Origin: Bacteroidetes bacterium HGW-Bacteroidetes-4
Lineage (GTDB): Bacteria; Bacteroidota; Bacteroidia; Bacteroidales; SZUA-534
DNA: 64,000 nucleotides
Direction: 5' to 3'
Assembly (NCBI GenBank): GCA_002840905.1
Contig: PHDD01000003.1
Location: forward strand, 12,376-76,375
Shown piece by piece: positions 1-64,000 of the stretch. Below the pieces are notes generated by a model. It did no database searches and was not told where the DNA came from. It saw only the letters and a list, made by a program, of their open reading frames with translations. Positions within the stretch are counted from its first letter, which is position 1. Every line of letters starts with the position of its first letter. The translations under genes and the position numbers were made by a program.

Positions 1-47
1 TTCATTTTTCAAACGACCGCAGGGAGAATTGAAAAAGTTATCGGTAA

Positions 48-59
48 GCCCAGCTGGGC
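48..59. repeat. 12-bp perfect palindrome near window edge
   Basis: GCCCAGCTGGGC is a perfect palindrome 60 bases past the end of the dioxygenase gene, which is transcribed toward it. No T-run follows on either strand, so it is not a clear terminator. The rest of bases 1-121 shows no convincing gene. Confidence 0.4.
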
Positions 60-121
60 CCACTTTATAATCAAGCCTTCACGGTTAATTCTGTGGAGAC
101 TTTTTTGTTTTCAACTGATTT

Positions 122-1006
122 TCAGCCGATTCTTACCGAAGTCATCGTTAGCGATCCGGCTACCGCTTTGTCGTTAAATAATTGCACAGTATCATCTTTT
201 TCTTGTAAGGATAAGGAATACAATAAAGGCAGGTAGTGTTCCGGAGTAGGAATGGCCAATTCAAAAGGTTTTCCGTGGCAACGGTAATTAATTAATTGCT
301 TATGATCGCCCGAAAGAATGTATTTTTTTATTTTCTCACTGGCTTCTGAGGCCCAGTCAAAGGCATAATTGTCGGTCTTGAATTTATCCCAGGCAACCAA
401 TCCCAAATTGTGAACCATATTGCCACTGCCAATAATTAACACGCCTTTTTTTCGTAAAGGAGCCAGGGATTTCATTAAGTCGTAATGGTATTGTGGTGTT
501 TGTAAATAATCGAGACTCATTTGAATTACCGGCACATCGGCATTAGGATATAAATGCCGCACAACGCTCCAGGTTCCATGATCGAGACCCCATTTTGTAT
601 CCAAACAAACAACAGTATCATTAATGAGGGCTTGTGTTAAATTTGCCAGTTCCGGACTTCCCGGTGCAGGATATTGAACTTCGTACAAAGCTTTTGGAAA
701 TCCCCCAAAATCGTGAATGGTTGGTGGTTGTTCCATTCCCGTAACATAGGTTCCTTTGGTCTCCCAGTGAGCCGATACACATAGAATAGCGTTGGGTTTG
801 GGAATGGTTTTAACTACTTCCCGGAATCCGGACACAAATTCATTTTCTTCGATAGCGTTCATAGGGCTGCCATGCCCTAAAAACAACACCGGCATTTTTT
901 CAGTATTGTTAAAGGCCGTGGTTATTTTTTGTAATGCATTTAATTTCATAACAGCGGTTGTAAGTGGGAATAAAGCTAAAAGTTTCAAAAATTGGCCGCG
1001 ATGCAT
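122..1006 (-). CDS. 4,5-DOPA dioxygenase extradiol-like protein (YgiD family)
   Basis: Class III extradiol ring-cleavage dioxygenase of the LigB/YgiD type, a single-chain metal enzyme acting on catechol-like substrates; the true substrate is unknown. The motif GHGSPMNA (His45), SAHWET (His80), LDHGTW (His143) and NMVHNLG (His199) supply the histidines expected around the active-site metal. An open frame continues 23 codons upstream, but that would overlap the DoxX gene. I chose the ATG at 1006, which opens with MHRGQFLKLLALFPL, a weak Tat-like or signal-like N-terminus. The product is about 294 residues, longer than E. coli YgiD by this N-terminal segment. It is the last gene of a minus-strand run YceI-pirin-DoxX-dioxygenase, suggesting a role in handling aromatic or quinone-type redox stress. 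The family call is firm and the substrate is not. Confidence 0.85.
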   Translation of the reverse strand: MHRGQFLKLLALFPLTTAVMKLNALQKITTAFNNTEKMPVLFLGHGSPMNAIEENEFVSGFREVVKTIPKPNAILCVSAHWETKGTYVTGMEQPPTIHDFGGFPKALYEVQYPAPGSPELANLTQALINDTVVCLDTKWGLDHGTWSVVRHLYPNADVPVIQMSLDYLQTPQYHYDLMKSLAPLRKKGVLIIGSGNMVHNLGLVAWDKFKTDNYAFDWASEASEKIKKYILSGDHKQLINYRCHGKPFELAIPTPEHYLPLLYSLSLQEKDDTVQLFNDKAVAGSLTMTSVRIG

Positions 1007-1019
1007 TTTAAGAGGGTTA

Positions 1020-1454
1020 TTAATGGTTAACTTTTTTGAATAATATGTTATCAATTGAATACTTACCCGAACCAATTAATAAAATTGCTATGTAAACAGC
1101 GCTATAAAGCAGCGGCAACTCTTTTCTTGAAAAAGCATCGGGAGCATGAACAATTAATGCAGCCACCCACATGGTAATTAGTAAGGGTATGGCTGCCGCC
1201 CGACTTGCCAATCCAAAAATAAGGAAGAGCGAACAAAACACTTCGGCAAATACGGTAAGAATAAGCGATAAACTTGTTCCTATGCCAATGGGGTCGGGAA
1301 ACTGAATGGGTCCTTCGCTAAACAGCATCAGCAGTTTTCCGTAACCATGGGTAAGCATTAAACCACCCACCGTTAACCGAAGTAATAATAAGGCCCACGA
1401 AACAGATTCTGAATGATTTCCCGGATTCAGGCCAAGATTTAAAATTTTCTTCAT
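1020..1454 (-). CDS. DoxX family membrane protein
   Basis: Small integral membrane protein of 144 residues with four predicted hydrophobic segments. It carries the DoxX signature LLLRLTVGGLMLTHGYGKL near the N-terminus, and a second conserved block around FAEVFCSLFLIFGLASR. DoxX/DoxD-like proteins are linked to quinone-coupled sulfur oxidation in archaea and to oxidative stress complexes in other bacteria; the role in Bacteroidota is undefined. It sits 13 bases upstream of the extradiol dioxygenase start and 66 bases downstream of the pirin gene, in the same orientation, so co-transcription is likely. Confidence 0.85.
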   Translation of the reverse strand: MKKILNLGLNPGNHSESVSWALLLLRLTVGGLMLTHGYGKLLMLFSEGPIQFPDPIGIGTSLSLILTVFAEVFCSLFLIFGLASRAAAIPLLITMWVAALIVHAPDAFSRKELPLLYSAVYIAILLIGSGKYSIDNILFKKVNH

Positions 1455-1520
1455 TCGTGTGATATTATAATTATTATTGATTTTTTGTTATTCAAGAAAT
1501 TTAAGTAGACCCATAAGCGC

Positions 1521-2240
1521 TTAAAAGCTCATGGGAACTTCCATTAAAAGAATTTCTGAGTTGTTTTCATTGGCCAGGATATTTATACGATCAGTTTCCC
1601 AGATTCCTAGTCCATCGCGTTCATTTATAACCGTTTCGTCAACAGTAAACCCGCCTTTTAAAACAAAAGCATAAACGCCATTTCCTTTTTGTTTCAACAG
1701 GTATTTTGCACGATTTTTCTGTTCAAAGGTTCCTAAATGGAACCAGGCATTCTGATGCACCCAAACGCCCTCATCGTTTGCATTGGGCGACACAATTTGT
1801 TGTAATTTATTTTTGCGGTTTTTCGAATCAAGCGTTATCTGATCGTAGCGGGGTTGCACGTTTTTTTGATTTGGGTACACCCAAATTTGTAAAAATTTTA
1901 CTTCCTGATTGGTGTTTCGGTTATATTCGCTGTGCGACACTCCGGTTCCGGCACTCATTACCTGCACGTCGCCGTGTTTAATTACGGCAACATTACCCAT
2001 GCTGTCTTTGTGTTCCAAATCGCCTTCAAGAGGTATTGAAATTATTTCCATGTTGTTGTGGGGATGGGTTCCGAAGCCCATTCCTGGAGCCACAACATCG
2101 TCGTTTAAAACGCGTAATGCACCAAAGTGCATACGTTCGGAGTTATGGTAGTCGGCAAAGCTAAATGTATGCCGGCTGTGAAGCCAGCCGTGGTTGGCGT
2201 CACCACGGCTTTCAGCTTTATGTAGGATTGATTTAGCCAT
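1521..2240 (-). CDS. Pirin family protein (YhhW-like)
   Basis: Bicupin protein of 239 residues. The N-terminal cupin carries the usual pirin metal ligands: GTHPHNNMEI (His59, His61) and VSHSEYN (His103, Glu105). The opening HSRHTFSFADY is also typical of the family. Bacterial pirins of this type can show quercetin 2,3-dioxygenase activity, and some modulate other enzymes or transcription; nothing here decides between these. It lies 23 bases after the YceI gene and precedes DoxX on the same strand. Its neighbours suggest a shared response to aromatic or electrophilic compounds (inference). Confidence 0.88.
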   Translation of the reverse strand: MAKSILHKAESRGDANHGWLHSRHTFSFADYHNSERMHFGALRVLNDDVVAPGMGFGTHPHNNMEIISIPLEGDLEHKDSMGNVAVIKHGDVQVMSAGTGVSHSEYNRNTNQEVKFLQIWVYPNQKNVQPRYDQITLDSKNRKNKLQQIVSPNANDEGVWVHQNAWFHLGTFEQKNRAKYLLKQKGNGVYAFVLKGGFTVDETVINERDGLGIWETDRINILANENNSEILLMEVPMSF

Positions 2241-2263
2241 AGTTGTATTTTTTAGCGTTTAAC

Positions 2264-2797
2264 TCAACTTTGTTTGGTAAATTGAACTTCGCCCAGCAAT
2301 TTTACTTCGTCGCTAACCATTACACCGCCTGTTTCCAGTGCTGCGTTCCAGTTTAATCCCCAATCTTTCCGGTTTATTTTTCCTTCGAAAGAAAAACCAG
2401 CTTTTTCGTTTCCCCAGGGATCTTTAATAGTGCCTCCGTATTCCACGTTGAGGGTAACTTCTTTGCTGATTCCTTTAATGGTAAGGTTTCCGACAAGTTT
2501 GAACTCATCGTCTTCAATTTGTTTAAAAGAGGTGCTTTCAAAGGTCATGGCCTGATGATTTTCCGAATCAAAAAAGTCAGCACTTTTAAGGTGATTGTCG
2601 CGGTCGGTACTGTTGGTAAAAATTGATGCCGTATCAACGCTTACTTTTACTGTAGCATTTTTAAAATCTTCCTTATCAATTTCAGCCGAAAAGGTTTTGA
2701 ATTCTCCTTTTACATTGGTAATCATTAGGTGCCTAACCCGAAACATGAGTTCGCTGTGTGCGGGGTCTAATACCCATTTTGCTTTTGTTGTTTCCAT
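2264..2797 (-). CDS. YceI family protein
   Basis: A 177-residue lipocalin-like beta-barrel protein of the YceI family, which binds isoprenoid or other amphipathic ligands. It begins with the family signature KWVLDPAHSELMFRVRHLMI and ends with KLLGEVQFTK. There is no signal peptide, so unlike E. coli YceI this copy is probably cytoplasmic. It is the first gene of the four-gene minus-strand operon. A Bacteroidota-type promoter element lies about 30 bases upstream, and an AraC regulator gene sits just beyond that. Family assignment is strong; the ligand is unknown. Confidence 0.88.
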   Translation of the reverse strand: METTKAKWVLDPAHSELMFRVRHLMITNVKGEFKTFSAEIDKEDFKNATVKVSVDTASIFTNSTDRDNHLKSADFFDSENHQAMTFESTSFKQIEDDEFKLVGNLTIKGISKEVTLNVEYGGTIKDPWGNEKAGFSFEGKINRKDWGLNWNAALETGGVMVSDEVKLLGEVQFTKQS

Positions 2798-2824
2798 TTT
2801 TCTTTTGTATTAAAATTTATGATG

Positions 2825-2832
2825 CAAAGATA
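2825..2832 (-). promoter_or_regulatory. Candidate -7 promoter element for the YceI operon
   Basis: Read on the minus strand this is TATCTTTG, an exact match to the Bacteroidota TAnnTTTG element, 27 bases upstream of the YceI start. No good -33 TTTG is seen at the usual spacing. Confidence 0.5.
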
Positions 2833-2901
2833 CATGGCGAGGGATGGGCACTGGTTACACTTTTCGGAAGAGCTGTTGTAATATTCGGAAAAAGTGGCAA
2901 G

Positions 2902-3729
2902 CTAAAGGAGTTTTCGCATCTCTTCGCGAAATTCAGTGGGGGTTTGTCCGGTTTTCTTTTTAAATACATTGGAGAAATACGATTTTTCGTTATAACCTAA
3001 CTCAAAACCTATTTCAGAAATAGATTTGTTGGTACTGGTTAGCAGACTTTTCGCTTCGGTTAGTTTTCGGGTTTCAATCATTTCTGAAACACTCTGATTC
3101 ATGATGCTTTGACAAACCAGGTTCAGGTTTCGGGCCGACATAAAGAGTTTTTCGGCATAAAAATCAACCCCCAAGGGACGGCGGTAGTTCTCCTCCAGAA
3201 TCTTCATGAAGTTTATAAATGTTTCGTTTTGGTGTATATTCAGGTCGGTGCCTTGATGAGCTACTTTTTTGCGTTCCGATTCAATCATAATAAAAAGGGC
3301 ACTCAACAAATGCCGCACGATGGATAAATCGGGAACAGGTTGTTTCATTTCATCATTCATGATGGCGCAAAGTTCATTTAAACGGTTAAAACAGGCACCG
3401 GTTTGTAAATCGATATTTGCGTTGCTGTGGTATGTGGCATATAATTGAAAGATGGTTTCGGCAATGAATTCGCTTTTAAAACGGATCACCCACATGTTGA
3501 ATTGGCCATTTGTGGGTTGGAGCGATACCCGGTGTGCTTTGCATCGAGCCACAAAGCTTACTAGTGGAGCCTCAACGGTGCTCGTTTTAAAATCGACAAA
3601 ATGTTCCAATTTCCCCTGTATGCCTACAATCAATGTTTCGTAGTCGTGTTGGTGAGCCTGGTTTGGCGATTCGGCTATTTCCTGAGCTTCAGCTACGCCA
3701 ATTTTATTTATGCTAAAAAGATTTTTCAT
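2902..3729 (-). CDS. AraC family transcriptional regulator
   Basis: A 275-residue regulator. The N-terminal half is a cupin-like ligand-sensing domain (HQHDYETLIVGIQGKLEHF resembles the arabinose-binding fold of AraC). The C-terminal hundred residues form a double helix-turn-helix of the AraC/XylS type, with the family signature ISEIGFELGYNEKSYFSNVF followed by KKKTGQTPTEFRE. The gene ends about 100 bases before the YceI gene on the same strand. It is a good candidate local regulator of the YceI-pirin-DoxX-dioxygenase operon (inference from position). The inducer is unknown. Confidence 0.88.
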   Translation of the reverse strand: MKNLFSINKIGVAEAQEIAESPNQAHQHDYETLIVGIQGKLEHFVDFKTSTVEAPLVSFVARCKAHRVSLQPTNGQFNMWVIRFKSEFIAETIFQLYATYHSNANIDLQTGACFNRLNELCAIMNDEMKQPVPDLSIVRHLLSALFIMIESERKKVAHQGTDLNIHQNETFINFMKILEENYRRPLGVDFYAEKLFMSARNLNLVCQSIMNQSVSEMIETRKLTEAKSLLTSTNKSISEIGFELGYNEKSYFSNVFKKKTGQTPTEFREEMRKLL

Positions 3730-3907
3730 AACGTCAATGATAACGTAACAGGAAGCGAAAAGTTTGAAACCGGATCTTGAAAATGATTTTAATTCACTGT
3801 TTTATTCGTAATTAAATCAAAAAACGCCATTACAAAGAAGTTTTTTGTTTTTATTGTATCCACAATTACCTGCCACCCGAGAGCCTTTGGACGGTAGCGG
3901 ACTATAC

Positions 3908-3938
3908 AAAAACAGGATAGGCCCTAAAGCCTATCCTG
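3908..3938 (-). terminator. Rho-independent terminator of the T9SS protein gene
   Basis: On the minus strand a 10-bp perfect stem (CAGGATAGGC / GCCTATCCTG, loop TTTAGG) is followed directly by TTTTT. It lies 27 bases past the stop codon of the gene at 3965-6064. Confidence 0.8.
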
Positions 3939-3964
3939 CACAAACATAATTATGATTTGTTTAC

Positions 3965-6064
3965 TTATTCTATTTTCAACAACCTACCGGTGTTCAGAAT
4001 CTCTTGTCCTTTAATTGTATAGAAATACAATCCGGGATACATATCATCTGAAGTAATTGAAATTGTGTTTTCACCGAATTTTAATTGATGCGTTGATACA
4101 CTGATAATTTTTCCCGACACATCAGAAATTGCAATGGAAACATTTTCATCCCGGATTAAGGTAATAGTAAAGTTTACCCTAGATGCAAATGGGTTAGGAT
4201 ACACCTTAACAGGAACGCTTGCTGATTCAGTATGAATAGCTGTTGGCTCTACAGTTATATCAATAGTTCCGCTAATACCTGAACCGTCGTTGGCTGTAGC
4301 TGTAATGGTTGCCGTTCCGCCAGAAACGCCTGTTACCAAACCGGAGGAACTAACAGTAGCTATATTTGCATCGCTGGTACTCCAGGTAACGGTTTTATCG
4401 GTAGCTTCCCAAGGTGTAACTGTCTCTGATACCTGGGTTGTTGCATTCATATCAATGGTTGTGACCAAAGCATCCAATTGAATTCCTGTTACCAAAGTTC
4501 TAACGGTAATATCGATGGTGCCTGTAACTCCTGAGCCATCATTTGCAGTGGCTGTAATGGTTGCGGTTCCGGCAGCCACTCCGGTAACCAAACCGGTGGC
4601 ATCAACCGTAGCAATGTTTGCATCACTGGTACTCCAGCTTACGGTTTTATCGTTTGCATCCCAGGGTGTAATGGTTTCTGATACCTGAGTGGTTTCATTA
4701 ATTTCAATGGCTGTTGTCAAAGCCGATAATTCAATACTGGAAACAAATACATAATCGGACGGACCAAAAGCCAATGATAAACTTTCGGGTATTACTGCAC
4801 CGGTACCCGGAGCGTAGGCGCCCGTGGTGTCAATCACGCACCAGTCAACACAACCAGCCACACGCGCAGAACCTGCATCGCCAAAACGCAGATGGTTGTC
4901 TGAAACGGCCGAACCTAAGCCGGTCATAACCGGATTTTCAATTTCGTTTAAATAAACATTTACTAAATTGCCATCAAGAGTAATGCGGTAAATTTGCCAT
5001 TCTGATAAATCAGCTTCAAGCACAACATCTGCGGCGTTACCTTTCTCTTCTTTAAGCATGTTTTCATCGGTCACAATATCAAGGACGCTGCGTACAACGC
5101 CGTTGGCGGTTTCAATCTGAAAAGCATATTCACCCGAAAGTGTATCAATGGGTATGCCTTTCATACGGGCAACAACGGTAATTGCTGTGCTGGTTCCGGT
5201 AAATTTGTGACGGTAGTATTTTTTTGATTCCACATCGACGCTCAAATACTTCAGGTATTGGTTACCGGATAGTTCCACGTCGTCAACAACAGATTCAACA
5301 AAATTAGTTCCCGGAGCATCAGAAGATGTAATCCAGCCATTGAGATCGTTGGGTATGGCAGTTCCGTCGTAAACGTACCAGGCTGGAGTAGTCAGACTAT
5401 CAGGAATTGCAGTGCCGGTACCCGGAGCGTAGGCGCCGGTGGTGTCTATCACACACCAGTCAACACAACCAGCCACACGTGCAGAACCTGCATCGCCAAA
5501 CCGAAGATGATTATCTGATACTGCAGATCCGTATCCGGCCATAACCGGATTTATTCCTTCGTTCAAATAAACATTTACTGAATCGCCATCAAGGGTAATG
5601 CGGTAAACCTGCCATTGCGAAAGGTCTGCCTGAAGCACTGTGTCGGCCGCATCGCCCTTTTCTTCTTTGAGCAGATTTCCATCAGTCACAATATCGAGCA
5701 CGCTTCGAACAACTCCATTTGCGGTCTCAATTTGAAAAGCATATTCACCTGAAAGCGTATCAATGAGAACACCTTTCATTCGGGCAACTACTGTAATTGC
5801 TGTGCTGGTACCGGTAAACTTGTGTCGGTAATATTTTTTTGACGTTACATCGGCACTTAAATACTGCAGGTATTTGTTGCCAAATACTTCTGGATCGTCT
5901 ACAACGGTTTCAACAAAATTAGGACCGGGTGCTTCTGAGGAGGTAATCCAGCCATTGAGATCGTTGGGTATCGCACTGCCATCGTAAACATACCAGCCCT
6001 GGGCAAACAATAAATTTATGCTGCCGGCTAACAAAAGAAACAATAGTAATTTTAATCTTTTCAT
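3965..6064 (-). CDS. T9SS-exported protein with duplicated domain and two Big2 domains
   Basis: A 699-residue secreted protein. It has a signal peptide (residues 1-22, ending LLFAQG) and two near-identical domains of 201 residues (24-224 and 229-429), each starting WYVYDG.AIPNDLNGWITSS. The domains look like beta-sandwich carbohydrate- or ligand-binding modules, but I do not recognise the family. Two bacterial Ig-like (Big2) domains follow at about 440-520 and 525-605, each containing the WSTSDANIATV...GLVTGV pattern. A C-terminal type IX secretion sorting domain (about 615-699) starts VKVYPNPF and ends GRLLKIE. The protein should cross the outer membrane through the Por/Spr system and be displayed or released. 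No enzyme motif is visible, so an adhesin or binding role is plausible. It has its own terminator and appears to be monocistronic. Confidence 0.85.
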   Translation of the reverse strand: MKRLKLLLFLLLAGSINLLFAQGWYVYDGSAIPNDLNGWITSSEAPGPNFVETVVDDPEVFGNKYLQYLSADVTSKKYYRHKFTGTSTAITVVARMKGVLIDTLSGEYAFQIETANGVVRSVLDIVTDGNLLKEEKGDAADTVLQADLSQWQVYRITLDGDSVNVYLNEGINPVMAGYGSAVSDNHLRFGDAGSARVAGCVDWCVIDTTGAYAPGTGTAIPDSLTTPAWYVYDGTAIPNDLNGWITSSDAPGTNFVESVVDDVELSGNQYLKYLSVDVESKKYYRHKFTGTSTAITVVARMKGIPIDTLSGEYAFQIETANGVVRSVLDIVTDENMLKEEKGNAADVVLEADLSEWQIYRITLDGNLVNVYLNEIENPVMTGLGSAVSDNHLRFGDAGSARVAGCVDWCVIDTTGAYAPGTGAVIPESLSLAFGPSDYVFVSSIELSALTTAIEINETTQVSETITPWDANDKTVSWSTSDANIATVDATGLVTGVAAGTATITATANDGSGVTGTIDITVRTLVTGIQLDALVTTIDMNATTQVSETVTPWEATDKTVTWSTSDANIATVSSSGLVTGVSGGTATITATANDGSGISGTIDITVEPTAIHTESASVPVKVYPNPFASRVNFTITLIRDENVSIAISDVSGKIISVSTHQLKFGENTISITSDDMYPGLYFYTIKGQEILNTGRLLKIE
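4778..5380 (-). repeat. Second copy of the intragenic 603-bp domain repeat
   Basis: Encodes residues 229-429 of the T9SS protein. It is co-linear and gap-free with the first copy (5393-5995), with a 615-bp period. Most differences are single substitutions, such as DGN for DEN and TDGDSV for TDGNLV. Confidence 0.85.
5393..5995 (-). repeat. First copy of the intragenic 603-bp domain repeat
   Basis: Encodes residues 24-224 of the T9SS protein. It pairs with the copy at 4778-5380. The two are joined by the four-residue linker TTPA. Confidence 0.85.
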
Positions 6065-6623
6065 AATAATTAATTTTGATTAGTAGATTTAGTTGAATAT
6101 TGTTTAGTTTTTACTTATTTCATGCAGTTATTAAACACTTTTCTTCATTTATATGGATTTAAAAATAGACTGGGTATATTGCATACCCAGCCCAAAACCT
6201 ATATGAGAAAACCTGTAGCCCTTGTTATTTCTTATTATGAATGCTTTATTAAAAGGGCATTAGTCAGAAATATTTTCAGCGAATTTGAGTTTAGGTTATA
6301 AAAATTTGACTCTGATAAAGTTAACGATTAGTAACTATTTTATTACGTGATAAAAGTTCCAAATAGGATGTTTTGAATTATCAATTGGGAGCGCTAAAGT
6401 CTCAGAATAGAGGTGCTTATGTACCACGATTATATGTGCTTACTACTTGCATCTTGCGGTGGCGTCAATTATAGTCACCAAAATTATTATTTTTATCAAT
6501 CAGAAATCGTTATTAAGGGGAGTTTATTCACAGGAGTTAGTTATTGGCGGCCTGGATCGAAGGGTTCTCTGAAAAAAAAGTTGAAAGCAAGGTTGCTGGG
6601 TTTTTGAAATTATTATTCAGGGA
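6065..6623. other. Intergenic region with one hairpin, no gene
   Basis: 559 bases between two minus-strand genes. A perfect 8-bp hairpin (CTGGGTAT / ATACCCAG, 6170-6190) is followed on the minus strand by TCTATTTTT. It could end read-through from the MscS gene or be a leader structure for the T9SS gene. The short open frame at 6413-6607 has no recognisable features and is not called as a gene. Confidence 0.5.
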
Positions 6624-7700
6624 CTATTTATATATGTGAACATCTCGTTGTGGAAATGGAATAACAACTCCATTTTCGATAAATTTTTGATTGATGGCAA
6701 AACGGATATCGCTTTTTATGCCTTCTACCCGAAACGATTTCTGGGTAAAAAACATCACTTCAAAATCGAGCGACGATTCGCCAAAATCCCGAAAAAAAAC
6801 CTGAGGAACCGGTTCTTCCACATCGGGGTGCTCGCGGGCCGCTTCAACCAGCAGTTGTTTTACTTTCAACACATCGCTGCCATAGGCCACGCCAACCTTA
6901 ACGCCAAAGCGGGTTTTAAAGGTATTGTGGCTCCAGTTAATTACTTTTTCCGAAGTAAATAAGGAATTGGGTAAAATAACGGTAACATCGTCGCGGCTAA
7001 TAAGCTTGGAGTTGCGCAGGTTTATTTCTTCTACCTGGCCTATCATTTCGCCCTCTACTTCAACAATATCACCTACTTTAATAGAGCGATCGAATAAAAT
7101 AATGATGCCTGATACAAAATCATTAAACAACTGTTGAATACCTAACCCCAGGCCAATTAACAAGGCCGATAAGCTGGCAATGATAAAGGTAATGCTGAAA
7201 CCTAGCGATTCGATAAAAAAGGCTATGGCCACTACCCATATACCATATTTTACAATCTGAAATATTGATCTTCTTTTTCCGGCTTCCGACTTATCGTCCT
7301 TAATATTCTCTTCGAAACCCAACTCAATAAAATACAAGGCCAGCTTTGTTATAAAAAGCAGGAGCAACAAAACAATTATATTATAAAGGGTGATGGATAT
7401 TTTTCCGGTTTTTAACAACTCATAGCCCAACAGGGTTTTTATTGGTAAGCCCATGGCTTGCAAAACAAGCAAAATGCCGACCAGCACAATAAAGACCTTT
7501 ATAAAACCAACAATTGATTTTGCGTGTTGCTGGCTCAGGCGGTTGATTAAGCGGAATTTTTTAAGGTAGCGCCGGGCTATAAAATAGAACACGGAGGTTA
7601 TAAAAAAAATAATTATCGCTACAACCAACTGGACGAGATGCAGTTGGTAAGAACCAACACTAAACAAAGGAGAATTTAAAAAGGGCTGTAAAAAATCCAT
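6624..7700 (-). CDS. MscS family mechanosensitive ion channel
   Basis: A 358-residue membrane protein. It has several N-terminal transmembrane helices and then the pore-lining MscS helix with the conserved run ALLIGLGLGIQQLFNDFVSG. The beta-domain signature IKVGDIVEVEGEMIGQVEEI and the alpha/beta C-terminal domain (FFRDFGESSLDFEVMFF) follow. It is longer than E. coli MscS because of extra N-terminal helices. It should act in the inner membrane as an osmotic-shock release channel. The gene is monocistronic and divergent from the XRE-cupin regulator. Family call is strong. Confidence 0.92.
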   Translation of the reverse strand: MDFLQPFLNSPLFSVGSYQLHLVQLVVAIIIFFITSVFYFIARRYLKKFRLINRLSQQHAKSIVGFIKVFIVLVGILLVLQAMGLPIKTLLGYELLKTGKISITLYNIIVLLLLLFITKLALYFIELGFEENIKDDKSEAGKRRSIFQIVKYGIWVVAIAFFIESLGFSITFIIASLSALLIGLGLGIQQLFNDFVSGIIILFDRSIKVGDIVEVEGEMIGQVEEINLRNSKLISRDDVTVILPNSLFTSEKVINWSHNTFKTRFGVKVGVAYGSDVLKVKQLLVEAAREHPDVEEPVPQVFFRDFGESSLDFEVMFFTQKSFRVEGIKSDIRFAINQKFIENGVVIPFPQRDVHIYK

Positions 7701-7888
7701 ACTTCAACAGGTTTTTATAAAAATAGAATTTTTTTTTGGTTTCAGTCTAAAGGTTTTAAGCTTTGTTTACTTTTTATTAAAAGCTTTTCAAAAACCCGCT
7801 ATTAAACATATTACTTCTCTAAACATTATCATTGTTTAATAAATTAAATTCTACTTAATTCGTGTAATCATATTTAATTGTTGGTGTG

Positions 7889-8440
7889 ATGCACAGAATG
7901 GGCGAACGTATAAAAAAACGGAGAGAAAGCTTAACTATTTCGAGTGGTGAGCTGGCCAATAATATTGGAGTAACACCCAGCTTAATCTCGCAAATTGAGC
8001 GGGCCAAAGCGTTTCCTTCCATACTTACACTTAAAAAACTGGCCGATGCGCTGAGTACAACGGTAGGCGAACTCATTGGTGAAAATGGGAATCTGATTGA
8101 ACATCCGCTGTTAAAGCTGGAAGAACGGAAGTTTGTTAAAAAGAATAAAACAGGTACCAAATCGTATTTACTTTCGCATCACGACCCACAAAAACAGATG
8201 GATCCTTTTCTGCTTCATTTTGAGAAGAAAGGGGACTCCGGCGAAATTATGACACCCCAAAACCCCCGGCAGGAATTTTTATTTGTACTTAAAGGAAAAT
8301 TCCGGGTAAGCTTATCACAACAAACTTATGAGCTAAGCGAAGGCGACAGCTTTTATTTTATTTCCAATCAGGCGCACTTGTTTACCAATACAAACAACGG
8401 AACCTCGGAATTAATTTGGGTTGTAAGTCAAAGCAGCTAA
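7889..8440 (+). CDS. XRE-cupin transcriptional regulator
   Basis: About 183 residues: an N-terminal XRE helix-turn-helix (about 6-62, including ANNIGVTPSLISQIERAKAFPS) and a C-terminal cupin sensor domain (about 110-180, with FVLKGKFRVSLS and LSEGDSFYFIS). Such two-domain regulators usually control adjacent amino-acid or small-acid metabolism, with the cupin binding the effector. Start choice is uncertain: GTG at 7886, ATG at 7889 and ATG at 7898 are all in frame. It lies 45 bases upstream of the aminomutase gene in the same orientation, making it the likely dedicated regulator of the following catabolic cluster (inference). Confidence 0.88.
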   Translation: MHRMGERIKKRRESLTISSGELANNIGVTPSLISQIERAKAFPSILTLKKLADALSTTVGELIGENGNLIEHPLLKLEERKFVKKNKTGTKSYLLSHHDPQKQMDPFLLHFEKKGDSGEIMTPQNPRQEFLFVLKGKFRVSLSQQTYELSEGDSFYFISNQAHLFTNTNNGTSELIWVVSQSS

Positions 8441-8485
8441 CAATAAACCAACTAAACAGCATTTAATTTTTAAAAGAAACATACC

Positions 8486-10060
8486 ATGGGAACAATAAAA
8501 AAAGTCATCGAAATCAAAGCAAACGACGTGCAATTAATGATGGAACGGCACCAATATCCCGCCGATATAAAATCAAACATTGTAATTGAAAACCTGCTTC
8601 CAACCGGATTGCTGGCACGCCTTCATAACGCGTATCCCCAGCACTCGGGCATTATGGAAACCGAACCCTTTATTTTTACTGAAAAGCACCATTACGGTGG
8701 TTTAGCCGGGTTTCGCGAGATAAACCAGATTCTTTTAAATAACGGAATAAACATGGGCTATATTGAGGAACGTGAACTCTTTATTAAGGTTTATCGCTTT
8801 TTAGCTACCAAACATGTATTGAATTCCATTAACTGGAAGAATTTTGAAAAGGATTCCCTGTTTCAGTTGGTTTTTCCCCAACCAGGAATGATTGCTCCCG
8901 AAACAACCAAAGCCTATTTGGCAGCAAAAACCGATGAGGAAAGGGAAAAAGTGGTTAGAGCGCACATGGATAAAACCAATCCCCACGACGGAAAACAAAA
9001 GCTTAATAAGCCTTTTTATATTAACGAAGATGGCGGCATGGAAGTGGTTGAGGGGAGCCAGCACAAATATCCCCAATGCGAATTAATTTTCGATCAATCC
9101 ACCCAAAGTTGTTTTGCCTTTTGTACGTATTGCTTCCGTCATGCCCAAGTTCGCGGCGACGAAGATATGTTTATCCAGCGCGAAATTGATCAGGTACACG
9201 GTTATTTGCGTCGACATAAAGAAGTAAGCGATGTTTTGCTTACCGGAGGCGATGGTGCCTACATGCCTTTCGATCGGCTCGAAAAATACGCGCGTCCGCT
9301 GGTTGAAGATCCGGAATTAACCCATATCAAATCACTGCGTATTGGTTCGCGGGCTTTAAGTTTCCATCCCGAACTGGTATTAACCGACGACTACAACAAA
9401 TACCTCGATTTATACAAATACCTAATCGATAACGGCATTCAGGTAGTTTGGATGGGTCATTTCTCAACCCCACGAGAATTACTGAACACCAGCACCATTG
9501 CAGCCGTTCGGCGCTTGCGTGCTATGGGTGTTACCATTAAAAGCCAAAGTCCGGTAATGAACCATATCAGTTTGTTTACCCACGAAAACGGAAAGGTTGA
9601 CATTGACCGCTCGGCTCAAAACTGGATCGATTTGGGAAATGTTCTGGCCATGTTAACCATCGGGTTCCACAGCATGTACTGTGCCCGCCCAACCGGTGAA
9701 CACCACTATTTTACAGTTCCACTTGCTGAGCTTAATCAGGTATTCAGCAAAGTTTACCGTTCGCTGGCTTCCATCAATCGTCCGTCGCGGTATATAACCA
9801 TGACATCGTCGGCCGGAAAAACCTCGATGCTGGGCGTAGCCGAAATAAACGGCGAAAAAGTATTTGCCCTTAAGTTTAATGAGAGTCGTAATATGGAATG
9901 GATGGATAAGGTGTTTTTAGCCAAATACGATGAGAAGGAAAACACCATTGAAAAACTGAAGCCGTATGCTGCCGACAAACATTTCTATGAAGATGAGTTG
10001 AAAGAAATTGAAAACAATCTGGAAGAAGCCTTTTTGAAAAAAGTAAAAAGCACACATTAA
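8486..10060 (+). CDS. KamA-family radical SAM amino-acid 2,3-aminomutase
   Basis: A 524-residue enzyme of the lysine 2,3-aminomutase family, which uses S-adenosylmethionine, a 4Fe-4S cluster and PLP to move an amino group from C2 to C3. The cluster motif CxxxCxxC is at Cys209-Cys213-Cys216 (CFAFCTYCFRHAQ), followed by LLTGGD (251-256). The PLP lysine is most likely Lys445 in TSSAGKTSM, which matches the glycine-rich PGGGGK loop of lysine aminomutases. The cluster motif sits roughly 85 residues later than in classical enzymes of about 416 residues, so the N-terminal region is extended. The aspartates that bind the lysine side chain in clostridial enzymes appear to be replaced (Ala400-Arg401 and Thr438 at the aligned sites), pointing to a substrate other than lysine. 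It leads a cluster with a CoA-transferase, an aminotransferase and a thiolase. Confidence 0.88.
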   Translation: MGTIKKVIEIKANDVQLMMERHQYPADIKSNIVIENLLPTGLLARLHNAYPQHSGIMETEPFIFTEKHHYGGLAGFREINQILLNNGINMGYIEERELFIKVYRFLATKHVLNSINWKNFEKDSLFQLVFPQPGMIAPETTKAYLAAKTDEEREKVVRAHMDKTNPHDGKQKLNKPFYINEDGGMEVVEGSQHKYPQCELIFDQSTQSCFAFCTYCFRHAQVRGDEDMFIQREIDQVHGYLRRHKEVSDVLLTGGDGAYMPFDRLEKYARPLVEDPELTHIKSLRIGSRALSFHPELVLTDDYNKYLDLYKYLIDNGIQVVWMGHFSTPRELLNTSTIAAVRRLRAMGVTIKSQSPVMNHISLFTHENGKVDIDRSAQNWIDLGNVLAMLTIGFHSMYCARPTGEHHYFTVPLAELNQVFSKVYRSLASINRPSRYITMTSSAGKTSMLGVAEINGEKVFALKFNESRNMEWMDKVFLAKYDEKENTIEKLKPYAADKHFYEDELKEIENNLEEAFLKKVKSTH

Positions 10061-10181
10061 AAGGATAGGGCTTCGGCTCTTCCTATTTCCTTATTTTTAA
10101 AGGGTTTTCTGTAAACGTTTTTTAGAAAGCCATGCTTTGATAGAATTTAAACAGCTATTTTGTTATTTAATACCCCACAGC

Positions 10182-10895
10182 ATGATTAACAAAATTATTT
10201 ATTCCACAGCCGAAGCCGTTGCCGATATTTTTGATGGGGCAACCATCATGATAAGCGGTTTTGGCGAAGCCGGCAGCCCAATTGAGTTGATTCATCAACT
10301 CATTGATCACGGAGCAAAAAATTTAACCGTGGTAAGTAACAATACCGGTAGCGGCCTTGTTGGACTGGCTGCATTAATAGAGAACAAGCAGGTAAAAAAA
10401 ATGATTTGTTCTTTTCCACGAACCGCTAATTCAACGGTTTTCCCCGAACTCTACAATAAAGGAGAAATAGAATTGGAACTGGTTCCGCAGGGAACCCTGG
10501 CCGAACGCATTCGTGCCGGTGGTGCCGGAATACCGGCTTTTTATACCCCATCGTCGGTAAATACCCCTTTGGCCGATGGCAAAGAGGTACGCGAATTCAA
10601 CGGTCAATTGTTTGTAATGGAACACGCCATTAAAGCCGATTTTGCTTTGGTTAAATGTCTTACGGCCGACAGGTATGGAAATCTTATTTATAATAAAACG
10701 GCACGAAACTTTGGCCCAATAATGTGTACTGCAGCCCAAACAACCATTGTTCAGGCAAAACATATTGTGGAACCGGGAACAATTGATCCGGAAACCGTGG
10801 TAACACCCGGTATTTTTGTAAACCGCGTAGTGCAGGTAAGCAATCCTGCCGATGAATCGAAACTTGTAGCTGATAACAGGAGGTACCCATGGTAA
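10182..10895 (+). CDS. pcaI: 3-oxoacid CoA-transferase subunit A (PcaI-like)
   Basis: Alpha subunit of a family I CoA-transferase that moves CoA from succinyl-CoA to a 3-oxoacid. I chose the ATG at 10182 (MINKIIYSTAEAV), which matches the usual PcaI start; an upstream TTG at 10137 would add 15 residues. The glycine-rich motif GFGEAGSPIELI, the CSFPRTANSTVF block, VPQGTLAERIRAGGAGIPAF and NKTARNFGPIMCTAA all follow the 3-oxoadipate CoA-transferase pattern. The product is 237 residues, normal for the family. It overlaps the beta-subunit gene by seven bases, implying translational coupling. The resemblance to PcaI suggests 3-oxoadipate or a near relative as substrate, although no aromatic-ring pathway gene is present. 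Confidence 0.88.
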   Translation: MINKIIYSTAEAVADIFDGATIMISGFGEAGSPIELIHQLIDHGAKNLTVVSNNTGSGLVGLAALIENKQVKKMICSFPRTANSTVFPELYNKGEIELELVPQGTLAERIRAGGAGIPAFYTPSSVNTPLADGKEVREFNGQLFVMEHAIKADFALVKCLTADRYGNLIYNKTARNFGPIMCTAAQTTIVQAKHIVEPGTIDPETVVTPGIFVNRVVQVSNPADESKLVADNRRYPW

Positions 10896-11554
10896 CAGAA
10901 AAAAACACAATAGGATGGAGCCGCAACGAAATGGCTCAAAAAGTAGCCGCCGATATACCCGATGGTTCGTATGTTAATCTGGGTATTGGCATTCCCGAAC
11001 TGGTAGCCGACCACGTTCCACCCGGCATCGAAGTTATTTATCATACTGAAAACGGTTTATTGGGAATGGGCCCCGTTCCTGAAAAGGATCTGGCTGATCC
11101 AGAATTAATAAACGCCGGAAAAAAATGCGTTACGGCAATTCCCGGAGCTTGCTATTTTCATCATGCCGATAGCTTTACCATGATACGCGGCGGGCATCTC
11201 GATATTTGTGTATTGGGTGCTTTGCAGGTTTCAAAAGAGGGCGACCTGGCCAACTGGTCAACCGGAGCGCCCGATGCCATCCCCGCCGTGGGAGGAGCCA
11301 TGGATCTGGTTGCCGGTGTTAAAAACATTTGGGTAATTACCGAGCATAACACCAAGGACGGAAAGTTTAAACTGGTGAATCAATGTGCTTTTCCGCTTAC
11401 CGGAAAGCAAGTGGTAACGCGAATCTACACCAACCTGGCCATTATTAATGTAAAAGAAAAAAACTTATACGTTCGCGAAATGGCCCCCGGTGTTACCTTC
11501 GAAGAATTACAGCGATTGACCGAAGCTAAATTGATCAACGAATCCGGAAAGTAA
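10889..11554 (+). CDS. pcaJ: 3-oxoacid CoA-transferase subunit B (PcaJ-like)
   Basis: Beta subunit, 221 residues, carrying the catalytic glutamate that forms the acyl-CoA intermediate (Glu54 in HTENGLLGMGP). Other family blocks are YFHHADSFTMIRGGHLD and GDLANWSTG followed by IPAVGGAMDLVAG. These follow the PcaJ pattern closely. Its start codon lies within the end of subunit A, so the two chains should be made together and assemble as an A2B2-type enzyme. The proposed role is activation of a 3-oxoacid produced by the nearby aminotransferase. Confidence 0.88.
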   Translation: MVTEKNTIGWSRNEMAQKVAADIPDGSYVNLGIGIPELVADHVPPGIEVIYHTENGLLGMGPVPEKDLADPELINAGKKCVTAIPGACYFHHADSFTMIRGGHLDICVLGALQVSKEGDLANWSTGAPDAIPAVGGAMDLVAGVKNIWVITEHNTKDGKFKLVNQCAFPLTGKQVVTRIYTNLAIINVKEKNLYVREMAPGVTFEELQRLTEAKLINESGK

Positions 11555-11650
11555 AGGCTCGTTAATTAAAAAACCAATCGTCCGGGGTTTAAAGCCAAAG
11601 GACGAACTGTTTAAGGTGGATAATATAAAACCAATCATAATTTTACCAAC

Positions 11651-13003
11651 ATGGATACCCAAAATAATACAAACACCAACAAAAGCCGGCAGTTATATGC
11701 TCAGGCTGTAAATGTGTTGCCCGGTGGTGTCAGTCGCAATACCGTGTTTCACAAACCCTACCCACAATATGCAGCCAAAGCAAAAGGCTGTTACGTAACC
11801 GATGTGGATGGCACCGAACGAATCGACTTTGCCAACAACATGGCCTCGCTCATTCATGGGCACGCTTATCAGCCCATTGTTGACGCAGTTACCGAACAGT
11901 TGAACCGGGGAACGGCTTATACCCTGGCTACTGAGGCCGAGGTTCGCTTAGCCGAACATTTGTGTGAGCGTGCTCCAGGATTTGAAAAAATTCGATTCAT
12001 GAATTCCGGAACCGAGGCGGTAATGGCCATGATTAAAGCTGCCCGCGCTTTTACCGGACGACCGAAAATAGCTAAAGCCGAAGGAGCCTACCACGGCACC
12101 TACGATTTTGCCGAAGTGAGTCAAACCGCCAACCCAACCAACTGGGGAGACCTCGATAAACCCAACAGCGTACCCCTGGCTAACGGAACCCCAAGGGGTG
12201 TGTTAAACGATGTGTTGATTTTTCCCTACAACGATATCGAACGGACACTACATATATTAAATACACATGCCGATGATATTGCTTGTGTAATTATCGATCC
12301 GGTACCGCACCGCGTGGGATTATTGCGCGCCACGCCCGAATTTGTTGAGGCGCTGCATCAGTGGACACGAATGAATGGGGCTTTACTGGTTTTTGACGAG
12401 GTGGTTACCTTCCGGACCAACTATAGCGGAGCGCAACACGACTACAAAGTAAAGCCCGATTTAACAGCCCTTGGAAAAATTATCGGAGGAGGTTTTCCGG
12501 TGGGGGCTTTGGCCGGAAGCTCTGAAATAATGAAGGTTCTCGATCCGCGTGAGAGCAAGCTTTTGCTTCCTCATTCAGGAACGTTCTCGGCCAATCCCAT
12601 AACCATGACGTCTGGTAAAGTAGCCATGGAGCACTTCGACCGGGATGCTGTGCTTAAACTCAACGCGCTGACCCAAAAAGCGATTGGACAGATTAAAGAA
12701 GCCATACGGCTGGCCGATGTTCCGGTTTCAATTACCGGAGCAGGTTCCATGTTCCGCATGCATTTTAAAGTAACTCCACCCACTACTTATCGGGAAGCCT
12801 ACCAGAGTAAAGAAGAAGCAGCCCTGATAAACACCTTGCTCGATTACCTGTTTTATCAGGAAAACCTGATTATGATTAATACTTGCGCCTGTATGTTTTC
12901 AACCGCTTTGACTCAGAAGGAAGTTGATCGTCTAAGTCAGGCGCTGTTTAACGGGTTTAAAACCATTAAACCCCAATTGGAATTTTTAAATAAAACCCGT
13001 TAA
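11651..13003 (+). CDS. Class III aminotransferase (glutamate-1-semialdehyde aminomutase-like)
   Basis: A 450-residue PLP enzyme of the class III fold. Visible features are MNSGTEAVMAMIKAARA (phosphate-binding region, about 117-133), FDEVVTFR (Asp249 contacting the pyridine nitrogen) and LGKIIGGGFPVGA (PLP lysine Lys276). It resembles glutamate-1-semialdehyde aminomutase, but no tetrapyrrole genes are nearby. Known beta-amino-acid transaminases belong to the same subfamily. In this cluster, sited between a 2,3-aminomutase/CoA-transferase and a thiolase, it is best read as the enzyme that turns a beta-amino acid into a beta-oxo acid (inference). The thiolase gene starts four bases after its stop codon, indicating tight coupling. 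Confidence 0.85.
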   Translation: MDTQNNTNTNKSRQLYAQAVNVLPGGVSRNTVFHKPYPQYAAKAKGCYVTDVDGTERIDFANNMASLIHGHAYQPIVDAVTEQLNRGTAYTLATEAEVRLAEHLCERAPGFEKIRFMNSGTEAVMAMIKAARAFTGRPKIAKAEGAYHGTYDFAEVSQTANPTNWGDLDKPNSVPLANGTPRGVLNDVLIFPYNDIERTLHILNTHADDIACVIIDPVPHRVGLLRATPEFVEALHQWTRMNGALLVFDEVVTFRTNYSGAQHDYKVKPDLTALGKIIGGGFPVGALAGSSEIMKVLDPRESKLLLPHSGTFSANPITMTSGKVAMEHFDRDAVLKLNALTQKAIGQIKEAIRLADVPVSITGAGSMFRMHFKVTPPTTYREAYQSKEEAALINTLLDYLFYQENLIMINTCACMFSTALTQKEVDRLSQALFNGFKTIKPQLEFLNKTR

Positions 13004-13007
13004 TGCT

Positions 13008-14210
13008 ATGAATGAAGTTTATATTTGTGATGCTGTAAGAACGCCTATTGGCCGCTATGGCGGGGTCCTTTCATCAGTTCGTCCCGACGATTTGGCGGCT
13101 ATTCCCTTAAAAACCTTGATGGAACGCTACCCGCAGATTGACTGGAACGAAGTGGATGATGTGCTATTGGGTTGTGCCAATCAGGCCGGCGAAGATAACC
13201 GCAACGTGGCCCGCATGGCCTTATTGCTGGCGGGCTATCCGGTTACAATTCCCGGAGCCACCATAAACCGGCTTTGCGGTTCAGGAATGGATGCTGTGGG
13301 AACAGCAGCCCGTGCCATTCAGGCAGGTGAAGCCGAGCTTATTATTGCCGGCGGAGTCGAAAGCATGTCGCGTTCGCCTTTTGTTATTGGCAAAGCCGAT
13401 GCTGCCTTTGGGCGTACCCAGCAGATGTATGATACCACCATGGGCTGGCGCTTTATAAACAAAACGCTCGATAAAATGTACGGTACCGAGGGCATGATAC
13501 AAACAGCTGAGAATATTGCAAAAGAATTCAACATAAGCCGCAGCGACCAGGATAAGTTTGCCTTATGGAGTCAGGAAAAGGCAAATACGGCACAACAGAA
13601 CAACGGATTTCAACCCGAATTGATTCCGGTAAGTATTCCGCAACGTAAGGGTGATCCAATAATAGTACGTATTGACGAGCATCCACGGGCAACCACTCTG
13701 GAAAAACTGGCTGCCCTGAAACCGGTTACAGTAGCCGATGGAACGGTTACTGCCGGAAACGCATCGGGAATAAATGATGGAGCCGCAGCTTTAATTATTG
13801 CATCAGCCAAAGCAGTAAATAAATACAATCTGGTTCCAAAAGCCCGAATATTAGGAATGAAAGCGGCCGGAGTTCCTCCGCGCATTATGGGAATGGGCCC
13901 TGTGCCTGCCACACAAAAACTGTTGAAACATTTGGGCCTTTCGCTCAGCGATATCGACTTAATTGAGCTGAACGAAGCTTTTGCGGCTCAGGCCCTGGGT
14001 TGTAGCCGCGAACTGGGTCTGGCCGATAACGATCCGCGTATTAATCCCCTGGGTGGAGCCATAGCTTTGGGTCATCCGCTGGGAATGAGCGGGGCGCGTT
14101 TGCTTACTACGGCAACGCATCAGATGCAGCAAACCACAGCCAAACGGGCACTGTGTACTATGTGTATTGGCGTAGGGCAGGGAATTGCCCTGGTACTTGA
14201 AAAAGTATAA
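13008..14210 (+). CDS. pcaF: Acetyl-CoA acyltransferase, 3-oxoadipyl-CoA thiolase-like
   Basis: A 400-residue thiolase with the complete catalytic set: Cys90 (NRLCGSGMD), His356 (ALGHPLGMSGAR) and Cys386 (CTMCIGVGQG). The N-terminus (ICDAVRTPIGRYGG, then LSSVRPDDLAAIP) and the block GCANQAGEDNRNVARMA are those of PcaF/PaaJ, the 3-oxoadipyl-CoA thiolases, more than of AtoB-type acetoacetyl-CoA thiolases. The reaction would be 3-oxoacyl-CoA plus CoA giving acetyl-CoA and a shortened acyl-CoA (succinyl-CoA if the substrate is 3-oxoadipyl-CoA). It is the last gene of the cluster and is followed by a long imperfect hairpin. Confidence 0.9.
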   Translation: MNEVYICDAVRTPIGRYGGVLSSVRPDDLAAIPLKTLMERYPQIDWNEVDDVLLGCANQAGEDNRNVARMALLLAGYPVTIPGATINRLCGSGMDAVGTAARAIQAGEAELIIAGGVESMSRSPFVIGKADAAFGRTQQMYDTTMGWRFINKTLDKMYGTEGMIQTAENIAKEFNISRSDQDKFALWSQEKANTAQQNNGFQPELIPVSIPQRKGDPIIVRIDEHPRATTLEKLAALKPVTVADGTVTAGNASGINDGAAALIIASAKAVNKYNLVPKARILGMKAAGVPPRIMGMGPVPATQKLLKHLGLSLSDIDLIELNEAFAAQALGCSRELGLADNDPRINPLGGAIALGHPLGMSGARLLTTATHQMQQTTAKRALCTMCIGVGQGIALVLEKV

Positions 14211-14218
14211 CAAAAAGC

Positions 14219-14288
14219 AGGAATCGCCGTCCGGGTTAAGGAAAGGTTGCTATGAATAAACCCGAACATTGCCAGGACGGCAATCCCG
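14219..14288 (+). other. Long nested hairpin after the thiolase gene
   Basis: Nested inverted repeats: GCCGTCC (14226-14232) with GGACGGC (14275-14281), enclosing CGGGTT (14232-14237) with AACCCG (14259-14264). Weaker pairing extends outward. No U-tract follows directly. It could be an RNA 3' structure or a palindromic repeat element. Confidence 0.5.
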
Positions 14289-14303
14289 ACTAGACAGATT
14301 TTT

Positions 14304-14318
14304 CTGGCTTTAAGCCAG
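14304..14318. repeat. Perfect 7-bp-arm palindrome CTGGCTTTAAGCCAG
   Basis: CTGGCTT and AAGCCAG flank a single T. It lies between the thiolase hairpin and the sufS promoter, and no T-run follows on either strand. Confidence 0.5.
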
Positions 14319-14391
14319 GCGAAGGGTTTGTTTGCTGTTTTATGGGATGAATCTTAAACCAATTCCATACCTTTTTATCCACAATTAATCG

Positions 14392-14399
14392 TATTTTTG
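14392..14399 (+). promoter_or_regulatory. Candidate -7 promoter element for the suf genes
   Basis: TATTTTTG matches TAnnTTTG exactly, 25 bases upstream of the sufS ATG. The -33 region shows only a T-rich stretch (CTTTTTA). Confidence 0.5.
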
Positions 14400-14423
14400 T
14401 GGCCGTAATTGAGAGGTTTACTT

Positions 14424-15644
14424 ATGGCTTTAATTATTGATAAAATACGGGAAGACTTTCCCATCCTTAAAGAAACGATTTATAACAAGCCCCTGGTTTA
14501 TTTAGATAACGCGGCCACCACCCAAAAACCCCAGGTGGTGCTCGATAAGCTGATTGAAGTTTATACAAAATATAACGCCAATATTCACCGGGGGGTGCAT
14601 TATTTAAGCAACAAGGCAACTACCGAAACGGAGAATGCCCGGCTTACGGTGCAAAAATTTATCAATGCCCAACACAGTCATGAAGTTATTTTTGCCCGGG
14701 GAGCTACCGAAGGGATTAACCTGGTGGCCCATTCGTTTGGCGAAAAGTTTATACATGCGGGCGACGAAATTATTGTGTCCGAAATGGAACACCACTCCAA
14801 CCTGGTTCCCTGGCAAATGGTGGCCGAAAAACGGGGAGCCCGGTTGGTGAAATGGGCGTTTAATCAGGCGGGTGAGTTGGAACTGAATGAACTTGAAAAG
14901 CTAATCAGCGACAAAACCCGGATAATTGCCGTAAACCAGGTGAGTAATTCACTGGGAACCATAAATCCCGTAAAGGAAATTACGGCTTTGGCGCATCGGC
15001 ATCAGGTGGCGGTTTTAATCGACGGAGCACAGGCGGTGCAGCATTTAAAGGTGGATGTACAGGAACTCGATTGCGATTTTTATGTGTTTTCAGGTCATAA
15101 AATCTACGGTCCTACAGGTATTGGCGTGGTATATGGAAAAGAAGGCTGGTTAAACCAGATGCCTCCCTACCAGGGCGGTGGCGAGATGATTGAAAGTGTG
15201 AGTTTTGAAAAAACCACCTACAACCAACTGCCCTTTAAATTTGAAGCCGGAACGCCCAATTATGCCGATTCCATTGCTTTGGCTACAGCCATTGACTATT
15301 TGACGGCCTTGGGTTTAGATGACATTGCAACTTACGAAAAGGAATTACTGGACTACGCCGAAGCCAAATTACTTACAATTCCCGGACTCGAAATTGTGGG
15401 AACTGCCAAAAAGAAAACCAGTGTGGTTTCGTTTAACATAAAGGGCCTTCATGCTTATGATGTGGGAACCTTACTCGATAAAATGGGAATTGCGGTGCGC
15501 ACCGGAACGCACTGCACCGAGCCGGTAATGATTCATTACGGAATTTCGGGAACCGTACGGGCCAGTTTTGCGTTTTATAATACCCGGGACGAAATTGACC
15601 GGTTACATCAGGGGCTTTTAAAGGTAATCGAATTGTTTGCCTAA
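14424..15644 (+). CDS. sufS: Cysteine desulfurase SufS
   Basis: PLP-dependent group II cysteine desulfurase of 406 residues that supplies sulfur for iron-sulfur cluster assembly. Visible features are the N-terminal YLDNAATTQKP, the PLP lysine Lys226 in FSGHKIYGPTGIG, and the active-site Cys364 in RTGTHCTEPVM. The ATG at 14424 is chosen over an in-frame TTG 15 bases upstream. sufE follows 99 bases downstream and a SufT-like gene after that, forming a small sulfur-transfer operon. The SufBCD scaffold is not in the window. Assignment is firm. Confidence 0.93.
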   Translation: MALIIDKIREDFPILKETIYNKPLVYLDNAATTQKPQVVLDKLIEVYTKYNANIHRGVHYLSNKATTETENARLTVQKFINAQHSHEVIFARGATEGINLVAHSFGEKFIHAGDEIIVSEMEHHSNLVPWQMVAEKRGARLVKWAFNQAGELELNELEKLISDKTRIIAVNQVSNSLGTINPVKEITALAHRHQVAVLIDGAQAVQHLKVDVQELDCDFYVFSGHKIYGPTGIGVVYGKEGWLNQMPPYQGGGEMIESVSFEKTTYNQLPFKFEAGTPNYADSIALATAIDYLTALGLDDIATYEKELLDYAEAKLLTIPGLEIVGTAKKKTSVVSFNIKGLHAYDVGTLLDKMGIAVRTGTHCTEPVMIHYGISGTVRASFAFYNTRDEIDRLHQGLLKVIELFA

Positions 15645-15743
15645 ACTTAGGAGATAGTCACCCGACGGCTATCTTAATACAAAATACAAACAGTGACAAC
15701 GAACAAGTAGTCGGGTGACTTGTAATTAGAGAAACAGCGCTTT

Positions 15744-16172
15744 ATGAGTGAATTAAATAAAAGACAGGATGCCGTAATTGAAGAATTCAGTGTATTCGAC
15801 GATTGGATGGACAAGTATTCGTACCTGATTGATTTGGGAAAGGAACTACATCCGATATCGGACAAAATAAAAAACGAGCAAACCCTGATTAAGGGTTGTC
15901 AGAGCAAAGTCTGGCTCGACGCTAAAATGGAAGAAGGAAAGGTAATTTTTACTGCCGACAGCGACGCCATTATTACCAAAGGAATTGTGGCTCTGTTGGT
16001 GCGGGTGATGTCGGGCCTGAAACCCGAAGATATTATAAATGGAGAACTGTATTTTATCGACCGGATTGGGCTGCACGAGAACCTCTCGCCAACCCGCTCG
16101 AATGGCTTGGTTGCCATGGTAAAACAAATGAAAATGTTTGCCCTGGCTTATCATACCAAACTGAACAGTTAA
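15744..16172 (+). CDS. sufE: Sulfur acceptor protein SufE
   Basis: A 142-residue SufE-family protein that accepts persulfide sulfur from SufS. The sulfur-carrying cysteine is Cys52 in LIKGCQSKVW, a highly conserved motif. The later block DIINGELYFIDRIGLHENLSPTRSNGL is also typical. It lies between sufS and a SufT-like gene on the same strand, giving a complete sulfur-relay pair. Confidence 0.92.
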   Translation: MSELNKRQDAVIEEFSVFDDWMDKYSYLIDLGKELHPISDKIKNEQTLIKGCQSKVWLDAKMEEGKVIFTADSDAIITKGIVALLVRVMSGLKPEDIINGELYFIDRIGLHENLSPTRSNGLVAMVKQMKMFALAYHTKLNS

Positions 16173-16201
16173 GCAAAAACAGAACTTAAAACAAAACGAC
16201 C

Positions 16202-16507
16202 ATGACACAAGAATTAGAGGATATTTTGGTTGCTGAATTGCAAACCATATACGACCCGGAGATTCCGGTTAATATTTACGATTTGGGTTTAATCTACAAC
16301 CTGAAAGAAGAAGACGGCGTACTCGACGTAGAGATGACCCTGACAGCTCCCGGCTGTCCGGTGGCCGACAGTATTATGGCCGAGGTAAAACAAAAAATGG
16401 AACAGGTGGAGGGTATTAAAGAAGCGCGCATCGATCTGGTGTTCGATCCCCCCTGGACCATGGACATGATGACCGAAGAAGCCAAGCTGGAACTGGGTAT
16501 GCTTTAG
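16202..16507 (+). CDS. SufT-like / MIP18 (DUF59) family iron-sulfur maturation protein
   Basis: A 101-residue single-domain DUF59 protein. It has the N-terminal TIYDPEIPVNIYDLGLIY signature and the conserved cysteine Cys52 in LTAPGCPVADSI, ending with the PPWTMDMMTEEAK block. SufT-type proteins help mature iron-sulfur proteins, and PaaD-like relatives act in phenylacetate oxidation. Its place directly after sufS and sufE favours the iron-sulfur role. The gene starts 29 bases after sufE. Confidence 0.9.
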   Translation: MTQELEDILVAELQTIYDPEIPVNIYDLGLIYNLKEEDGVLDVEMTLTAPGCPVADSIMAEVKQKMEQVEGIKEARIDLVFDPPWTMDMMTEEAKLELGML

Positions 16508-16667
16508 TGTTTTTGTGAGCAACGCGCAGGGGGTTGTTGATAAATTAGAAAGCGAAGCATAGCAACTATTTTTTATTTGCTTACAAATAATTAAATTGCA
16601 ACTCATTTTTACCAAAATGCTGTTTTAATACTATTGTTTTATAGTTTCAACAACTAATCCATCGTTT

Positions 16668-17981
16668 ATGAAAAAGTTTAAAGCCCCCCTGCTTGCGGGA
16701 TTGGTGTTTCTGCTTCTGCCCTCGTGTGCTACCATTTTTCTGGGCAGTCATCAAAACGTTACCGTGCAATCGGACCCCCCGGGAGCCGAATTGTTTGTAA
16801 ACGGTAAAAACACCTACCAAAAAACGCCAACCACCGTAAGCGTGAAACGGCGTGTAGCCCCCTCGCAAATAAACCGCCAAAACGAACAGGTGTATGTCTT
16901 ACGGAAAGAAGGGTATAACGAGACCGAATACCACGACATGTCGACTTTTCACTGGCTGGCCGGCATCGATTTTCTGTATTATGTGATACCGGGTCTGGTT
17001 GATGTGGCCGTGGGTGCTAACCGAAAATATCAGGACAACATTTACGTTAAGATGAGCCCCGTTGGCGGAACCGTTATTCAGGAACGGCTGGTAACCAAGG
17101 TTGATACGGTAGTGAAACAGCAGATAGTTTACGTTCCCACCGGTGGGGCGAGTCAACCAGCCTATCTCTTTCAAAAGAATTCCGATGTCGATCTTAACAT
17201 TCCCGTTTCGCCCCGGCAATACACACATCGTTATGCCTTAATAATAGGCAACGAAGATTACAGTTCGCATCAACTCGATTTGTCGAGCGAAGTGAATGTG
17301 GACTTTGCCCGCAACGATGCCAGTGCTTTTAAGGAATACGCCCAAAGCGTTCTGGGCATCCCTGAGGAGAATATCATTTTTATGCTCGATGCCACCACCG
17401 GACGTATGCGTCAGGGTATCGACAAAGCCAGTAAAATTATTAAGGCTACCAACGGAAAAGCCGAATTCTTTGTTTATTACGCTGGCCACGGACTACCCGA
17501 CGAACAAACCAAAGAACCTTTTATTATGCCGGTTGATGTGAGCGGAAAGAATGCCTACGATGGCATTGCGCTGAAAGATGTGTATGCCCAACTGACCGAA
17601 TTTCCATCGAAAAGGGTTACCGTATTTATCGACGCCTGTTTCTCGGGTGGTGCACGTAACCAGGGACTTCTGGCCGCACGCGGGGTAAAAATAAACCCCA
17701 AAGAAAGTCCGCTCGGTGGCAACCTGGTGGTGTTTAGTGCCAGCAGCAGCGAACAGTCGTCGTTGCCCTACAAACAACAGGAACACGGGATGTTTACCTA
17801 CTACCTGCTTAAAAAGATGCAGCAAACCCGGGGCAATGTGAGTTACAAAGATTTATCCGATTTTGTTATCGAAAACGTGTCGTTGCGCTCAGTGTTGATT
17901 AACGATAAAGAGCAGAATCCTAAAGTAAGTACCAGTTCAGGCAGTCAAAGCCAGTGGAGCACTTGGAAGCTGAACGAGTAG
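16668..17981 (+). CDS. PEGA-domain lipoprotein with caspase-like (C14) peptidase domain
   Basis: A 437-residue lipoprotein (signal peptide with lipobox LLPSC, lipidated Cys20). A PEGA-like module follows (about 30-62, SDPPGAELFVNG), then a linker of uncertain structure. The C-terminal domain (about 187-430) is a caspase-like fold with RYALIIGNEDY. The catalytic dyad is His274 in YYAGHGLPDE and Cys324 in FIDACFSGGAR, so it should be an active cysteine peptidase. Lipidation would place it in the periplasm or on the surface rather than in the cytosol. It is 160 bases after the suf genes and may be transcribed separately. The substrate is unknown. Confidence 0.82.
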   Translation: MKKFKAPLLAGLVFLLLPSCATIFLGSHQNVTVQSDPPGAELFVNGKNTYQKTPTTVSVKRRVAPSQINRQNEQVYVLRKEGYNETEYHDMSTFHWLAGIDFLYYVIPGLVDVAVGANRKYQDNIYVKMSPVGGTVIQERLVTKVDTVVKQQIVYVPTGGASQPAYLFQKNSDVDLNIPVSPRQYTHRYALIIGNEDYSSHQLDLSSEVNVDFARNDASAFKEYAQSVLGIPEENIIFMLDATTGRMRQGIDKASKIIKATNGKAEFFVYYAGHGLPDEQTKEPFIMPVDVSGKNAYDGIALKDVYAQLTEFPSKRVTVFIDACFSGGARNQGLLAARGVKINPKESPLGGNLVVFSASSSEQSSLPYKQQEHGMFTYYLLKKMQQTRGNVSYKDLSDFVIENVSLRSVLINDKEQNPKVSTSSGSQSQWSTWKLNE

Positions 17982-18116
17982 AGTTTAGACATTAGACTTA
18001 AGACCAGAGACTCAAGACCCAAGGCAAAAAATTAAAGTCTCCGGTTCACAGTTCACAGAAGGCAGCCAACAGTATTTAGTGTCCAGTTTGCGATTGGTCG
18101 TTTCAGCAGGGCAATA

Positions 18117-18162
18117 ACCCCGAAGGGGTGTCACTATAATGGCCCCGGGTGGAAACCCGGGG
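18117..18162. repeat. REP-like double palindrome
   Basis: ACCCCGAAGGGGT (18117-18129) is followed after 13 bases by CCCCGGGT-GGAA-ACCCGGGG (18143-18162), an 8-bp perfect stem with a GGAA loop. I recall paired GC-rich palindromes of this form as dispersed repeats in Bacteroidota genomes. Confidence 0.65.
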
Positions 18163-18401
18163 TTTGGTTTTCCCAAAAAATAAAGCGGTGCAAGCAGTAA
18201 ATTGCCAAGGCAGCCAGGGCTTAACATGCACCGCAATTGCCCTCAGTCTGCAATATACAATTAGCAAAGAGCAATCCGTAATACCCAGTTTGTATTAGTC
18301 AAGGGTGTAAACGATTAAATTCCACCCGTTGCATCCGCTGCAAAATTGCCAACGAATGGTAAAAATTTATCCGTGGGCAAACTGTTTTTTACCATCAACA
18401 A

Positions 18402-18512
18402 GACCCCTCAAAATTTTCGTCCCGATCGTAAGAAATTTTCGTATAGACGCTTTTTAAAAACCGTATAGATGAAAATTTATTTTCGTCTATACGAAAATAA
18501 GGCCTGCTGCAA
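18402..18512 (+). repeat. Palindromic dispersed element, copy 1
   Basis: Contains perfect 14-bp inverted repeats TTTTCGTATAGACG (18436-18449) and CGTCTATACGAAAA (18484-18497). A third related arm, CGTATAGATGAAAAT, lies between them. The reverse complement of 51043-51151 matches along almost the whole length, including the flanks CCCGATCG and AAGGCCTGCTGCAA. Confidence 0.8.
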
Positions 18513-18645
18513 GCAAGTGTTTACAAGCATCTTGGGATGTGATTTTTTTTATCAAAAAATCGCCAAAAAAGATCCATCGTAAGAAATTATGTTTTAATTT
18601 TATTCGTGATTTTCAATAAGTAATAACCTCCTTAAATGAATCGGT

Positions 18646-19026
18646 ATGTTAACCTACAAATTAATTGAAAAGGGGAACCCGAGTGATAAGGAAGCCCCGA
18701 AAAAGCTCTATGCGAGCCATGTTTCCAAAGGGAAAAAATCACTGACGCAAATTGCAGCAGATATTGAAAAAATATCGTCGCTAAGCCGTGGCGATATCAG
18801 TAGTGTACTTCAAAATGTTGTGGATCAGGTACCCATTTACCTGCTCGACGGGCAATCGGTAAGCCTGGGCGAGCTCGGAACCTTCCGTATATCGTTTAGC
18901 AGCGAGGGCGTGGATACCCCCGAATCCTTCAATGTAAATAAAATTAAAAATATTAAGATCATCTTCACTCCTGGAATGAAGATAAAAGAAGCAATAGGCA
19001 GGGCCTCGTTTGAGAAAGGCGAATAG
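18646..19026 (+). CDS. HU-like DNA-binding protein
   Basis: A 126-residue member of the Bacteroidota HU-related family of putative histone-like proteins. It has the helical N-terminal part (IAADIEKISSLSRGDISSVLQNVVDQVP) and the beta-arm region (GQSVSLGELGTFRISFSSEGVDTPESFN). The N-terminal leader of about 25 residues is typical of this subgroup and absent from standard HU. It probably binds DNA non-specifically. It stands alone, between a repeat-rich region and a strong terminator. Confidence 0.85.
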   Translation: MLTYKLIEKGNPSDKEAPKKLYASHVSKGKKSLTQIAADIEKISSLSRGDISSVLQNVVDQVPIYLLDGQSVSLGELGTFRISFSSEGVDTPESFNVNKIKNIKIIFTPGMKIKEAIGRASFEKGE

Positions 19027-19048
19027 GTTGGACTATTGGGAAACGCGG

Positions 19049-19083
19049 AATACGCCGGCTTTTGGGCCGGCGTATTTGTTTTA
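19049..19083 (+). terminator. Strong rho-independent terminator of the HU-like gene
   Basis: An 11-bp perfect stem, AATACGCCGGC / GCCGGCGTATT, with loop TTTTGG is followed by TTTGTTTTA. It also separates this gene from the convergent TolC gene, whose stop lies at 19099. Confidence 0.85.
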
Positions 19084-19098
19084 TGGTAAGGGGTAAGT

Positions 19099-20460
19099 CT
19101 ACAACTGTATGGCTACACCATTGTAAAAGTCGAGAATCTTAACCCGAAAAATGTATTCGTATTTGGCCTGAATAAACGACGACTGGGCGGCGGTAACCTT
19201 GTTTTTGGAATCGTTAAATTCCAAAGGGGTAACAATACCCAGGTTAAATTTTTCCTGCACATAGCGGAAGGCTTCTTCGGCACTTTTCACGGCCTTTTGG
19301 CTCGACTCGTATTTTTTTAGTGCGGCTATGGCATTGGCATGCACCTGCTCAATCTGCTTGCGCAGGTTGTTTTTCTCCAGTTGCAAATCATACTTACCCG
19401 ATTCGTACTGAATGATGGTGTTTTTATAGTTGGTGCGTGCGGTATATCCATTAAAAACCGGGATGCGTAAAGTTAGTCCTACATTAAGCCTGCGGTTGTT
19501 CCGGAACTGTTCGTCAAAGGGAATCAGGTCGCCAGGTCCGGTTCCGGTGGTAAAGCGGTACTTGTTATTGTAATTGGTGTAGTACGATGCTCCTGCCGTT
19601 AGCGTTGGGTAAAGCTGTGCCTTGGCAATGGCCGCCTGCTTTTCCAAACTGCTTAGCGTAAATTCTTTACTAAGAATCTCGGGGCGTTCCTGAACGGCTT
19701 TGTCGTAAACCGATTCGCTCATCAGCAAGCTTTTGGTCAATGTTGAGGCATCAATCTCAGGAATTACAATATCAAAACCATCGCTCAGGGGGAGTTCAAG
19801 TAATTGCTCCAGGTTGATAAGTGAAAGCTTCAGTTGGTTCTCATAATTGGTCAGGTTCAGCTCTTCCGATGCGAACTGGGCTTCGGTTTCCAGGAGTTTG
19901 CCCCGGGCCAGGTTACCGGCTTCCACTTGTTTACGGTTGTGTTCAATTTGTTCCCGTGTTACGGTAAGTTGTTCGGTGGCTGTAGCCACCAGTTCCTTGT
20001 TGAACAGTATTTCAAGATAGGCCGAAACCACATTTAAGGCGATGTCATCGCGGGCTTTTTCCAAATCCATTAAAGCGGCCTGAAGTTCCAGTCTTCGTTG
20101 TTTCAGGGTGTTTTCCTTAGCAAACATTTGAAACAAAGTAACCTCTGAACCCACATAAAAGGAAGCGTCCTGGGAGTTTTGGTCGGTATAGGTATTATCG
20201 TAATTCAACGATCGGCCAAAATTAAAATCGTAGCCTATTTGTCCGTTAAGGTTGGGCAGACGATTTAAACGGGCCTGAGTTTCCTGATTCTCCCGGTAAT
20301 TAACATTCAGGGTCTGTTGTTTTATCTGTATATTATTTTCGATGGCATGTTGTACGCAACGCTCCAGTGTCCAGGCATCCTGAGCCATGCCGGTAAAGGC
20401 AGGGAGCAAAAAAGCTGCCAGCAGAAGCGTGGTCAAATAGCCGTAAGTTAATTTCTTCAT
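19099..20460 (-). CDS. TolC family outer-membrane efflux protein
   Basis: A 453-residue outer-membrane factor with a signal peptide (LLAAFLLPAFTGMAQDAW). It contains two long coiled-coil halves of the OEP family; LERCVQHAIENNIQIKQQTLNV and the mirrored KNNLRKQIEQVHANAIAALKKY mark them. It would form the outer-membrane and periplasmic channel of a tripartite pump. It is the last gene of the minus-strand operon with an adaptor, four permeases and one ATPase. The start follows the adaptor stop by 28 bases. Confidence 0.92.
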   Translation of the reverse strand: MKKLTYGYLTTLLLAAFLLPAFTGMAQDAWTLERCVQHAIENNIQIKQQTLNVNYRENQETQARLNRLPNLNGQIGYDFNFGRSLNYDNTYTDQNSQDASFYVGSEVTLFQMFAKENTLKQRRLELQAALMDLEKARDDIALNVVSAYLEILFNKELVATATEQLTVTREQIEHNRKQVEAGNLARGKLLETEAQFASEELNLTNYENQLKLSLINLEQLLELPLSDGFDIVIPEIDASTLTKSLLMSESVYDKAVQERPEILSKEFTLSSLEKQAAIAKAQLYPTLTAGASYYTNYNNKYRFTTGTGPGDLIPFDEQFRNNRRLNVGLTLRIPVFNGYTARTNYKNTIIQYESGKYDLQLEKNNLRKQIEQVHANAIAALKKYESSQKAVKSAEEAFRYVQEKFNLGIVTPLEFNDSKNKVTAAQSSFIQAKYEYIFRVKILDFYNGVAIQL

Positions 20461-20488
20461 TGTATTAGTATTTTAAGTACGGTTTACG

Positions 20489-21622
20489 TTACGATTGAGC
20501 CTGGGGCCCTTTTTTCTTCTCTTCTTTTTTAGGTTCACCCTTTAGCAGGTCATCCCAGCTTAGGCCTTCGGTAACTTCAATGTTAATACCGTCCGACAGG
20601 CCGATTTCAATCTTGCGTTTGTCGAAGGTTTGCGGAATGGTAATGGAATCGCTGGTTAACACCTGCACAAAGGCGGTATCGGCACTAAAGGTTATCAGGC
20701 CTTCGGTAATGGCCATTACGCTGTCGCGACGTTCGAGTTCAATCTCGGCATTGGCGCTATACCCTGAGCGAATAAACTGGTTTTTCTTTAGTTCTACCTT
20801 GGCCTTAATGTCGAACTGAATGGCGCCGTTTTCTTCCACACCCTTGGGTGAGATGTATTCGAGGTTGGCGTCGAAACGTTCGCTCTCAATGGCGCCAATG
20901 GTCAGCTTCAGCGGCATACCTTCCACAATCTTTCCCACTTCGGTTTCGTCCACCTTACCTTCAAAAATCATGTCGGTCATATCGGCTACAATGGCTATGG
21001 TGGTTCCGTCGTTAAAGTTGTTACTCTGAATAACCGAGTTTCCTTCCTTAACCGGAATATCGAGCAGCATTCCGCTAATGGTTGAGCGGATAAGTGTATT
21101 GGTAGCCGTTTCGGCCTTGCGGTTAACCCCTTCTTTAATAATGTCGAGGTTGTTTTTTGCTGTTTGTAACTCTTCGTTGGCTGAATTGTAAGCCAGTTCG
21201 GCATTTTGGAATTCCGATTCGGAAATGACATTCTTTTTATACAGTTGTTGCTGACGCTCGAACTTGAGTTTTTCGTTTTCGAAGTTCAGTTCGGCTTGTT
21301 TTACCCGCGATTCGGCCGCGTTCAAACTAATCATGTCGGGAATTACCTTAATGCGGGCAATTACCTGGCCTTCTTTCACCATTTGTCCGGCCTCGAGATA
21401 AATTTCCTGCACAATTCCTGAAATCTGGGGTTTAATCTGGATTTCTTTCCTGGGCAAAACCGAGCCGGTGGCAATGGTTTTCTTTACGATGTCGATTTTT
21501 GTGGGTTTATGAATTTCATAAACAACGGGTTTCTTTTTCGATTTGCTGGCCAGAAATGCCAGGGTACCTAAAAAGGCGGCTGCAATAATTACCCAGATGA
21601 GGATTCTAAAAAACTTTTTCAT
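20489..21622 (-). CDS. Periplasmic adaptor (MacA/HlyD-type membrane fusion protein)
   Basis: A 377-residue membrane fusion protein. It has one N-terminal transmembrane anchor (about 7-25), a biotinyl-lipoyl-like domain (IKPQISGIVQEIYLEAGQMVKEGQVIARI), a coiled-coil hairpin (about 80-165) and beta-barrel domains. The C-terminus is Lys/Glu-rich (GEPKKEEKKKGPQ). It links the inner-membrane permeases to TolC. The sequence fits the MacA group used with MacB-type ABC exporters better than the RND group. The substrate is unknown. Confidence 0.9.
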   Translation of the reverse strand: MKKFFRILIWVIIAAAFLGTLAFLASKSKKKPVVYEIHKPTKIDIVKKTIATGSVLPRKEIQIKPQISGIVQEIYLEAGQMVKEGQVIARIKVIPDMISLNAAESRVKQAELNFENEKLKFERQQQLYKKNVISESEFQNAELAYNSANEELQTAKNNLDIIKEGVNRKAETATNTLIRSTISGMLLDIPVKEGNSVIQSNNFNDGTTIAIVADMTDMIFEGKVDETEVGKIVEGMPLKLTIGAIESERFDANLEYISPKGVEENGAIQFDIKAKVELKKNQFIRSGYSANAEIELERRDSVMAITEGLITFSADTAFVQVLTSDSITIPQTFDKRKIEIGLSDGINIEVTEGLSWDDLLKGEPKKEEKKKGPQAQS

Positions 21623-21685
21623 TAGTTATAAGTGTTAATCGTTAATATTTGTAAGTTAAGTTATTTAAGTGGCTAGAGTGCATGA

Positions 21686-21724
21686 AGTACTTAAAGTTCA
21701 TAGAGTACTTGGAGTACTTAAAGT
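21686..21724. repeat. AGTACTTAAAGT direct repeats beside the pseudogene
   Basis: AGTACTTAAAGT occurs at 21686-21697 and 21713-21724, within a run that also repeats AAGTGGCTAGAGT (21667-21679 and 21721-21733). The inverted copy ACTTTAAGTACT lies on the other side of the pseudogene at 21944-21955. Confidence 0.65.
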
Positions 21725-21753
21725 GGCTAGAGTTATGCGGTATATTTATCATG

Positions 21754-21918
21754 TTATTTGTTTTTAAGTTTTGAACGTATTGGTGTTAAAAGAGCTAACA
21801 ATTCGGAACATTCATCAATTAGAGGTTGAAGAACTGAAGCGCTGCACCATTGAATAACAGCCACAGCAAACTGAGGCGTTCTTGTTTCCAATGTTTTTCC
21901 AAAAGTTTTGTTATCCAT
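21754..21918 (-). pseudogene. Internally deleted remnant of a four-helix-bundle protein gene
   Basis: A 54-codon open frame too short for most gene finders. Its first 23 residues (MDNKTFGKTLETRTPQFAVA...) align with the start of the intact 122-residue four-helix-bundle protein at 24532-24900 (MDNKEFSKILEQRTRKFAVD...). Its last 22 residues (IDECSELLALLTPIRSK) align with that protein's C-terminus (KSEASELLAIFTSISYN). About 65 central residues are missing, in frame. It lies between permease and adaptor genes, and is flanked by inverted AGTACTTAAAGT repeats. Confidence 0.75.
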
Positions 21919-21988
21919 AACTTAATCACTTTTAACTTTTTTAACTTTAAGTACTTTTGCTCACTTAAGTCACTCTAAGTACTTCTTC

Positions 21989-23245
21989 CTAATCCTGCCT
22001 TATGGCTTCAATGGGCTTGATACTTACCGCACGCGACGCCGGCAGCAAGCCGGCCAGTGCACCCGAAACAATGAGTACAATCAGGGCAATGGTTGCCACG
22101 CGTATATCCACTTCAGGGTCGCGGAACATATCGCCACCTCCACCGGCCATGGCCCGGTTGATACCTTCAACCAGCCAAACCCCAGCCGAAAGTCCGACAA
22201 ATCCGGCCAGTGAAGTCAGAAATACCGATTCGTTCATAATTTGGGAAACCACCTTAAGCGGTTTTGCTCCCAGGGCACGTTGAATACCAATCTCTTTGGT
22301 ACGTTCCTTTACTATTACCAGCATAATGTTGCTTACCCCGATAACTCCGGCCAAAAGGGTTCCAATACCCACGATCCATATCAGGGTATTAATTCCGGTA
22401 AATAAACCGTTCATTTTACGGAATTCTTTTTCCACATTAAAACCACCAATAGCCCGGTCGTCGTCAGGATGTATTTTATGCCGTGCTTTGATAATGGCCC
22501 GGGCTTTTTGTTCCACTATTTCAACCGGGATATCGTCCTGGGCGCTCATGGCATACCAACCCACCACATCGCCAAAGTTGTAGGTTTTTTGTAAGGTGGT
22601 AAAGGGCATGTGGATGTTTTGTTCTTCGCGTTCACCCTGGTTTCCGCCTTTTTTCGATTTAAAAACCCCCACCACATTAAAATAGATACCATTAATCTTT
22701 ATGTAGGTTCCAATGGGGTTTTCTCCGGGTTTATATAGCTCGTCGACCACCTTTTTACCAATGGCCACCACTTTTCGTTTTTCAGCAATATCAATGTCGT
22801 TTACAAACCTTCCGGCAGTAATTTCAACCGGATCGATAAGTTGCCATGCGGGATAATCGCCCATAATGGAATAGGCCCCCGAACGCTCGTTGCGCACGGT
22901 GTTTATTCCACCCTCACTGGTCCACCCGTTCAATCGGGGCGATAAGGCTTTTAGTTCGGGTATATTTTTTAGCATCAGTTCGGTGTCGCCATTGTTAAAG
23001 TTATAACGTCGTCCGCGGGGAAAGCCTTTGTAGGGAATGGTGGTGTTTTGGGTCCACATAAAGGCACTGTTGGTCGAAAAGTCGCCCATATTACTATATA
23101 TGGCGTTGTGCAAGCCGTTTCCTGAACCAAGCATAATAACCAGCATAAAGATGCCCCAAAAAACGCCAAAAGCAGTAAGGAATGACCGGAGTTTGTTCTT
23201 TTTCAGGGCCATCCATATTTCGTTCCATTTATCTATATCAATCAT
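21989..23245 (-). CDS. MacB-type ABC transporter permease (type A, copy 2)
   Basis: A 418-residue permease. It has one N-terminal transmembrane helix (FLTAFGVFWGIFMLVIMLGSG), a large periplasmic MacB_PCD domain (about 45-265) and three C-terminal FtsX-type helices. The mechanotransmission signature reads NIMLVIVKERTKEIGIQRALGAKP. It has no nucleotide-binding domain of its own, unlike E. coli MacB, and must use the ATPase at 27498-28199. Its N-terminus resembles the permease at 24938-26194 much more than the two other permeases, supporting a duplicated pair arrangement. It ends with SIKPIEAIRQD, the usual family C-terminus. Confidence 0.9.
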   Translation of the reverse strand: MIDIDKWNEIWMALKKNKLRSFLTAFGVFWGIFMLVIMLGSGNGLHNAIYSNMGDFSTNSAFMWTQNTTIPYKGFPRGRRYNFNNGDTELMLKNIPELKALSPRLNGWTSEGGINTVRNERSGAYSIMGDYPAWQLIDPVEITAGRFVNDIDIAEKRKVVAIGKKVVDELYKPGENPIGTYIKINGIYFNVVGVFKSKKGGNQGEREEQNIHMPFTTLQKTYNFGDVVGWYAMSAQDDIPVEIVEQKARAIIKARHKIHPDDDRAIGGFNVEKEFRKMNGLFTGINTLIWIVGIGTLLAGVIGVSNIMLVIVKERTKEIGIQRALGAKPLKVVSQIMNESVFLTSLAGFVGLSAGVWLVEGINRAMAGGGGDMFRDPEVDIRVATIALIVLIVSGALAGLLPASRAVSIKPIEAIRQD

Positions 23246-23265
23246 AGCTCTTGTCTTTTACTGAA

Positions 23266-24492
23266 TTATTCTTCTCTTAATGCTTCAATGGGTTTTATGC
23301 TTGCAGCCTTTCGGGCAGGGATTAATCCGGCCAGGGTTCCCGAAGCTATTAAAAGAATGGTTGCCCCGGCTGCAATGCGAATGTCTGCCTCAGGGTTCAT
23401 AAAAAAGTCAGATTGCATGTGGGGCGATAATAATTCGAGCAGCCCCACCCCGAGTACCAGGCCAAAGTATCCGGCCACCCCGGTAATAAATATCGATTCC
23501 ATAAGTATAAGGCCAATAATGGAGCGGGGTGTTGCGCCCAGTGCTTTTCGTACACCTATTTCCTGGGTGCGTTCCTTAACCACAATAATCATGATATTGC
23601 TTACACCTACAATTCCTGATATAATGGTTCCGATACCGATAATCCACACAAATATTTTTATTCCGCTAAACAGGCCCTGGAATTTTTTAAACTCTTCCAG
23701 GTTGTTGTTAATGTAAATGGCCCGTTTATCGTCCACATTAAAGGTGTGTCGTTTGGCAAAGCTGCTGCGCAACTGGTTTTCCACCGCAACGCTTTCGTTC
23801 ATCAACTCAGGAGGAATGGTAATGGCCAGGTTTTGTATTTCGTTTCCACCGGTAAACACTTTTTGTCCGGTTGAAATGGGAATGTACACCCGGTCGTTGT
23901 CGCGCTCACTGGGGTCGTGAAAAACACCCACCACTTTAAATGGCACGTTGTTTATTTTCATGTATTTGCCCAGCGGATCTTCTCCTTTAAACAGTGCGTC
24001 GCGAACTTTATAACTGATGGCCACCGATTTACGGCTCATCTGAACATCGAGTTTGCTTATAAAGCGTCCGTTTTCCACAGCCACGGCTTCAATTTCCTTG
24101 GTTCCGTCGTGAACGGCAATAATGTCGAACGAGCCATATTCCTGCTTGTACGAAAGGTTACGTTGTTGCCAGATGTTTAACCGCGACGAGATGGCTTGTA
24201 CCTGTTTTACTTCTGTAGCAGTAGCTTCATAATCCTGATTGGTAAATTTAATACGCCTTCCAGGTTGCAGGCCGCGATAAGGCATACTGGTTTGCCCGCG
24301 ATACACCCAGATGCTGTTGGTGGCATCCTGTTCAAACTGATGGGTAATACCATTTTGTAAACCATTTCCCGAGCCCAGCAAGACAATCAGGATAAAAATT
24401 CCCCAAGCCACGCTGAACGAGGTGAGAAAGGTTCGTAATTTGTTTTTTTGCAGGGTGGCGAATATCTCCATCCATTTTTCTTTGTCAAACAT
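23266..24492 (-). CDS. MacB-type ABC transporter permease (type B, copy 2)
   Basis: A 408-residue permease with the same topology: an N-terminal helix, a periplasmic domain and three C-terminal helices. The signature NIMIIVVKERTQEIGVRKALGATP precedes the final helices. Its opening (EIFATLQKNKLRTFLTSFSV) is almost the same as that of the permease at 26234-27505, so the two belong to one subtype. The gap to the next permease is 20 bases. It is probably half of a heterodimeric export channel with a type A permease (inference). Confidence 0.9.
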   Translation of the reverse strand: MFDKEKWMEIFATLQKNKLRTFLTSFSVAWGIFILIVLLGSGNGLQNGITHQFEQDATNSIWVYRGQTSMPYRGLQPGRRIKFTNQDYEATATEVKQVQAISSRLNIWQQRNLSYKQEYGSFDIIAVHDGTKEIEAVAVENGRFISKLDVQMSRKSVAISYKVRDALFKGEDPLGKYMKINNVPFKVVGVFHDPSERDNDRVYIPISTGQKVFTGGNEIQNLAITIPPELMNESVAVENQLRSSFAKRHTFNVDDKRAIYINNNLEEFKKFQGLFSGIKIFVWIIGIGTIISGIVGVSNIMIIVVKERTQEIGVRKALGATPRSIIGLILMESIFITGVAGYFGLVLGVGLLELLSPHMQSDFFMNPEADIRIAAGATILLIASGTLAGLIPARKAASIKPIEALREE

Positions 24493-24531
24493 TTCTATAA
24501 GTAGTAAGGGTTAAAAGTGAACTAAATTGAC

Positions 24532-24900
24532 TTAAGTTTTCCTTATTTTCGTGTTATAACTTATTGATGTAAAAATTGCCAATAATTCAGAAGCTTCTGA
24601 TTTTGCTTTTTCCAAATGTTCTTTTTGAATCCATTTTATTTCTTCAATTACTTCAAGCCAAAATAAAGTTTCATTAGCTTCTCCTTCACTAATTCTAACC
24701 TTATTGGCAAAGGCGGCTTTACTTCTAGCTCTTTTAGCTTCTCTATAATTAGCACCTATACTGGTTCCAGACTTTGTAAGCTGAGACCTAACAACTTTTC
24801 CTTCTGGCGTAATGGGTAACTCAGATGATAATTTGATTACATCAACTGCAAATTTTCTGGTTCGTTGTTCTAAAATCTTACTAAACTCTTTGTTATCCAT
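24532..24900 (-). CDS. Four-helix-bundle protein (23S rRNA intervening-sequence protein family)
   Basis: A 122-residue helical protein of the S23/four-helix-bundle family. Conserved blocks are LTKSGTSIGANYREAKRARS and KVRISEGEANETLFWLEVIEE. First seen in 23S rRNA intervening sequences, these genes are scattered through Bacteroidota genomes, often inside unrelated operons, with unknown function. The diversity-generating retroelement accessory protein Avd shares the fold, but no reverse transcriptase is present here. It is placed between two pairs of permease genes on the same strand. A deleted relative lies at the matching place after the second pair. Confidence 0.88.
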   Translation of the reverse strand: MDNKEFSKILEQRTRKFAVDVIKLSSELPITPEGKVVRSQLTKSGTSIGANYREAKRARSKAAFANKVRISEGEANETLFWLEVIEEIKWIQKEHLEKAKSEASELLAIFTSISYNTKIRKT

Positions 24901-24937
24901 TTTTAGTCACATTAAACTCTAGTTCTCTTTCCTACTT

Positions 24938-26194
24938 TTATTCTTCTCTTATGGCATCAATGGGTTTTACCCGAACAGCGCGCTGAGCTGGCAAGAGCCC
25001 GGCAAAAGCTCCGGCAATTACCAGAATCAGCAAGGCGTTAAGCCCCGATTTTAAGTTGATGCCCGGATTCAGAAATATTTCACTGGCGTCGCCTTGCAAA
25101 GCAATACCCAACAGTTCGTTTAATCCAATTCCAAGCATTAATCCGGCATAGCCAGCGGTAAGGGTTAATAACACCGATTCCATAATTATTTGCCGGATAA
25201 TGTTAAAAGGGGTGGCTCCCAGTGCTCGTTTAATGCCAATCTCCTGGGTACGTTCTTTTACAATAACCAGCATTATATTACTGATACCAATAACTCCGGC
25301 CAGCAGCGTTCCAAGCCCAACCAGATATATCAACACCCGGATACCGATAAACAGGTAACTCATCATCTTAAACTGACGCTCAATGTTCACATGTCCTATG
25401 GCTCCCTGGTCTTCGGGGGCAATATCGTTGCGTTTTTTAAGAATATCAATAATCTTGCTTTCAAGCTGACTTACATCGAAGTTCTTTTTTGCCGTAAATG
25501 AGAAAAAGTGAACAATGTCGCCATAATTAAAGGTGTTTTGGGCGGTGGAGAAAGGAATATGTACTGACTCTTTTTTGTCGTATCCAATCTGAATGTTTCC
25601 TTCGGGACTGGTTACTCCCACAATTTGAAAGTACACTCCCGAAACCCGGATATACTGGCCCACCGGGTTTTCTCCGGTTCCAAAGAGCACTTCCTCGACC
25701 CGAGAACCAATGACACAAACTTTTCGGGCCTGCTGAATATCAATTTCGTTTAAGAAACGCCCTTTGGCCATTTTAATGGGTTCTACTTTCATCAGATCGG
25801 GGTAATCGCCCTGGATCTGGAACGAACCGTATTTGTCTTTATGCACAATATTATTGGTTCCCGACTGTCTCCAGGCTTGTAAGCGGGGAACCAGGTATTC
25901 AATTTCGGGCGCATGATAGCGCAAGGCTTTCATGTCGTCGTTATCAAGGTTCCAGTTGCGTCCTTTTTTAAACCCTTTGTATGGAACGGTGGTATTCTCA
26001 GTCCACATAAAAGCAGCATTGGTTGCAAAACCCTCAAACTGTTTGTTGATACCGTTTTCAAGTCCGTTTCCTGCACCAGCCAATGCAACCAGCATAAAAA
26101 TACCCCAAAACACCCCAAAAGCGGTTAAGGTTGAGCGCATCTTGTTTTTGCTGATGGCCTGCCAGATTTCTTTATATAATTCTAAGTCGAACAT
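24938..26194 (-). CDS. MacB-type ABC transporter permease (type A, copy 1)
   Basis: A 418-residue permease with an N-terminal helix (STLTAFGVFWGIFMLVALAGAG), a periplasmic domain and C-terminal FtsX helices. NIMLVIVKERTQEIGIKRALGATP is the coupling signature. The stretch NAAFMWTENTTVPYKGFKKGR parallels NSAFMWTQNTTIPYKGFPRGR in the permease at 21989-23245, showing common descent. It sits 39 bases after the type B permease, forming the first B-A pair behind the ATPase. Confidence 0.9.
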   Translation of the reverse strand: MFDLELYKEIWQAISKNKMRSTLTAFGVFWGIFMLVALAGAGNGLENGINKQFEGFATNAAFMWTENTTVPYKGFKKGRNWNLDNDDMKALRYHAPEIEYLVPRLQAWRQSGTNNIVHKDKYGSFQIQGDYPDLMKVEPIKMAKGRFLNEIDIQQARKVCVIGSRVEEVLFGTGENPVGQYIRVSGVYFQIVGVTSPEGNIQIGYDKKESVHIPFSTAQNTFNYGDIVHFFSFTAKKNFDVSQLESKIIDILKKRNDIAPEDQGAIGHVNIERQFKMMSYLFIGIRVLIYLVGLGTLLAGVIGISNIMLVIVKERTQEIGIKRALGATPFNIIRQIIMESVLLTLTAGYAGLMLGIGLNELLGIALQGDASEIFLNPGINLKSGLNALLILVIAGAFAGLLPAQRAVRVKPIDAIREE

Positions 26195-26233
26195 CTATTT
26201 CTGTTTCTATTATATTACAAAACCTTAGGGTTC

Positions 26234-27505
26234 TTATTCATATCGTAACGATTCAATGGGTTTGATGCGTGCCGCTTTCAGTGCCGGAATCATTCCCGCC
26301 AAAGCTCCACAAACAACCAGCAGAATAGTCGCTCCTACCGCAATGCCAATATCGGCATTCGGATTCAGAAACAATACAATCTGACCGGCAGCATCGGTAG
26401 TCTGCTGCGCATTGGCAATACTTTGGTCCATTACAAAATCGACACCTTCCATAATTGCCACACCGATAACCATTCCAACGTATCCTGCCAGGGTGGTAAT
26501 AAACACAGCCTCTGAAATAATTAATCCTAAAATTGATGCAGGAGTTGCTCCTAAGGCCTTGCGAACCCCAATTTCACGGGTTCGTTCTTTTACCACTATG
26601 AGCATGATGTTACTTACTCCAACAATTCCGGCAATGAGGGTTCCTATGCCAATAAACCAGATAAACATGCGGATGCCCAGAAAAACTTTTTGTGTCTGGC
26701 TGAATTCGGTAAGGGTGTTTCGAATTCCAATGGCGCTTTTGTCTTCGGGGTTTACAGTGTGAATGGAGGCCAGTTTTTGGCGGATTTTATCTTCAATAAT
26801 TTTACTTTCTTCGGGAGTTGCATCACCGGTGGTTAAACCTAAGGAAGAAACGTTGACTCCCCCGTTAAAAATTTGTTGGGCTGCAGTAAAAGGCATCACC
26901 ACCCGACGGTTTTGCCAGCCGTTTCCATCGGAATAGACCCCGATTACTTTAAATGAAATGTTGTTTACTTTAATAAATTTTCCAATGGGGTCTTCACCTT
27001 TAAAAAGGGCTTTAAAAACCTCTTCGCCTATGACAACCACCTTACGGCGCTGTTGAATGTCAATTTTATTCAGGTAGCGGCCCTGAAGCACTTTGGATCC
27101 CTCAATGGGTTGGTGTTCGGGTAATACACACTGCACGGTAAAGTTTCCGAATTCATTATTGTAGGTAACACGGGTTCCTCCCCAAATATTAAACTGGGGC
27201 GATATGTTATCGATACCGGCAATCTGGTCGCGTATAATTTCAAAATCTTTGTTAGTAAAACGAATTTCCCGGTCGCGGCTTAAGCCTTTGTATTCCATGC
27301 TGGTGCGGCCAGGCCATATCCACACGGCATTTTTAGCATTGCTCTCAAAGTTTTGCATCACCGCATTCTGGAGACCTTTGCCGGAGCCCAATAGAATGAT
27401 AAGCAGCAAAATTCCCCAGGCAACACTAAATGAGGTTAAGAATGTGCGTAGTTTGTTTTTTTGCAGGGTGGCAAAAATCTCTTGCCATTTGTCTAAATCA
27501 AACAT
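26234..27505 (-). CDS. MacB-type ABC transporter permease (type B, copy 1)
   Basis: A 423-residue permease, closest to the type B copy at 23266-24492. The N-terminal helix (FLTSFSVAWGILLLIILLGSG), the periplasmic domain and the signature NIMLIVVKERTREIGVRKALGATP are complete. It carries an extra 15-20 residue insertion in the periplasmic loop before the last two helices (VMDQSIANAQQTTDAAGQ). Its start overlaps the end of the ATPase gene by eight bases, implying translational coupling. Confidence 0.9.
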   Translation of the reverse strand: MFDLDKWQEIFATLQKNKLRTFLTSFSVAWGILLLIILLGSGKGLQNAVMQNFESNAKNAVWIWPGRTSMEYKGLSRDREIRFTNKDFEIIRDQIAGIDNISPQFNIWGGTRVTYNNEFGNFTVQCVLPEHQPIEGSKVLQGRYLNKIDIQQRRKVVVIGEEVFKALFKGEDPIGKFIKVNNISFKVIGVYSDGNGWQNRRVVMPFTAAQQIFNGGVNVSSLGLTTGDATPEESKIIEDKIRQKLASIHTVNPEDKSAIGIRNTLTEFSQTQKVFLGIRMFIWFIGIGTLIAGIVGVSNIMLIVVKERTREIGVRKALGATPASILGLIISEAVFITTLAGYVGMVIGVAIMEGVDFVMDQSIANAQQTTDAAGQIVLFLNPNADIGIAVGATILLVVCGALAGMIPALKAARIKPIESLRYE

Positions 27506-28199
27506 GCTGCAACTGTTTTGCCTTGCCGTTTTTTACATTTGATTCAATTAAACCATCTTTCAAACGAATAATTCTTGAAGTCATTTCGGCAATGTCGTGT
27601 TCGTGGGTAACAATAATTACGGTAATTCCTTCCTGATGAATTTCTTTCAGAATGTCCATTACCTCGTACGAAGTGGTGGTGTCAAGGGCTCCGGTAGGTT
27701 CATCGGCCAGAATTACTTTGGGTTTTGAAATTAACGAACGCGCAATGGCAATACGCTGCTTTTGACCTCCTGACAGTTCGTTGGGCATATGGTGTGCCCA
27801 GTCGCGCAAGCCCATTTTGTCGAGGTATTCCATAGCAATAATATTGCGCTTTTTCCGACTTACTTTTTGATAATAAAGCGGTAAGGCCACATTTTCGAGG
27901 GCGTTTTTAAACGAAATAAGGTTGAATTGCTGAAATACAAAACCCAGGGTGCGGTTCCTGTGAACAGCAGCTTTAGCTTCGCTCATATTTTTTATCAATT
28001 CGCCATCGAGGTAATAAGCTCCGGAATCGTAACTGTCGAGAATACCGATAATATTTAATAAGGTTGATTTACCGGAACCAGAGCTTCCCATAATAGAAAC
28101 CATTTCGCCCCGCTCAATTTCCACATCGATTCCTTTAAGTACATGCAAACTGTTGGCTCCAGTTACATACGACTTGTGTAGTTTTTCAATTTTTACCAT
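27498..28199 (-). CDS. ABC transporter ATP-binding protein (MacB/LolD-type)
   Basis: A 233-residue ATPase with Walker A GSSGSGKST (38-46), signature LSGGQ (142-146) and Walker B ILADEP (163-168), all intact. The ATG at 28199 (MVKIEKLHKSYV) is preferred to a TTG 27 bases upstream. It belongs to the MacB/LolD subgroup that powers mechanotransmission exporters rather than classical importers. It is the first gene of an operon that supplies four permeases, one adaptor and one TolC from a single ATPase gene. Two perfect 17-bp palindromes lie directly upstream. Confidence 0.93.
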   Translation of the reverse strand: MVKIEKLHKSYVTGANSLHVLKGIDVEIERGEMVSIMGSSGSGKSTLLNIIGILDSYDSGAYYLDGELIKNMSEAKAAVHRNRTLGFVFQQFNLISFKNALENVALPLYYQKVSRKKRNIIAMEYLDKMGLRDWAHHMPNELSGGQKQRIAIARSLISKPKVILADEPTGALDTTTSYEVMDILKEIHQEGITVIIVTHEHDIAEMTSRIIRLKDGLIESNVKNGKAKQLQHV

Positions 28200-28232
28200 T
28201 GGTTTTAAGGTTGAAGTTATGGACAATAGACG

Positions 28233-28249
28233 CTTCTCAATATGAGAAG
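28233..28249. promoter_or_regulatory. 17-bp palindrome upstream of the ABC operon (site 1)
   Basis: CTTCTCAATATGAGAAG has perfect 7-bp arms around ATA, 34 bases upstream of the ATPase start. It is a candidate operator for an unlinked dimeric repressor. Confidence 0.55.
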
Positions 28250-28265
28250 TTACAAATTTTGTAAC
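28249..28265. promoter_or_regulatory. 17-bp palindrome upstream of the ABC operon (site 2)
   Basis: GTTACAAATTTTGTAAC has perfect 8-bp arms around one T. It shares its first G with site 1, so the two dyads abut exactly. Confidence 0.55.
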
Positions 28266-28529
28266 GAAAGTGCCTTTTAATTTCGTATAAAAACACCTAT
28301 ATTTTTGATAATTAGCTTGATGAATATTGTGAACAGAAGGTTGCTTTATAACAAATGATATTAATAATGGGTGTATAAGATTTAAAATAGCAAGTCGGAA
28401 AACTAAAGCAATGCTATTTGAAAAGCAAAGACAACAAGCGGTTGTTTGGGTTTTGTTTTATTTAATGGAATCTGTTTTTTACTGTCGGTAGTTTTACCGA
28501 ATTTTCACCGATTTTTTAAGGTACCGGGG

Positions 28530-28557
28530 CAATTAAAATATTTTAATTGTAGTTTTG
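28530..28557 (+). promoter_or_regulatory. 20-bp palindrome abutting a -7 promoter element
   Basis: CAATTAAAATATTTTAATTG (28530-28549) is a perfect palindrome. It is followed at once by TAGTTTTG (28550-28557), an exact TAnnTTTG match 19 bases upstream of the ATG at 28577. Confidence 0.55.
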
Positions 28558-28576
28558 CATCAATATAAATAAAGTT

Positions 28577-28879
28577 ATGAAATTGATTTTAGTTGCACTT
28601 ATCGTTCTGGTTATTAATGTTCCTTTTGGTTATTGGCGCGCTAACGTTAAAAAATTTTCTTTTCAATGGATACTTGCTATACATATACCGGTACCCTTGG
28701 TTATTTTACTTCGATTTGCAGGTGATATAGGTTTTGCATGGTATACTTATGTGATTTTGGTTTCTGCTTTTTTTATCGGTCAGCGGCTGGGATTTATGTT
28801 ATGGCATAGAAACGTGGATTTGCTACAGCAGGTATCTTCCTGCCTGATTATGGATCTAAAACGGTCATTTTCAAAATAA
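28577..28879 (+). CDS. Small conserved-type membrane protein
   Basis: A 100-residue protein with three hydrophobic segments (about 1-20, 30-48 and 55-75) and a charged C-terminal tail (NVDLLQQ...MDLKRSFSK). I do not recognise a named family. The sequence PFGYWRANVKKFSFQWILAI looks like a short, conserved Bacteroidota membrane protein. It has its own promoter element and is convergent with the GH31 gene downstream. Function unknown. Confidence 0.65.
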   Translation: MKLILVALIVLVINVPFGYWRANVKKFSFQWILAIHIPVPLVILLRFAGDIGFAWYTYVILVSAFFIGQRLGFMLWHRNVDLLQQVSSCLIMDLKRSFSK

Positions 28880-28920
28880 AAGACAGTGATGTTTATGTCA
28901 CCCACCTTATTCGTTTAAAG

Positions 28921-31737
28921 TTAAAAAGTTATCGTTGTTTCGATTCCTGTGTAGCGGATTTTTTTGTTGCTGAGTGATGAAACAGACAAGCCCGTTCCCA
29001 AACCTTCGCTTACCACAATGACACTAAAAGTTCTTTCTTTCAGCATCCCCGGAAATTCGCCTTTACATTTTGTAATGGTTAGTTCGTGTTTGGTATCGTT
29101 CCATAAAAAATCGATGGTAGCATAAACACCTTTCTCATAATTGTAATTGTCGTTTTCATCTTCGTACAAGGTAAATTTGCCGTCTTTTCCGGGGTAGATT
29201 CTAATTTCAAGCGGATCGGCCGGTTTTTCTGTAGCGAATTCAATAAAAGGGCCCATGGGAATGATACTTCCTGCCGGAACCAATAGCGGAATTTTATCTT
29301 TAGGAGCATCTAAAGTAACGTGTTGTTCTCCAGAGTAAGTTTTACCCGTCCAGAAGTCGTACCAAAGCGTTTTCGCAGGCAGATATACGTCACGTGTTTT
29401 TTCGCGTTTGGCTTTTTCAGTTTCTTTGGCAAATATGGATGGGGTTTTCCAATTTAAAATAGTGCGCGACGCTCCCGTAGCGTTGTTTTGTGTTTCGTAA
29501 ACAAAGTCGTAACTTTTACCGGCTTCCAACGCTATAGGCTCAAGGTATTGCTCGGTACTCTGATAAACCACTTTAAGGGTATCTCCATTCAAAATGATTC
29601 TTTTTTTATCGAAGCTTTTCAAATGAAACTGATGCTTTCCGGTTTCGTTGGGTATTAGCTTTCCTTTCCACCGGATTGAATACATGGAATCGGTTACATA
29701 TTCAGGGCGGCCTCCATACCAGTTTAAATTAATATTGGCATCCACCGTTTCGCGACTAAAATCCATAAAATCAGGTGTTTTATAATACCGGGCTTTTAAT
29801 CCTGGCTGGCCTGTTGCTGTGGTAAAATATTTTGGAGCCACTACCACACTGGGTTGTGGCGGAGTATAATACATATAGTCAGTAACCGGAGCAACCATAA
29901 TAGAGGGACCAAACATAAACTGGTCGTCGACAGTGAACGTAGCTTTGTCGTTCGGAAAATCCATAGGCAAGCCACGCATCAGGGTGTAATCAGCACTGGT
30001 AATTTTCCATGCCAGGGAATAAATGTAAGGCATCAGGCGATAACGCAGCTTGTCGAACTTAATAAGCGATTCGGTAAACTCACCCATTTCCCATATCTCG
30101 CGAGGGGTTTCAGAACCGTGTGAACGAAAAATGGGTGTAAACACACCTAATTGGAACATGCGGTTGTACAATTCCTGATAAGCGGGATCTTTACCTCCAT
30201 AACAGAAAACACCATCATAAGCACCCAGCACAAAAGCACCAATATCAAACGTCCAATAGGGAACCCCCGACATGCTGTGGTTGAGTCCGGCTGATATTTG
30301 ATTTCGGTAAACACTCCAGCTGGCTCCAATATCTCCGCTCCAGGTAGTGGCCGCATTGCGTTGTTGCCCGGCAAAAGTTGACCGGGTTAGAATGTAGGCC
30401 CTACGCTCCGATGTTTCTTCGCGCCAATAGCGATAAATATCGTTGGTCATGACCAGCGAAAAAGCATTTAGGTAACGAGCCCAGGAGCCCAGGTAATTGC
30501 TGCCTATGCGTTTCATCTCGTATTCGGTAGCCTCTTTACTCAAGGCGTTAATTACATCGGGTTCGGTAGAATCTATCCACCAACCATCCAATCCTTTTGA
30601 ATATAATCCACCGCGCAGGTACTTCCAATACAAACGGTTTGCCTGGGGATTAAAAGCATCGTAATATTTAAAACCCGCCCAACCAACGGGTTTATAAAGA
30701 AAGTTGTTAGCCGCCATGTCGTTGTATATGGGTGTTTTGGGCCCGAGTGCAGGCCAAATGGAGATAATCAGATGAAAATTCATTCGATGTAGCTCGTCGC
30801 ACATGGCCTTAGGTGTAGGAAAAAGGGTTTTGTCGAAAAACATGCCACTCCAGTTTTCGGTACCATTCCAGTAATCCCAGTCCTGAATCATATTATCGAT
30901 GGGAATTTTTAATTTACGATATTTTTTGGCCACTTCCATCAATTCCTCCTGTGTATCGTAATGTTCTTTGCTTTGCCAGTATCCATAGGCCCATTTGCCA
31001 TACAAGGGAGCTTTTCCGGTAAGGGTTCGGTAACCACTAATAACTTCATCCATGTTTTTTCCCCACACAAAAAAGTAATCGATGTTGCTGCCCATATCGG
31101 ACCAAAGCGAGGCTCCCTGCTCGTTGTCATTAAAAACAGTCATAGAATAGTTATCCCAAAGAATCCCATAATTTTTTGTTGAAACCAGAAAGGGATTTAC
31201 GGCATCGGTGTTCGATTGTACCAGTTTAACTTCTTTACCCCGGTAATTAAAATAACCCTGCTGATGTTGCCCAAGGCCGTAAATGCCTTCGTCGGGAGTG
31301 AGCTTAAACTGCTGTTGAACGGCAAATCCTGAATCACCATCGAATACAACGGGATTAAACTTGGGCTGGCCCTGCTCTGAAAGTATGGATTCGCCTTTTG
31401 AATTTGTATAAGAAAGGGCTTGGGTCTTTTTATTTACGACAACAGTCAATGAACCGGAACTCAGGATAACCGACGATTCGTTTTCACTCATCACAACATT
31501 CAGATTCTGTTGTGGCTTGGCAATAATTGCCAGACTGAGCTTTTCAGGGGTTCCTCCGGGAGTCCATTTTGTTACCCTCACGATGGTTGGTGTAAAAAAC
31601 TGAACCTTTAAAGAACCGTTTTTTGTACTGAGCTCTGCTCCATTATGGATGGAGAAAACATCAATTTTGTTTAATGTACAGGCTATGATTAGTAATGACA
31701 ACAGAAAAAATGACAGAAGGATTGGCTTTAAGTTCAT
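28921..31737 (-). CDS. GH31 alpha-glycosidase with PA14 domain (probable alpha-xylosidase)
   Basis: A 938-residue lipoprotein (signal ending LLIIAC). It has a GH31 N-terminal beta-sandwich and a catalytic barrel with nucleophile Asp389 (WWIDSTEPDV) and acid/base Asp469 (WSGDIGASW). A PA14-like module (about 655-785, from GLKARYYKTPDFMDF to NWKTPSIF) is inserted after the barrel, within the C-terminal beta domains. The second GH31 enzyme at 40668-43550 carries its PA14 domain near the N-terminus instead. In a xyloglucan-type locus this enzyme is expected to remove alpha-linked xylose, though related enzymes act on alpha-glucosides. It is the last gene of the minus-strand hydrolase series. Confidence 0.88.
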   Translation of the reverse strand: MNLKPILLSFFLLSLLIIACTLNKIDVFSIHNGAELSTKNGSLKVQFFTPTIVRVTKWTPGGTPEKLSLAIIAKPQQNLNVVMSENESSVILSSGSLTVVVNKKTQALSYTNSKGESILSEQGQPKFNPVVFDGDSGFAVQQQFKLTPDEGIYGLGQHQQGYFNYRGKEVKLVQSNTDAVNPFLVSTKNYGILWDNYSMTVFNDNEQGASLWSDMGSNIDYFFVWGKNMDEVISGYRTLTGKAPLYGKWAYGYWQSKEHYDTQEELMEVAKKYRKLKIPIDNMIQDWDYWNGTENWSGMFFDKTLFPTPKAMCDELHRMNFHLIISIWPALGPKTPIYNDMAANNFLYKPVGWAGFKYYDAFNPQANRLYWKYLRGGLYSKGLDGWWIDSTEPDVINALSKEATEYEMKRIGSNYLGSWARYLNAFSLVMTNDIYRYWREETSERRAYILTRSTFAGQQRNAATTWSGDIGASWSVYRNQISAGLNHSMSGVPYWTFDIGAFVLGAYDGVFCYGGKDPAYQELYNRMFQLGVFTPIFRSHGSETPREIWEMGEFTESLIKFDKLRYRLMPYIYSLAWKITSADYTLMRGLPMDFPNDKATFTVDDQFMFGPSIMVAPVTDYMYYTPPQPSVVVAPKYFTTATGQPGLKARYYKTPDFMDFSRETVDANINLNWYGGRPEYVTDSMYSIRWKGKLIPNETGKHQFHLKSFDKKRIILNGDTLKVVYQSTEQYLEPIALEAGKSYDFVYETQNNATGASRTILNWKTPSIFAKETEKAKREKTRDVYLPAKTLWYDFWTGKTYSGEQHVTLDAPKDKIPLLVPAGSIIPMGPFIEFATEKPADPLEIRIYPGKDGKFTLYEDENDNYNYEKGVYATIDFLWNDTKHELTITKCKGEFPGMLKERTFSVIVVSEGLGTGLSVSSLSNKKIRYTGIETTITF

Positions 31738-31896
31738 ATTTTAGCGGATTTAATATTTTTATATGGTTAAGTATGCCTGGGTTTCAACTGGATTAATTGC
31801 TCAGTGTGAGTGTGTGCATATGAAACAGCGTTGCAGACCAATTAATGGCAATGTTGTTGTACGAAGAACCGGCTAATTTATCCACTCAATTGGAAG

Positions 31897-33846
31897 CTAT
31901 TCGGTGGTTTGTATTAAAAATCCACCATGGGCTTGCAGGTTTATATCAACCGTTTTTTTACCCGGCTCATTGATTACTGAGAAACTAAAATTCCGATTAT
32001 TTGAGCCATCGGTAATTAGATTAGCTGAGTTGGAACGGGTAAACGCTAAATCAAGTTGAATTGATTTAGCTGCATCCTGACCGTTTATTCCAGCAATATA
32101 CCAGGTTTTTCCAGTTCGTCGGGCCATAAGTACGTATTCGCCAGGGAACCCGTCAATAAAGCGCGTTTCGTCCCATACCACAGGAATGTTTTTCATGAGC
32201 TCTTTAACATAAACAGGCGCCGCATTCATTACATTAGGAATTTCGGCATAATGCTGAATACCCGACTGAAACAGAACGGCCAACGCTAATTCAAAACCAT
32301 TGGTAGTTACCCGGTTTATGTTGTCGATTTCACCAAAACAAGTGGGAGTAAAGTCCATGGGGTCGAAAACATTTCGTGTGAATGGTATGGTAGCACAATG
32401 ACCGGGCAAAAGATTGGCATCATCCTGAGTAAAGGTTGCAAACTCCATTCCCCGAATTGCTTCCATGGTTAACAGGTTCGGATAGGTTCGGTGCCATCCA
32501 CGGGGCAGGGTGCATCCGTGAAAGTTGACCATTAGCCCAACCCTGGCAGCATCTTCCAGAATATCAATATAATAATTTATTACCGATTGTCCGTCGCCAC
32601 CAAAAAAATCAACTTTTACGCCGGCTATCCCCATTTCCTTAATCCGGGTAAATTCCTTAATGCGATCAGCTCTTGTGAGCAAAGCATTTTTGGGGGTTTG
32701 GGGTGTGGAATTCCAATCGCCTGCAGAATTGTACCACAAAAGAATCAGAACATTTTTTGAGCGGGCATATTCGGTTAGTTCCTGAATTTTTTGATAACCA
32801 ATTTGCAAATCCCAACCTGCATCTATCAGGCAATACTCCCAACCCATATCTGCGGCATAGTCAATAAATTCTTTTTGTACGGGATAGATGGTTTTATTGT
32901 CTTTAAGAAGCACCCAGCTCCAGGAAGCCCGTCCGGGTTTTACCCAAGAAAAGTCTTTGTTTGCAGCGGGTTTGGCTAAATCTGTTCCCAGTGTCGATTC
33001 AGTAATATTTGCCAGCGAACCTACAGCAATAATTCGCCAGGGAGATTTCCAGGGCAGGGTGGACTGCGGATTAAGTTCGCCGGTAAAAATAACCTCTTGG
33101 GGATCTGGGAAAGCTATTTTGTATGCCCCATCGGAAGTTTCGGTTGTTAAATGGGACGCACAATAGGCTCTGTCAACAGCCGTTTCCGAAATAAGTACCC
33201 ACGTTTCACCGGTTTTAAACAGGGCAGGAAAAACCCAGCCTTCCATGGGTGAAGACAGGCCAACAGGATTATTTTGTAGGTAATGTTCTTCGTACGATGG
33301 GTTGCATTCGCCCCAGCCGGTTTTTGCTTTTGCCATGGGTTGAAGCCACGACCGGGCATTTTTGTCAAAGGTAAAGGTAGTATGTTCAAGGGTAATAATT
33401 TTCAGGGTAGAATCGGTGTTTGGAAAATGATATTGAAAAGCCAACCCGTGGTCTGAAACCCTGAAAATAACTTCCATGGGTTCGTTATTGGTGTTTTTTA
33501 CCAGAATGCTTTGTTCAACAGCGGTATAAGTATATTGTTCTTTCTTATGAACCGGGAGCGTATAGGAATCGTTGATAAGGCGGGGTTCGGAAACCCCCTG
33601 CCAGTTTAAATTTTTGGAAAAACCGGCATCGTGGCGTTCAATTCCGAGCAAAGAGGGTTTTAATACTTGTTTTTGCTGATACCACACCTGATAAAACAAT
33701 TGTCCTGAATCGCCAAGCGAAACAGTAAGAGTAAGTTCCTTATCAGGACTTTTAAGTTCCATGATTTGATTTTTTTGGCAAGCGGTGAACGAAAAGGCAA
33801 GCCATGTCAAAGACATTAAAACAATTAACCGGTTTAAATTTTTCAT
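31897..33846 (-). CDS. GH97 family glycoside hydrolase (retaining, alpha-galactosidase-like)
   Basis: A 649-residue lipoprotein (lipobox LAFSFTAC) with the GH97 N-terminal domain, a barrel containing WSWVLLKDN and IDAGWD, and a C-terminal beta domain. GH97 has inverting alpha-glucosidases (SusB) and retaining alpha-galactosidases. Asp413 in GVKVDFFGG sits at the nucleophile position of the retaining group. Glu462 in LTMEAIRGMEF is a candidate acid/base. This favours alpha-galactosidase or a related retaining specificity over SusB-type activity (inference from family knowledge). The gene lies between the GH95-like gene (19 bases away) and the GH31 gene. Confidence 0.85.
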   Translation of the reverse strand: MKNLNRLIVLMSLTWLAFSFTACQKNQIMELKSPDKELTLTVSLGDSGQLFYQVWYQQKQVLKPSLLGIERHDAGFSKNLNWQGVSEPRLINDSYTLPVHKKEQYTYTAVEQSILVKNTNNEPMEVIFRVSDHGLAFQYHFPNTDSTLKIITLEHTTFTFDKNARSWLQPMAKAKTGWGECNPSYEEHYLQNNPVGLSSPMEGWVFPALFKTGETWVLISETAVDRAYCASHLTTETSDGAYKIAFPDPQEVIFTGELNPQSTLPWKSPWRIIAVGSLANITESTLGTDLAKPAANKDFSWVKPGRASWSWVLLKDNKTIYPVQKEFIDYAADMGWEYCLIDAGWDLQIGYQKIQELTEYARSKNVLILLWYNSAGDWNSTPQTPKNALLTRADRIKEFTRIKEMGIAGVKVDFFGGDGQSVINYYIDILEDAARVGLMVNFHGCTLPRGWHRTYPNLLTMEAIRGMEFATFTQDDANLLPGHCATIPFTRNVFDPMDFTPTCFGEIDNINRVTTNGFELALAVLFQSGIQHYAEIPNVMNAAPVYVKELMKNIPVVWDETRFIDGFPGEYVLMARRTGKTWYIAGINGQDAAKSIQLDLAFTRSNSANLITDGSNNRNFSFSVINEPGKKTVDINLQAHGGFLIQTTE

Positions 33847-33865
33847 TTTCCAACGGGGTTTTATC

Positions 33866-36289
33866 TTAGTTAAGTGCTATGTTCACATTTACAGTTGTTT
33901 GTGGATTTAACCTAATCCAGGTGTTTGTTTTTAGTTGGTCGGTTTTTAAAACTTTACCGTTAACAAAAACCGCTTTGCTGTTGTTGGGTAGCTTAAGTTT
34001 TAATTCTTGTTCAATTGGGGAGTATAAGCTAAGTTTAATTTCATTTTTTCCCCATTGAAGCTTTTCTACTGTGAGTTGATTTCGGGCTTTTATACCACTA
34101 ATAGAACCCTTTTCCCAGGAAGCGGGCTTGGCTGGTAACACCCATAAAAAGGTTGGTTCGGAATACAGTAGCATGCGGATAATAACTGTTTGAAACCCCC
34201 CGCTTAAATCCATATTAAATAATCCGTTTGGATCGTGATACGTGGCTAATGAATTGCTCCAGTATTGTGCCGAAAGCCATTGGATAATTTCTTCGGTTAA
34301 GGCAGCATCACCCAGGTTGGCTGCAACCCAGGCCATTTGAACCAGTCCGAAAACCATGATTCCACCATTTTCATTCCGCCGTACGTTCATGCGTTCTTCA
34401 ATAACTTTTTTTACACCGTTCAATAATTCCGGGTTTGCTGCAATTTCGGGGTCTATTAGGTCGAACATGCCGTAAAGATGGGAAAGGTGACGGTGTTTGT
34501 GGTTTTCCTGATATCCCGGCCACAGCCATTCGCGCAGCGTTCCCGTGGAATCAAGTTCATAATCGGGCAATTGGCTAAGCATCGTTTCCCATTTTTTTAG
34601 TTGGTTTTTATCTTCTTTAATAATTTTCCCGGCAGTAAGCAGGTTACGAAATAATTCTTTGGCCAGCATTATATCCATGGTGGCATTAAGGGTAGCCTGT
34701 GAGGGGTTGTTAGCCGGATTGTTTTCAGGCGAATAGGAAGGATTAAACAATAGTTTACCATCAATACCCGGGGTTAAAAAGTCTTCGTAAAAAAGAGCCG
34801 CTTCTTTCATGAATGGATAGGCCCGTTCCATTAAAAAAACCTTATCGTTGGTATAGCGCCAATAATCGTAATAAAAATGGGAGGCCCAGGCAGCACCACC
34901 ATTCCAGAACGAGAGGCACCATATGGGATCAAAGTGAACGTTCCAACCATGCGAACTGCTGTGCGAAGGAACCTGAATACCCCGGCAGCCATATAGCTTT
35001 TGCGCATTGTCGCGATAGTAGGGAAGTCGCGCATCGTGATAATCGAAGAACGGTTTCATAAGTTCAGGCAGGTTACTGCTTAAGAACGACGAAACAGCTA
35101 CCGGCAAATTTCCATCATGAGTATAGTCGGACGACCAGGGAGGCTGCATGGAACTGCCCCAAATGCCTTGCAGGTTGGGTGGATTTTTTCCGGTAGCACA
35201 TAAAATATGGTATCGGGCGGCATAAAACTGTTTTTCAACAAAGGCCGGACTGAAACGGTTTTTTGCTTCCTGCATCATAACCTCCGAATCCAGATTTTTA
35301 TCTTCATTGCTTCCGTTCAAGTTAAGGCTTACCCGATTAAACAGTTCGCTATGTACTTTTTTATGTGCTGAAAGCAAGAGGGTATAATCAGGCTCAATTT
35401 GGGCGAACTGCTTTATTATGGTTTCTGTAGGCACCGGTTCCCCGGTTTTATAGCTTTCGATTTTTAGCAGAAAAATTACTTCTCGTGTTTCGATAACTTT
35501 TATTTGGTTGTTTTCCGAAAAGATTTGACCATCAGGGGAGATTAGTTTTCCTACACCCGCATAACCGGCAATATTTCCTTTCCACTGATGTACAAAGTCA
35601 CTTTGGTATATTAGATAATGGTTTTCGCTTTTTATTTGGGTGTTTTTAATATTAGCGTTGATGTAATCCCATTGATTCCAGGTAACCGGTCTGCGATCGA
35701 ATACGAATTCAGCATTGAATGGATGGCTGGCCGAAATGCGGATTACCATTACAGAGTCGGCCCGGCTGATGAACTGCTGGCGTAAAAAGGCATTACCCTC
35801 TTGTTCCCAATGAACCGTTGCCTCGCCGGTCTCAAAATTAACGCTTCGTTGGTAGTTTATAATGTTGGCCGGAGTGGTGTTGATTTTCAAGTCGAAAGCT
35901 GGAATGTACGGGTCGCTCCATAATTGACCGCCATAGCCTTCAATCAAGCTTTGTTCAACCGGAATTTTTGCTGCTTTTTCGCCCAGGCCGTCCAGAATTA
36001 ATTGACGGATTTCGGGTAAACGGCTGTATTGGTCGATGGGAGGCTTTGGAAAGCCAGTAGGCAGATACAAATCGGCATGATTCAGAATGATGGTTTCGTT
36101 ATGCGGATGCCCGAATACCATAGCTCCCATGGTTCCGTTGCCTAAAAGCATTGCCTGGTCGGCATTGGGAGCTGGTAGCCAACTGGTATATCCCTTTGAA
36201 CCGGGATTTGATGTTGGAGTTTGTCCAAAAACAGCGCATGGAATTAATACCAGAAGCAAAACAAAGTGAGCATTTTTTGTGATTCGCAT
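33866..36289 (-). CDS. GH95-like glycoside hydrolase
   Basis: An 807-residue secreted protein (signal peptide to about residue 22, VFGQTP). It has the GH95 N-terminal domain (WLPAPNADQAMLLGNGTMGAMVFG) and an alpha/alpha-barrel with NLQGIWGSSMQPPWSSDYT. The family normally hydrolyses alpha-1,2-L-fucosides or alpha-L-galactosides. Two expected active-site places differ: the Asn-x-Asn pair after the YT motif reads Asp-Gly-Asn (THDGNL), and the acid-bearing WEHY segment reads YDYW. The substrate may therefore differ from fucosyl-xyloglucan. It lies between GH2 and GH97 in the minus-strand series. The family is likely; the activity is uncertain. Confidence 0.75.
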   Translation of the reverse strand: MRITKNAHFVLLLVLIPCAVFGQTPTSNPGSKGYTSWLPAPNADQAMLLGNGTMGAMVFGHPHNETIILNHADLYLPTGFPKPPIDQYSRLPEIRQLILDGLGEKAAKIPVEQSLIEGYGGQLWSDPYIPAFDLKINTTPANIINYQRSVNFETGEATVHWEQEGNAFLRQQFISRADSVMVIRISASHPFNAEFVFDRRPVTWNQWDYINANIKNTQIKSENHYLIYQSDFVHQWKGNIAGYAGVGKLISPDGQIFSENNQIKVIETREVIFLLKIESYKTGEPVPTETIIKQFAQIEPDYTLLLSAHKKVHSELFNRVSLNLNGSNEDKNLDSEVMMQEAKNRFSPAFVEKQFYAARYHILCATGKNPPNLQGIWGSSMQPPWSSDYTHDGNLPVAVSSFLSSNLPELMKPFFDYHDARLPYYRDNAQKLYGCRGIQVPSHSSSHGWNVHFDPIWCLSFWNGGAAWASHFYYDYWRYTNDKVFLMERAYPFMKEAALFYEDFLTPGIDGKLLFNPSYSPENNPANNPSQATLNATMDIMLAKELFRNLLTAGKIIKEDKNQLKKWETMLSQLPDYELDSTGTLREWLWPGYQENHKHRHLSHLYGMFDLIDPEIAANPELLNGVKKVIEERMNVRRNENGGIMVFGLVQMAWVAANLGDAALTEEIIQWLSAQYWSNSLATYHDPNGLFNMDLSGGFQTVIIRMLLYSEPTFLWVLPAKPASWEKGSISGIKARNQLTVEKLQWGKNEIKLSLYSPIEQELKLKLPNNSKAVFVNGKVLKTDQLKTNTWIRLNPQTTVNVNIALN

Positions 36290-36416
36290 TTTTTTAATTC
36301 CGTTAATTTTAGTTGTTGTTTGAATTAGTAAGCCGGAACGCAGCCATTGGGGTTCATCCCAATGGCTGTTTCCATGATTACTTCAACACACTACTAAATT
36401 TGAATTATGAAAAAAT

Positions 36417-38831
36417 CTACTTTTTGGTTATTATTTCAATGGCTTCGGAACTTAAGCCTTCTGATGTGGCCTGGACTATAGTATTGCTGTTTTCCAGCTT
36501 GCTTTTTACAATTAGCAGGCATTTGCCATTAAAAGCTTTTCTGTAATTGGCTTTAAATGGTTCGTGACTGATTTGGTTTCCATTGTCCACACCCGCTATT
36601 TCAAGTGATTCAGGCACATTAAAATGAATCAGATTGTCGGCGTAGGGAACCGGGTTATTATCCTTATCCAAAACGTTTACGGTAATAAAAGACAAATCTT
36701 CGCCATTGGCAGCAAGCGTGTTTCTGTCGGCAATTAGTTGAATTTTTGCGGGTTTTCCAGCAGTGTGAATTACCACTTCTTTGGTGGTTCCATCGGCCTT
36801 TTTACCAATAGCCTTTAAGGTTCCCGGTTGGTATGTTACCCTCCATTGCAAATGTAAATCGTCGCCTTGTTTGCTTTTAGCCCCTTGCGATTGATCGTTG
36901 ACAAACAATTCGACTTCATCGTAGTTGGTGTAGGCCCAAACATCAACCATTTTTCCCGGGGTCCAGTTCCAATGCGGAAAAAGGTGCAACACATCTTTGT
37001 TAGTCCATTCGCTTTGATACATATAAAAAGCATCCTTAGGGAACCCGGCCAAATCAACAATTCCAAAATACGAACTGCGCGACGGCCATCCGTAAGGTGT
37101 GGGTTCACCCAGATAGTCGAATCCTGTCCAGATGTACATTCCCGACAGGTAATCGTGTTTTTTGATTATTTTCCAGGTTTCTTCGTGGGTTGAGCCCCAG
37201 GGAGCACTGCAATTATCGTAGGCCGAGCAGGTGTTATTCGGATTCCCTTCGTTAAATGGTTTGTCCCAGCGCTCGGGCCATCGGCGAATACTGTCGCTGG
37301 GCATGTCGTAAAATCCGCGGGTATGCAGCGACGAAGTTGTTTCGGTAGCTATAAATTTTTGTCCGGGAAACTTTGTTTGAAATGCTTCAAAGGTTTCCTG
37401 ATGATAATTAAAGCCTACTAAATCGAGAGCACCAGATTTGTAAATATTATTATTTGGTTCGGGGTCGTTTAATGCCGAGGTGATGGGCCGGGTGGCATCA
37501 ATAGTCCTGACAATCGATGCCAGTTTTTTCGCCAGGGTAATTCCTGTGGTGTCCCATTGCTCAATTATTTCGTTACCAATACTCCAGATGAAAATGCTGG
37601 GGTGATTGCGGTCGCGTAAAATATGATCACTCAGATCTTTTTCGTGCCATTGGCCCCAGTAAATAGAATAGTCGTAGGCTGTTTTTTTTAACGCCCAGAT
37701 ATCAAAGGTTTCGTCCATAACAATAAACCCCATTTTATCGCAAAGATCAAGGAGTTCGGGAGCTGGCGGGTTGTGCGACGTGCGAATTCCATTCACACCC
37801 ATTTCTTTCATTATTTCAAGTTGCCGTTCCAGTGCCCTGTAATTAACGGCGGTACCCAAAGAACCCAAATCGTGATGGTTACAAACCCCCAGAATTTTTA
37901 GTGGTTTGCCGTTGAGGCTGAATCCGGTTTCGGCATCGAAATTAAAATATCGAATGCCAAAAGGTGTTTCGTAGCGGTCGCTCAATATGCCATTAATTCG
38001 CACTTCGCTAATGGCGGTATATAGCTCTGGTTGCTCAATATCCCACAAAACAGGGTTGTTTATGCTGAGCTGTTGCTGAATTTTTTCAGTACCTAAGCCA
38101 CTAACCTTTAATTGATGTTTAACAGAGCCTACTTTTTTTTGCTGAGGATTTAAAAAAGTGGTTGTCAGCTCAACCGTTTGCTCCATCGCGGTAGTGTTTT
38201 TAACCTCGGTTTCAATACTTATCCGTGCAACTTTTTCCGAAACCTCGGGGGTGGTAATGTAAGTGCCCCACAAATTGACATGTACCGGTTGGGTTTTGGT
38301 TAGCCAAACGTTTCGATAAATTCCCGATCCACTGTACCAGCGGGAATTGGGTTGTTTTGAATTGTCGACTTTTACGGCAATTACATTGGCGCTACCGTCG
38401 AAAAACACCCAGGGAGTAATATCGTATTCAAACGTAATGTACCCAAAAGGTCTTTTTCCGGCAAGGGTTCCATTAACGTAAACCTCGCTATTCATATATA
38501 CCCCGTCAAATTTCAGGTATATGCGTTTGTTGCTGTCGGCTGGCGCCAGGTTAAATTTCTTTCGATACCATCCAAGGCCTCCGGGAAGAGCTCCACCGCC
38601 CACATCAGCAGGATGTTTTTCTGAAAATTCTCCTTCAATGCTCCAATCGTGGGGCAGGTTTAGCATACGCCAGGCTGAATCGTCGAATTCGGTTGTAGCT
38701 GCAAGGCTATCATCTGCTAAGGCAAATCGCCAGTTCTGGTTGAATTTCTCAATACTCCGCGGGTTTTCTGCTTGACGGGAACAAGCAAAACCCAGCATCA
38801 GTAATCCGATAAATAAAAGAGGGTGTTTCAT
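36417..38831 (-). CDS. GH2 beta-galactosidase-like lipoprotein
   Basis: A GH2 enzyme of about 804 residues with lipobox LGFACSRQ. Order: sugar-binding beta-sandwich (NWRFALADDSL, LPHDWSIEGEF), Ig-like domain, and TIM barrel with acid/base Glu421 (WSIGNEI) and nucleophile Glu497 (FIATETTSS). A DUF4982-like domain (WNWTPGKMVDVWAYTNYDEVELFVN) and a further C-terminal beta domain follow. The ATG at 38831 gives a normal signal peptide; another ATG at 38864 would add 11 residues and nearly abut the upstream stop. In a xyloglucan locus it would remove beta-galactose from side chains; beta-glucuronidase or other GH2 activities cannot be excluded. Confidence 0.87.
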   Translation of the reverse strand: MKHPLLFIGLLMLGFACSRQAENPRSIEKFNQNWRFALADDSLAATTEFDDSAWRMLNLPHDWSIEGEFSEKHPADVGGGALPGGLGWYRKKFNLAPADSNKRIYLKFDGVYMNSEVYVNGTLAGKRPFGYITFEYDITPWVFFDGSANVIAVKVDNSKQPNSRWYSGSGIYRNVWLTKTQPVHVNLWGTYITTPEVSEKVARISIETEVKNTTAMEQTVELTTTFLNPQQKKVGSVKHQLKVSGLGTEKIQQQLSINNPVLWDIEQPELYTAISEVRINGILSDRYETPFGIRYFNFDAETGFSLNGKPLKILGVCNHHDLGSLGTAVNYRALERQLEIMKEMGVNGIRTSHNPPAPELLDLCDKMGFIVMDETFDIWALKKTAYDYSIYWGQWHEKDLSDHILRDRNHPSIFIWSIGNEIIEQWDTTGITLAKKLASIVRTIDATRPITSALNDPEPNNNIYKSGALDLVGFNYHQETFEAFQTKFPGQKFIATETTSSLHTRGFYDMPSDSIRRWPERWDKPFNEGNPNNTCSAYDNCSAPWGSTHEETWKIIKKHDYLSGMYIWTGFDYLGEPTPYGWPSRSSYFGIVDLAGFPKDAFYMYQSEWTNKDVLHLFPHWNWTPGKMVDVWAYTNYDEVELFVNDQSQGAKSKQGDDLHLQWRVTYQPGTLKAIGKKADGTTKEVVIHTAGKPAKIQLIADRNTLAANGEDLSFITVNVLDKDNNPVPYADNLIHFNVPESLEIAGVDNGNQISHEPFKANYRKAFNGKCLLIVKSKLENSNTIVQATSEGLSSEAIEIITKK

Positions 38832-38867
38832 TCGTATAGGTTTTTGTTCTTTAAAATGCTTCATGTA

Positions 38868-40595
38868 TTATTGTGCTCCTTCTATCAGAGCATCTAATGC
38901 CTGTTGATCGAATACTGAAAGGGCACTTCGGTTGAACAAGGCGCAACCATTATTATCCCTGCCTCCATTATCCCAGTAAAAGGGAAGTAAGCCATGAGCC
39001 TTGGCCTGTTGCGTAACGTATTTGAAAAAATAAGCACGCGAGGCCAGGTGATTGGTAAGGGCATCGCCGGTTAAAGCCGAACGTCGCAAAACACTAAATT
39101 CGCCAAGGACTACCGGAATACCTTTATCAACAAACTTTGATTTCATTAAACCAAAATTGGTTAATACGGTAGTTTCTTCACCATAGGTAGCATTCCTGCC
39201 GGGATCAGAATCTGAGTGAAAGCCTTCGCCCCAGTAATAAAACATATTTCCCCAGGAGGCATCTTCGGTCATTCCGCAAAAATTCCATGGTGTGTAATAA
39301 TGAACCTCAACCATCATGCGGTTGGGTGTATTATCAACAGGCATCAGCATAAGCTGATTGGTTTTTTCAATGTCGGTTGAGGGTCCCTGAATGATGAGTG
39401 TCCGATAGGTGTTTTTTCCGCCGGTTGAACGAACGGCATCAATAAAGGTTTGGCTATACGAGTTTAGTACACTCATTTCTGTTGCATTAGCTACGTTGGG
39501 TTCGTTGGCTCCTGCAAATAAAAGATGTTCATCGAAATTGCGCAGGTAAGTTGCTATTTGTTCCCAAAAAGCCTTTTGTTTGGCATTATTTTCTTCCTGC
39601 TTGGCAAGGGTACAATTGTTCTCGAGCCAGCCCCCGTCCCAGTGAATGTTCAATATTACGTACATGTCGTTATTGATGGCATATTGAATAACCTCTTTTA
39701 CCCGGGCAAGCCACGTGGGGTTTATTTTAGCAGTGGCAGAATTCGAAAGGTGACTGTTCCATGCAGCAGGTATGCGAATGGCATTAAAACCGCTTTGTTT
39801 AACCAAATCGATTAAGGCTTGTGTGGTAGCCGGATTTCCCCAGGTTGTTTCACCTCCGGGAGCCTCAAGTGAATTTCCCAGATTCCACCCCAGATTAATC
39901 ATTGATGCCAGCTGGGTAGCGGTACTGGTCATACCGGTGTTGTCAGGCTCCTGAGGCGAGGTATTGTAGTTGGGATAAATTTCTCCGTTTTGAGTAACCT
40001 CTATTTCAACAGCCGGTGCATATTCGGCACTCAGGGTAATTATTGCTTCACGTTTTTCGATGCCTTCGTTTGGGCTTGCACTAACAGTTATATAGGATTC
40101 GTTTTCTGTTCCCGTAGTTTTGTCGAACGAAATCCAATCGGCGCTACTACTTACATTCCATTCTGGTGCCGTGGTATTCAGGCGAAAAGCGACCTCATTT
40201 CCGCTTCTTTTAAAGGTAATGCTGTTCAGGCTCGAACTTAAGGTATATAAGAATTCCGATTCAGCCTGACTTACAACCACATAAACCGGTTTGGCATTGC
40301 CAGCTGTAATGGTAAGGGTGTCGGTTCGTGGTGCAGCGGTCAGTGTATTTACCAAAACGGTAATCATTGCGGTTTTAAGTTCGCCCGAGGAGGCCGATAA
40401 TTTAATCCAGTCGCTCCCGGGATTGTCTATTTGCCACATTCTGGCATCGGTAGTAATTACAAAAGTTGCGTTGCCGCCTTCTTCAGGAATTGAAATTTCA
40501 GTAAGATCAACCGAAAGCACATTAACGTCGCTTTTGTCGCAGGCCTGAAGCGTAATAAACAGCATCAGTGTAGAAAGTAAAAACAGATTTTTCAT
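38868..40595 (-). CDS. GH5 endo-glucanase (probable endo-xyloglucanase) with two BACON domains
   Basis: A 575-residue lipoprotein (lipobox LFITLQAC, so likely surface-anchored). Two BACON domains (about 28-112 and 118-205) extend the enzyme from the membrane. The GH5 barrel starts MINLGWNLGNSLEAPGGETTWGN, with acid/base Glu365 (FAGANEPN) and nucleophile Glu499 (VLGEFSVLRR). The layout matches GH5 subfamily 4 surface xyloglucanases of Bacteroidota, which cut the glucan backbone before import. It follows the N-terminal-PA14 GH31 gene by 72 bases and is the strongest pointer to a beta-glucan substrate for the whole locus. Confidence 0.88.
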   Translation of the reverse strand: MKNLFLLSTLMLFITLQACDKSDVNVLSVDLTEISIPEEGGNATFVITTDARMWQIDNPGSDWIKLSASSGELKTAMITVLVNTLTAAPRTDTLTITAGNAKPVYVVVSQAESEFLYTLSSSLNSITFKRSGNEVAFRLNTTAPEWNVSSSADWISFDKTTGTENESYITVSASPNEGIEKREAIITLSAEYAPAVEIEVTQNGEIYPNYNTSPQEPDNTGMTSTATQLASMINLGWNLGNSLEAPGGETTWGNPATTQALIDLVKQSGFNAIRIPAAWNSHLSNSATAKINPTWLARVKEVIQYAINNDMYVILNIHWDGGWLENNCTLAKQEENNAKQKAFWEQIATYLRNFDEHLLFAGANEPNVANATEMSVLNSYSQTFIDAVRSTGGKNTYRTLIIQGPSTDIEKTNQLMLMPVDNTPNRMMVEVHYYTPWNFCGMTEDASWGNMFYYWGEGFHSDSDPGRNATYGEETTVLTNFGLMKSKFVDKGIPVVLGEFSVLRRSALTGDALTNHLASRAYFFKYVTQQAKAHGLLPFYWDNGGRDNNGCALFNRSALSVFDQQALDALIEGAQ

Positions 40596-40667
40596 ATTTT
40601 AGCGATTAATGTTTTTATGTATATCGCAACCGTTATTTGTTTTTATATTGAAACAACCCAGTTAAAA

Positions 40668-43550
40668 TTACAATTTTATACTTAATGGTTTGCCTTTGTA
40701 AGAAATTGTTTTATCGGGTTTGGTCGAAGGATTGAGTATTCCGGGTTTGGTTTTGTTGATATAAACAACATTAAAGTTCCGTTCTTCGTCCATTCCGCGA
40801 TAAGCACCTTCGCGTTCTCCAAGCACCAGCGTTTTTGATTCCTCGTAATAGTTCAGGGTAATTTTTGAATAAGCCCCCGATTCGTAGTTGTAATTTAATC
40901 CTTCGTCTTCGTACAATACAAATTCCGCATCGGCTCCTCCGTAAACATAAAGGGTAATGGCTTCGCCGGGTTTTTCGCCCACATATTGAATTTCGGGTCC
41001 AACGGGTATAATGGAACCGGCACGTACAAACAGCGGTATTTGTTCGTACGGAGCGTCAACATTGGTTGTTTGAGCGCTGCGGATAAATGTGCCATTATAT
41101 ATATTGTACCAACCTGCTGATTCGGGGAAATAAACCTGCCGGCTGCGGGCTTTGTATTGGTAAACCGGGCAAACCATCAGGCTGGGCCCAAATAGGTATT
41201 GGTCGCTAATGGTTAGGGCTTTTGGATCGTTTCCAAAATCCATGACCAAAGCACGCATCAGGGTATAGTCGTCAAAATATACTTTTCCGGCAAGGGAATA
41301 TATATAAGGCATTAACCGATAGCGAAGTTTGTTGTAATAAACAATCGATTGGTAAGCCAGATGATCTTCAGGGGCGATGTGATAAACCTCGCGAAACGGA
41401 AATTGTCCGTGGGCTCGAAACAAGGGGGCAAAGGCTCCGAATTGGTACCAGCGGGTATTCAGTTCGCGCCACTCGTTCAAATCCTGGCTGCCTTCCTGGG
41501 CTTGTTCGTAGCGTTTTTCGACACAGAATCCTCCAATATCCATAGTCCAGTACGGAATTCCCGAAAGGGCAAAGTTTAATCCGGCACTTATTTGTGCTTT
41601 CATATCTTCCCACCGGGTACCAATATCACCACTCCAGGTTGCGGTACTGTATCGCTGCAAACCGGCAAAACCGGAGCGGGTTAATAAGAACACGCGTTTG
41701 TTGGGATCCACGCTGCGTTGTCCGTTAAAAATTCCCTGTGCATTTAGCAGTGCATAAGTATTCAGGAATTCGGTTGATGAACCCATAGCGGTGGGGCCGC
41801 TAAGTTTTTTACGGTAATCAAGACTGGCGTTTGAAAGAATATCGGGTTCTGAGGCATCCATCCACCAGGCGTCGATTCCCAGGGGATAGAGGTGATCGTT
41901 TAGCTGGTTCCAGAATAGCTTACGAGCTCCCTGACTGTAGGGATCGTAGAAAGAACCAATGTACCCTGGGCTAATCCAGTCGCGAATGCTGTCGTTTATG
42001 GCTTGTTTGTATATCCAGCCCTTTTCGTCGAATTCTTTATAATGTTGCGTGTTAATGTAGAATTTTGGCCAAACCGATATCATGATGTGGGCGTTCATAG
42101 AATGAATGTCATCAATCATTTGTTTTGGATCAGGAAAACGACTGTCTTCAAATTCATGGCTTCCCCATTGGTCAACTTCCCAATACGACCAGTCCATAAC
42201 AATATTATCGATAGGAATTTTACGGCGACGGAACTCTGTAAGTGCAGACACTATTTCATCTTGTGTTTTGTAACGCTCGCGGCTTTGCCAGAATCCGTAA
42301 GCCCATTGGGGCATGATGGGCGCTTTTCCGGTGAGGGTGCGATAACCACTGATAATTTTGTCCATAGTTTCACCATACACAAAATAATAATCGAGTTCCT
42401 GCCCCATTTCGGACCAAAACGACAGTTGCCCCTTTTCTTCTTCAGAAAGCGGACTAAGCGCTTTTAAACCAATGTACGAAATACCGCCATCGGGTTTCCA
42501 TTCCAGGCGGATGGGAACTTTTTTTCCGGCTTCGAGTGCAAACGAGAATTTGTAGGTGTTGGGATTCCATGCGGTTCGCCAGCGCTCAGGAACAACTTCG
42601 GTGTTGTTTAGCGTTAGCGTTGTGTAACCGGCATAATACAATTTGAATTGAAAAGAACCACTTTCTTTGGCTTCAATTTCGCCCTCCCAAACAATTTTGG
42701 AATCGGTAAAGGGAAAATCTTTTGGAAAATTTTTTACCAGTTCTAAGTCTTCGTAATCAATGGCAGCCTCGTTTCGAGCGACTAATAACTGGCCCTTACT
42801 GGTAATGTATTTGGCGGTAAGGCCTCCCGGCTCACCGTTTTTATTGTATAGGTTGAATTGCGACAGCTGTTCATAATCGCGAATATCGCCAAATTTGGTA
42901 AGGGAATAATTATCCCAAAGCAATCCGTATTTTTTGTTCGACACCACAAATGGTACCGAAACCTTGGTGTTGTATTGATAAAGTATTTCATTTTTTCCTT
43001 TGTAGTTCCATTCGTCGCTTTGGTGCTGCCCCAATCCGAAAAAGGCTTCATCGTCTGGCGATTCAAACACCTGGCGGAACGAATATCCGCCGGTTCCGTC
43101 AACCGATATTGGATTGAAGGTTTTTGCCCCGCCATTATGCTCGCGTAAAAGGGCGTTTCCTTCTATATCGGTAAACGAAACCGAACCGGTTTTTTTAACT
43201 ACATACGCATTGATTTTTTGGGTGCTTACCTGAATGGTTTCACCCAGGTCATCTACGTTGAAAGCAACTTTGCGTGATGGTTGTGGTAGTACTACCAGGC
43301 TTTTTCGGTTTGGAAAGCTTGTTTCGGGAGTTGCACTTACTCGGATAATCTGGTCTGAAACCACTTCTAATTTTACCTGTTTTGCACCATTAGCCAGCGA
43401 TTCGGCAAGGGGAACAACAATGCTGTTGCCCACTTTTTTGTAAGGCTGTTTGCCGCACGAAGCCAAAAGGAGTGTTGCCGCCAGCAATCCAAAAATAAGC
43501 TTGTTATTTGCAAAAATATTAAATCGTTTTATGGCTTGGTATTGAATCAT
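40668..43550 (-). CDS. GH31 alpha-xylosidase with N-terminal PA14 insertion
   Basis: A 960-residue lipoprotein (lipobox LLLASCGKQ). A PA14 module (about 250-370, from GGLTAKYITSK to YIGLKALSP) interrupts the N-terminal GH31 beta-sandwich. The barrel carries nucleophile Asp565 (WWMDASEPD) and acid/base Asp642 (WSGDIGTRW). A PA14 domain at this position is known from xyloglucan-active GH31 alpha-xylosidases, where it helps bind longer oligosaccharides. This makes alpha-xylosidase the best call. It is the first gene of the minus-strand series and has a promoter element about 70 bases upstream. Confidence 0.9.
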   Translation of the reverse strand: MIQYQAIKRFNIFANNKLIFGLLAATLLLASCGKQPYKKVGNSIVVPLAESLANGAKQVKLEVVSDQIIRVSATPETSFPNRKSLVVLPQPSRKVAFNVDDLGETIQVSTQKINAYVVKKTGSVSFTDIEGNALLREHNGGAKTFNPISVDGTGGYSFRQVFESPDDEAFFGLGQHQSDEWNYKGKNEILYQYNTKVSVPFVVSNKKYGLLWDNYSLTKFGDIRDYEQLSQFNLYNKNGEPGGLTAKYITSKGQLLVARNEAAIDYEDLELVKNFPKDFPFTDSKIVWEGEIEAKESGSFQFKLYYAGYTTLTLNNTEVVPERWRTAWNPNTYKFSFALEAGKKVPIRLEWKPDGGISYIGLKALSPLSEEEKGQLSFWSEMGQELDYYFVYGETMDKIISGYRTLTGKAPIMPQWAYGFWQSRERYKTQDEIVSALTEFRRRKIPIDNIVMDWSYWEVDQWGSHEFEDSRFPDPKQMIDDIHSMNAHIMISVWPKFYINTQHYKEFDEKGWIYKQAINDSIRDWISPGYIGSFYDPYSQGARKLFWNQLNDHLYPLGIDAWWMDASEPDILSNASLDYRKKLSGPTAMGSSTEFLNTYALLNAQGIFNGQRSVDPNKRVFLLTRSGFAGLQRYSTATWSGDIGTRWEDMKAQISAGLNFALSGIPYWTMDIGGFCVEKRYEQAQEGSQDLNEWRELNTRWYQFGAFAPLFRAHGQFPFREVYHIAPEDHLAYQSIVYYNKLRYRLMPYIYSLAGKVYFDDYTLMRALVMDFGNDPKALTISDQYLFGPSLMVCPVYQYKARSRQVYFPESAGWYNIYNGTFIRSAQTTNVDAPYEQIPLFVRAGSIIPVGPEIQYVGEKPGEAITLYVYGGADAEFVLYEDEGLNYNYESGAYSKITLNYYEESKTLVLGEREGAYRGMDEERNFNVVYINKTKPGILNPSTKPDKTISYKGKPLSIKL

Positions 43551-43620
43551 AGCAAAGGGATTTATAATGTGTTTAAAATTTTTATTTATCGAAGTGAACC
43601 TTGAGGTTATACACTACATA

Positions 43621-43628
43621 CAAAAATA
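43621..43628 (-). promoter_or_regulatory. Candidate -7 element for the minus-strand hydrolase operon
   Basis: Read on the minus strand it is TATTTTTG, an exact TAnnTTTG match, 70 bases upstream of the GH31 start. No clear -33 TTTG is seen. Confidence 0.45.
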
Positions 43629-44098
43629 CCTCCCTTGTGGCATTTGATCGTTTATAGAATGTATTGGAAAAGGGGGCAAAAAAATAAATCCTTAGCCGGT
43701 TTTGATAACAGCAGCGGGTTAGAATGTTATTATTAAAACAGGAATACCGGCTAAAGTCCAGGCTCGCAATAGCAGTAAAGCAATATCTCTGATTTTAGGC
43801 ATAGCTAAAGGCAGGAATCAAAATATGCATGGGCTTTGGCTGAATGTTTTTTATAGCTCCTCCAAATAATGGGAGTAATAGGCCCTGTACAATCAATAGC
43901 GTAAAAGCGGAGTTTTTGGTGACTGAAAAACAGGCAAAAAAAAGCGTCATCCATTGCACAGGAACAGCACCCATTATCCTTTTATCACACGAATAACGGC
44001 CAAATGTGTTTTGCGTATGCTTGAGTATTATATACAAAACAAATAATAGAGGGTATTTTTTGATAAACCAAAGCCAGGATAAATTTCACATAAAAACA

Positions 44099-44161
44099 GG
44101 GATAATACATTTTGGGCAGTGGTTGGAAACATTTTGTACGATCGGATACTAAAATTATCCC
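44099..44161. promoter_or_regulatory. Operator-like array upstream of susC
   Basis: GGGATAAT (44099-44106) and its inverted copy ATTATCCC (44154-44161) enclose two direct repeats ACATTTTG (44107-44114 and 44129-44136) spaced 22 bases apart. Direct repeats about two helical turns apart suit an AraC-type DNA-binding domain such as that of the HTCS protein (inference). Confidence 0.45.
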
Positions 44162-44200
44162 AGGTCATTAACAAAAGCACAAGTTCCGATTGAGCCTGGC

Positions 44201-44230
44201 TTTGTATTTTTACATAGTGTAATATTTACG
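44201..44230 (+). promoter_or_regulatory. Possible susC promoter
   Basis: TTTG (44201-44204) is followed after 18 bases by TATTTACG (44223-44230), a two-mismatch relative of TAnnTTTG. It ends 38 bases upstream of the susC ATG. Confidence 0.35.
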
Positions 44231-44268
44231 TTTTTCATTGTTTCGAAAACTTAATCCAACTATTTGAT

Positions 44269-47200
44269 ATGAAAAATAAGCTCACTCAAATTTTTTCCAT
44301 CCTGCGATATCCCAAAAATATCGGTTGGCTGATGCTTGTTGTGTTTTTATTCAGCAGTGCTTATGCAGCCCAGGCACAAACCGGTAAGGTGTCGGGTACC
44401 ATAACTGATAGCAACGGTGATCCCTTGATTGGGGCAAACCTAATATTAAAAGGTACAACGCTGGGCACCATTACCGATATCGATGCAAAGTTTACTTTAG
44501 ACGGTCTTCCCCTGGGAAAACAGATTTTGGTCGCTTCGTTTATCGGGTTTAAAAACACCGAATTGGAAGTATCTATAGTAGAGCACCAGACCACCACAGT
44601 CAACGTTATTTTGGAAGAGGACATTACCAGCCTCGACGAACTGGTAGTTATTGGTTATGGGGTTCAAAAAAAGAAATTAAGTACCGGTGCTACCGCGCAG
44701 GTAAAGGGCGACGATTTGGCCAAACGGAATACAACCGATGCCTTACAAGCCATGCAGGGACAAACTCCCGGAGTTAGTATTATCTCAACTTCAGGCCAGC
44801 CGGGCGAAGGAGCACGGGTTACCATCAGGGGCCTGGGGACCGTTGGCAATGCAGGGCCTCTATATATAGTAGATGGCGTGCAAACCGGCGACATTAACTA
44901 CCTGAATAATTCCGATATTGAATCCATTGATATACTTAAAGATGCAGCATCGGCCGCTATTTATGGTTCACAAAGTGCCAACGGGGTAATATTAATTACC
45001 ACCAAACAGGGTAGCAAGGGCAAGTCGCAACTTACTTTTGATGCTTATTATGGGGTACAAAACCGGGCCAAAGGTATCGACCTGCTCAATGCCGGTCAAT
45101 ATGCCCAGATAATGAACGAACAACACCTGAATTCAGGCGGTACAGTAGCAAACATGCCTTTTGCCTATATGCCTGAGTACACAACCGAAGGCGCAGCCAA
45201 TACCAACTGGCTTAATGAAATGTTTGTTAGCAATGCGATTACCCAGAACTACAACCTGGGATTAAGTGGCGGTAGCGAACAAACCGCTTATTCCCTTTCC
45301 ATTAATTATACCGGACAGGAAGGTATTGTTGGCGGTAAAGCAAACTCCAACTATGAGCGTTATGGTGCCCGTTTTAATTCGGAAAATGAATTGTACAACG
45401 GCTTTTTAAAAGTGGGGCAACATTTAACCTTTTCCTATATTAAAAAGAACGGAATTGCCGTGGGCGATCAATACGGAAACACTTTGCGCGGAGCATTTAA
45501 CGTCAGCCCTATTCGGCCCATGTACGATAACGAGGGTAACTTTTTTAATGCTTACGACAAAACCATTCTTGATCAAAACGGGAATCCCTATTGGAACGAT
45601 GCTGAAGGCCATCCCTATGCCAGCATGGTACTGAATAACCAAAACCTGAGAAATACACAAAAGCTGATAGGCGATGTTTACATGATTATTGAACCGGTTG
45701 AAAATCTTAAGTTCCGCACCTCGGTAAGTCTCGATTATTTTTCTGAGGATTATCGCTCCTACACGCCCGAATACCGCTTATCGCTTTATTCTTTTTCTGA
45801 TTACGACAAGGTGGTTCAAAGCATGTCGAAGGGGCATTCGGTAAGTTTCGACAATACCCTGAGTTACAGCAAATATTTTGGAAATCATAAGCTGGATGCC
45901 ATGATTGGTATGTGGGGGCAGCGTTACAAAGGTGTGTGGATGAATGCCGAAAACACCCATCTTGCTTTCGACGATTTTTACCACGCCTACCTTAACAACG
46001 CCACCAATCAGGATGCCGCCTACATGAACATGGGAGGGGCTCCCAACGAAAACACCATGCTCTCTTATTTTGGAAGAATACAATACAATTACAACGAAAC
46101 TTATTTATTTAATGCCACCCTGCGCGCCGACGGCTCATCGCGTTTTGCAGCCGGCAACAAATGGGGAAGCTTCCCGTCGGTTTCAGCCGGATGGGTAATT
46201 TCAAACGAGGCATTTATGGAACCCGTTAACCACCTGGTGAACTTTATGAAACTTCGTGCCAGTTGGGGACGCGTGGGGAACCAAAACATAGGCGATTTTC
46301 AATACCTGGCTCCCATTAAATTTACTCAGGCCACCTATAATTTTGGGGGTACTGAAGGCGTCAGCATAAACGGGGCTTATCCCAACCGTTTGTCAAATCC
46401 TGAATTAAAGTGGGAAACCTCAGAACAGTTAAACCTGGGCTTCGACAGCCGCTATTTAAACAGCAATCTTACCCTTAGCTTCGACTGGTACCGTAAAATG
46501 ACCAAAGACTGGTTGGTGGTGGTTCCTGTATTGGCCACTGCGGGTACCGATGCTCCTTATGTAAACGGAGGAAATGTTATCAATTCAGGTGTTGAACTGG
46601 TGGTGAGCTACCAAAACCGCATCGGCAACTTCAGTTACTTGGTAAGTGCCAACGGAGCCTTCAATAAAAACGAGGTACAGGATATTCCCACCGACGACGG
46701 CATTATTCATGGTGCTACCAATACCCTGTACAACAACTCCTCGGAGTTTTACCGGGCTCAGTCAGGATACCCCATAGGTTTTTTCTGGGGATACCAAACC
46801 GACGGGCTTTTCCAGAATACAGCTGAAATTTTGGAATATGAAGCCACGTATGGAAAAACCCTGCAATCGAATCCCAAACCGGGTGATGTAAGGTTCGTGG
46901 ACCAAAACAACGATCAAAAAATTGATGAAAAAGACAAAATTAACCTGGGAGACCCTAACCCCGACTTTACTTATGGCTTAAATATTTCGTTAAATTATAA
47001 GGCCATCGATTTTGGTTTGTTTGTGAATGGGGTTTTGGGAAATCAAATTGTACAATCGTACAGGAGCCATACCGACAAGTATTCGAACTACACCACAGCA
47101 ATTATGGATCGCTGGTATGGCGAGGGCACTTCCAATAGCATTCCCCGGGTAACCAATTCAAACGTAAACTATCAGTTCTCCGACTTATTCATTCAGGAAG

Positions 47201-47454
47201 GCAGCTACCTGCGCATAAGCAACCTTACCCTGGGTTACGATCTGGCTCAAAAAATTAAACTGAATAATTTCAGCCAATGCCGCATCTACGCATCGGTTCA
47301 AAACCTGTACACCTTTACATCGTACGATGGAATGGACCCTGAAGTAGGTTATGGATTCGATAACGGAACTACCGACAAATTCTCGTCGGGAATTGATTTG
47401 GGTTATTACCCCCGCCCAAGAACGGTATTATTTGGTGTAAGTGTTAAATTCTAA
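44269..47454 (+). CDS. SusC/RagA family TonB-linked outer-membrane receptor
   Basis: A 1061-residue receptor. After the signal peptide (ending AAQAQTGKVSG) comes a carboxypeptidase-regulatory-like domain (about 39-115), a TonB-box region (LDELVVIGYG), a plug domain (RGLGTVGNAGPLYIVDGVQ) and a 22-stranded-type barrel to the C-terminus (PRPRTVLFGVSVKF). It imports oligosaccharides across the outer membrane with the SusD protein encoded 12 bases downstream. The context predicts xyloglucan-type oligosaccharides as cargo. It opens the plus-strand half of the utilisation locus. Confidence 0.95.
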   Translation: MKNKLTQIFSILRYPKNIGWLMLVVFLFSSAYAAQAQTGKVSGTITDSNGDPLIGANLILKGTTLGTITDIDAKFTLDGLPLGKQILVASFIGFKNTELEVSIVEHQTTTVNVILEEDITSLDELVVIGYGVQKKKLSTGATAQVKGDDLAKRNTTDALQAMQGQTPGVSIISTSGQPGEGARVTIRGLGTVGNAGPLYIVDGVQTGDINYLNNSDIESIDILKDAASAAIYGSQSANGVILITTKQGSKGKSQLTFDAYYGVQNRAKGIDLLNAGQYAQIMNEQHLNSGGTVANMPFAYMPEYTTEGAANTNWLNEMFVSNAITQNYNLGLSGGSEQTAYSLSINYTGQEGIVGGKANSNYERYGARFNSENELYNGFLKVGQHLTFSYIKKNGIAVGDQYGNTLRGAFNVSPIRPMYDNEGNFFNAYDKTILDQNGNPYWNDAEGHPYASMVLNNQNLRNTQKLIGDVYMIIEPVENLKFRTSVSLDYFSEDYRSYTPEYRLSLYSFSDYDKVVQSMSKGHSVSFDNTLSYSKYFGNHKLDAMIGMWGQRYKGVWMNAENTHLAFDDFYHAYLNNATNQDAAYMNMGGAPNENTMLSYFGRIQYNYNETYLFNATLRADGSSRFAAGNKWGSFPSVSAGWVISNEAFMEPVNHLVNFMKLRASWGRVGNQNIGDFQYLAPIKFTQATYNFGGTEGVSINGAYPNRLSNPELKWETSEQLNLGFDSRYLNSNLTLSFDWYRKMTKDWLVVVPVLATAGTDAPYVNGGNVINSGVELVVSYQNRIGNFSYLVSANGAFNKNEVQDIPTDDGIIHGATNTLYNNSSEFYRAQSGYPIGFFWGYQTDGLFQNTAEILEYEATYGKTLQSNPKPGDVRFVDQNNDQKIDEKDKINLGDPNPDFTYGLNISLNYKAIDFGLFVNGVLGNQIVQSYRSHTDKYSNYTTAIMDRWYGEGTSNSIPRVTNSNVNYQFSDLFIQEGSYLRISNLTLGYDLAQKIKLNNFSQCRIYASVQNLYTFTSYDGMDPEVGYGFDNGTTDKFSSGIDLGYYPRPRTVLFGVSVKF

Positions 47455-47466
47455 AAATAAACAGCA

Positions 47467-49107
47467 ATGAAAATATATCCCTTTCTATCAGTTCTTGCTT
47501 TGGTTTTGCTCCTTGGAGCCTGTGCCGAAGACTTTTTAACCACTGAACCCATAACTGAAAAAACCGATGGCAATTACTATTCCTCGCCCGAAGAGGCCAG
47601 CGAAGCGCTGGTAGGTTGTTACGATGCCTTACAGCTTATTTGGTCGGGTACCGGGGTGGCCATGCCGGTGGCTGCCGATGTTATGTCCGATCTTTGCTTT
47701 GGTGGTACCGGAGCCGGCGATGGCGATGGTTATCCCATGCTCGACGAGTTCGATCAGGGCCGTTCGCCCGGCGATTTAAACATGTTCGAAGGCAATTGGA
47801 TCAACTATTACAAAGGGATTTTCCGTTGCAACACTCTTATCGCTAAATTAAACCAGGTGGAATGGGGTAATCAGGAAAGCCAAAAGGAAACCATTGAGGC
47901 GGAAGCCCGGTTTTTACGAGCCTTTTTCTATTTCGATCTGGTACGTATGTTTGGTTATGTTCCTTTACTTACCGAGCCAAGTAGCGAAAACATTCCGCAG
48001 GCCGACCCCGATGAGGTGTATGCAGTAATTGCCAACGATTTGCTCTTTGCTATCGACAACGGGAACGATACCCCTTTTGGAACCATGGTTGACAGCGATT
48101 ACGGACATGCCAATAAATGGGCTGCACAGGCCTTACTGGCTCGTGTTTATCTGTATTACACCGGCTATTACAACCAACCCGATTTGCTTGGACTGGTTTC
48201 GCAGTCCGAAGTGTTGGCCCAATTAGAAGATCTTATCCTGAACAGTGGTTACGATTTGGTTGAAAACTATGCCGATCTTTGGCCAGCTGCGGCCACTTAC
48301 GAGGCAGCACAAAACAGCCTTCCCATTACCGATGCCACATATGCCGGTGAAACCAACAAAGAAATTGTTTTTGCCATTAAATACACCTATACCAGCGATT
48401 ACAATGGCAATACCGACGGCAACCACTGGCTGGTTATGAACGGCCTGCGCAAAATGGCCTGGCCGGCCAGCGGCTATGGCGACGGATGGGGCGCCTGTAC
48501 CGTTCCTGCTGAAGTATACACTACCTGGCCAGCCGGCGACTCCCGGCGCGAAGCCTCTGTAATGGCTATAGCCGAAGAAGGAATCAATTACACCCAAATA
48601 AAAGACGTAAAAGAATACACCGGATATTTTACCAAAAAGTATGTCCCCACCTGCGATGCCAGCGGAAACAGCAATGCCATGAATAATGGTGCTGTTGATT
48701 TTATGATTGGCCAGTACCAGGACTTTTTTAGCATCCGCTTTGCCGATGTATTGCTGATGGCTGCCGAATTGGGAAGCACCAATGCACTTACATATCTAAA
48801 TCGGGTACATACCCGTGGCGGCTTGCTCCCCTTAGCAACGGTAGATAAAGACGTTATTTTTGAAGAACGCCGTCTCGAATTTGCTTTTGAAGGCCTGCGT
48901 TACTGGGACTTGCTGCGCTACGATCATACCCTGAACTATGCTGCTTCAAAAGTAGCCTACAGTGGAGCCGTATTAACCGGTAATACTGCGGTAGAGAAAA
49001 TTATCGACGGAAACAATTTAATAAAAACAAAAGGACTGTTTCAGATTCCAAACAATCAAATAACCCTGTCGGGTGGCGTACTAAAGCAAAACACCGGCTG
49101 GGAATAA
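47467..49107 (+). CDS. SusD/RagB family nutrient-binding lipoprotein
   Basis: A 546-residue surface lipoprotein (lipobox LLLGACAED) with the SusD start FLTTEPITEKTDGNYYSSPEEA. Tetratricopeptide-like helices follow (WINYYKGIFRCNTLIAKL, EARFLRAFFYFDLVRMFG), and the C-terminal SusD signature is FEERRLEFAFEGLRYWDLLRY. It forms the lid of the SusC transporter and captures glycans. Aromatic residues suited to sugar stacking are plentiful, but the binding site cannot be set from sequence alone. Confidence 0.95.
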   Translation: MKIYPFLSVLALVLLLGACAEDFLTTEPITEKTDGNYYSSPEEASEALVGCYDALQLIWSGTGVAMPVAADVMSDLCFGGTGAGDGDGYPMLDEFDQGRSPGDLNMFEGNWINYYKGIFRCNTLIAKLNQVEWGNQESQKETIEAEARFLRAFFYFDLVRMFGYVPLLTEPSSENIPQADPDEVYAVIANDLLFAIDNGNDTPFGTMVDSDYGHANKWAAQALLARVYLYYTGYYNQPDLLGLVSQSEVLAQLEDLILNSGYDLVENYADLWPAAATYEAAQNSLPITDATYAGETNKEIVFAIKYTYTSDYNGNTDGNHWLVMNGLRKMAWPASGYGDGWGACTVPAEVYTTWPAGDSRREASVMAIAEEGINYTQIKDVKEYTGYFTKKYVPTCDASGNSNAMNNGAVDFMIGQYQDFFSIRFADVLLMAAELGSTNALTYLNRVHTRGGLLPLATVDKDVIFEERRLEFAFEGLRYWDLLRYDHTLNYAASKVAYSGAVLTGNTAVEKIIDGNNLIKTKGLFQIPNNQITLSGGVLKQNTGWE

Positions 49108-49152
49108 CTAACTGTGTAACTAACAATTTATCTTAATTAAATCAGTACAATT

Positions 49153-50649
49153 ATGAAAAAAATGAACTTTAATTTATTAACCCTCTTAATGAGCGTGTTA
49201 ATGTTGGTATTTGTTACCGCCTGTGAAAACGGCGACGACCCGGAACCAGCCATTGACTATACGCCGGTTTTAGGTTCTACCTTTAACTTTGTGGTCGATG
49301 GAAACGATGTAACCTTTACTACCACCATTCCCGGTAACGTGTGGTTTACCGTTGACGGAACCGATTACCCAACCGTTGATAAAGCAGTAACTGTGAATTT
49401 ACCTCTAAAGGGAACCTATTCGGCAACTTGTAGCAGTTTAGGAAGCGGAACCACCTTAACTTCGGCTCCATTCGATGTGGTTATTGATCAGGACGATTTA
49501 TCCTACCTTGAGAAGGGTGTTTGGAAAGCCCTTACCGGAGGTGCAGACGGAAATAAAACCTGGGTTCTCGATGTGCGTGAAGTAGTAACAACCACAATCG
49601 ACAATGCCGGTGTCGAAACTTCAAGCTCGGTTTATAAAAGCGCTTATTTCCACAATGCCCTTGATTTTTATGGAGAAGAAGGTGTTGGAGGAAACGAAAA
49701 TGGTGCCTGGGGACCATGGGGTGGAACTAATATCTATGGTTGGGGAGGAACGCCCGAAGATGGTGAAATCACATTTAACGGAGTGAGTCGCACCGCTACT
49801 TTAACCGTCGATGGCGAACCAACCACAGCTTCGTTTGCCATGAACGTTTACGATCGCGATCCTAACTTCTTGACCATTCCTGCTGCTAATGCCGGGGGAA
49901 CCGATATGTCATTATGGGACTATATGTTAGAAAAAACGGGTTACGGTAGCTTAGTTTCTTTAAGCGATGAAATGGGCGACATCAGTTTTTCAGGAGAGTT
50001 ACGCTTCCCCATGGATATAGGACGCTTAACCAACGATGGAAATGCAACCATTACCAGCCAGTTCCTCGAAGATGATCTAAAAAACGTTACTATTTTACAC
50101 GCTTCTGATTCTGGTTTAATTATGCGCGTGAAACGTACTTACGAAGGGGATAACGAAAGCAAATGCTGGTTATTATACAACTACGTAGTAAAAGGTTACG
50201 ATTATGGTGTAAAAGCCCCGTTAACTCACCCGGTTCGCACCGACATTACTGCCGAAACTTTGACAGGAACCTGGAAAGTGGCAACCATTCCATTGAATTG
50301 GATAAGTTGGGCTACTAAAGATGTAATGAATGATTGGGCTGATCGCGACGCTATAATTGCTACCGGATGGGCTGCAACGGCCGAAAATCTGGCTGCCGCC
50401 GATGAGGTGCGTCTTACCTTTAATGCCGATGGTTCATGTACCATTAATGGTGTGGCAACTACCTATACAATTAATAAAGGCGGTTACATCGCTTTTGCCG
50501 ATGATGTGAACATTCCGGTTTGCGCCATTACCTTAACCGGTAAAAATATCTATGCAGTTGATGTTACCAGCAGTACCGAAGGTATTTGGTTTGGTCAAAA
50601 CAATGAAAGTAAAGAAGAAACTTCAGCCATACATTTGGTTAAAGAATAA
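49153..50649 (+). CDS. Surface glycan-binding lipoprotein (SusE/F or SGBP-B-like position)
   Basis: A 498-residue lipoprotein (lipobox FVTACENGDD), placed directly after susD and before a terminator, the usual position of a surface glycan-binding protein. An Ig-like domain (about 35-120) follows the anchor. The rest is rich in Trp and Tyr (GAWGPWGGTNIYGWGG; TEGIWFGQNNESKEE). I do not recognise a named family. It probably helps bind polysaccharide at the cell surface (inference from position). No catalytic motif is visible. Confidence 0.75.
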   Translation: MKKMNFNLLTLLMSVLMLVFVTACENGDDPEPAIDYTPVLGSTFNFVVDGNDVTFTTTIPGNVWFTVDGTDYPTVDKAVTVNLPLKGTYSATCSSLGSGTTLTSAPFDVVIDQDDLSYLEKGVWKALTGGADGNKTWVLDVREVVTTTIDNAGVETSSSVYKSAYFHNALDFYGEEGVGGNENGAWGPWGGTNIYGWGGTPEDGEITFNGVSRTATLTVDGEPTTASFAMNVYDRDPNFLTIPAANAGGTDMSLWDYMLEKTGYGSLVSLSDEMGDISFSGELRFPMDIGRLTNDGNATITSQFLEDDLKNVTILHASDSGLIMRVKRTYEGDNESKCWLLYNYVVKGYDYGVKAPLTHPVRTDITAETLTGTWKVATIPLNWISWATKDVMNDWADRDAIIATGWAATAENLAAADEVRLTFNADGSCTINGVATTYTINKGGYIAFADDVNIPVCAITLTGKNIYAVDVTSSTEGIWFGQNNESKEETSAIHLVKE

Positions 50650-50670
50650 TTCATAATATTTAGGTTTAGG

Positions 50671-50697
50671 CGGCCCCATTATGGGGCCGTTTTTTTT
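50671..50697 (+). terminator. Rho-independent terminator of the susCD operon
   Basis: An 8-bp perfect stem, CGGCCCCA / TGGGGCCG, with loop TTA is followed by eight T. It lies 22 bases after the lipoprotein stop. Confidence 0.88.
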
Positions 50698-50699
50698 AT

Positions 50700-50726
50700 G
50701 CTACGAGGGTTTAAAACCCTCGTAGC
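50700..50726. repeat. 27-bp perfect palindrome
   Basis: Arms GCTACGAGGGTTT and AAACCCTCGTAGC are separated by one A. It sits just past the terminator T-run and resembles dispersed palindromes of Bacteroidota intergenic DNA. Confidence 0.7.
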
Positions 50727-50751
50727 GTTAATGGCATGCAACAACATCAAA

Positions 50752-51046
50752 GCTTTACATCCATCGGCTATTGTTACACAGCCAACTGTCATTGCTTTAC
50801 GTGTACCTGGGTTTACTTTTCCTTCATTGGTCAATGCTTTGCTTTCATCGGTAATTGTTTCCCTGCCACCGGTCTTTGTTACGCTGCCAGCGGTCATTGG
50901 TTCACAGTCAGTGTTCATTGTTTTACTTCCACCGGTTTAAGCTTCACTTACAACAGCGTTTGACATAGGTTCAGCGGTATTTTCTCTACCCCCATATTTT
51001 TTTTTCGCAGTATTCAACCGGCAATGCTTTACTGGCAGCGGTTTGC
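50752..51046. repeat. 21-bp degenerate tandem repeat array
   Basis: Eleven consecutive 21-base units run from 50752 to 50982, with a consensus near GCTTTACTGCCACCGGTCATT. Examples are 50857-50877 and 50878-50898, which share most positions. After a 43-base interruption one further unit lies at 51026-51046, next to the palindromic element. Units have diverged unequally. Confidence 0.75.
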
Positions 51047-51151
51047 AGCAGGCCTTATTTTCGTATAGACGAAAATTTATTTTCATCTATACGGTTTTTT
51101 AAAACCGTCTATACGAAAATTTCTTTCGATCGGGACCGAAATTTTTGGGTC
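51043..51151 (-). repeat. Palindromic dispersed element, copy 2
   Basis: Reverse orientation relative to the copy at 18402-18512. The 14-bp arms TTTTCGTATAGACG (51058-51071) and CGTCTATACGAAAA (51106-51119) are fully conserved, as are the outer flanks. Confidence 0.8.
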
Positions 51152-51449
51152 TTAATTCATCGAATCAAAACCCGACTTAAGTCAGGTAGCATAAAATCGG
51201 TGAGAATCTTTAGTGCAGTTCGCTTCTAAACATGACTTGAACCAACCGGCTAAATAGTCCATCAATGGTTAACTATTGGTGGTTGAATTGTTAATGCCCG
51301 CCTTGTTCATCAAAGGAAAAGCAAGGAAGCAGCAGTGACTTTCATTCCCTAAAGGCCGTCCAGCCTGGCACTTGCTCTTGTGGTAGGGTTTTATTTATAA
51401 TCATACGGCTTAGCAGGTAAAGCATTGAGGCGTCTGCCGTAAATCACCA

Positions 51450-51457
51450 TATTTTTG
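51450..51457 (+). promoter_or_regulatory. Candidate -7 element for the HTCS gene
   Basis: TATTTTTG matches TAnnTTTG, 57 bases upstream of the ATG. A TTG lies 22 bases further upstream (51425-51427). Confidence 0.45.
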
Positions 51458-51514
51458 GTATTTTTAAACCAGATTTTCGCTGCAATATCATAAACAGCAA
51501 ATGACAATTGGAAT

Positions 51515-54500
51515 ATGAAGCAACTTGTATGCTATATCTTATGCTGGTTTTGGGGTTTAAGCCTGGCGGCTCAAACCGAATATTCCTTTAAACACCTGAC
51601 CATCAACCAGGGCTTATCGAACAACCAGATTAATTGCATCTTTAAAGACAGCCGGGGCTTTATGTGGTTTGGTACCGGTTCGGGGCTTAACCGCTACGAT
51701 GGCAACAGCTTTAAAATATTCTCCCACATTCAAAACGACACCAATTCCATTATCGATAACAACATTCTTAGTATCCAGGAGGATTTCCAACACAACCTGT
51801 GGATAAATACCGGCTCGGGCTATACCTTGTTGAACACGCAAAAAGAACGCTTTATTTATCCGGTAGGAAAGTACCTGCAAACCTTGGGTTATAACGACCT
51901 GCTTTCGTTTATTTATATCGATAATGCCCGTAATTTCTGGCTTACCAACAATAGGGGCGAATGCAGCATGTTCGATGTGTCATTACAGGAGTGGAAAAAA
52001 CCCGATATGCTTCCCAAAGAAGCACTGAGCGATATCACCCACGTGGGAAACATGCTTTATCTGGTTTATACCAACGGGCAAATTGTTCATCTGAATCATA
52101 CAACCTTAAAAGTGGAAAAGACCGAGTTCCTGACCAATAAATTCAATTTGCCTGAAGTTAATTCGCTGCATATCTTTGTCGATAACGATGGCGATCGCTG
52201 GTTGTATCAGGAAACCAATCCCAACGGTATTTATTATTATTCGAACAAAACAAATAGCTGGAACCACCTGACAACCGATCCCAAATGTTTATATACCTTA
52301 TCGAGCAATACGGTAAAAGACATTACCAGCGACGACCGCAATCAGATTTGGATAGCCACCGATCATGGAGGCCTCAACCTGATAAACAAAAAAACCGAAA
52401 CAAATATTCATCTGGAGCACCACCCCGGTGATAAGCGAAGTATTGTGGAAAAGAGCATGGTGTGTTTGTATCACGATAACGAGAACACCCTTTGGGCGGG
52501 TTCATATAAATATGGCATCTCGTATTACAGCGAGAGCATCTTTAAGTTTAAGCACATCAGGCTTAAGGTTTCCGATAAGGAACCGACCTTCGATAACGAT
52601 TTAAACTGTTTTCAGGAAGACCACGAGGGTAATCTGTGGATAGGAAGCAACAACAAAGGTTTGTTGCGTATCGATCACCGAACGGGTAAAGAAAGACTGT
52701 TTCAGCACCAGCCCGAAAATCCGCAAAGCCTTTCGAACAACGTAGTAGTTTCACTCCTGAACGATTCCAAAAACCGCTTGTGGGTGGGAACGTATCAGGG
52801 CGGATTGAACTGTTACGTGAATGGGCAATTTGTTCACTATAAAGGTGAACCCGGCAACCAAAACACGGTTAGTAACGATAACATTTGGTCGCTCCTGGAA
52901 GATTCTTTTGGCAACCTTTGGATAGCTACCCTGGGTGGTGGCTTAAACAGAATCGATGCTAAAACCGGTCGGTTCACGCACTATACTACGAATAGCACCC
53001 CGCCTTTATCGTCCAACTACGTGTTGTGCCTTCATGAAAACCGGGAGAAAAACCTGTTAATTGGAACAGCGCATGGCTTAGTCATTTATTATCCGGCCCA
53101 GGATCGCTTTATCACCCTATCCGGAAATTTTTCCGGAACAGCGCAATTTATCAATCAAAATATTCTGAGTGTTTTTGAAGATACCCGGGGACTTATCTGG
53201 GTAGGAACCCGCGATGGTTTGAATATTATCAATCCCAAAACCGATGAACTGGTTTTGCTAAATAAAAGTACCGGAATTGCCGATAACGTAATCTGCGCCA
53301 TTCTCGAGGACGAAAGTAAAAACCTTTGGGTAAGTACAGCCAACGGACTCTCGCACCTTGTTGTATCAACCAATCCCAAAACCGGCGAATACCATTTTAT
53401 CCCCAGCAATTACGACGAACGCGATGGCCTTCAGGGAGCCGCTTTTAACGAGCGCTCGGCCTACCGTACCTCAGCCGGCGAATTGATATTTGGCGGAACC
53501 AACGGGTACAATCGGGTGTCGCCCGGCCGGATTAAATACAACCGGAATAGGCCGAATCTGGTATTTACCGATTTTTTGTTGTTCAATAAACCCGTAGTTA
53601 TCGATTCCCAATACTTTAAACGGGTGATTCTTGAAAAACCCGTCAGTCAGACCCGGGTTATTGATTTGTATCACCAAATGAACATTTTCACCATTCAGTT
53701 CTCGGCACTGAACTACCTGCAGCCGGCTAAAACAAACTATGTCTACAAATTGGAAGGCTTTGATCAGGATTGGGTTAAAACTCAGGGTTTAAATCCCAGC
53801 GCTACCTATACCAACCTCGACGAAGGCTCCTACACTTTTTTAGTAAAAGCAGCAAACAACGACGGGTTTTGGTCTGAAGAACCCATTGCCCTGACAATTA
53901 ATGTGCATCCACCCTTTTGGAAAACGAACTGGGCCGTTTTTATCTATTACCTGATGATTACCGGAATTATTTTACTGGTAGCCGGAATCATGCGCCAGCG
54001 CATACGCAACCGGTTTCAGATTACCCAGGAGCGCCTCGAATCCAAACGAAACCGCGAGCTCGACCAAATGAAACTACGCTTTTTCACAAACATTAGTCAT
54101 GAATTTCGCACCCAGATATCGCTTATTGTTACCCCGCTCGACAAGCTGATAAAACAAACCAACGATGAGAATACCCGCAAGGCATTGAAAATGATAAGCC
54201 GCAATGCCAACAAACTGCTTCAGCTGGTCAATCAGATACTCGATTTTCGTAAAATGGATGCCAAGGGACATAAGCTAAACCTGGCCATGGGCGATGCGGT
54301 GCTGGTAATTCGCGAAATCTGTCATTCTTTTGCTGAAACCTACGAGAAAAAGAATATTAATCTAACCTTTTCAGCATCGTCGGAAGAGATACGCATGAAC
54401 TTTGACGAAGATAAGCTCTCAAAGATTGTGAGCAACCTCTTATCAAACGCCTACAAGTTTACGCCCGAAGGGGGCCGGATTGATGTTAAAATAACATTTA

Positions 54501-55603
54501 CTACCGTGAATAATGAGCCTCAGCTTCGCGTAAGTATTGCCGATACAGGAATCGGGGTAAAAGAAGAACACCGCAGTCAGATTTTTGACCGTTTTTTTCA
54601 GGTGAATGTTCCTGAGACCAAAGCCACCGGAAGTGGTATCGGCTTGCATATCTGTAAAGAGTTTGTAGAACTTCACGGTGGAACTTTATGGATGGAACCC
54701 AATCAGGAACAGGGGAGCATTTTTGTTTTTACCATTCCTTTGGTAAACACCAACACCACTGATCTCGAAATTCATGAGGTGGTTGAAACCCTGAGTCCGG
54801 GAGTTTTGAATGCAGATGGAGCCGATATGACCGAACCAGCCAAACGCAAACAAAACATCCTGATTGTTGACGACAACGAGGATTTCCGCATCTTTTTGCG
54901 CGATAACCTGCAGGAATTTTTTGATGTGCTGGAAGCCGAAAATGGAAAAAAGGCGCTGGAAATATGTCTTGAGCATATTCCCGATATGGTAATCAGCGAT
55001 GTGATGATGCCCGAGATGGATGGCTACGAATTATGTAAAGTCCTGAAAAGCGACGTGCGCAGTTCTCATATTCCGGTAATTCTGCTTACAGCCCGTACTG
55101 CCAACGAACATATTGTTCAGGGACTTGAAACCGGTGCCGACGAATACATTACCAAACCGTTTAACCTCGACATTCTGATGCTCCGCATTAATAAGCTCCT
55201 GGAACAGCGGGTCGAAATACATCATCAGATTGTCCAGAAAAAAGAAATCAATCCTTCGGAAATTAAAGTCTCCTCGCTCGATGAACAACTGATTGACAAA
55301 GCCATAAAATGTGTTGAGGAAAACATGGACAACTCCGACTTTTCAGTGGAGCTCCTGAGTCAGGAAATGGGCATGAGCCGCGTACATTTATACAAAAAGC
55401 TATTATCGATTACCGGAAAAACCCCCATTGAGTTCATACGCATCCTGCGGTTAAAAAGAGCAGCCCAACTATTGGGAAAAAGCCAGTTAACTGTTTCGGA
55501 GGTTGCTTATCAGGTGGGTTTCAACAATCCCAAATACTTTAGCCGGTATTTTAAAGAGGAATTTGGATTGCTGCCCAGTGTTTATGCCGAAAAAAACAAA
55601 TAG
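51515..55603 (+). CDS. Hybrid two-component system (HTCS) sensor-regulator
   Basis: A 1362-residue single-protein two-component system. Order: signal peptide; a long periplasmic sensor built from two-bladed propeller repeats of the Reg_prop type (repeated LWIGSNNKGLLRID-like units); a Y_Y_Y domain (about 710-795); and one transmembrane helix (about 808-828). The kinase follows, with phospho-acceptor His862 (ISHEFRTQ) and an ATPase domain (DTGIGVKEEH, GSGIGLHICKE). Then come a receiver domain with Asp1162 (ISDVMMPEMDG) and a C-terminal AraC helix-turn-helix (VSEVAYQVGFNNPKYFSRYFK). It should sense an imported oligosaccharide and switch on this locus. The usual proline after HEFRT is glutamine (Gln867). 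It lies between the susCD operon and the GH3 gene. Confidence 0.93.
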   Translation: MKQLVCYILCWFWGLSLAAQTEYSFKHLTINQGLSNNQINCIFKDSRGFMWFGTGSGLNRYDGNSFKIFSHIQNDTNSIIDNNILSIQEDFQHNLWINTGSGYTLLNTQKERFIYPVGKYLQTLGYNDLLSFIYIDNARNFWLTNNRGECSMFDVSLQEWKKPDMLPKEALSDITHVGNMLYLVYTNGQIVHLNHTTLKVEKTEFLTNKFNLPEVNSLHIFVDNDGDRWLYQETNPNGIYYYSNKTNSWNHLTTDPKCLYTLSSNTVKDITSDDRNQIWIATDHGGLNLINKKTETNIHLEHHPGDKRSIVEKSMVCLYHDNENTLWAGSYKYGISYYSESIFKFKHIRLKVSDKEPTFDNDLNCFQEDHEGNLWIGSNNKGLLRIDHRTGKERLFQHQPENPQSLSNNVVVSLLNDSKNRLWVGTYQGGLNCYVNGQFVHYKGEPGNQNTVSNDNIWSLLEDSFGNLWIATLGGGLNRIDAKTGRFTHYTTNSTPPLSSNYVLCLHENREKNLLIGTAHGLVIYYPAQDRFITLSGNFSGTAQFINQNILSVFEDTRGLIWVGTRDGLNIINPKTDELVLLNKSTGIADNVICAILEDESKNLWVSTANGLSHLVVSTNPKTGEYHFIPSNYDERDGLQGAAFNERSAYRTSAGELIFGGTNGYNRVSPGRIKYNRNRPNLVFTDFLLFNKPVVIDSQYFKRVILEKPVSQTRVIDLYHQMNIFTIQFSALNYLQPAKTNYVYKLEGFDQDWVKTQGLNPSATYTNLDEGSYTFLVKAANNDGFWSEEPIALTINVHPPFWKTNWAVFIYYLMITGIILLVAGIMRQRIRNRFQITQERLESKRNRELDQMKLRFFTNISHEFRTQISLIVTPLDKLIKQTNDENTRKALKMISRNANKLLQLVNQILDFRKMDAKGHKLNLAMGDAVLVIREICHSFAETYEKKNINLTFSASSEEIRMNFDEDKLSKIVSNLLSNAYKFTPEGGRIDVKITFTTVNNEPQLRVSIADTGIGVKEEHRSQIFDRFFQVNVPETKATGSGIGLHICKEFVELHGGTLWMEPNQEQGSIFVFTIPLVNTNTTDLEIHEVVETLSPGVLNADGADMTEPAKRKQNILIVDDNEDFRIFLRDNLQEFFDVLEAENGKKALEICLEHIPDMVISDVMMPEMDGYELCKVLKSDVRSSHIPVILLTARTANEHIVQGLETGADEYITKPFNLDILMLRINKLLEQRVEIHHQIVQKKEINPSEIKVSSLDEQLIDKAIKCVEENMDNSDFSVELLSQEMGMSRVHLYKKLLSITGKTPIEFIRILRLKRAAQLLGKSQLTVSEVAYQVGFNNPKYFSRYFKEEFGLLPSVYAEKNK

Positions 55604-55650
55604 TTACTTATTATATGAAAATCAAAAATCAACATTTAATAGAAAAAAAC

Positions 55651-57801
55651 ATGCAAAAATTAGTTGTGGTTGCACTGCTGCTTGCCGCAGTTGGGTGCAA
55701 TCAAACCAAAGAACCATCAAATACGGAACTTATGGAATCAAAAATTGATTCATTGATTCAACAAATGACCCTGGAAGAGAAAATAGGGATGCTGCATGCC
55801 AGTTCTTCATTTACTTCCGGAGGAGTTGAGCGTTTGGGAATTCCCGAACTGGTAATGAGCGACGGCCCTCATGGGGTGCGTTTTGAACATGGTCGCGGAT
55901 GGGAACGCGATCTCACTGTCGACGATTCAGCCACTTACTTACCAACAGGTATTTGTCTGGCATCGACCTGGAATACCGATTTGGGATATCGCTACGGTGC
56001 GGTGCTGGGTACCGAAGCCAAACAGCGTGGAAAAGATGTTATTTTGGGGCCGGGCGTTAACATTATCCGTTCGCCACTTAACGGGCGTAATTTTGAGTAC
56101 CTGAGCGAAGATCCTTACCTGACTTCACGAATGGCTGTAGATTATATTAAAGGAGTGCAGGACCAGGGCATAGCAGCCTGCGTAAAACATTACGTGGCAA
56201 ACAATCAGGAAACCAACCGCAGCGGGGTAAATGTTACCGTTAGCGAGCAGGCTTTACGCGAAATCTACCTTCCCGCATTCAAGGTTTCTGTGATGGAGGC
56301 CAATGTGCATACAGTGATGGGCTCGTACAACAAACTGCGCGGCCAATACACTACGCACAATGAATATTTGGTAAATACTATTTTAAAAGGAGAATGGGGT
56401 TTTACCGGTTTGCTTATGAGCGATTGGGCTTCGGTACACAATACACGTGAAGCTTTGTTAAACGGTACCGATATTGAAATGGGAACCGAATTAACGCAGC
56501 CTACAATTGACTATAATAAGTTCTATCTGGCCGATTCGGCTTTGGCGATGATTAAAAGTGGAGAAGTTCCGGTTTCGGTGGTCGACGACAAAGTACGACG
56601 GATTTTACGCACGATGTTCCGGATTAATAAATTTGACGAAAGGACTCCCGGCGCCATCAACACAACGGAACACCAGCAAGTAGCGCTTCAGGTAGCCGAA
56701 GAAGGGATTGTTTTATTGAAAAACGATAATTTGCTGCCCATAGCGGTAGATAAAACAAAAACCATAGCTGTAATCGGCGACAATGCTATTCGGCGTCATG
56801 CCCATGGAGGCGGAAGTTCACAGGTGAATGCCAAGTATGAAATTACCCCGGTGGAAGGAATTCAAAAGCTGGTGGGCGATAAAGCAACCATTACGTTTGC
56901 TCCCGGTTATGAAGTTACCCGGGCCAACAAGGCCAACAAAAAAATGATTGCAGCAGCGGTTGAAACGGCTAAAAATGCCGATGTGGTAATTCTGGTGGGC
57001 GGATGGATTCATAATTACGACCCTTCGGTTTGGGGAGGCTTTGCATTTGACAGCGAGGCGGTGGATAAGCAAAATACCACCATGCCCTTTGGACAGGACG
57101 AACTGATAAAAGCCGTTGCAACGGTTAATAAAAATACGGTGGTGGTATTATTTGGTGGTGGACCGGTTGATATGTATCAGTGGATAAACCAGGTTCCTTC
57201 AATCATTCAGGCCTGGTATCCGGGAATGGAAGGAGGGAATGCATTAGCAAATATTTTGTTCGGTAAAACCAATCCTTCAGGAAAATTACCCATGACTTTT
57301 GCCAAAAAGCTTGAAGATAATCCGGCTCATTCTCTTGGAGAATTTCCGGGACAAAATTGGGAAGTAAACTACGGCGAAAGCATTTTTGTGGGTTACCGCT
57401 ATTTCGACAGCTATAAGGTAGCACCCGCTTTTGCTTTTGGGCACGGGCTTTCGTACACAACCTTTGTTTACAGCGACCTTTTTGCTGAAGACGACGAAGA
57501 CACCATTTATTTAACCTTTAGTTTGAGCAACGAGGGCAAAACAGCCGGAGCGGAAGTGGTTCAGGTTTATGTAGCCGATAAGGAATCGAGTGTTAAACGT
57601 CCTGAAAAAGAATTAAAAACCTTTACAAAAGTATTTTTGGAAGCGGGTGAATCAAGCACTATAGAATTACAGGTTTCGAAAGAATCGCTACGTTTTTTTA
57701 ACGAAGAAACCAATCAGTGGGAGTTTGAACCCGGACAGTTCGAAATACTTTTGGGTAGTTCATCGCGCGATATTCGCCTTAGCGAAACAATGAACCTTTA
57801 G
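55651..57801 (+). CDS. GH3 beta-glucosidase-like lipoprotein
   Basis: A GH3 enzyme of 716 residues with lipobox LLAAVGCNQ. The ATG at 55651 gives a normal signal peptide, whereas an upstream ATG at 55615 adds 12 polar residues. The nucleophile is Asp258 in GLLMSDWASV. The two-domain core is complete (GHGLSYTTF at the second-domain end) and is followed by a fibronectin-like domain (EVVQVYVADKESSVKRPEKEL). It probably releases glucose from de-branched oligosaccharides in the periplasm, the last step of xyloglucan breakdown. It follows the HTCS gene by 47 bases and may be co-transcribed with it. Confidence 0.9.
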   Translation: MQKLVVVALLLAAVGCNQTKEPSNTELMESKIDSLIQQMTLEEKIGMLHASSSFTSGGVERLGIPELVMSDGPHGVRFEHGRGWERDLTVDDSATYLPTGICLASTWNTDLGYRYGAVLGTEAKQRGKDVILGPGVNIIRSPLNGRNFEYLSEDPYLTSRMAVDYIKGVQDQGIAACVKHYVANNQETNRSGVNVTVSEQALREIYLPAFKVSVMEANVHTVMGSYNKLRGQYTTHNEYLVNTILKGEWGFTGLLMSDWASVHNTREALLNGTDIEMGTELTQPTIDYNKFYLADSALAMIKSGEVPVSVVDDKVRRILRTMFRINKFDERTPGAINTTEHQQVALQVAEEGIVLLKNDNLLPIAVDKTKTIAVIGDNAIRRHAHGGGSSQVNAKYEITPVEGIQKLVGDKATITFAPGYEVTRANKANKKMIAAAVETAKNADVVILVGGWIHNYDPSVWGGFAFDSEAVDKQNTTMPFGQDELIKAVATVNKNTVVVLFGGGPVDMYQWINQVPSIIQAWYPGMEGGNALANILFGKTNPSGKLPMTFAKKLEDNPAHSLGEFPGQNWEVNYGESIFVGYRYFDSYKVAPAFAFGHGLSYTTFVYSDLFAEDDEDTIYLTFSLSNEGKTAGAEVVQVYVADKESSVKRPEKELKTFTKVFLEAGESSTIELQVSKESLRFFNEETNQWEFEPGQFEILLGSSSRDIRLSETMNL

Positions 57802-57831
57802 AAGAATAAAAATACATTTGCCTTATGCTGT

Positions 57832-57873
57832 CCCGGAAGCCAGGTGGAAGTTAGTATCTACCTGGTTCCCGGG
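57832..57873. terminator. Bidirectional terminator between convergent genes
   Basis: A stem of about 14 bp (CCCGG...CCAGGT at 57832-57845 with ACCTGG...CCGGG at 57860-57873) has one mismatch and one G-T pair. Its right arm overlaps the last codons of the glycosyltransferase gene. T-runs are weak on both sides. Confidence 0.55.
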
Positions 57874-58850
57874 TTATTCTTGCTATTATGGAAACTGACC
57901 AGGTATTCCTGTTCGGTTTGTCCGGGAGTAGGGATTAACTCTGCTTGGCGACCCAGCGCGTGAAGATCCATTAGCGTGGAATACCCGGCCAGACTAATAA
58001 TTTGAGGGGTGTTTTTCAGAATAAAACACAAGTCGGGAGTCGATAAATGAGACACTTTAATAAGCGTACCTTGATCAGTCAATACTTTATTTTCAGGAAG
58101 TTCTTCCCCTGGTTTTCCACAAACCATTAAAACAGATTGCCTGCTCTTTGCAAATCGTTCCTCCATCTCTTTTTCAAAGCAGCTCCGAAAAGGTTCGGGT
58201 CCTGAAATTAAAATCAAAACGTTGGGTTTTAAATCGGGGAAAATAAAATTTTGAGGAAATTTGTAATTGGAGAAGCGCGAAAGAGGACCAATAAAACGAA
58301 CGTTTTTAGGCAAGGGTTTGCCATGCGATAAAACACCGGAAAGGCTTAATTCAGGATCTTCAAAATCAGGAACCCAGCATTCGTCGAAGCGATGAATCAG
58401 TAAGCGGGTGAAGCCGTGAAGCAACGGGGCAATAAACCCAAGAGATTTAGGCAACTGAATAAAAAGCTGATGCGTAATCAGTACGGAACGAACTTTTTTA
58501 TTCCACAAGCCATAGCGGTTGTCAGCCACCACCTGAGTAATGGCATAATTTCGTATAATTTTTTTTAATTTCCAGTGTTCCCAAAGGATGGCGCCCAAAA
58601 ATAAAGGCATCTGTAATAGGAGGAGAAAAAATAAATTTCTTTTGAGCGAATAACGCATGGAATAACCATTCAGGGGCAACGCAGTGAGATGAGGAAACTC
58701 CTTTTTTAAGAAAATAAAGGATGCTCCGTGGCCCGCCATTAAAACCTGGTGTCCTGCGTTTAAAAAACCGCTGATAAGCGGCACGCAGCGGGTGGCGTGT
58801 CCCAATCCCCAGTTTAAGGGAGCAAGCAAAATGGTTTCTGTTTTTTGCAT
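57858..58850 (-). CDS. Glycosyltransferase, GT28/MurG-like fold
   Basis: A 330-residue glycosyltransferase of the GT-B type. The N-terminal nucleotide-fold segment reads APLNWGLGHATRCVPLI. The C-terminal acceptor/donor region has LISGPEPFRSCFE and ISLAGYSTLMDLHALGRQAELIPTPGQTEQEYL, as in MurG-like and MGDG-synthase-like enzymes. The C-terminus stops soon after that motif (FHNSKNNPGTR), and its last residues are encoded in the terminator hairpin. The acceptor and pathway are unknown. It is convergent with the GH3 gene and not an obvious part of the utilisation locus. Confidence 0.8.
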   Translation of the reverse strand: MQKTETILLAPLNWGLGHATRCVPLISGFLNAGHQVLMAGHGASFIFLKKEFPHLTALPLNGYSMRYSLKRNLFFLLLLQMPLFLGAILWEHWKLKKIIRNYAITQVVADNRYGLWNKKVRSVLITHQLFIQLPKSLGFIAPLLHGFTRLLIHRFDECWVPDFEDPELSLSGVLSHGKPLPKNVRFIGPLSRFSNYKFPQNFIFPDLKPNVLILISGPEPFRSCFEKEMEERFAKSRQSVLMVCGKPGEELPENKVLTDQGTLIKVSHLSTPDLCFILKNTPQIISLAGYSTLMDLHALGRQAELIPTPGQTEQEYLVSFHNSKNNPGTR

Positions 58851-58957
58851 CGTTTACAAAGGTAAACTTATTCGCCACCGGTTTATAATACCACATCGAT
58901 AATTATTAATCAACCATAACGTTGATTAATTTTGTGCTGGTTTTATGATTTAAGTCA

Positions 58958-58988
58958 TTTGGACAAATGGTGGATAGTATTAATTTTG
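58958..58988 (+). promoter_or_regulatory. Full Bacteroidota-type promoter for the hemerythrin gene
   Basis: TTTG (58958-58961), a 19-base spacer, then TAATTTTG (58981-58988): both elements and the spacing match the Bacteroidota consensus. It implies a leader of about 100 bases before the ATG at 59094. Confidence 0.6.
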
Positions 58989-59093
58989 AGCGCGTTAAAC
59001 GAACACATTTTTTAAGCGCTGGAGTTGGTTGTTTGAATCACCCAGCACACAAGACAACAGAAGATAAAGTGATTTACCTAAATCTAATTTGGA

Positions 59094-59510
59094 ATGAAAA
59101 CAGATGCATTTAAGTGGAAAGAGTCGTATAGTGTGGGATTATCTTCTGTTGACAAACAACATGAAAAATTTCTATACCTGATAAACGAGTTGGGTGATTG
59201 TATTGCCGATAAATCATACAAGGAAAAAGGACAGCAACTGTTTTTTGCCTTATTGCATTTTGCCGACGAGTATTTGCTCAAGGAAAAAATGATGGCTAAT
59301 CATATTGATGGACTCGATTATTCATACTTCAGGGTTAAGCACAATGAGTTTTTAGGAAAGTTGCGCGAGTTTAAAGACAACTACAATCACGAATCTTCCG
59401 AAGAATTATTTATTGATTTGTATAATTATCTGAAAAAGTTGTATCCTGAGTTTCTTGCGCATTATACCCCTTCGTTAATTAAGATTTTAAAGGAGAATGG
59501 GATTAAATAG
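59094..59510 (+). CDS. Bacteriohemerythrin-like protein with incomplete iron ligand set
   Basis: A 138-residue hemerythrin-fold protein. Expected diiron ligands present are His23 (DKQHEKF), His55 and Glu59 (HFADEY), His83 (VKHNEF) and His123 (LAHYTP). The first His of the HxxxH motif is Phe79, and the closing Asp (five residues after His123) is Leu128. Two of the seven usual ligands are therefore missing. Oxygen binding may be lost or altered, leaving perhaps a one-metal or sensory role. It is a single gene with its own promoter and terminator. Confidence 0.8.
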   Translation: MKTDAFKWKESYSVGLSSVDKQHEKFLYLINELGDCIADKSYKEKGQQLFFALLHFADEYLLKEKMMANHIDGLDYSYFRVKHNEFLGKLREFKDNYNHESSEELFIDLYNYLKKLYPEFLAHYTPSLIKILKENGIK

Positions 59511-59570
59511 AAAACCAGTAGTAAAAAGGAATTAAAGTGAGCAGATAGGTTTACTGTTTATTATTCAGAG

Positions 59571-59595
59571 AGCCGCGTTATGCGGCTTCTTTTTT
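59571..59595 (+). terminator. Rho-independent terminator of the hemerythrin gene
   Basis: Stem AGCCGC / GCGGCT with loop GTTAT is followed by TCTTTTTTT. It abuts the convergent amidohydrolase stop codon. Confidence 0.8.
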
Positions 59596-60713
59596 TAAAC
59601 CAGTCGGGTAACCGTCGATTCCGCAGTAAGTGTTTGCTTTTTAAAATCGAAAGCTTCAACTAATAATACACCGGGTTTTTTGCCGGATTCAAAACTTCCC
59701 AGTTGCTTTTCAAAGCCCAAAGCCCAGGCACCATTTAAGGTAGCCCAGCTCAAAACCTCAATAAATGTAAGTTCCGGAAATTGAAGCAGAAGTGTTTTTA
59801 TTTCTTCAAAAACCGATAGCTGACCATTCGACGCCAGGCTATCGGTTCCCAGGCAAATGGGAAAGCCCGACTTTTGGAGCAAATTGACCGGAGGAAGTTT
59901 ATTTTCGATGTACAAGTTTGAATTGGGACAGAGTGCAATAAATATTTTTTGTTTTTCTTCGTCTGGCAAATTTCGAAGGTCCTGTATACATTCGGGTGCC
60001 ATATTAATATTATGAACCAAAAGCAATTGGTTTACCATGGGGTGTTGTAAAAGTAAGCGAAGTTTTTCGGTCGAAGCATGATTACTTTCTTTTGGATGCT
60101 CTTTATAATGGATGCTTAAGTTTTGCGGAACACTTAAACCATCGAGTATTAAGTTTATCAATTTGGTGGGTGTACCATAGAACGAATGGGGAGCAAGCGA
60201 TGCCGACAGTTTTTGTTGTTTAAAAGCTTCGTATAAAACATTGCCTTTATTCAGAACCGATTGATTGCTTTGGTTGGGCAACGAAAATAGTTCAATAAAA
60301 CTGTGGCTCTTAACAGGTGAGTTTGCTTTAAAGTTTAAGGTGTGCGGGGAATTTATCACATCGCCCAAACCATTAATTCCCCGACTCCACATATAGCGTA
60401 AGGCTTGTTGAATAGCCCCTTGTATTTCCGATTCAGGAGCTTCACGTAATTTTGGTACATTTTCTAAAAAAGAGGCTAATCCTTTTCCTGCTTCAAATTT
60501 ACCCTTCAGATGTGATAATTCTAAATGACAATGCACATTCACAAAACCGGGAATAAGAATTCCGCTGTAATACTCCAGTCCTGAAATCTCGCGAAGGGTT
60601 TCACTACCGCCACAAACCTCCAGAAGCTCACCTTCATCTGAAAGAATCAGATAACCATTTTTAACCGGAGGACCTGAAATCGGGAAAATTAAGTTAGCGG
60701 CTATTTTTCTCAT
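59595..60713 (-). CDS. Amidohydrolase family protein (possible aminofutalosine-type deaminase)
   Basis: A 372-residue metal-dependent hydrolase. The motif VNVHCHLELSHL supplies the HxH metal ligands. Later His residues are in LSIHYKEH and LLVHNINM, and the metal-binding Asp is in CLGTDSLASN. This is the cytosine/S-adenosylhomocysteine/chlorohydrolase subgroup. Bacteroidota that make menaquinone by the futalosine route have a deaminase of this type, so that role is possible, but no other menaquinone gene is in the window. Its start overlaps the preceding zinc-ribbon gene by 20 bases, which indicates coupled translation. Confidence 0.8.
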   Translation of the reverse strand: MRKIAANLIFPISGPPVKNGYLILSDEGELLEVCGGSETLREISGLEYYSGILIPGFVNVHCHLELSHLKGKFEAGKGLASFLENVPKLREAPESEIQGAIQQALRYMWSRGINGLGDVINSPHTLNFKANSPVKSHSFIELFSLPNQSNQSVLNKGNVLYEAFKQQKLSASLAPHSFYGTPTKLINLILDGLSVPQNLSIHYKEHPKESNHASTEKLRLLLQHPMVNQLLLVHNINMAPECIQDLRNLPDEEKQKIFIALCPNSNLYIENKLPPVNLLQKSGFPICLGTDSLASNGQLSVFEEIKTLLLQFPELTFIEVLSWATLNGAWALGFEKQLGSFESGKKPGVLLVEAFDFKKQTLTAESTVTRLV

Positions 60714-61368
60714 TTTTCTTTTGGTATTGGTAGCTTATTGACGTATCGCCTGCTGAAGTACTGACGCTACTGCTGTTTTTGTTTTTGGGAGCTTTACTTA
60801 AATAAAGCCCGCAGTTAACACAGTTTGAACTGTAAGCATTGCGCGGTTCGCCACAAGCCGGGCAAACCAATGGGTTTTTGAGCCAGGCTTGTTGTTTTTT
60901 CCAAAGTGCAGGTTCGCCCCAATCCAGGTTAGCATGGGCAAGGTTCAACAGTTTTGTCTTTAAGTTACTCAGTGTTTTGTGAAGGTTTATTATATAGAAA
61001 GCCAACCCGGCAAGAATCATTGTAATAGCTAATGCAACCGCATCGAACTGGAATAAAAAAACACCAATTGCCAGAAAAAGTAATAAGGCTATGGTATTTT
61101 CAAACATCGAAATACGTAGCGTAATTTTTGGAGCAATTGAATCGGAGTAGTAGCGTAACCTGATTTTCACGGGTAGCCTTGAAAGCGAGATGGCTGTTTC
61201 TGTGGTAAACTGATTATCGTCAAACCGTGCATTAAAGTGTTCAACAATAGCTTGGTGGAAGTTTTGTTCCTCAAAATTCTCGGGAGCATAAAAAACCAAT
61301 TCATCGGTAAAAACAAATGGGAACTTGTTCCAAAACCTTGTTCGCTCCTGTGAAACCGGGCTTTTCAT
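60694..61368 (-). CDS. Membrane protein with C-terminal zinc ribbon
   Basis: A 224-residue protein with a soluble N-terminal part (about 1-85), two closely spaced transmembrane helices (about 88-125) and a zinc-ribbon motif CPACGEP...CVNCGLY (about 170-190). The tail is Ser/Lys/Asn-rich. I do not recognise a named family. It shares 20 bases with the amidohydrolase gene, so the two products are probably made together. Function unknown. Confidence 0.75.
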   Translation of the reverse strand: MKSPVSQERTRFWNKFPFVFTDELVFYAPENFEEQNFHQAIVEHFNARFDDNQFTTETAISLSRLPVKIRLRYYSDSIAPKITLRISMFENTIALLLFLAIGVFLFQFDAVALAITMILAGLAFYIINLHKTLSNLKTKLLNLAHANLDWGEPALWKKQQAWLKNPLVCPACGEPRNAYSSNCVNCGLYLSKAPKNKNSSSVSTSAGDTSISYQYQKKNEKNSR

Positions 61369-61396
61369 AAAACAAATTTTTTGTATTAAGCCACAG

Positions 61397-61984
61397 CTAC
61401 CAGTTTATCTGATAAGTAATCAATTCTTTGCGGATAATAGCAGGCAGGGTGTCGTTCGGATTGTTAATCTCCTGACGAATCAATCCAACCGAATCGGCAT
61501 AATATTCTTTGGTATTCCATTTATTTATTCCCAACGATTCCTGATATTCAACCACAACCACAACCTTTTTGTATAGGCTGGAATCATGTGCCAGGTAAAA
61601 AGTATCGAGTTTGGCAATGGTTTTTCGTAAAATATCATCTCCATTTACATGATTCACTACCCATTCTGTGGTAACGGATTCAGCTAATAATTTTTTTAAT
61701 GGAAATTCGGTCGACATTTGAGTAATAGCATACTCATAAAGATAAGCCCCATCGATATAAGGAACCAGCTTTTCTTTAGACCAGGCTGAAGAGTTGATTT
61801 CAGTTTGGTAACTGTTGGGTTGGTAGCTTGGATGCACCAATGAGCGTTCTCCGTTGGTGTATGTCCACCAGGAACCGGGAAAAGCAGGGAAATAGGAGCG
61901 GGGATAAACTATATCCAAATCCGTTTCATCAGAGCAAGTCATAAAGAATAAGGATACGAATAAAAAAAGGAGAAGTTTTTTCAT
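61397..61984 (-). CDS. Hypothetical lipoprotein
   Basis: A 195-residue lipoprotein (lipobox LFFMTCSDE). It starts its mature part with DLDIVYPRSYFPAFPGSWWTYTNGE, a Trp/Tyr-rich opening often seen in secreted beta-rich Bacteroidota proteins of unknown function. It overlaps the lgt stop/start region by four bases (lgt ends at 61981), so it is translated together with the enzyme that lipidates proteins of its own kind. Confidence 0.75.
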   Translation of the reverse strand: MKKLLLFLFVSLFFMTCSDETDLDIVYPRSYFPAFPGSWWTYTNGERSLVHPSYQPNSYQTEINSSAWSKEKLVPYIDGAYLYEYAITQMSTEFPLKKLLAESVTTEWVVNHVNGDDILRKTIAKLDTFYLAHDSSLYKKVVVVVEYQESLGINKWNTKEYYADSVGLIRQEINNPNDTLPAIIRKELITYQINW

Positions 61985-62802
61985 ACTTTATAATTACCTG
62001 GTTTTTGCATTTCAACGGGCTTGTGCCGTAAGGCGTTTATTACCAGGGCAAAGCCGGCCAAAACAAACGGGATGCTAAGCATTTGTCCCATATTCAGTTG
62101 CATGTTTTCCTCAAAGGCAACCTGGTTTTCTTTCACAAACTCAATAAGAAAACGAGCGGTGAACAACAGGATTAAGAAAATGCCAAAAATTAATCCGTGC
62201 CGCTGACTTTGCCAGGTTTTCCGGAAAATGACCGAAAGCAATCCAAAAATAAACAGATAGCTCAGCGCTTCGTAAATTTGGGTCGGGTGTTTGGGAACTG
62301 TTTCACCGCGTAATTCAAAAATAAAACCCCAGGGAAGGTTTGTTTCGTGTCCATAAATTTCAGAATTCATTAAATTTCCCATTCGGATGAAAAATCCTGC
62401 CAAAGCTACTGCAATTACTACCCGGTCGAATATCCACAGGTAATTTTTTTTATGCTTGCGGACAAAAAAGTAAAGGGCAATTAAAATACCAATAGCCGCA
62501 CCATGACTGGCCAGACCACCGTGCCAAACAAACAAAATCTCGAGCGGATTTTTTAAATAGTACGCCGGTTCATAAAAAAGGCAATGTCCCAAACGTGCGC
62601 CAATAAGTGTCCCAATAAACATATACATAGTCAGGCTGTCGAGTACATCCTGTTTAATCCCTTCGCGCTTAAAATAGTTGAGTATAAGGTAATAACCGGC
62701 AACAAACGAAAGAGCAAAAAACAGGCCGTACCAGCGGGGACCCCATCCGCCGATGGTGAAAATTTCGGGATTTACATTCCAATGGATATATTGAAGCATC
62801 AT
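61981..62802 (-). CDS. lgt: Prolipoprotein diacylglyceryl transferase
   Basis: A 273-residue integral membrane enzyme that attaches diacylglycerol to the lipobox cysteine of pre-lipoproteins. Seven hydrophobic segments are visible. Conserved motifs are GARLGHCLFYEP, WHGGLASHGAAIGI and RMGNLMNSEIYG, then HPTQIYEALSYL. The window itself encodes many lipoproteins that would be its substrates. The next gene overlaps it by four bases. Confidence 0.95.
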   Translation of the reverse strand: MMLQYIHWNVNPEIFTIGGWGPRWYGLFFALSFVAGYYLILNYFKREGIKQDVLDSLTMYMFIGTLIGARLGHCLFYEPAYYLKNPLEILFVWHGGLASHGAAIGILIALYFFVRKHKKNYLWIFDRVVIAVALAGFFIRMGNLMNSEIYGHETNLPWGFIFELRGETVPKHPTQIYEALSYLFIFGLLSVIFRKTWQSQRHGLIFGIFLILLFTARFLIEFVKENQVAFEENMQLNMGQMLSIPFVLAGFALVINALRHKPVEMQKPGNYKV

Positions 62803-63128
62803 AATTCAAATGTTTTTATGCAAAGTAAGGAATTATAATACATATTTCAGCATAAAATACACGCTTACCTGCAATTTGTAAAAGTCGCTAAATAGCAAAC
62901 TTCTGTTTATAAAGCAATATATAATCAAAGACTAAAAGCTATCGGTATAAAGGTTTTTAAACCAAAACAAAAACAGATTTTCAAAAAATAAATATTTGTA
63001 TTAGTTTTGGTTGTTCAACAAACAAGGGTTTAGAGCAATGCAAAGGGCATGCTCTTAGAAACTCAAATTAATTTTCGACCAGATTTAACTGAGAAAAACA
63101 GGGTTTGATTTGAACTAAACCTTTAATA
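62803..63128. other. Divergent intergenic region
   Basis: 326 AT-rich bases between lgt (minus) and the secreted protein gene (plus). A TAGTTTTG element at 63002-63009 matches TAnnTTTG on the plus strand, about 120 bases before the next ATG. Nothing else is recognised. Confidence 0.5.
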
Positions 63129-63917
63129 ATGAGAAAAATACTAATCATCATACTTTTAACTGCCGTTACACAACTGGTATCAGCATCGGGCGACATTGTA
63201 CTGAAAGGGGTATATCAGGGAAAAAATCTTTATGTGATGAACCCTTTTGCCTCATCAGGAGTAGGTTTTTGTGTAATTGAGGTAACCGTTAATGGTCAGT
63301 TGACAACCGACGAAATTAACTCCAGCGCGTTTGAAATCGATTTAAGTATTTTTCAATTTTCGGTTGGCGATAAGCTAATTGTTAGCATTAAGCATAAAGA
63401 TGGGTGCATACCTAAAGTTATTAATCCAGAAGTCTTAAAACCGCAAAGCACTTATAACGCAAGCAATTTAAAGGTTTCGAACGATGGAATCCTCACTTGG
63501 TCGACCAGTGGCGAGAGTGGTTCGCTTCCTTTTATTGTGGAACAATTCCGTTGGAACAAATGGGTAAAAGTTGCCGAAGTTGAAGGAAAAGGAACCGCAG
63601 GAACCAATACATACGCGGTTGCCGTGCAACCGCATAGTGGCAATAACCGTTTTCGTATAAAGCAAATCGATTATACCCGCAAACCTCGTTACAGTAAGGA
63701 AGTTAGGTATCGCTCCATGGAACCACCCGTAACGTTTTCGCCAGCAAAACCAACTATCGAGATTATCTTTTCACGCGAAACCATGTACGAAATTTACGAT
63801 TATTACGGAAATCTGGTTGAAAAAGGTTTTGCTGCCCGGGTCGACATAAGTAAATTACCTAAAGGCGATTACTTTTTGAATTATGGCATCAACACCGAAA
63901 CGTTCAAGAAAAAATAA
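63129..63917 (+). CDS. Secreted protein with probable T9SS-like C-terminal domain
   Basis: A 262-residue protein with a signal peptide (ending LVSASG). Its middle part looks like a beta-sandwich or fibronectin-like domain (about 110-195). The last 50 residues (EIYDYYGNLVEKGFAARVDISKLPKGDYFLNY) follow the pattern of type IX secretion sorting domains, ending FKKK. It may be exported and surface-attached. No enzyme motif is visible. Confidence 0.7.
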   Translation: MRKILIIILLTAVTQLVSASGDIVLKGVYQGKNLYVMNPFASSGVGFCVIEVTVNGQLTTDEINSSAFEIDLSIFQFSVGDKLIVSIKHKDGCIPKVINPEVLKPQSTYNASNLKVSNDGILTWSTSGESGSLPFIVEQFRWNKWVKVAEVEGKGTAGTNTYAVAVQPHSGNNRFRIKQIDYTRKPRYSKEVRYRSMEPPVTFSPAKPTIEIIFSRETMYEIYDYYGNLVEKGFAARVDISKLPKGDYFLNYGINTETFKKK

Positions 63918-63918
63918 A

Positions 63919-63938
63919 CAACACTTCGGGTGTTTTTC
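63919..63938 (+). terminator. Weak terminator hairpin
   Basis: AACAC and GTGTT enclose TTCGG and are followed by TTTC, just after the stop codon of the secreted protein gene. Confidence 0.5.
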
Positions 63939-63945
63939 AGGAGGT

Positions 63946-64000
63946 TTAATAAAAATAATCGTAAAAATTACCGTTGCGCGGAATTACCAGCGTTTCAATA
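63946..64000 (-). CDS. Possible C-terminal end of a gene running off the window
   Basis: The minus strand has an open frame entering from the right edge and ending at a TAA (63946-63948). Its last residues read IETLVIPRNGNFYDYFY. It is too short to identify. The position just after the plus-strand terminator fits a convergent gene. Confidence 0.35.
   Translation of the reverse strand, partial: IETLVIPRNGNFYDYFY

Follow-up and report, generated by a model that had tools for sequence, protein, structure and literature searches.

The open reading frame at positions 8486-10060 of the window, the 64,000-nucleotide stretch of DNA analysed here, encodes what is probably a radical SAM, PLP-dependent L-2-aminoadipate 2,3-aminomutase acting in a five-gene route of 2-aminoadipate breakdown, a reading to which we assign a probability of roughly four in five. 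The frame lies on the forward strand and specifies a KamA-like protein of 524 residues (P0001), and the prediction draws on profile searches, a PDB match, alignments and a structural model. According to this proposal, the [4Fe-4S]-SAM centre would generate a 5'-deoxyadenosyl radical, while the substrate would be carried on PLP at Lys445, with Arg218 binding its alpha-carboxylate and Arg401 its distal carboxylate. The amino group would then be shifted from C2 to C3, converting L-2-aminoadipate into 3-aminoadipate (beta-homoglutamate), which a class-III aminotransferase could turn into 3-oxoadipate, a CoA-transferase into 3-oxoadipyl-CoA and, finally, a PcaF thiolase into succinyl-CoA and acetyl-CoA. 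We infer the reactions, their direction, the substrate and the roles of the two arginines; 2-aminoadipate is proposed as the substrate because, on chemical grounds, its beta-isomer yields 3-oxoadipyl-CoA once it has been transaminated and CoA-transferred. Lysine may be the origin of 2-aminoadipate itself, through the combined action of lysine-ketoglutarate reductase, saccharopine dehydrogenase and aminoadipate-semialdehyde dehydrogenase; some genomes may instead pair the last of these with lysine 6-aminotransferase. We also consider it probable that the whole constitutes a complete lysine-degradation route, found in many groups of bacteria, with a radical 2-aminoadipate 2,3-aminomutase as the link between the saccharopine branch (or the lysine 6-aminotransferase branch) and the final part of the beta-ketoadipate pathway.

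A divergent relative of lysine 2,3-aminomutase

The protein shares with lysine 2,3-aminomutase (KamA/AblA, TIGR03820, PDB 2a5h) the CxxxCxxC radical SAM motif, the PLP lysine and the overall KAM fold, and by these features it belongs with the KamA-type enzymes. Its scores nevertheless fall below the cut-off of every NCBIfam aminomutase model that it matches. It reaches 77.5 bits against a cut-off of 199.2 for the KamA-type subfamily model TIGR00238, and we therefore regard it as a relative outside that curated subfamily. The equivalog models for lysine 2,3-aminomutase (TIGR03820; 65.2 of 525.4 bits), arginine 2,3-aminomutase (TIGR04468; 57 of 600), the EF-P lysine aminomutase EpmB (TIGR03821; 51.3 of 369.3) and clostridial glutamate 2,3-aminomutase (TIGR04368; 50.6 of 650) are missed by wide margins, as is the AblA-like model (61.9 of 396.25). 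The cut-off of the clostridial glutamate 2,3-aminomutase model is passed by no protein in 296 Bacteroidota genomes, and the Pfam domain LAM_C has no match anywhere in the source genome. At E<=0.001 the only PDB entry matched by sequence is the lysine 2,3-aminomutase 2a5h (E 5e-13).

Structure prediction had been suggested as a check by an earlier, sequence-only reading of this DNA, and it bears out the relationship. An AlphaFold2 model built from the 38-sequence alignment described below (mean pLDDT 87.2, pTM 0.89) adopts the KAM fold and finds its best structural match in 2a5h, with a Z score of 27.6 and an rmsd of 2.9 over 321 aligned residues, the next entry having a Z score of 11.9. That reading had also noted that the cysteine motif comes about 85 residues later than usual, and the offset is indeed 84 residues, since the motif starts at residue 209 here and at residue 125 in the 2a5h chain. 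The additional N-terminal part is predicted to be folded, with pLDDT averaged over ten residues exceeding 90 across residues 11-100, and the invariant residues within it include L37, G72 and G75 in the alignment of 38 sequences. A late motif is not unique to this protein: its match starts at position 149 of the glutamate 2,3-aminomutase model (residue 194 of the protein) but at position 97 of the lysine 2,3-aminomutase model (residue 186).

A tree of 92 sequences, built with FastTree and given a midpoint root, resolves three clades: 38 members of the family of the window protein (support 0.84), 30 members of a sister group (0.93) and 24 KamA-type proteins (1.0). Family members are on average 66% identical to one another, 32% identical to the sister group and about 19% identical to the KamA-type set. 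Together with the profile scores, this separation upholds the proposal of the sequence-only reading that the enzyme represents a distinct subfamily. Close relatives are scarce within the phylum, which counts against the proposal: 34 of 296 Bacteroidota genomes contain a match to the protein, and identity exceeds 70% only in the source genome and in one other (G070), the remaining matches lying at 33-42%. The sister set was assembled from the 28 loci that rank below the two close ones, further matches having no locus, and from two plasmid proteins; it thus comprises Bacteroidota loci (L003-L030) and proteins from plasmids of Streptomyces (L151) and Mycetohabitans (L152), the latter two bearing the public name 'lysine 2,3-aminomutase'. 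Matches in the sister loci start at residues 55-109 of the window protein, which leaves the greater part of its N-terminal extension unaligned.

Active-site residues and the nature of the substrate

Conservation was assessed in an alignment of the window protein with 37 of 80 related loci (38 sequences), and codon positions are counted from 8486 on the forward strand. The three radical SAM cysteines, Cys209, Cys213 and Cys216 (codons 209-216, positions 9110-9133), and the PLP lysine Lys445 in the motif SSAGK (9818-9820) are intact, as had been read from the sequence, and are invariant in 38/38 sequences. The same holds for Arg218, which occupies the position of the carboxylate-binding arginine of lysine 2,3-aminomutase.

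The side-chain pocket is different. In lysine 2,3-aminomutase the residues that bind the side-chain amine of the substrate are Asp293 and Asp330. A profile-profile alignment and a separate MAFFT alignment agree in placing the first of these on Arg401 (positions 9686-9688) and the second on Thr438 (9797-9799). The sequence-only reading had placed them on Ala400 and Thr438; the assignment of Thr438 stands, and that of Ala400 has to be moved one residue on, to the neighbouring arginine. Arg401 is an arginine in 38/38 homologues and position 438 is a threonine in 29 and a serine in nine, whereas in the 24 KamA-type proteins used for comparison, all from the same phylum (Bacteroidota), the MAFFT alignment gives D17/Q7 and D24 in these two columns. 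Two members of that set were scanned (L126 and L138); of these, L126 clears the threshold of the lysine 2,3-aminomutase equivalog (769 bits, cut-off 525). Arg432 and Arg435 are likewise invariant in the family and in the sister subfamily and absent from the KamA-type set. It could be argued from the KamA-like fold, and from the public names of the plasmid homologues in the sister group, that the protein is simply a lysine 2,3-aminomutase, in an operon for the breakdown of beta-lysine. With both aspartate positions lost, the first to an arginine, and a score of 65.2 bits where the lysine 2,3-aminomutase model demands 525.4, we consider this extremely unlikely.

An acidic amino acid fits this pocket, because an invariant arginine replaces an aspartate, and the suggestion of an acidic substrate made from the sequence alone thereby gains support, also from the neighbouring genes discussed below. 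The clostridial glutamate 2,3-aminomutases provide a partial parallel. They are expected to share an acidic substrate with the window protein, and they presumably also lack the two aspartates of the lysine enzyme, with Lys332 and Asn369 in their place; they differ from the window protein in this lysine, where it has an arginine, in the profile score given above, and in that a PcaF thiolase is encoded beside the window gene.

Residues alone do not separate 2-aminoadipate from glutamate, because the sister subfamily shares Arg401. Indeed, Arg401, Arg432, Arg435, Thr403 and Gly404 are each retained in 30/30 sister sequences, and an assignment of the substrate from residues alone was therefore set aside as insufficient. 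What distinguishes the sister group is its identity of about 32% and its surroundings, since the short loci L003-L030 contain none of the operon genes. The Streptomyces member (L151) lies in a polyketide cluster, adjoining genes for a PLP-dependent aminotransferase, an AMP-binding protein and a hydrolase of the proline iminopeptidase family, a neighbourhood that resembles the starter-unit cassette of incednine. The incednine enzyme IdnL4 is reported as a likely glutamate 2,3-aminomutase making beta-glutamate, a role supported by gene disruption, while no in vitro activity was seen (PMC11284099). It is possible that the sister subfamily includes IdnL4, which we offer as a lead only, and glutamate is the likely substrate of the sister subfamily. 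These observations could be extended to the window protein, which would then be a glutamate 2,3-aminomutase, either in an operon that degrades beta-glutamate via 3-oxoglutarate or in one whose beta-glutamate serves as an osmolyte. It is the genes next to the aminomutase that speak most directly to this possibility.

The five-gene operon and its conservation

The aminomutase gene is followed on the same strand by genes for the two subunits of a CoA-transferase, an aminotransferase and a thiolase, with gaps of 121, -7, 96 and 4 bp. CoA-transferase subunit A (PcaI/ScoA; 10182-10895, its start placed at an internal ATG that agrees with the homologues) scores 343.7 bits against the cut-off of 128.5 for TIGR02429, and subunit B (PcaJ/ScoB; 10889-11554) 303.8 bits against 243.55 for TIGR02428. 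Both are predicted to act on 3-oxoadipate, although these subfamily models do not tell 3-oxoadipate from acetoacetate or other 3-oxoacids, and the PDB entry that subunit A matches best is a succinyl-CoA:3-ketoacid CoA-transferase. The class-III aminotransferase (PF00202; 11651-13003) stays below the HemL equivalog TIGR00713 (345.1 of 527.3 bits). Among PDB entries it matches 6k8h, ForI and glutamate-1-semialdehyde aminomutases best, and lower-ranking matches include beta-phenylalanine aminotransferase and a beta-transaminase. Since the HemL cut-off is missed and beta-transaminases appear only as lower matches, its predicted activity on 3-aminoadipate is taken from gene context. The thiolase (13008-14210) exceeds the cut-off of the 3-oxoadipyl-CoA thiolase (PcaF) equivalog TIGR02430, with 680.3 against 597 bits.

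Upstream, a gene for an XRE-cupin transcriptional regulator (Pfam HTH_3 and Cupin_2; 7886-8440, forward strand) ends 45 bp before the aminomutase and is the probable regulator of the operon. Downstream lie genes of Fe-S type (14424-16507), which are treated as incidental because their proteins have no match in the related loci (best 80 of 161). A promoter and terminator scan returned 10 promoter-like sites, compared with 10.4 in shuffled sequences, and was given no weight.

The operon is conserved well beyond the window. Related loci were collected by scanning contigs of GTDB species, and the best 80 of 161 relatives, at 60-76% identity, were compared. The operon counts come from tblastn, as clustering of open reading frames missed some operon genes, and also the aminomutase of one locus (L106), that tblastn recovered. 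Many of these loci come from metagenome-assembled genomes, in which labels and binning can err; their records name Bacteroidales, other Bacteroidota, Cloacimonadota, Ignavibacteriae, Balneolales, Krumholzibacteriia and Sumerlaeaceae as well as Shewanella, Pseudoalteromonas, Photobacterium, Motiliproteus and others. Among the best 80 of 161, CoA-transferase subunit A is present in 79, subunit B in 76, the aminotransferase in 74 and the thiolase in 66, and all five genes occur together in 66, in the same order and on the same strand in every case (66/66). Fourteen loci of this set are incomplete, 12 of them running off a contig edge. In L106 a dehydrogenase gene stands where the thiolase is expected, ahead of the contig end, and in L090 the thiolase is missing though the contig continues, which counts against the proposal. 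The regulators vary between loci, an XRE-cupin homologue being found in 14/80 (mostly shortly upstream) and a divergent LysR gene in 12/80, including those of Shewanella, Pseudoalteromonas and Photobacterium.

The operon context, which the sequence-only reading had not used, points to a six-carbon acidic amino acid as the substrate. All 10 thiolases scanned from other loci pass the PcaF equivalog, so that a thiolase of the 3-oxoadipyl-CoA type is present in 11/11 scanned. For a glutamate 2,3-aminomutase such a thiolase would be out of place, and so would genes leading from lysine to aminoadipate, which flank 8/80 loci (best 80 of 161); with the glutamate 2,3-aminomutase model reaching only 50.6 of 650 bits, we judge glutamate unlikely as the substrate of the window protein, its kinship with the sister subfamily notwithstanding.

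The PcaI, PcaJ and PcaF families also raise the question of whether the CoA-transferase and the thiolase belong to the aromatic beta-ketoadipate pathway, with the aminomutase a mere bystander. The last two steps of that pathway (PcaIJ and PcaF) do employ the families found in the operon. There, however, 3-oxoadipate derives from an aromatic ring, whereas here it is proposed to derive from an amino acid. The intradiol ring-cleavage dioxygenase family PF00775, which covers the intradiol route, is missing from 40 of 41 operon-bearing genomes, the source genome among them. Because this family occurs in 1/41, aromatic breakdown via intradiol cleavage does not explain the PcaF-type genes, and the invariable gene order in the complete loci likewise speaks against a bystander, a reading that we hold to be highly improbable.

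Lysine as a probable source of 2-aminoadipate

Flanks of up to 8 kb on each side were examined for genes of enzymes that would supply 2-aminoadipate. In the eight loci with lysine-to-2-aminoadipate genes, saccharopine dehydrogenase occurs seven times (L037, L039, L057, L060, L061, L065, L072), L-piperidine-6-carboxylate (aminoadipate-semialdehyde) dehydrogenase five times (L057, L060, L065, L072, L106) and lysine-ketoglutarate reductase twice (L037, L039). The saccharopine dehydrogenase of L061 carries PF16653 and PF03435, the reductase of L037 has mitochondrial alpha-aminoadipic semialdehyde synthase (AASS) as its best PDB match (E 4e-78), and the semialdehyde dehydrogenases of L057 (801.9 bits), L065 (800.4), L072 (804) and L106 (760) pass NF050084 (cut-off 730). 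The reductase and saccharopine dehydrogenase of L039 match no NCBIfam model at E<=1e-30 and were assigned by their identity to the genes of other loci. The arrangements are of at least three dissimilar kinds, in Cloacimonadota (L037, L039), in a Maribellus-like group and in a Ramlibacter metagenome-assembled genome (L106). In Maribellus sediminis (L072) the five genes are followed by those for the semialdehyde dehydrogenase and saccharopine dehydrogenase, all on one strand.

The source genome encodes these enzymes as well: a saccharopine dehydrogenase (446 residues, PF16653; PDB 1e5l, E 3e-85), a semialdehyde dehydrogenase (788.5 bits, cut-off 730) and a ketoglutarate reductase of 406 residues. 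This reductase shares 32% identity with its L037 counterpart and likewise matches AASS best in the PDB (E 2e-41); no alanine dehydrogenase appears at E<=1e-5. The proposed route leads one to expect both enzymes that supply 2-aminoadipate and a 3-oxoadipyl-CoA thiolase, and the genome has both. However, these lysine genes sit on contigs other than that of the operon, and the lack of linkage counts against the proposal.

Co-occurrence was examined in 41 operon-bearing genomes, namely the source genome and those of the 40 odd-numbered loci among the 80 (best of 161), and compared with 295 Bacteroidota genomes, the source genome having been removed. The reductase is found (E<=1e-50) in 28/41 operon-bearing genomes versus 69/295 Bacteroidota (Fisher p 2e-8) and saccharopine dehydrogenase (E<=1e-60) in 26/41 versus 66/295 (p 2e-7), p values that serve only as a guide since taxonomy is unmatched and the comparison sample holds the operon-bearing G070. 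The semialdehyde dehydrogenase exceeds its cut-off in only 19/41, which counts against the proposal. Lysine 6-aminotransferase also yields aminoadipate semialdehyde, and it exceeds its cut-off in just three of the 41 genomes (G317, G328, G333), all three of which are without the reductase; in G317 its gene lies about 2.4 kb from that of the semialdehyde dehydrogenase. Other genomes count against the proposal. Eight of the 41 are gammaproteobacterial, and none of these eight has the reductase at E<=1e-50 or a lysine 6-aminotransferase above cut-off; in two of them (G327, G330), weakly matching genes that resemble those for the reductase and saccharopine dehydrogenase lie next to each other. LodA_C, a domain of lysine oxidases, occurs in 2/15 genomes searched, and neither it nor lysine 6-aminotransferase explains the supply of 2-aminoadipate in the Gammaproteobacteria. 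Two further genomes of the 41 (G297, G304) also lack a recognised source of 2-aminoadipate, and in G296, the genome with the closest homologue (L031, among the best 80 of 161), the reductase is present and saccharopine dehydrogenase is weak (best E 5e-18).

Perhaps the route could run in reverse, from succinyl-CoA and acetyl-CoA through 2-aminoadipate to lysine, since aminomutases, aminotransferases, CoA-transferases and the saccharopine enzymes are, as a matter of general knowledge, reversible in principle. On the same footing, neither thiolytic condensation nor a backward semialdehyde dehydrogenase reaction is favourable, and we consider the reverse direction very unlikely. Degradation is the preferred direction. 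The enzymes leading from lysine to 2-aminoadipate, present or adjacent in many operon-bearing genomes, are those of the saccharopine pathway, which continues via 2-oxoadipate to glutaryl-CoA. The proposed route would depart from it by a shift of the amino group followed by thiolysis, such that no carbon is lost as CO2 after 2-aminoadipate.

A search of the open-access literature returned no description of the five-gene route or of 3-aminoadipate made by an aminomutase, and names for 3-aminoadipate appeared in a meteorite paper and a review of secondary metabolism; because most subscription papers and preprints fall outside such a search, its silence is weak evidence of absence. If the proposal is correct, 2-aminoadipate 2,3-aminomutase, with 3-aminoadipate as its product, would be a new enzyme specificity, and bacteria of many groups would possess a carbon-conserving form of lysine degradation in which all six carbons are kept as succinyl-CoA and acetyl-CoA, with no need, after 2-aminoadipate, for oxygen, a 2-oxoacid dehydrogenase or glutaryl-CoA dehydrogenase. 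The public name 'lysine 2,3-aminomutase' on the plasmid proteins of the sister group would then mislead models of lysine metabolism. The five-enzyme pathway is directly testable in named strains, as the carriers of the operon include Maribellus sediminis, Ancylomarina salipaludis, Shewanella corallii and Pseudoalteromonas denitrificans.

A sister subfamily of KamA-like proteins

The sister KamA-like subfamily, a clade separate from that of the aminomutase in the window, carries arginine at position 401 in all 30 of its aligned sequences, and it is probable that its members are aminomutases acting on an acidic substrate, perhaps glutamate. Members are found in Bacteroidota (L003-L030) and at two further loci (L151 5947-7278; L152 5905-7284). 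The five-gene operon was not found at the Bacteroidota loci, for which short stretches were fetched (L003-L030). The Streptomyces copy sits in a PKS cluster and the Mycetohabitans copy in an NRPS/PKS cluster, both proteins being annotated as 'lysine 2,3-aminomutase'.

Other KamA-like proteins

Within the KamA-type comparison set, the column of the first lysine-binding aspartate holds glutamine in 7/24 aligned proteins, including L138. This protein falls below the cut-off of every aminomutase equivalog; it scores highest with the model for arginine, reaching 466 bits against a cut-off of 600. The motif CRYCLRKR occurs in seven KamA-type proteins (L138, L140, L141, L143, L147, L148 and L149), which possibly represent a further specificity.

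Another KamA-like domain is present in the genome of the window itself (G000:C14:282012-283088, minus strand), within an open frame of 731 aa. Among the 296 Bacteroidota genomes searched, five others (G031, G116, G124, G230 and G238) also have a KamA-like match in frames of 698-765 aa.

Genes around the operon and saccharopine-type genes

Beside the operon (window 14424-16507) lie a class-V aminotransferase (PF00266), assigned to the SufS type by eye, and then small frames labelled SufE-like and DUF59-like, likewise by eye; counterparts of these genes were not found in the 80 related loci (the best 80 of 161 relatives). In 12 of these best 80 (L078, L081, L084, L086, L093, L097, L099, L101, L103, L107, L109 and L110), the XRE-cupin regulator gives way to one of LysR type, whose gene lies upstream of the operon in divergent orientation.

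In marine gammaproteobacteria, short saccharopine-dehydrogenase-like and reductase-like genes lie side by side (L158 5224-7485, with products of 383 and 366 aa, respectively; G327:C8:58472-60348). They may constitute a divergent saccharopine pair.
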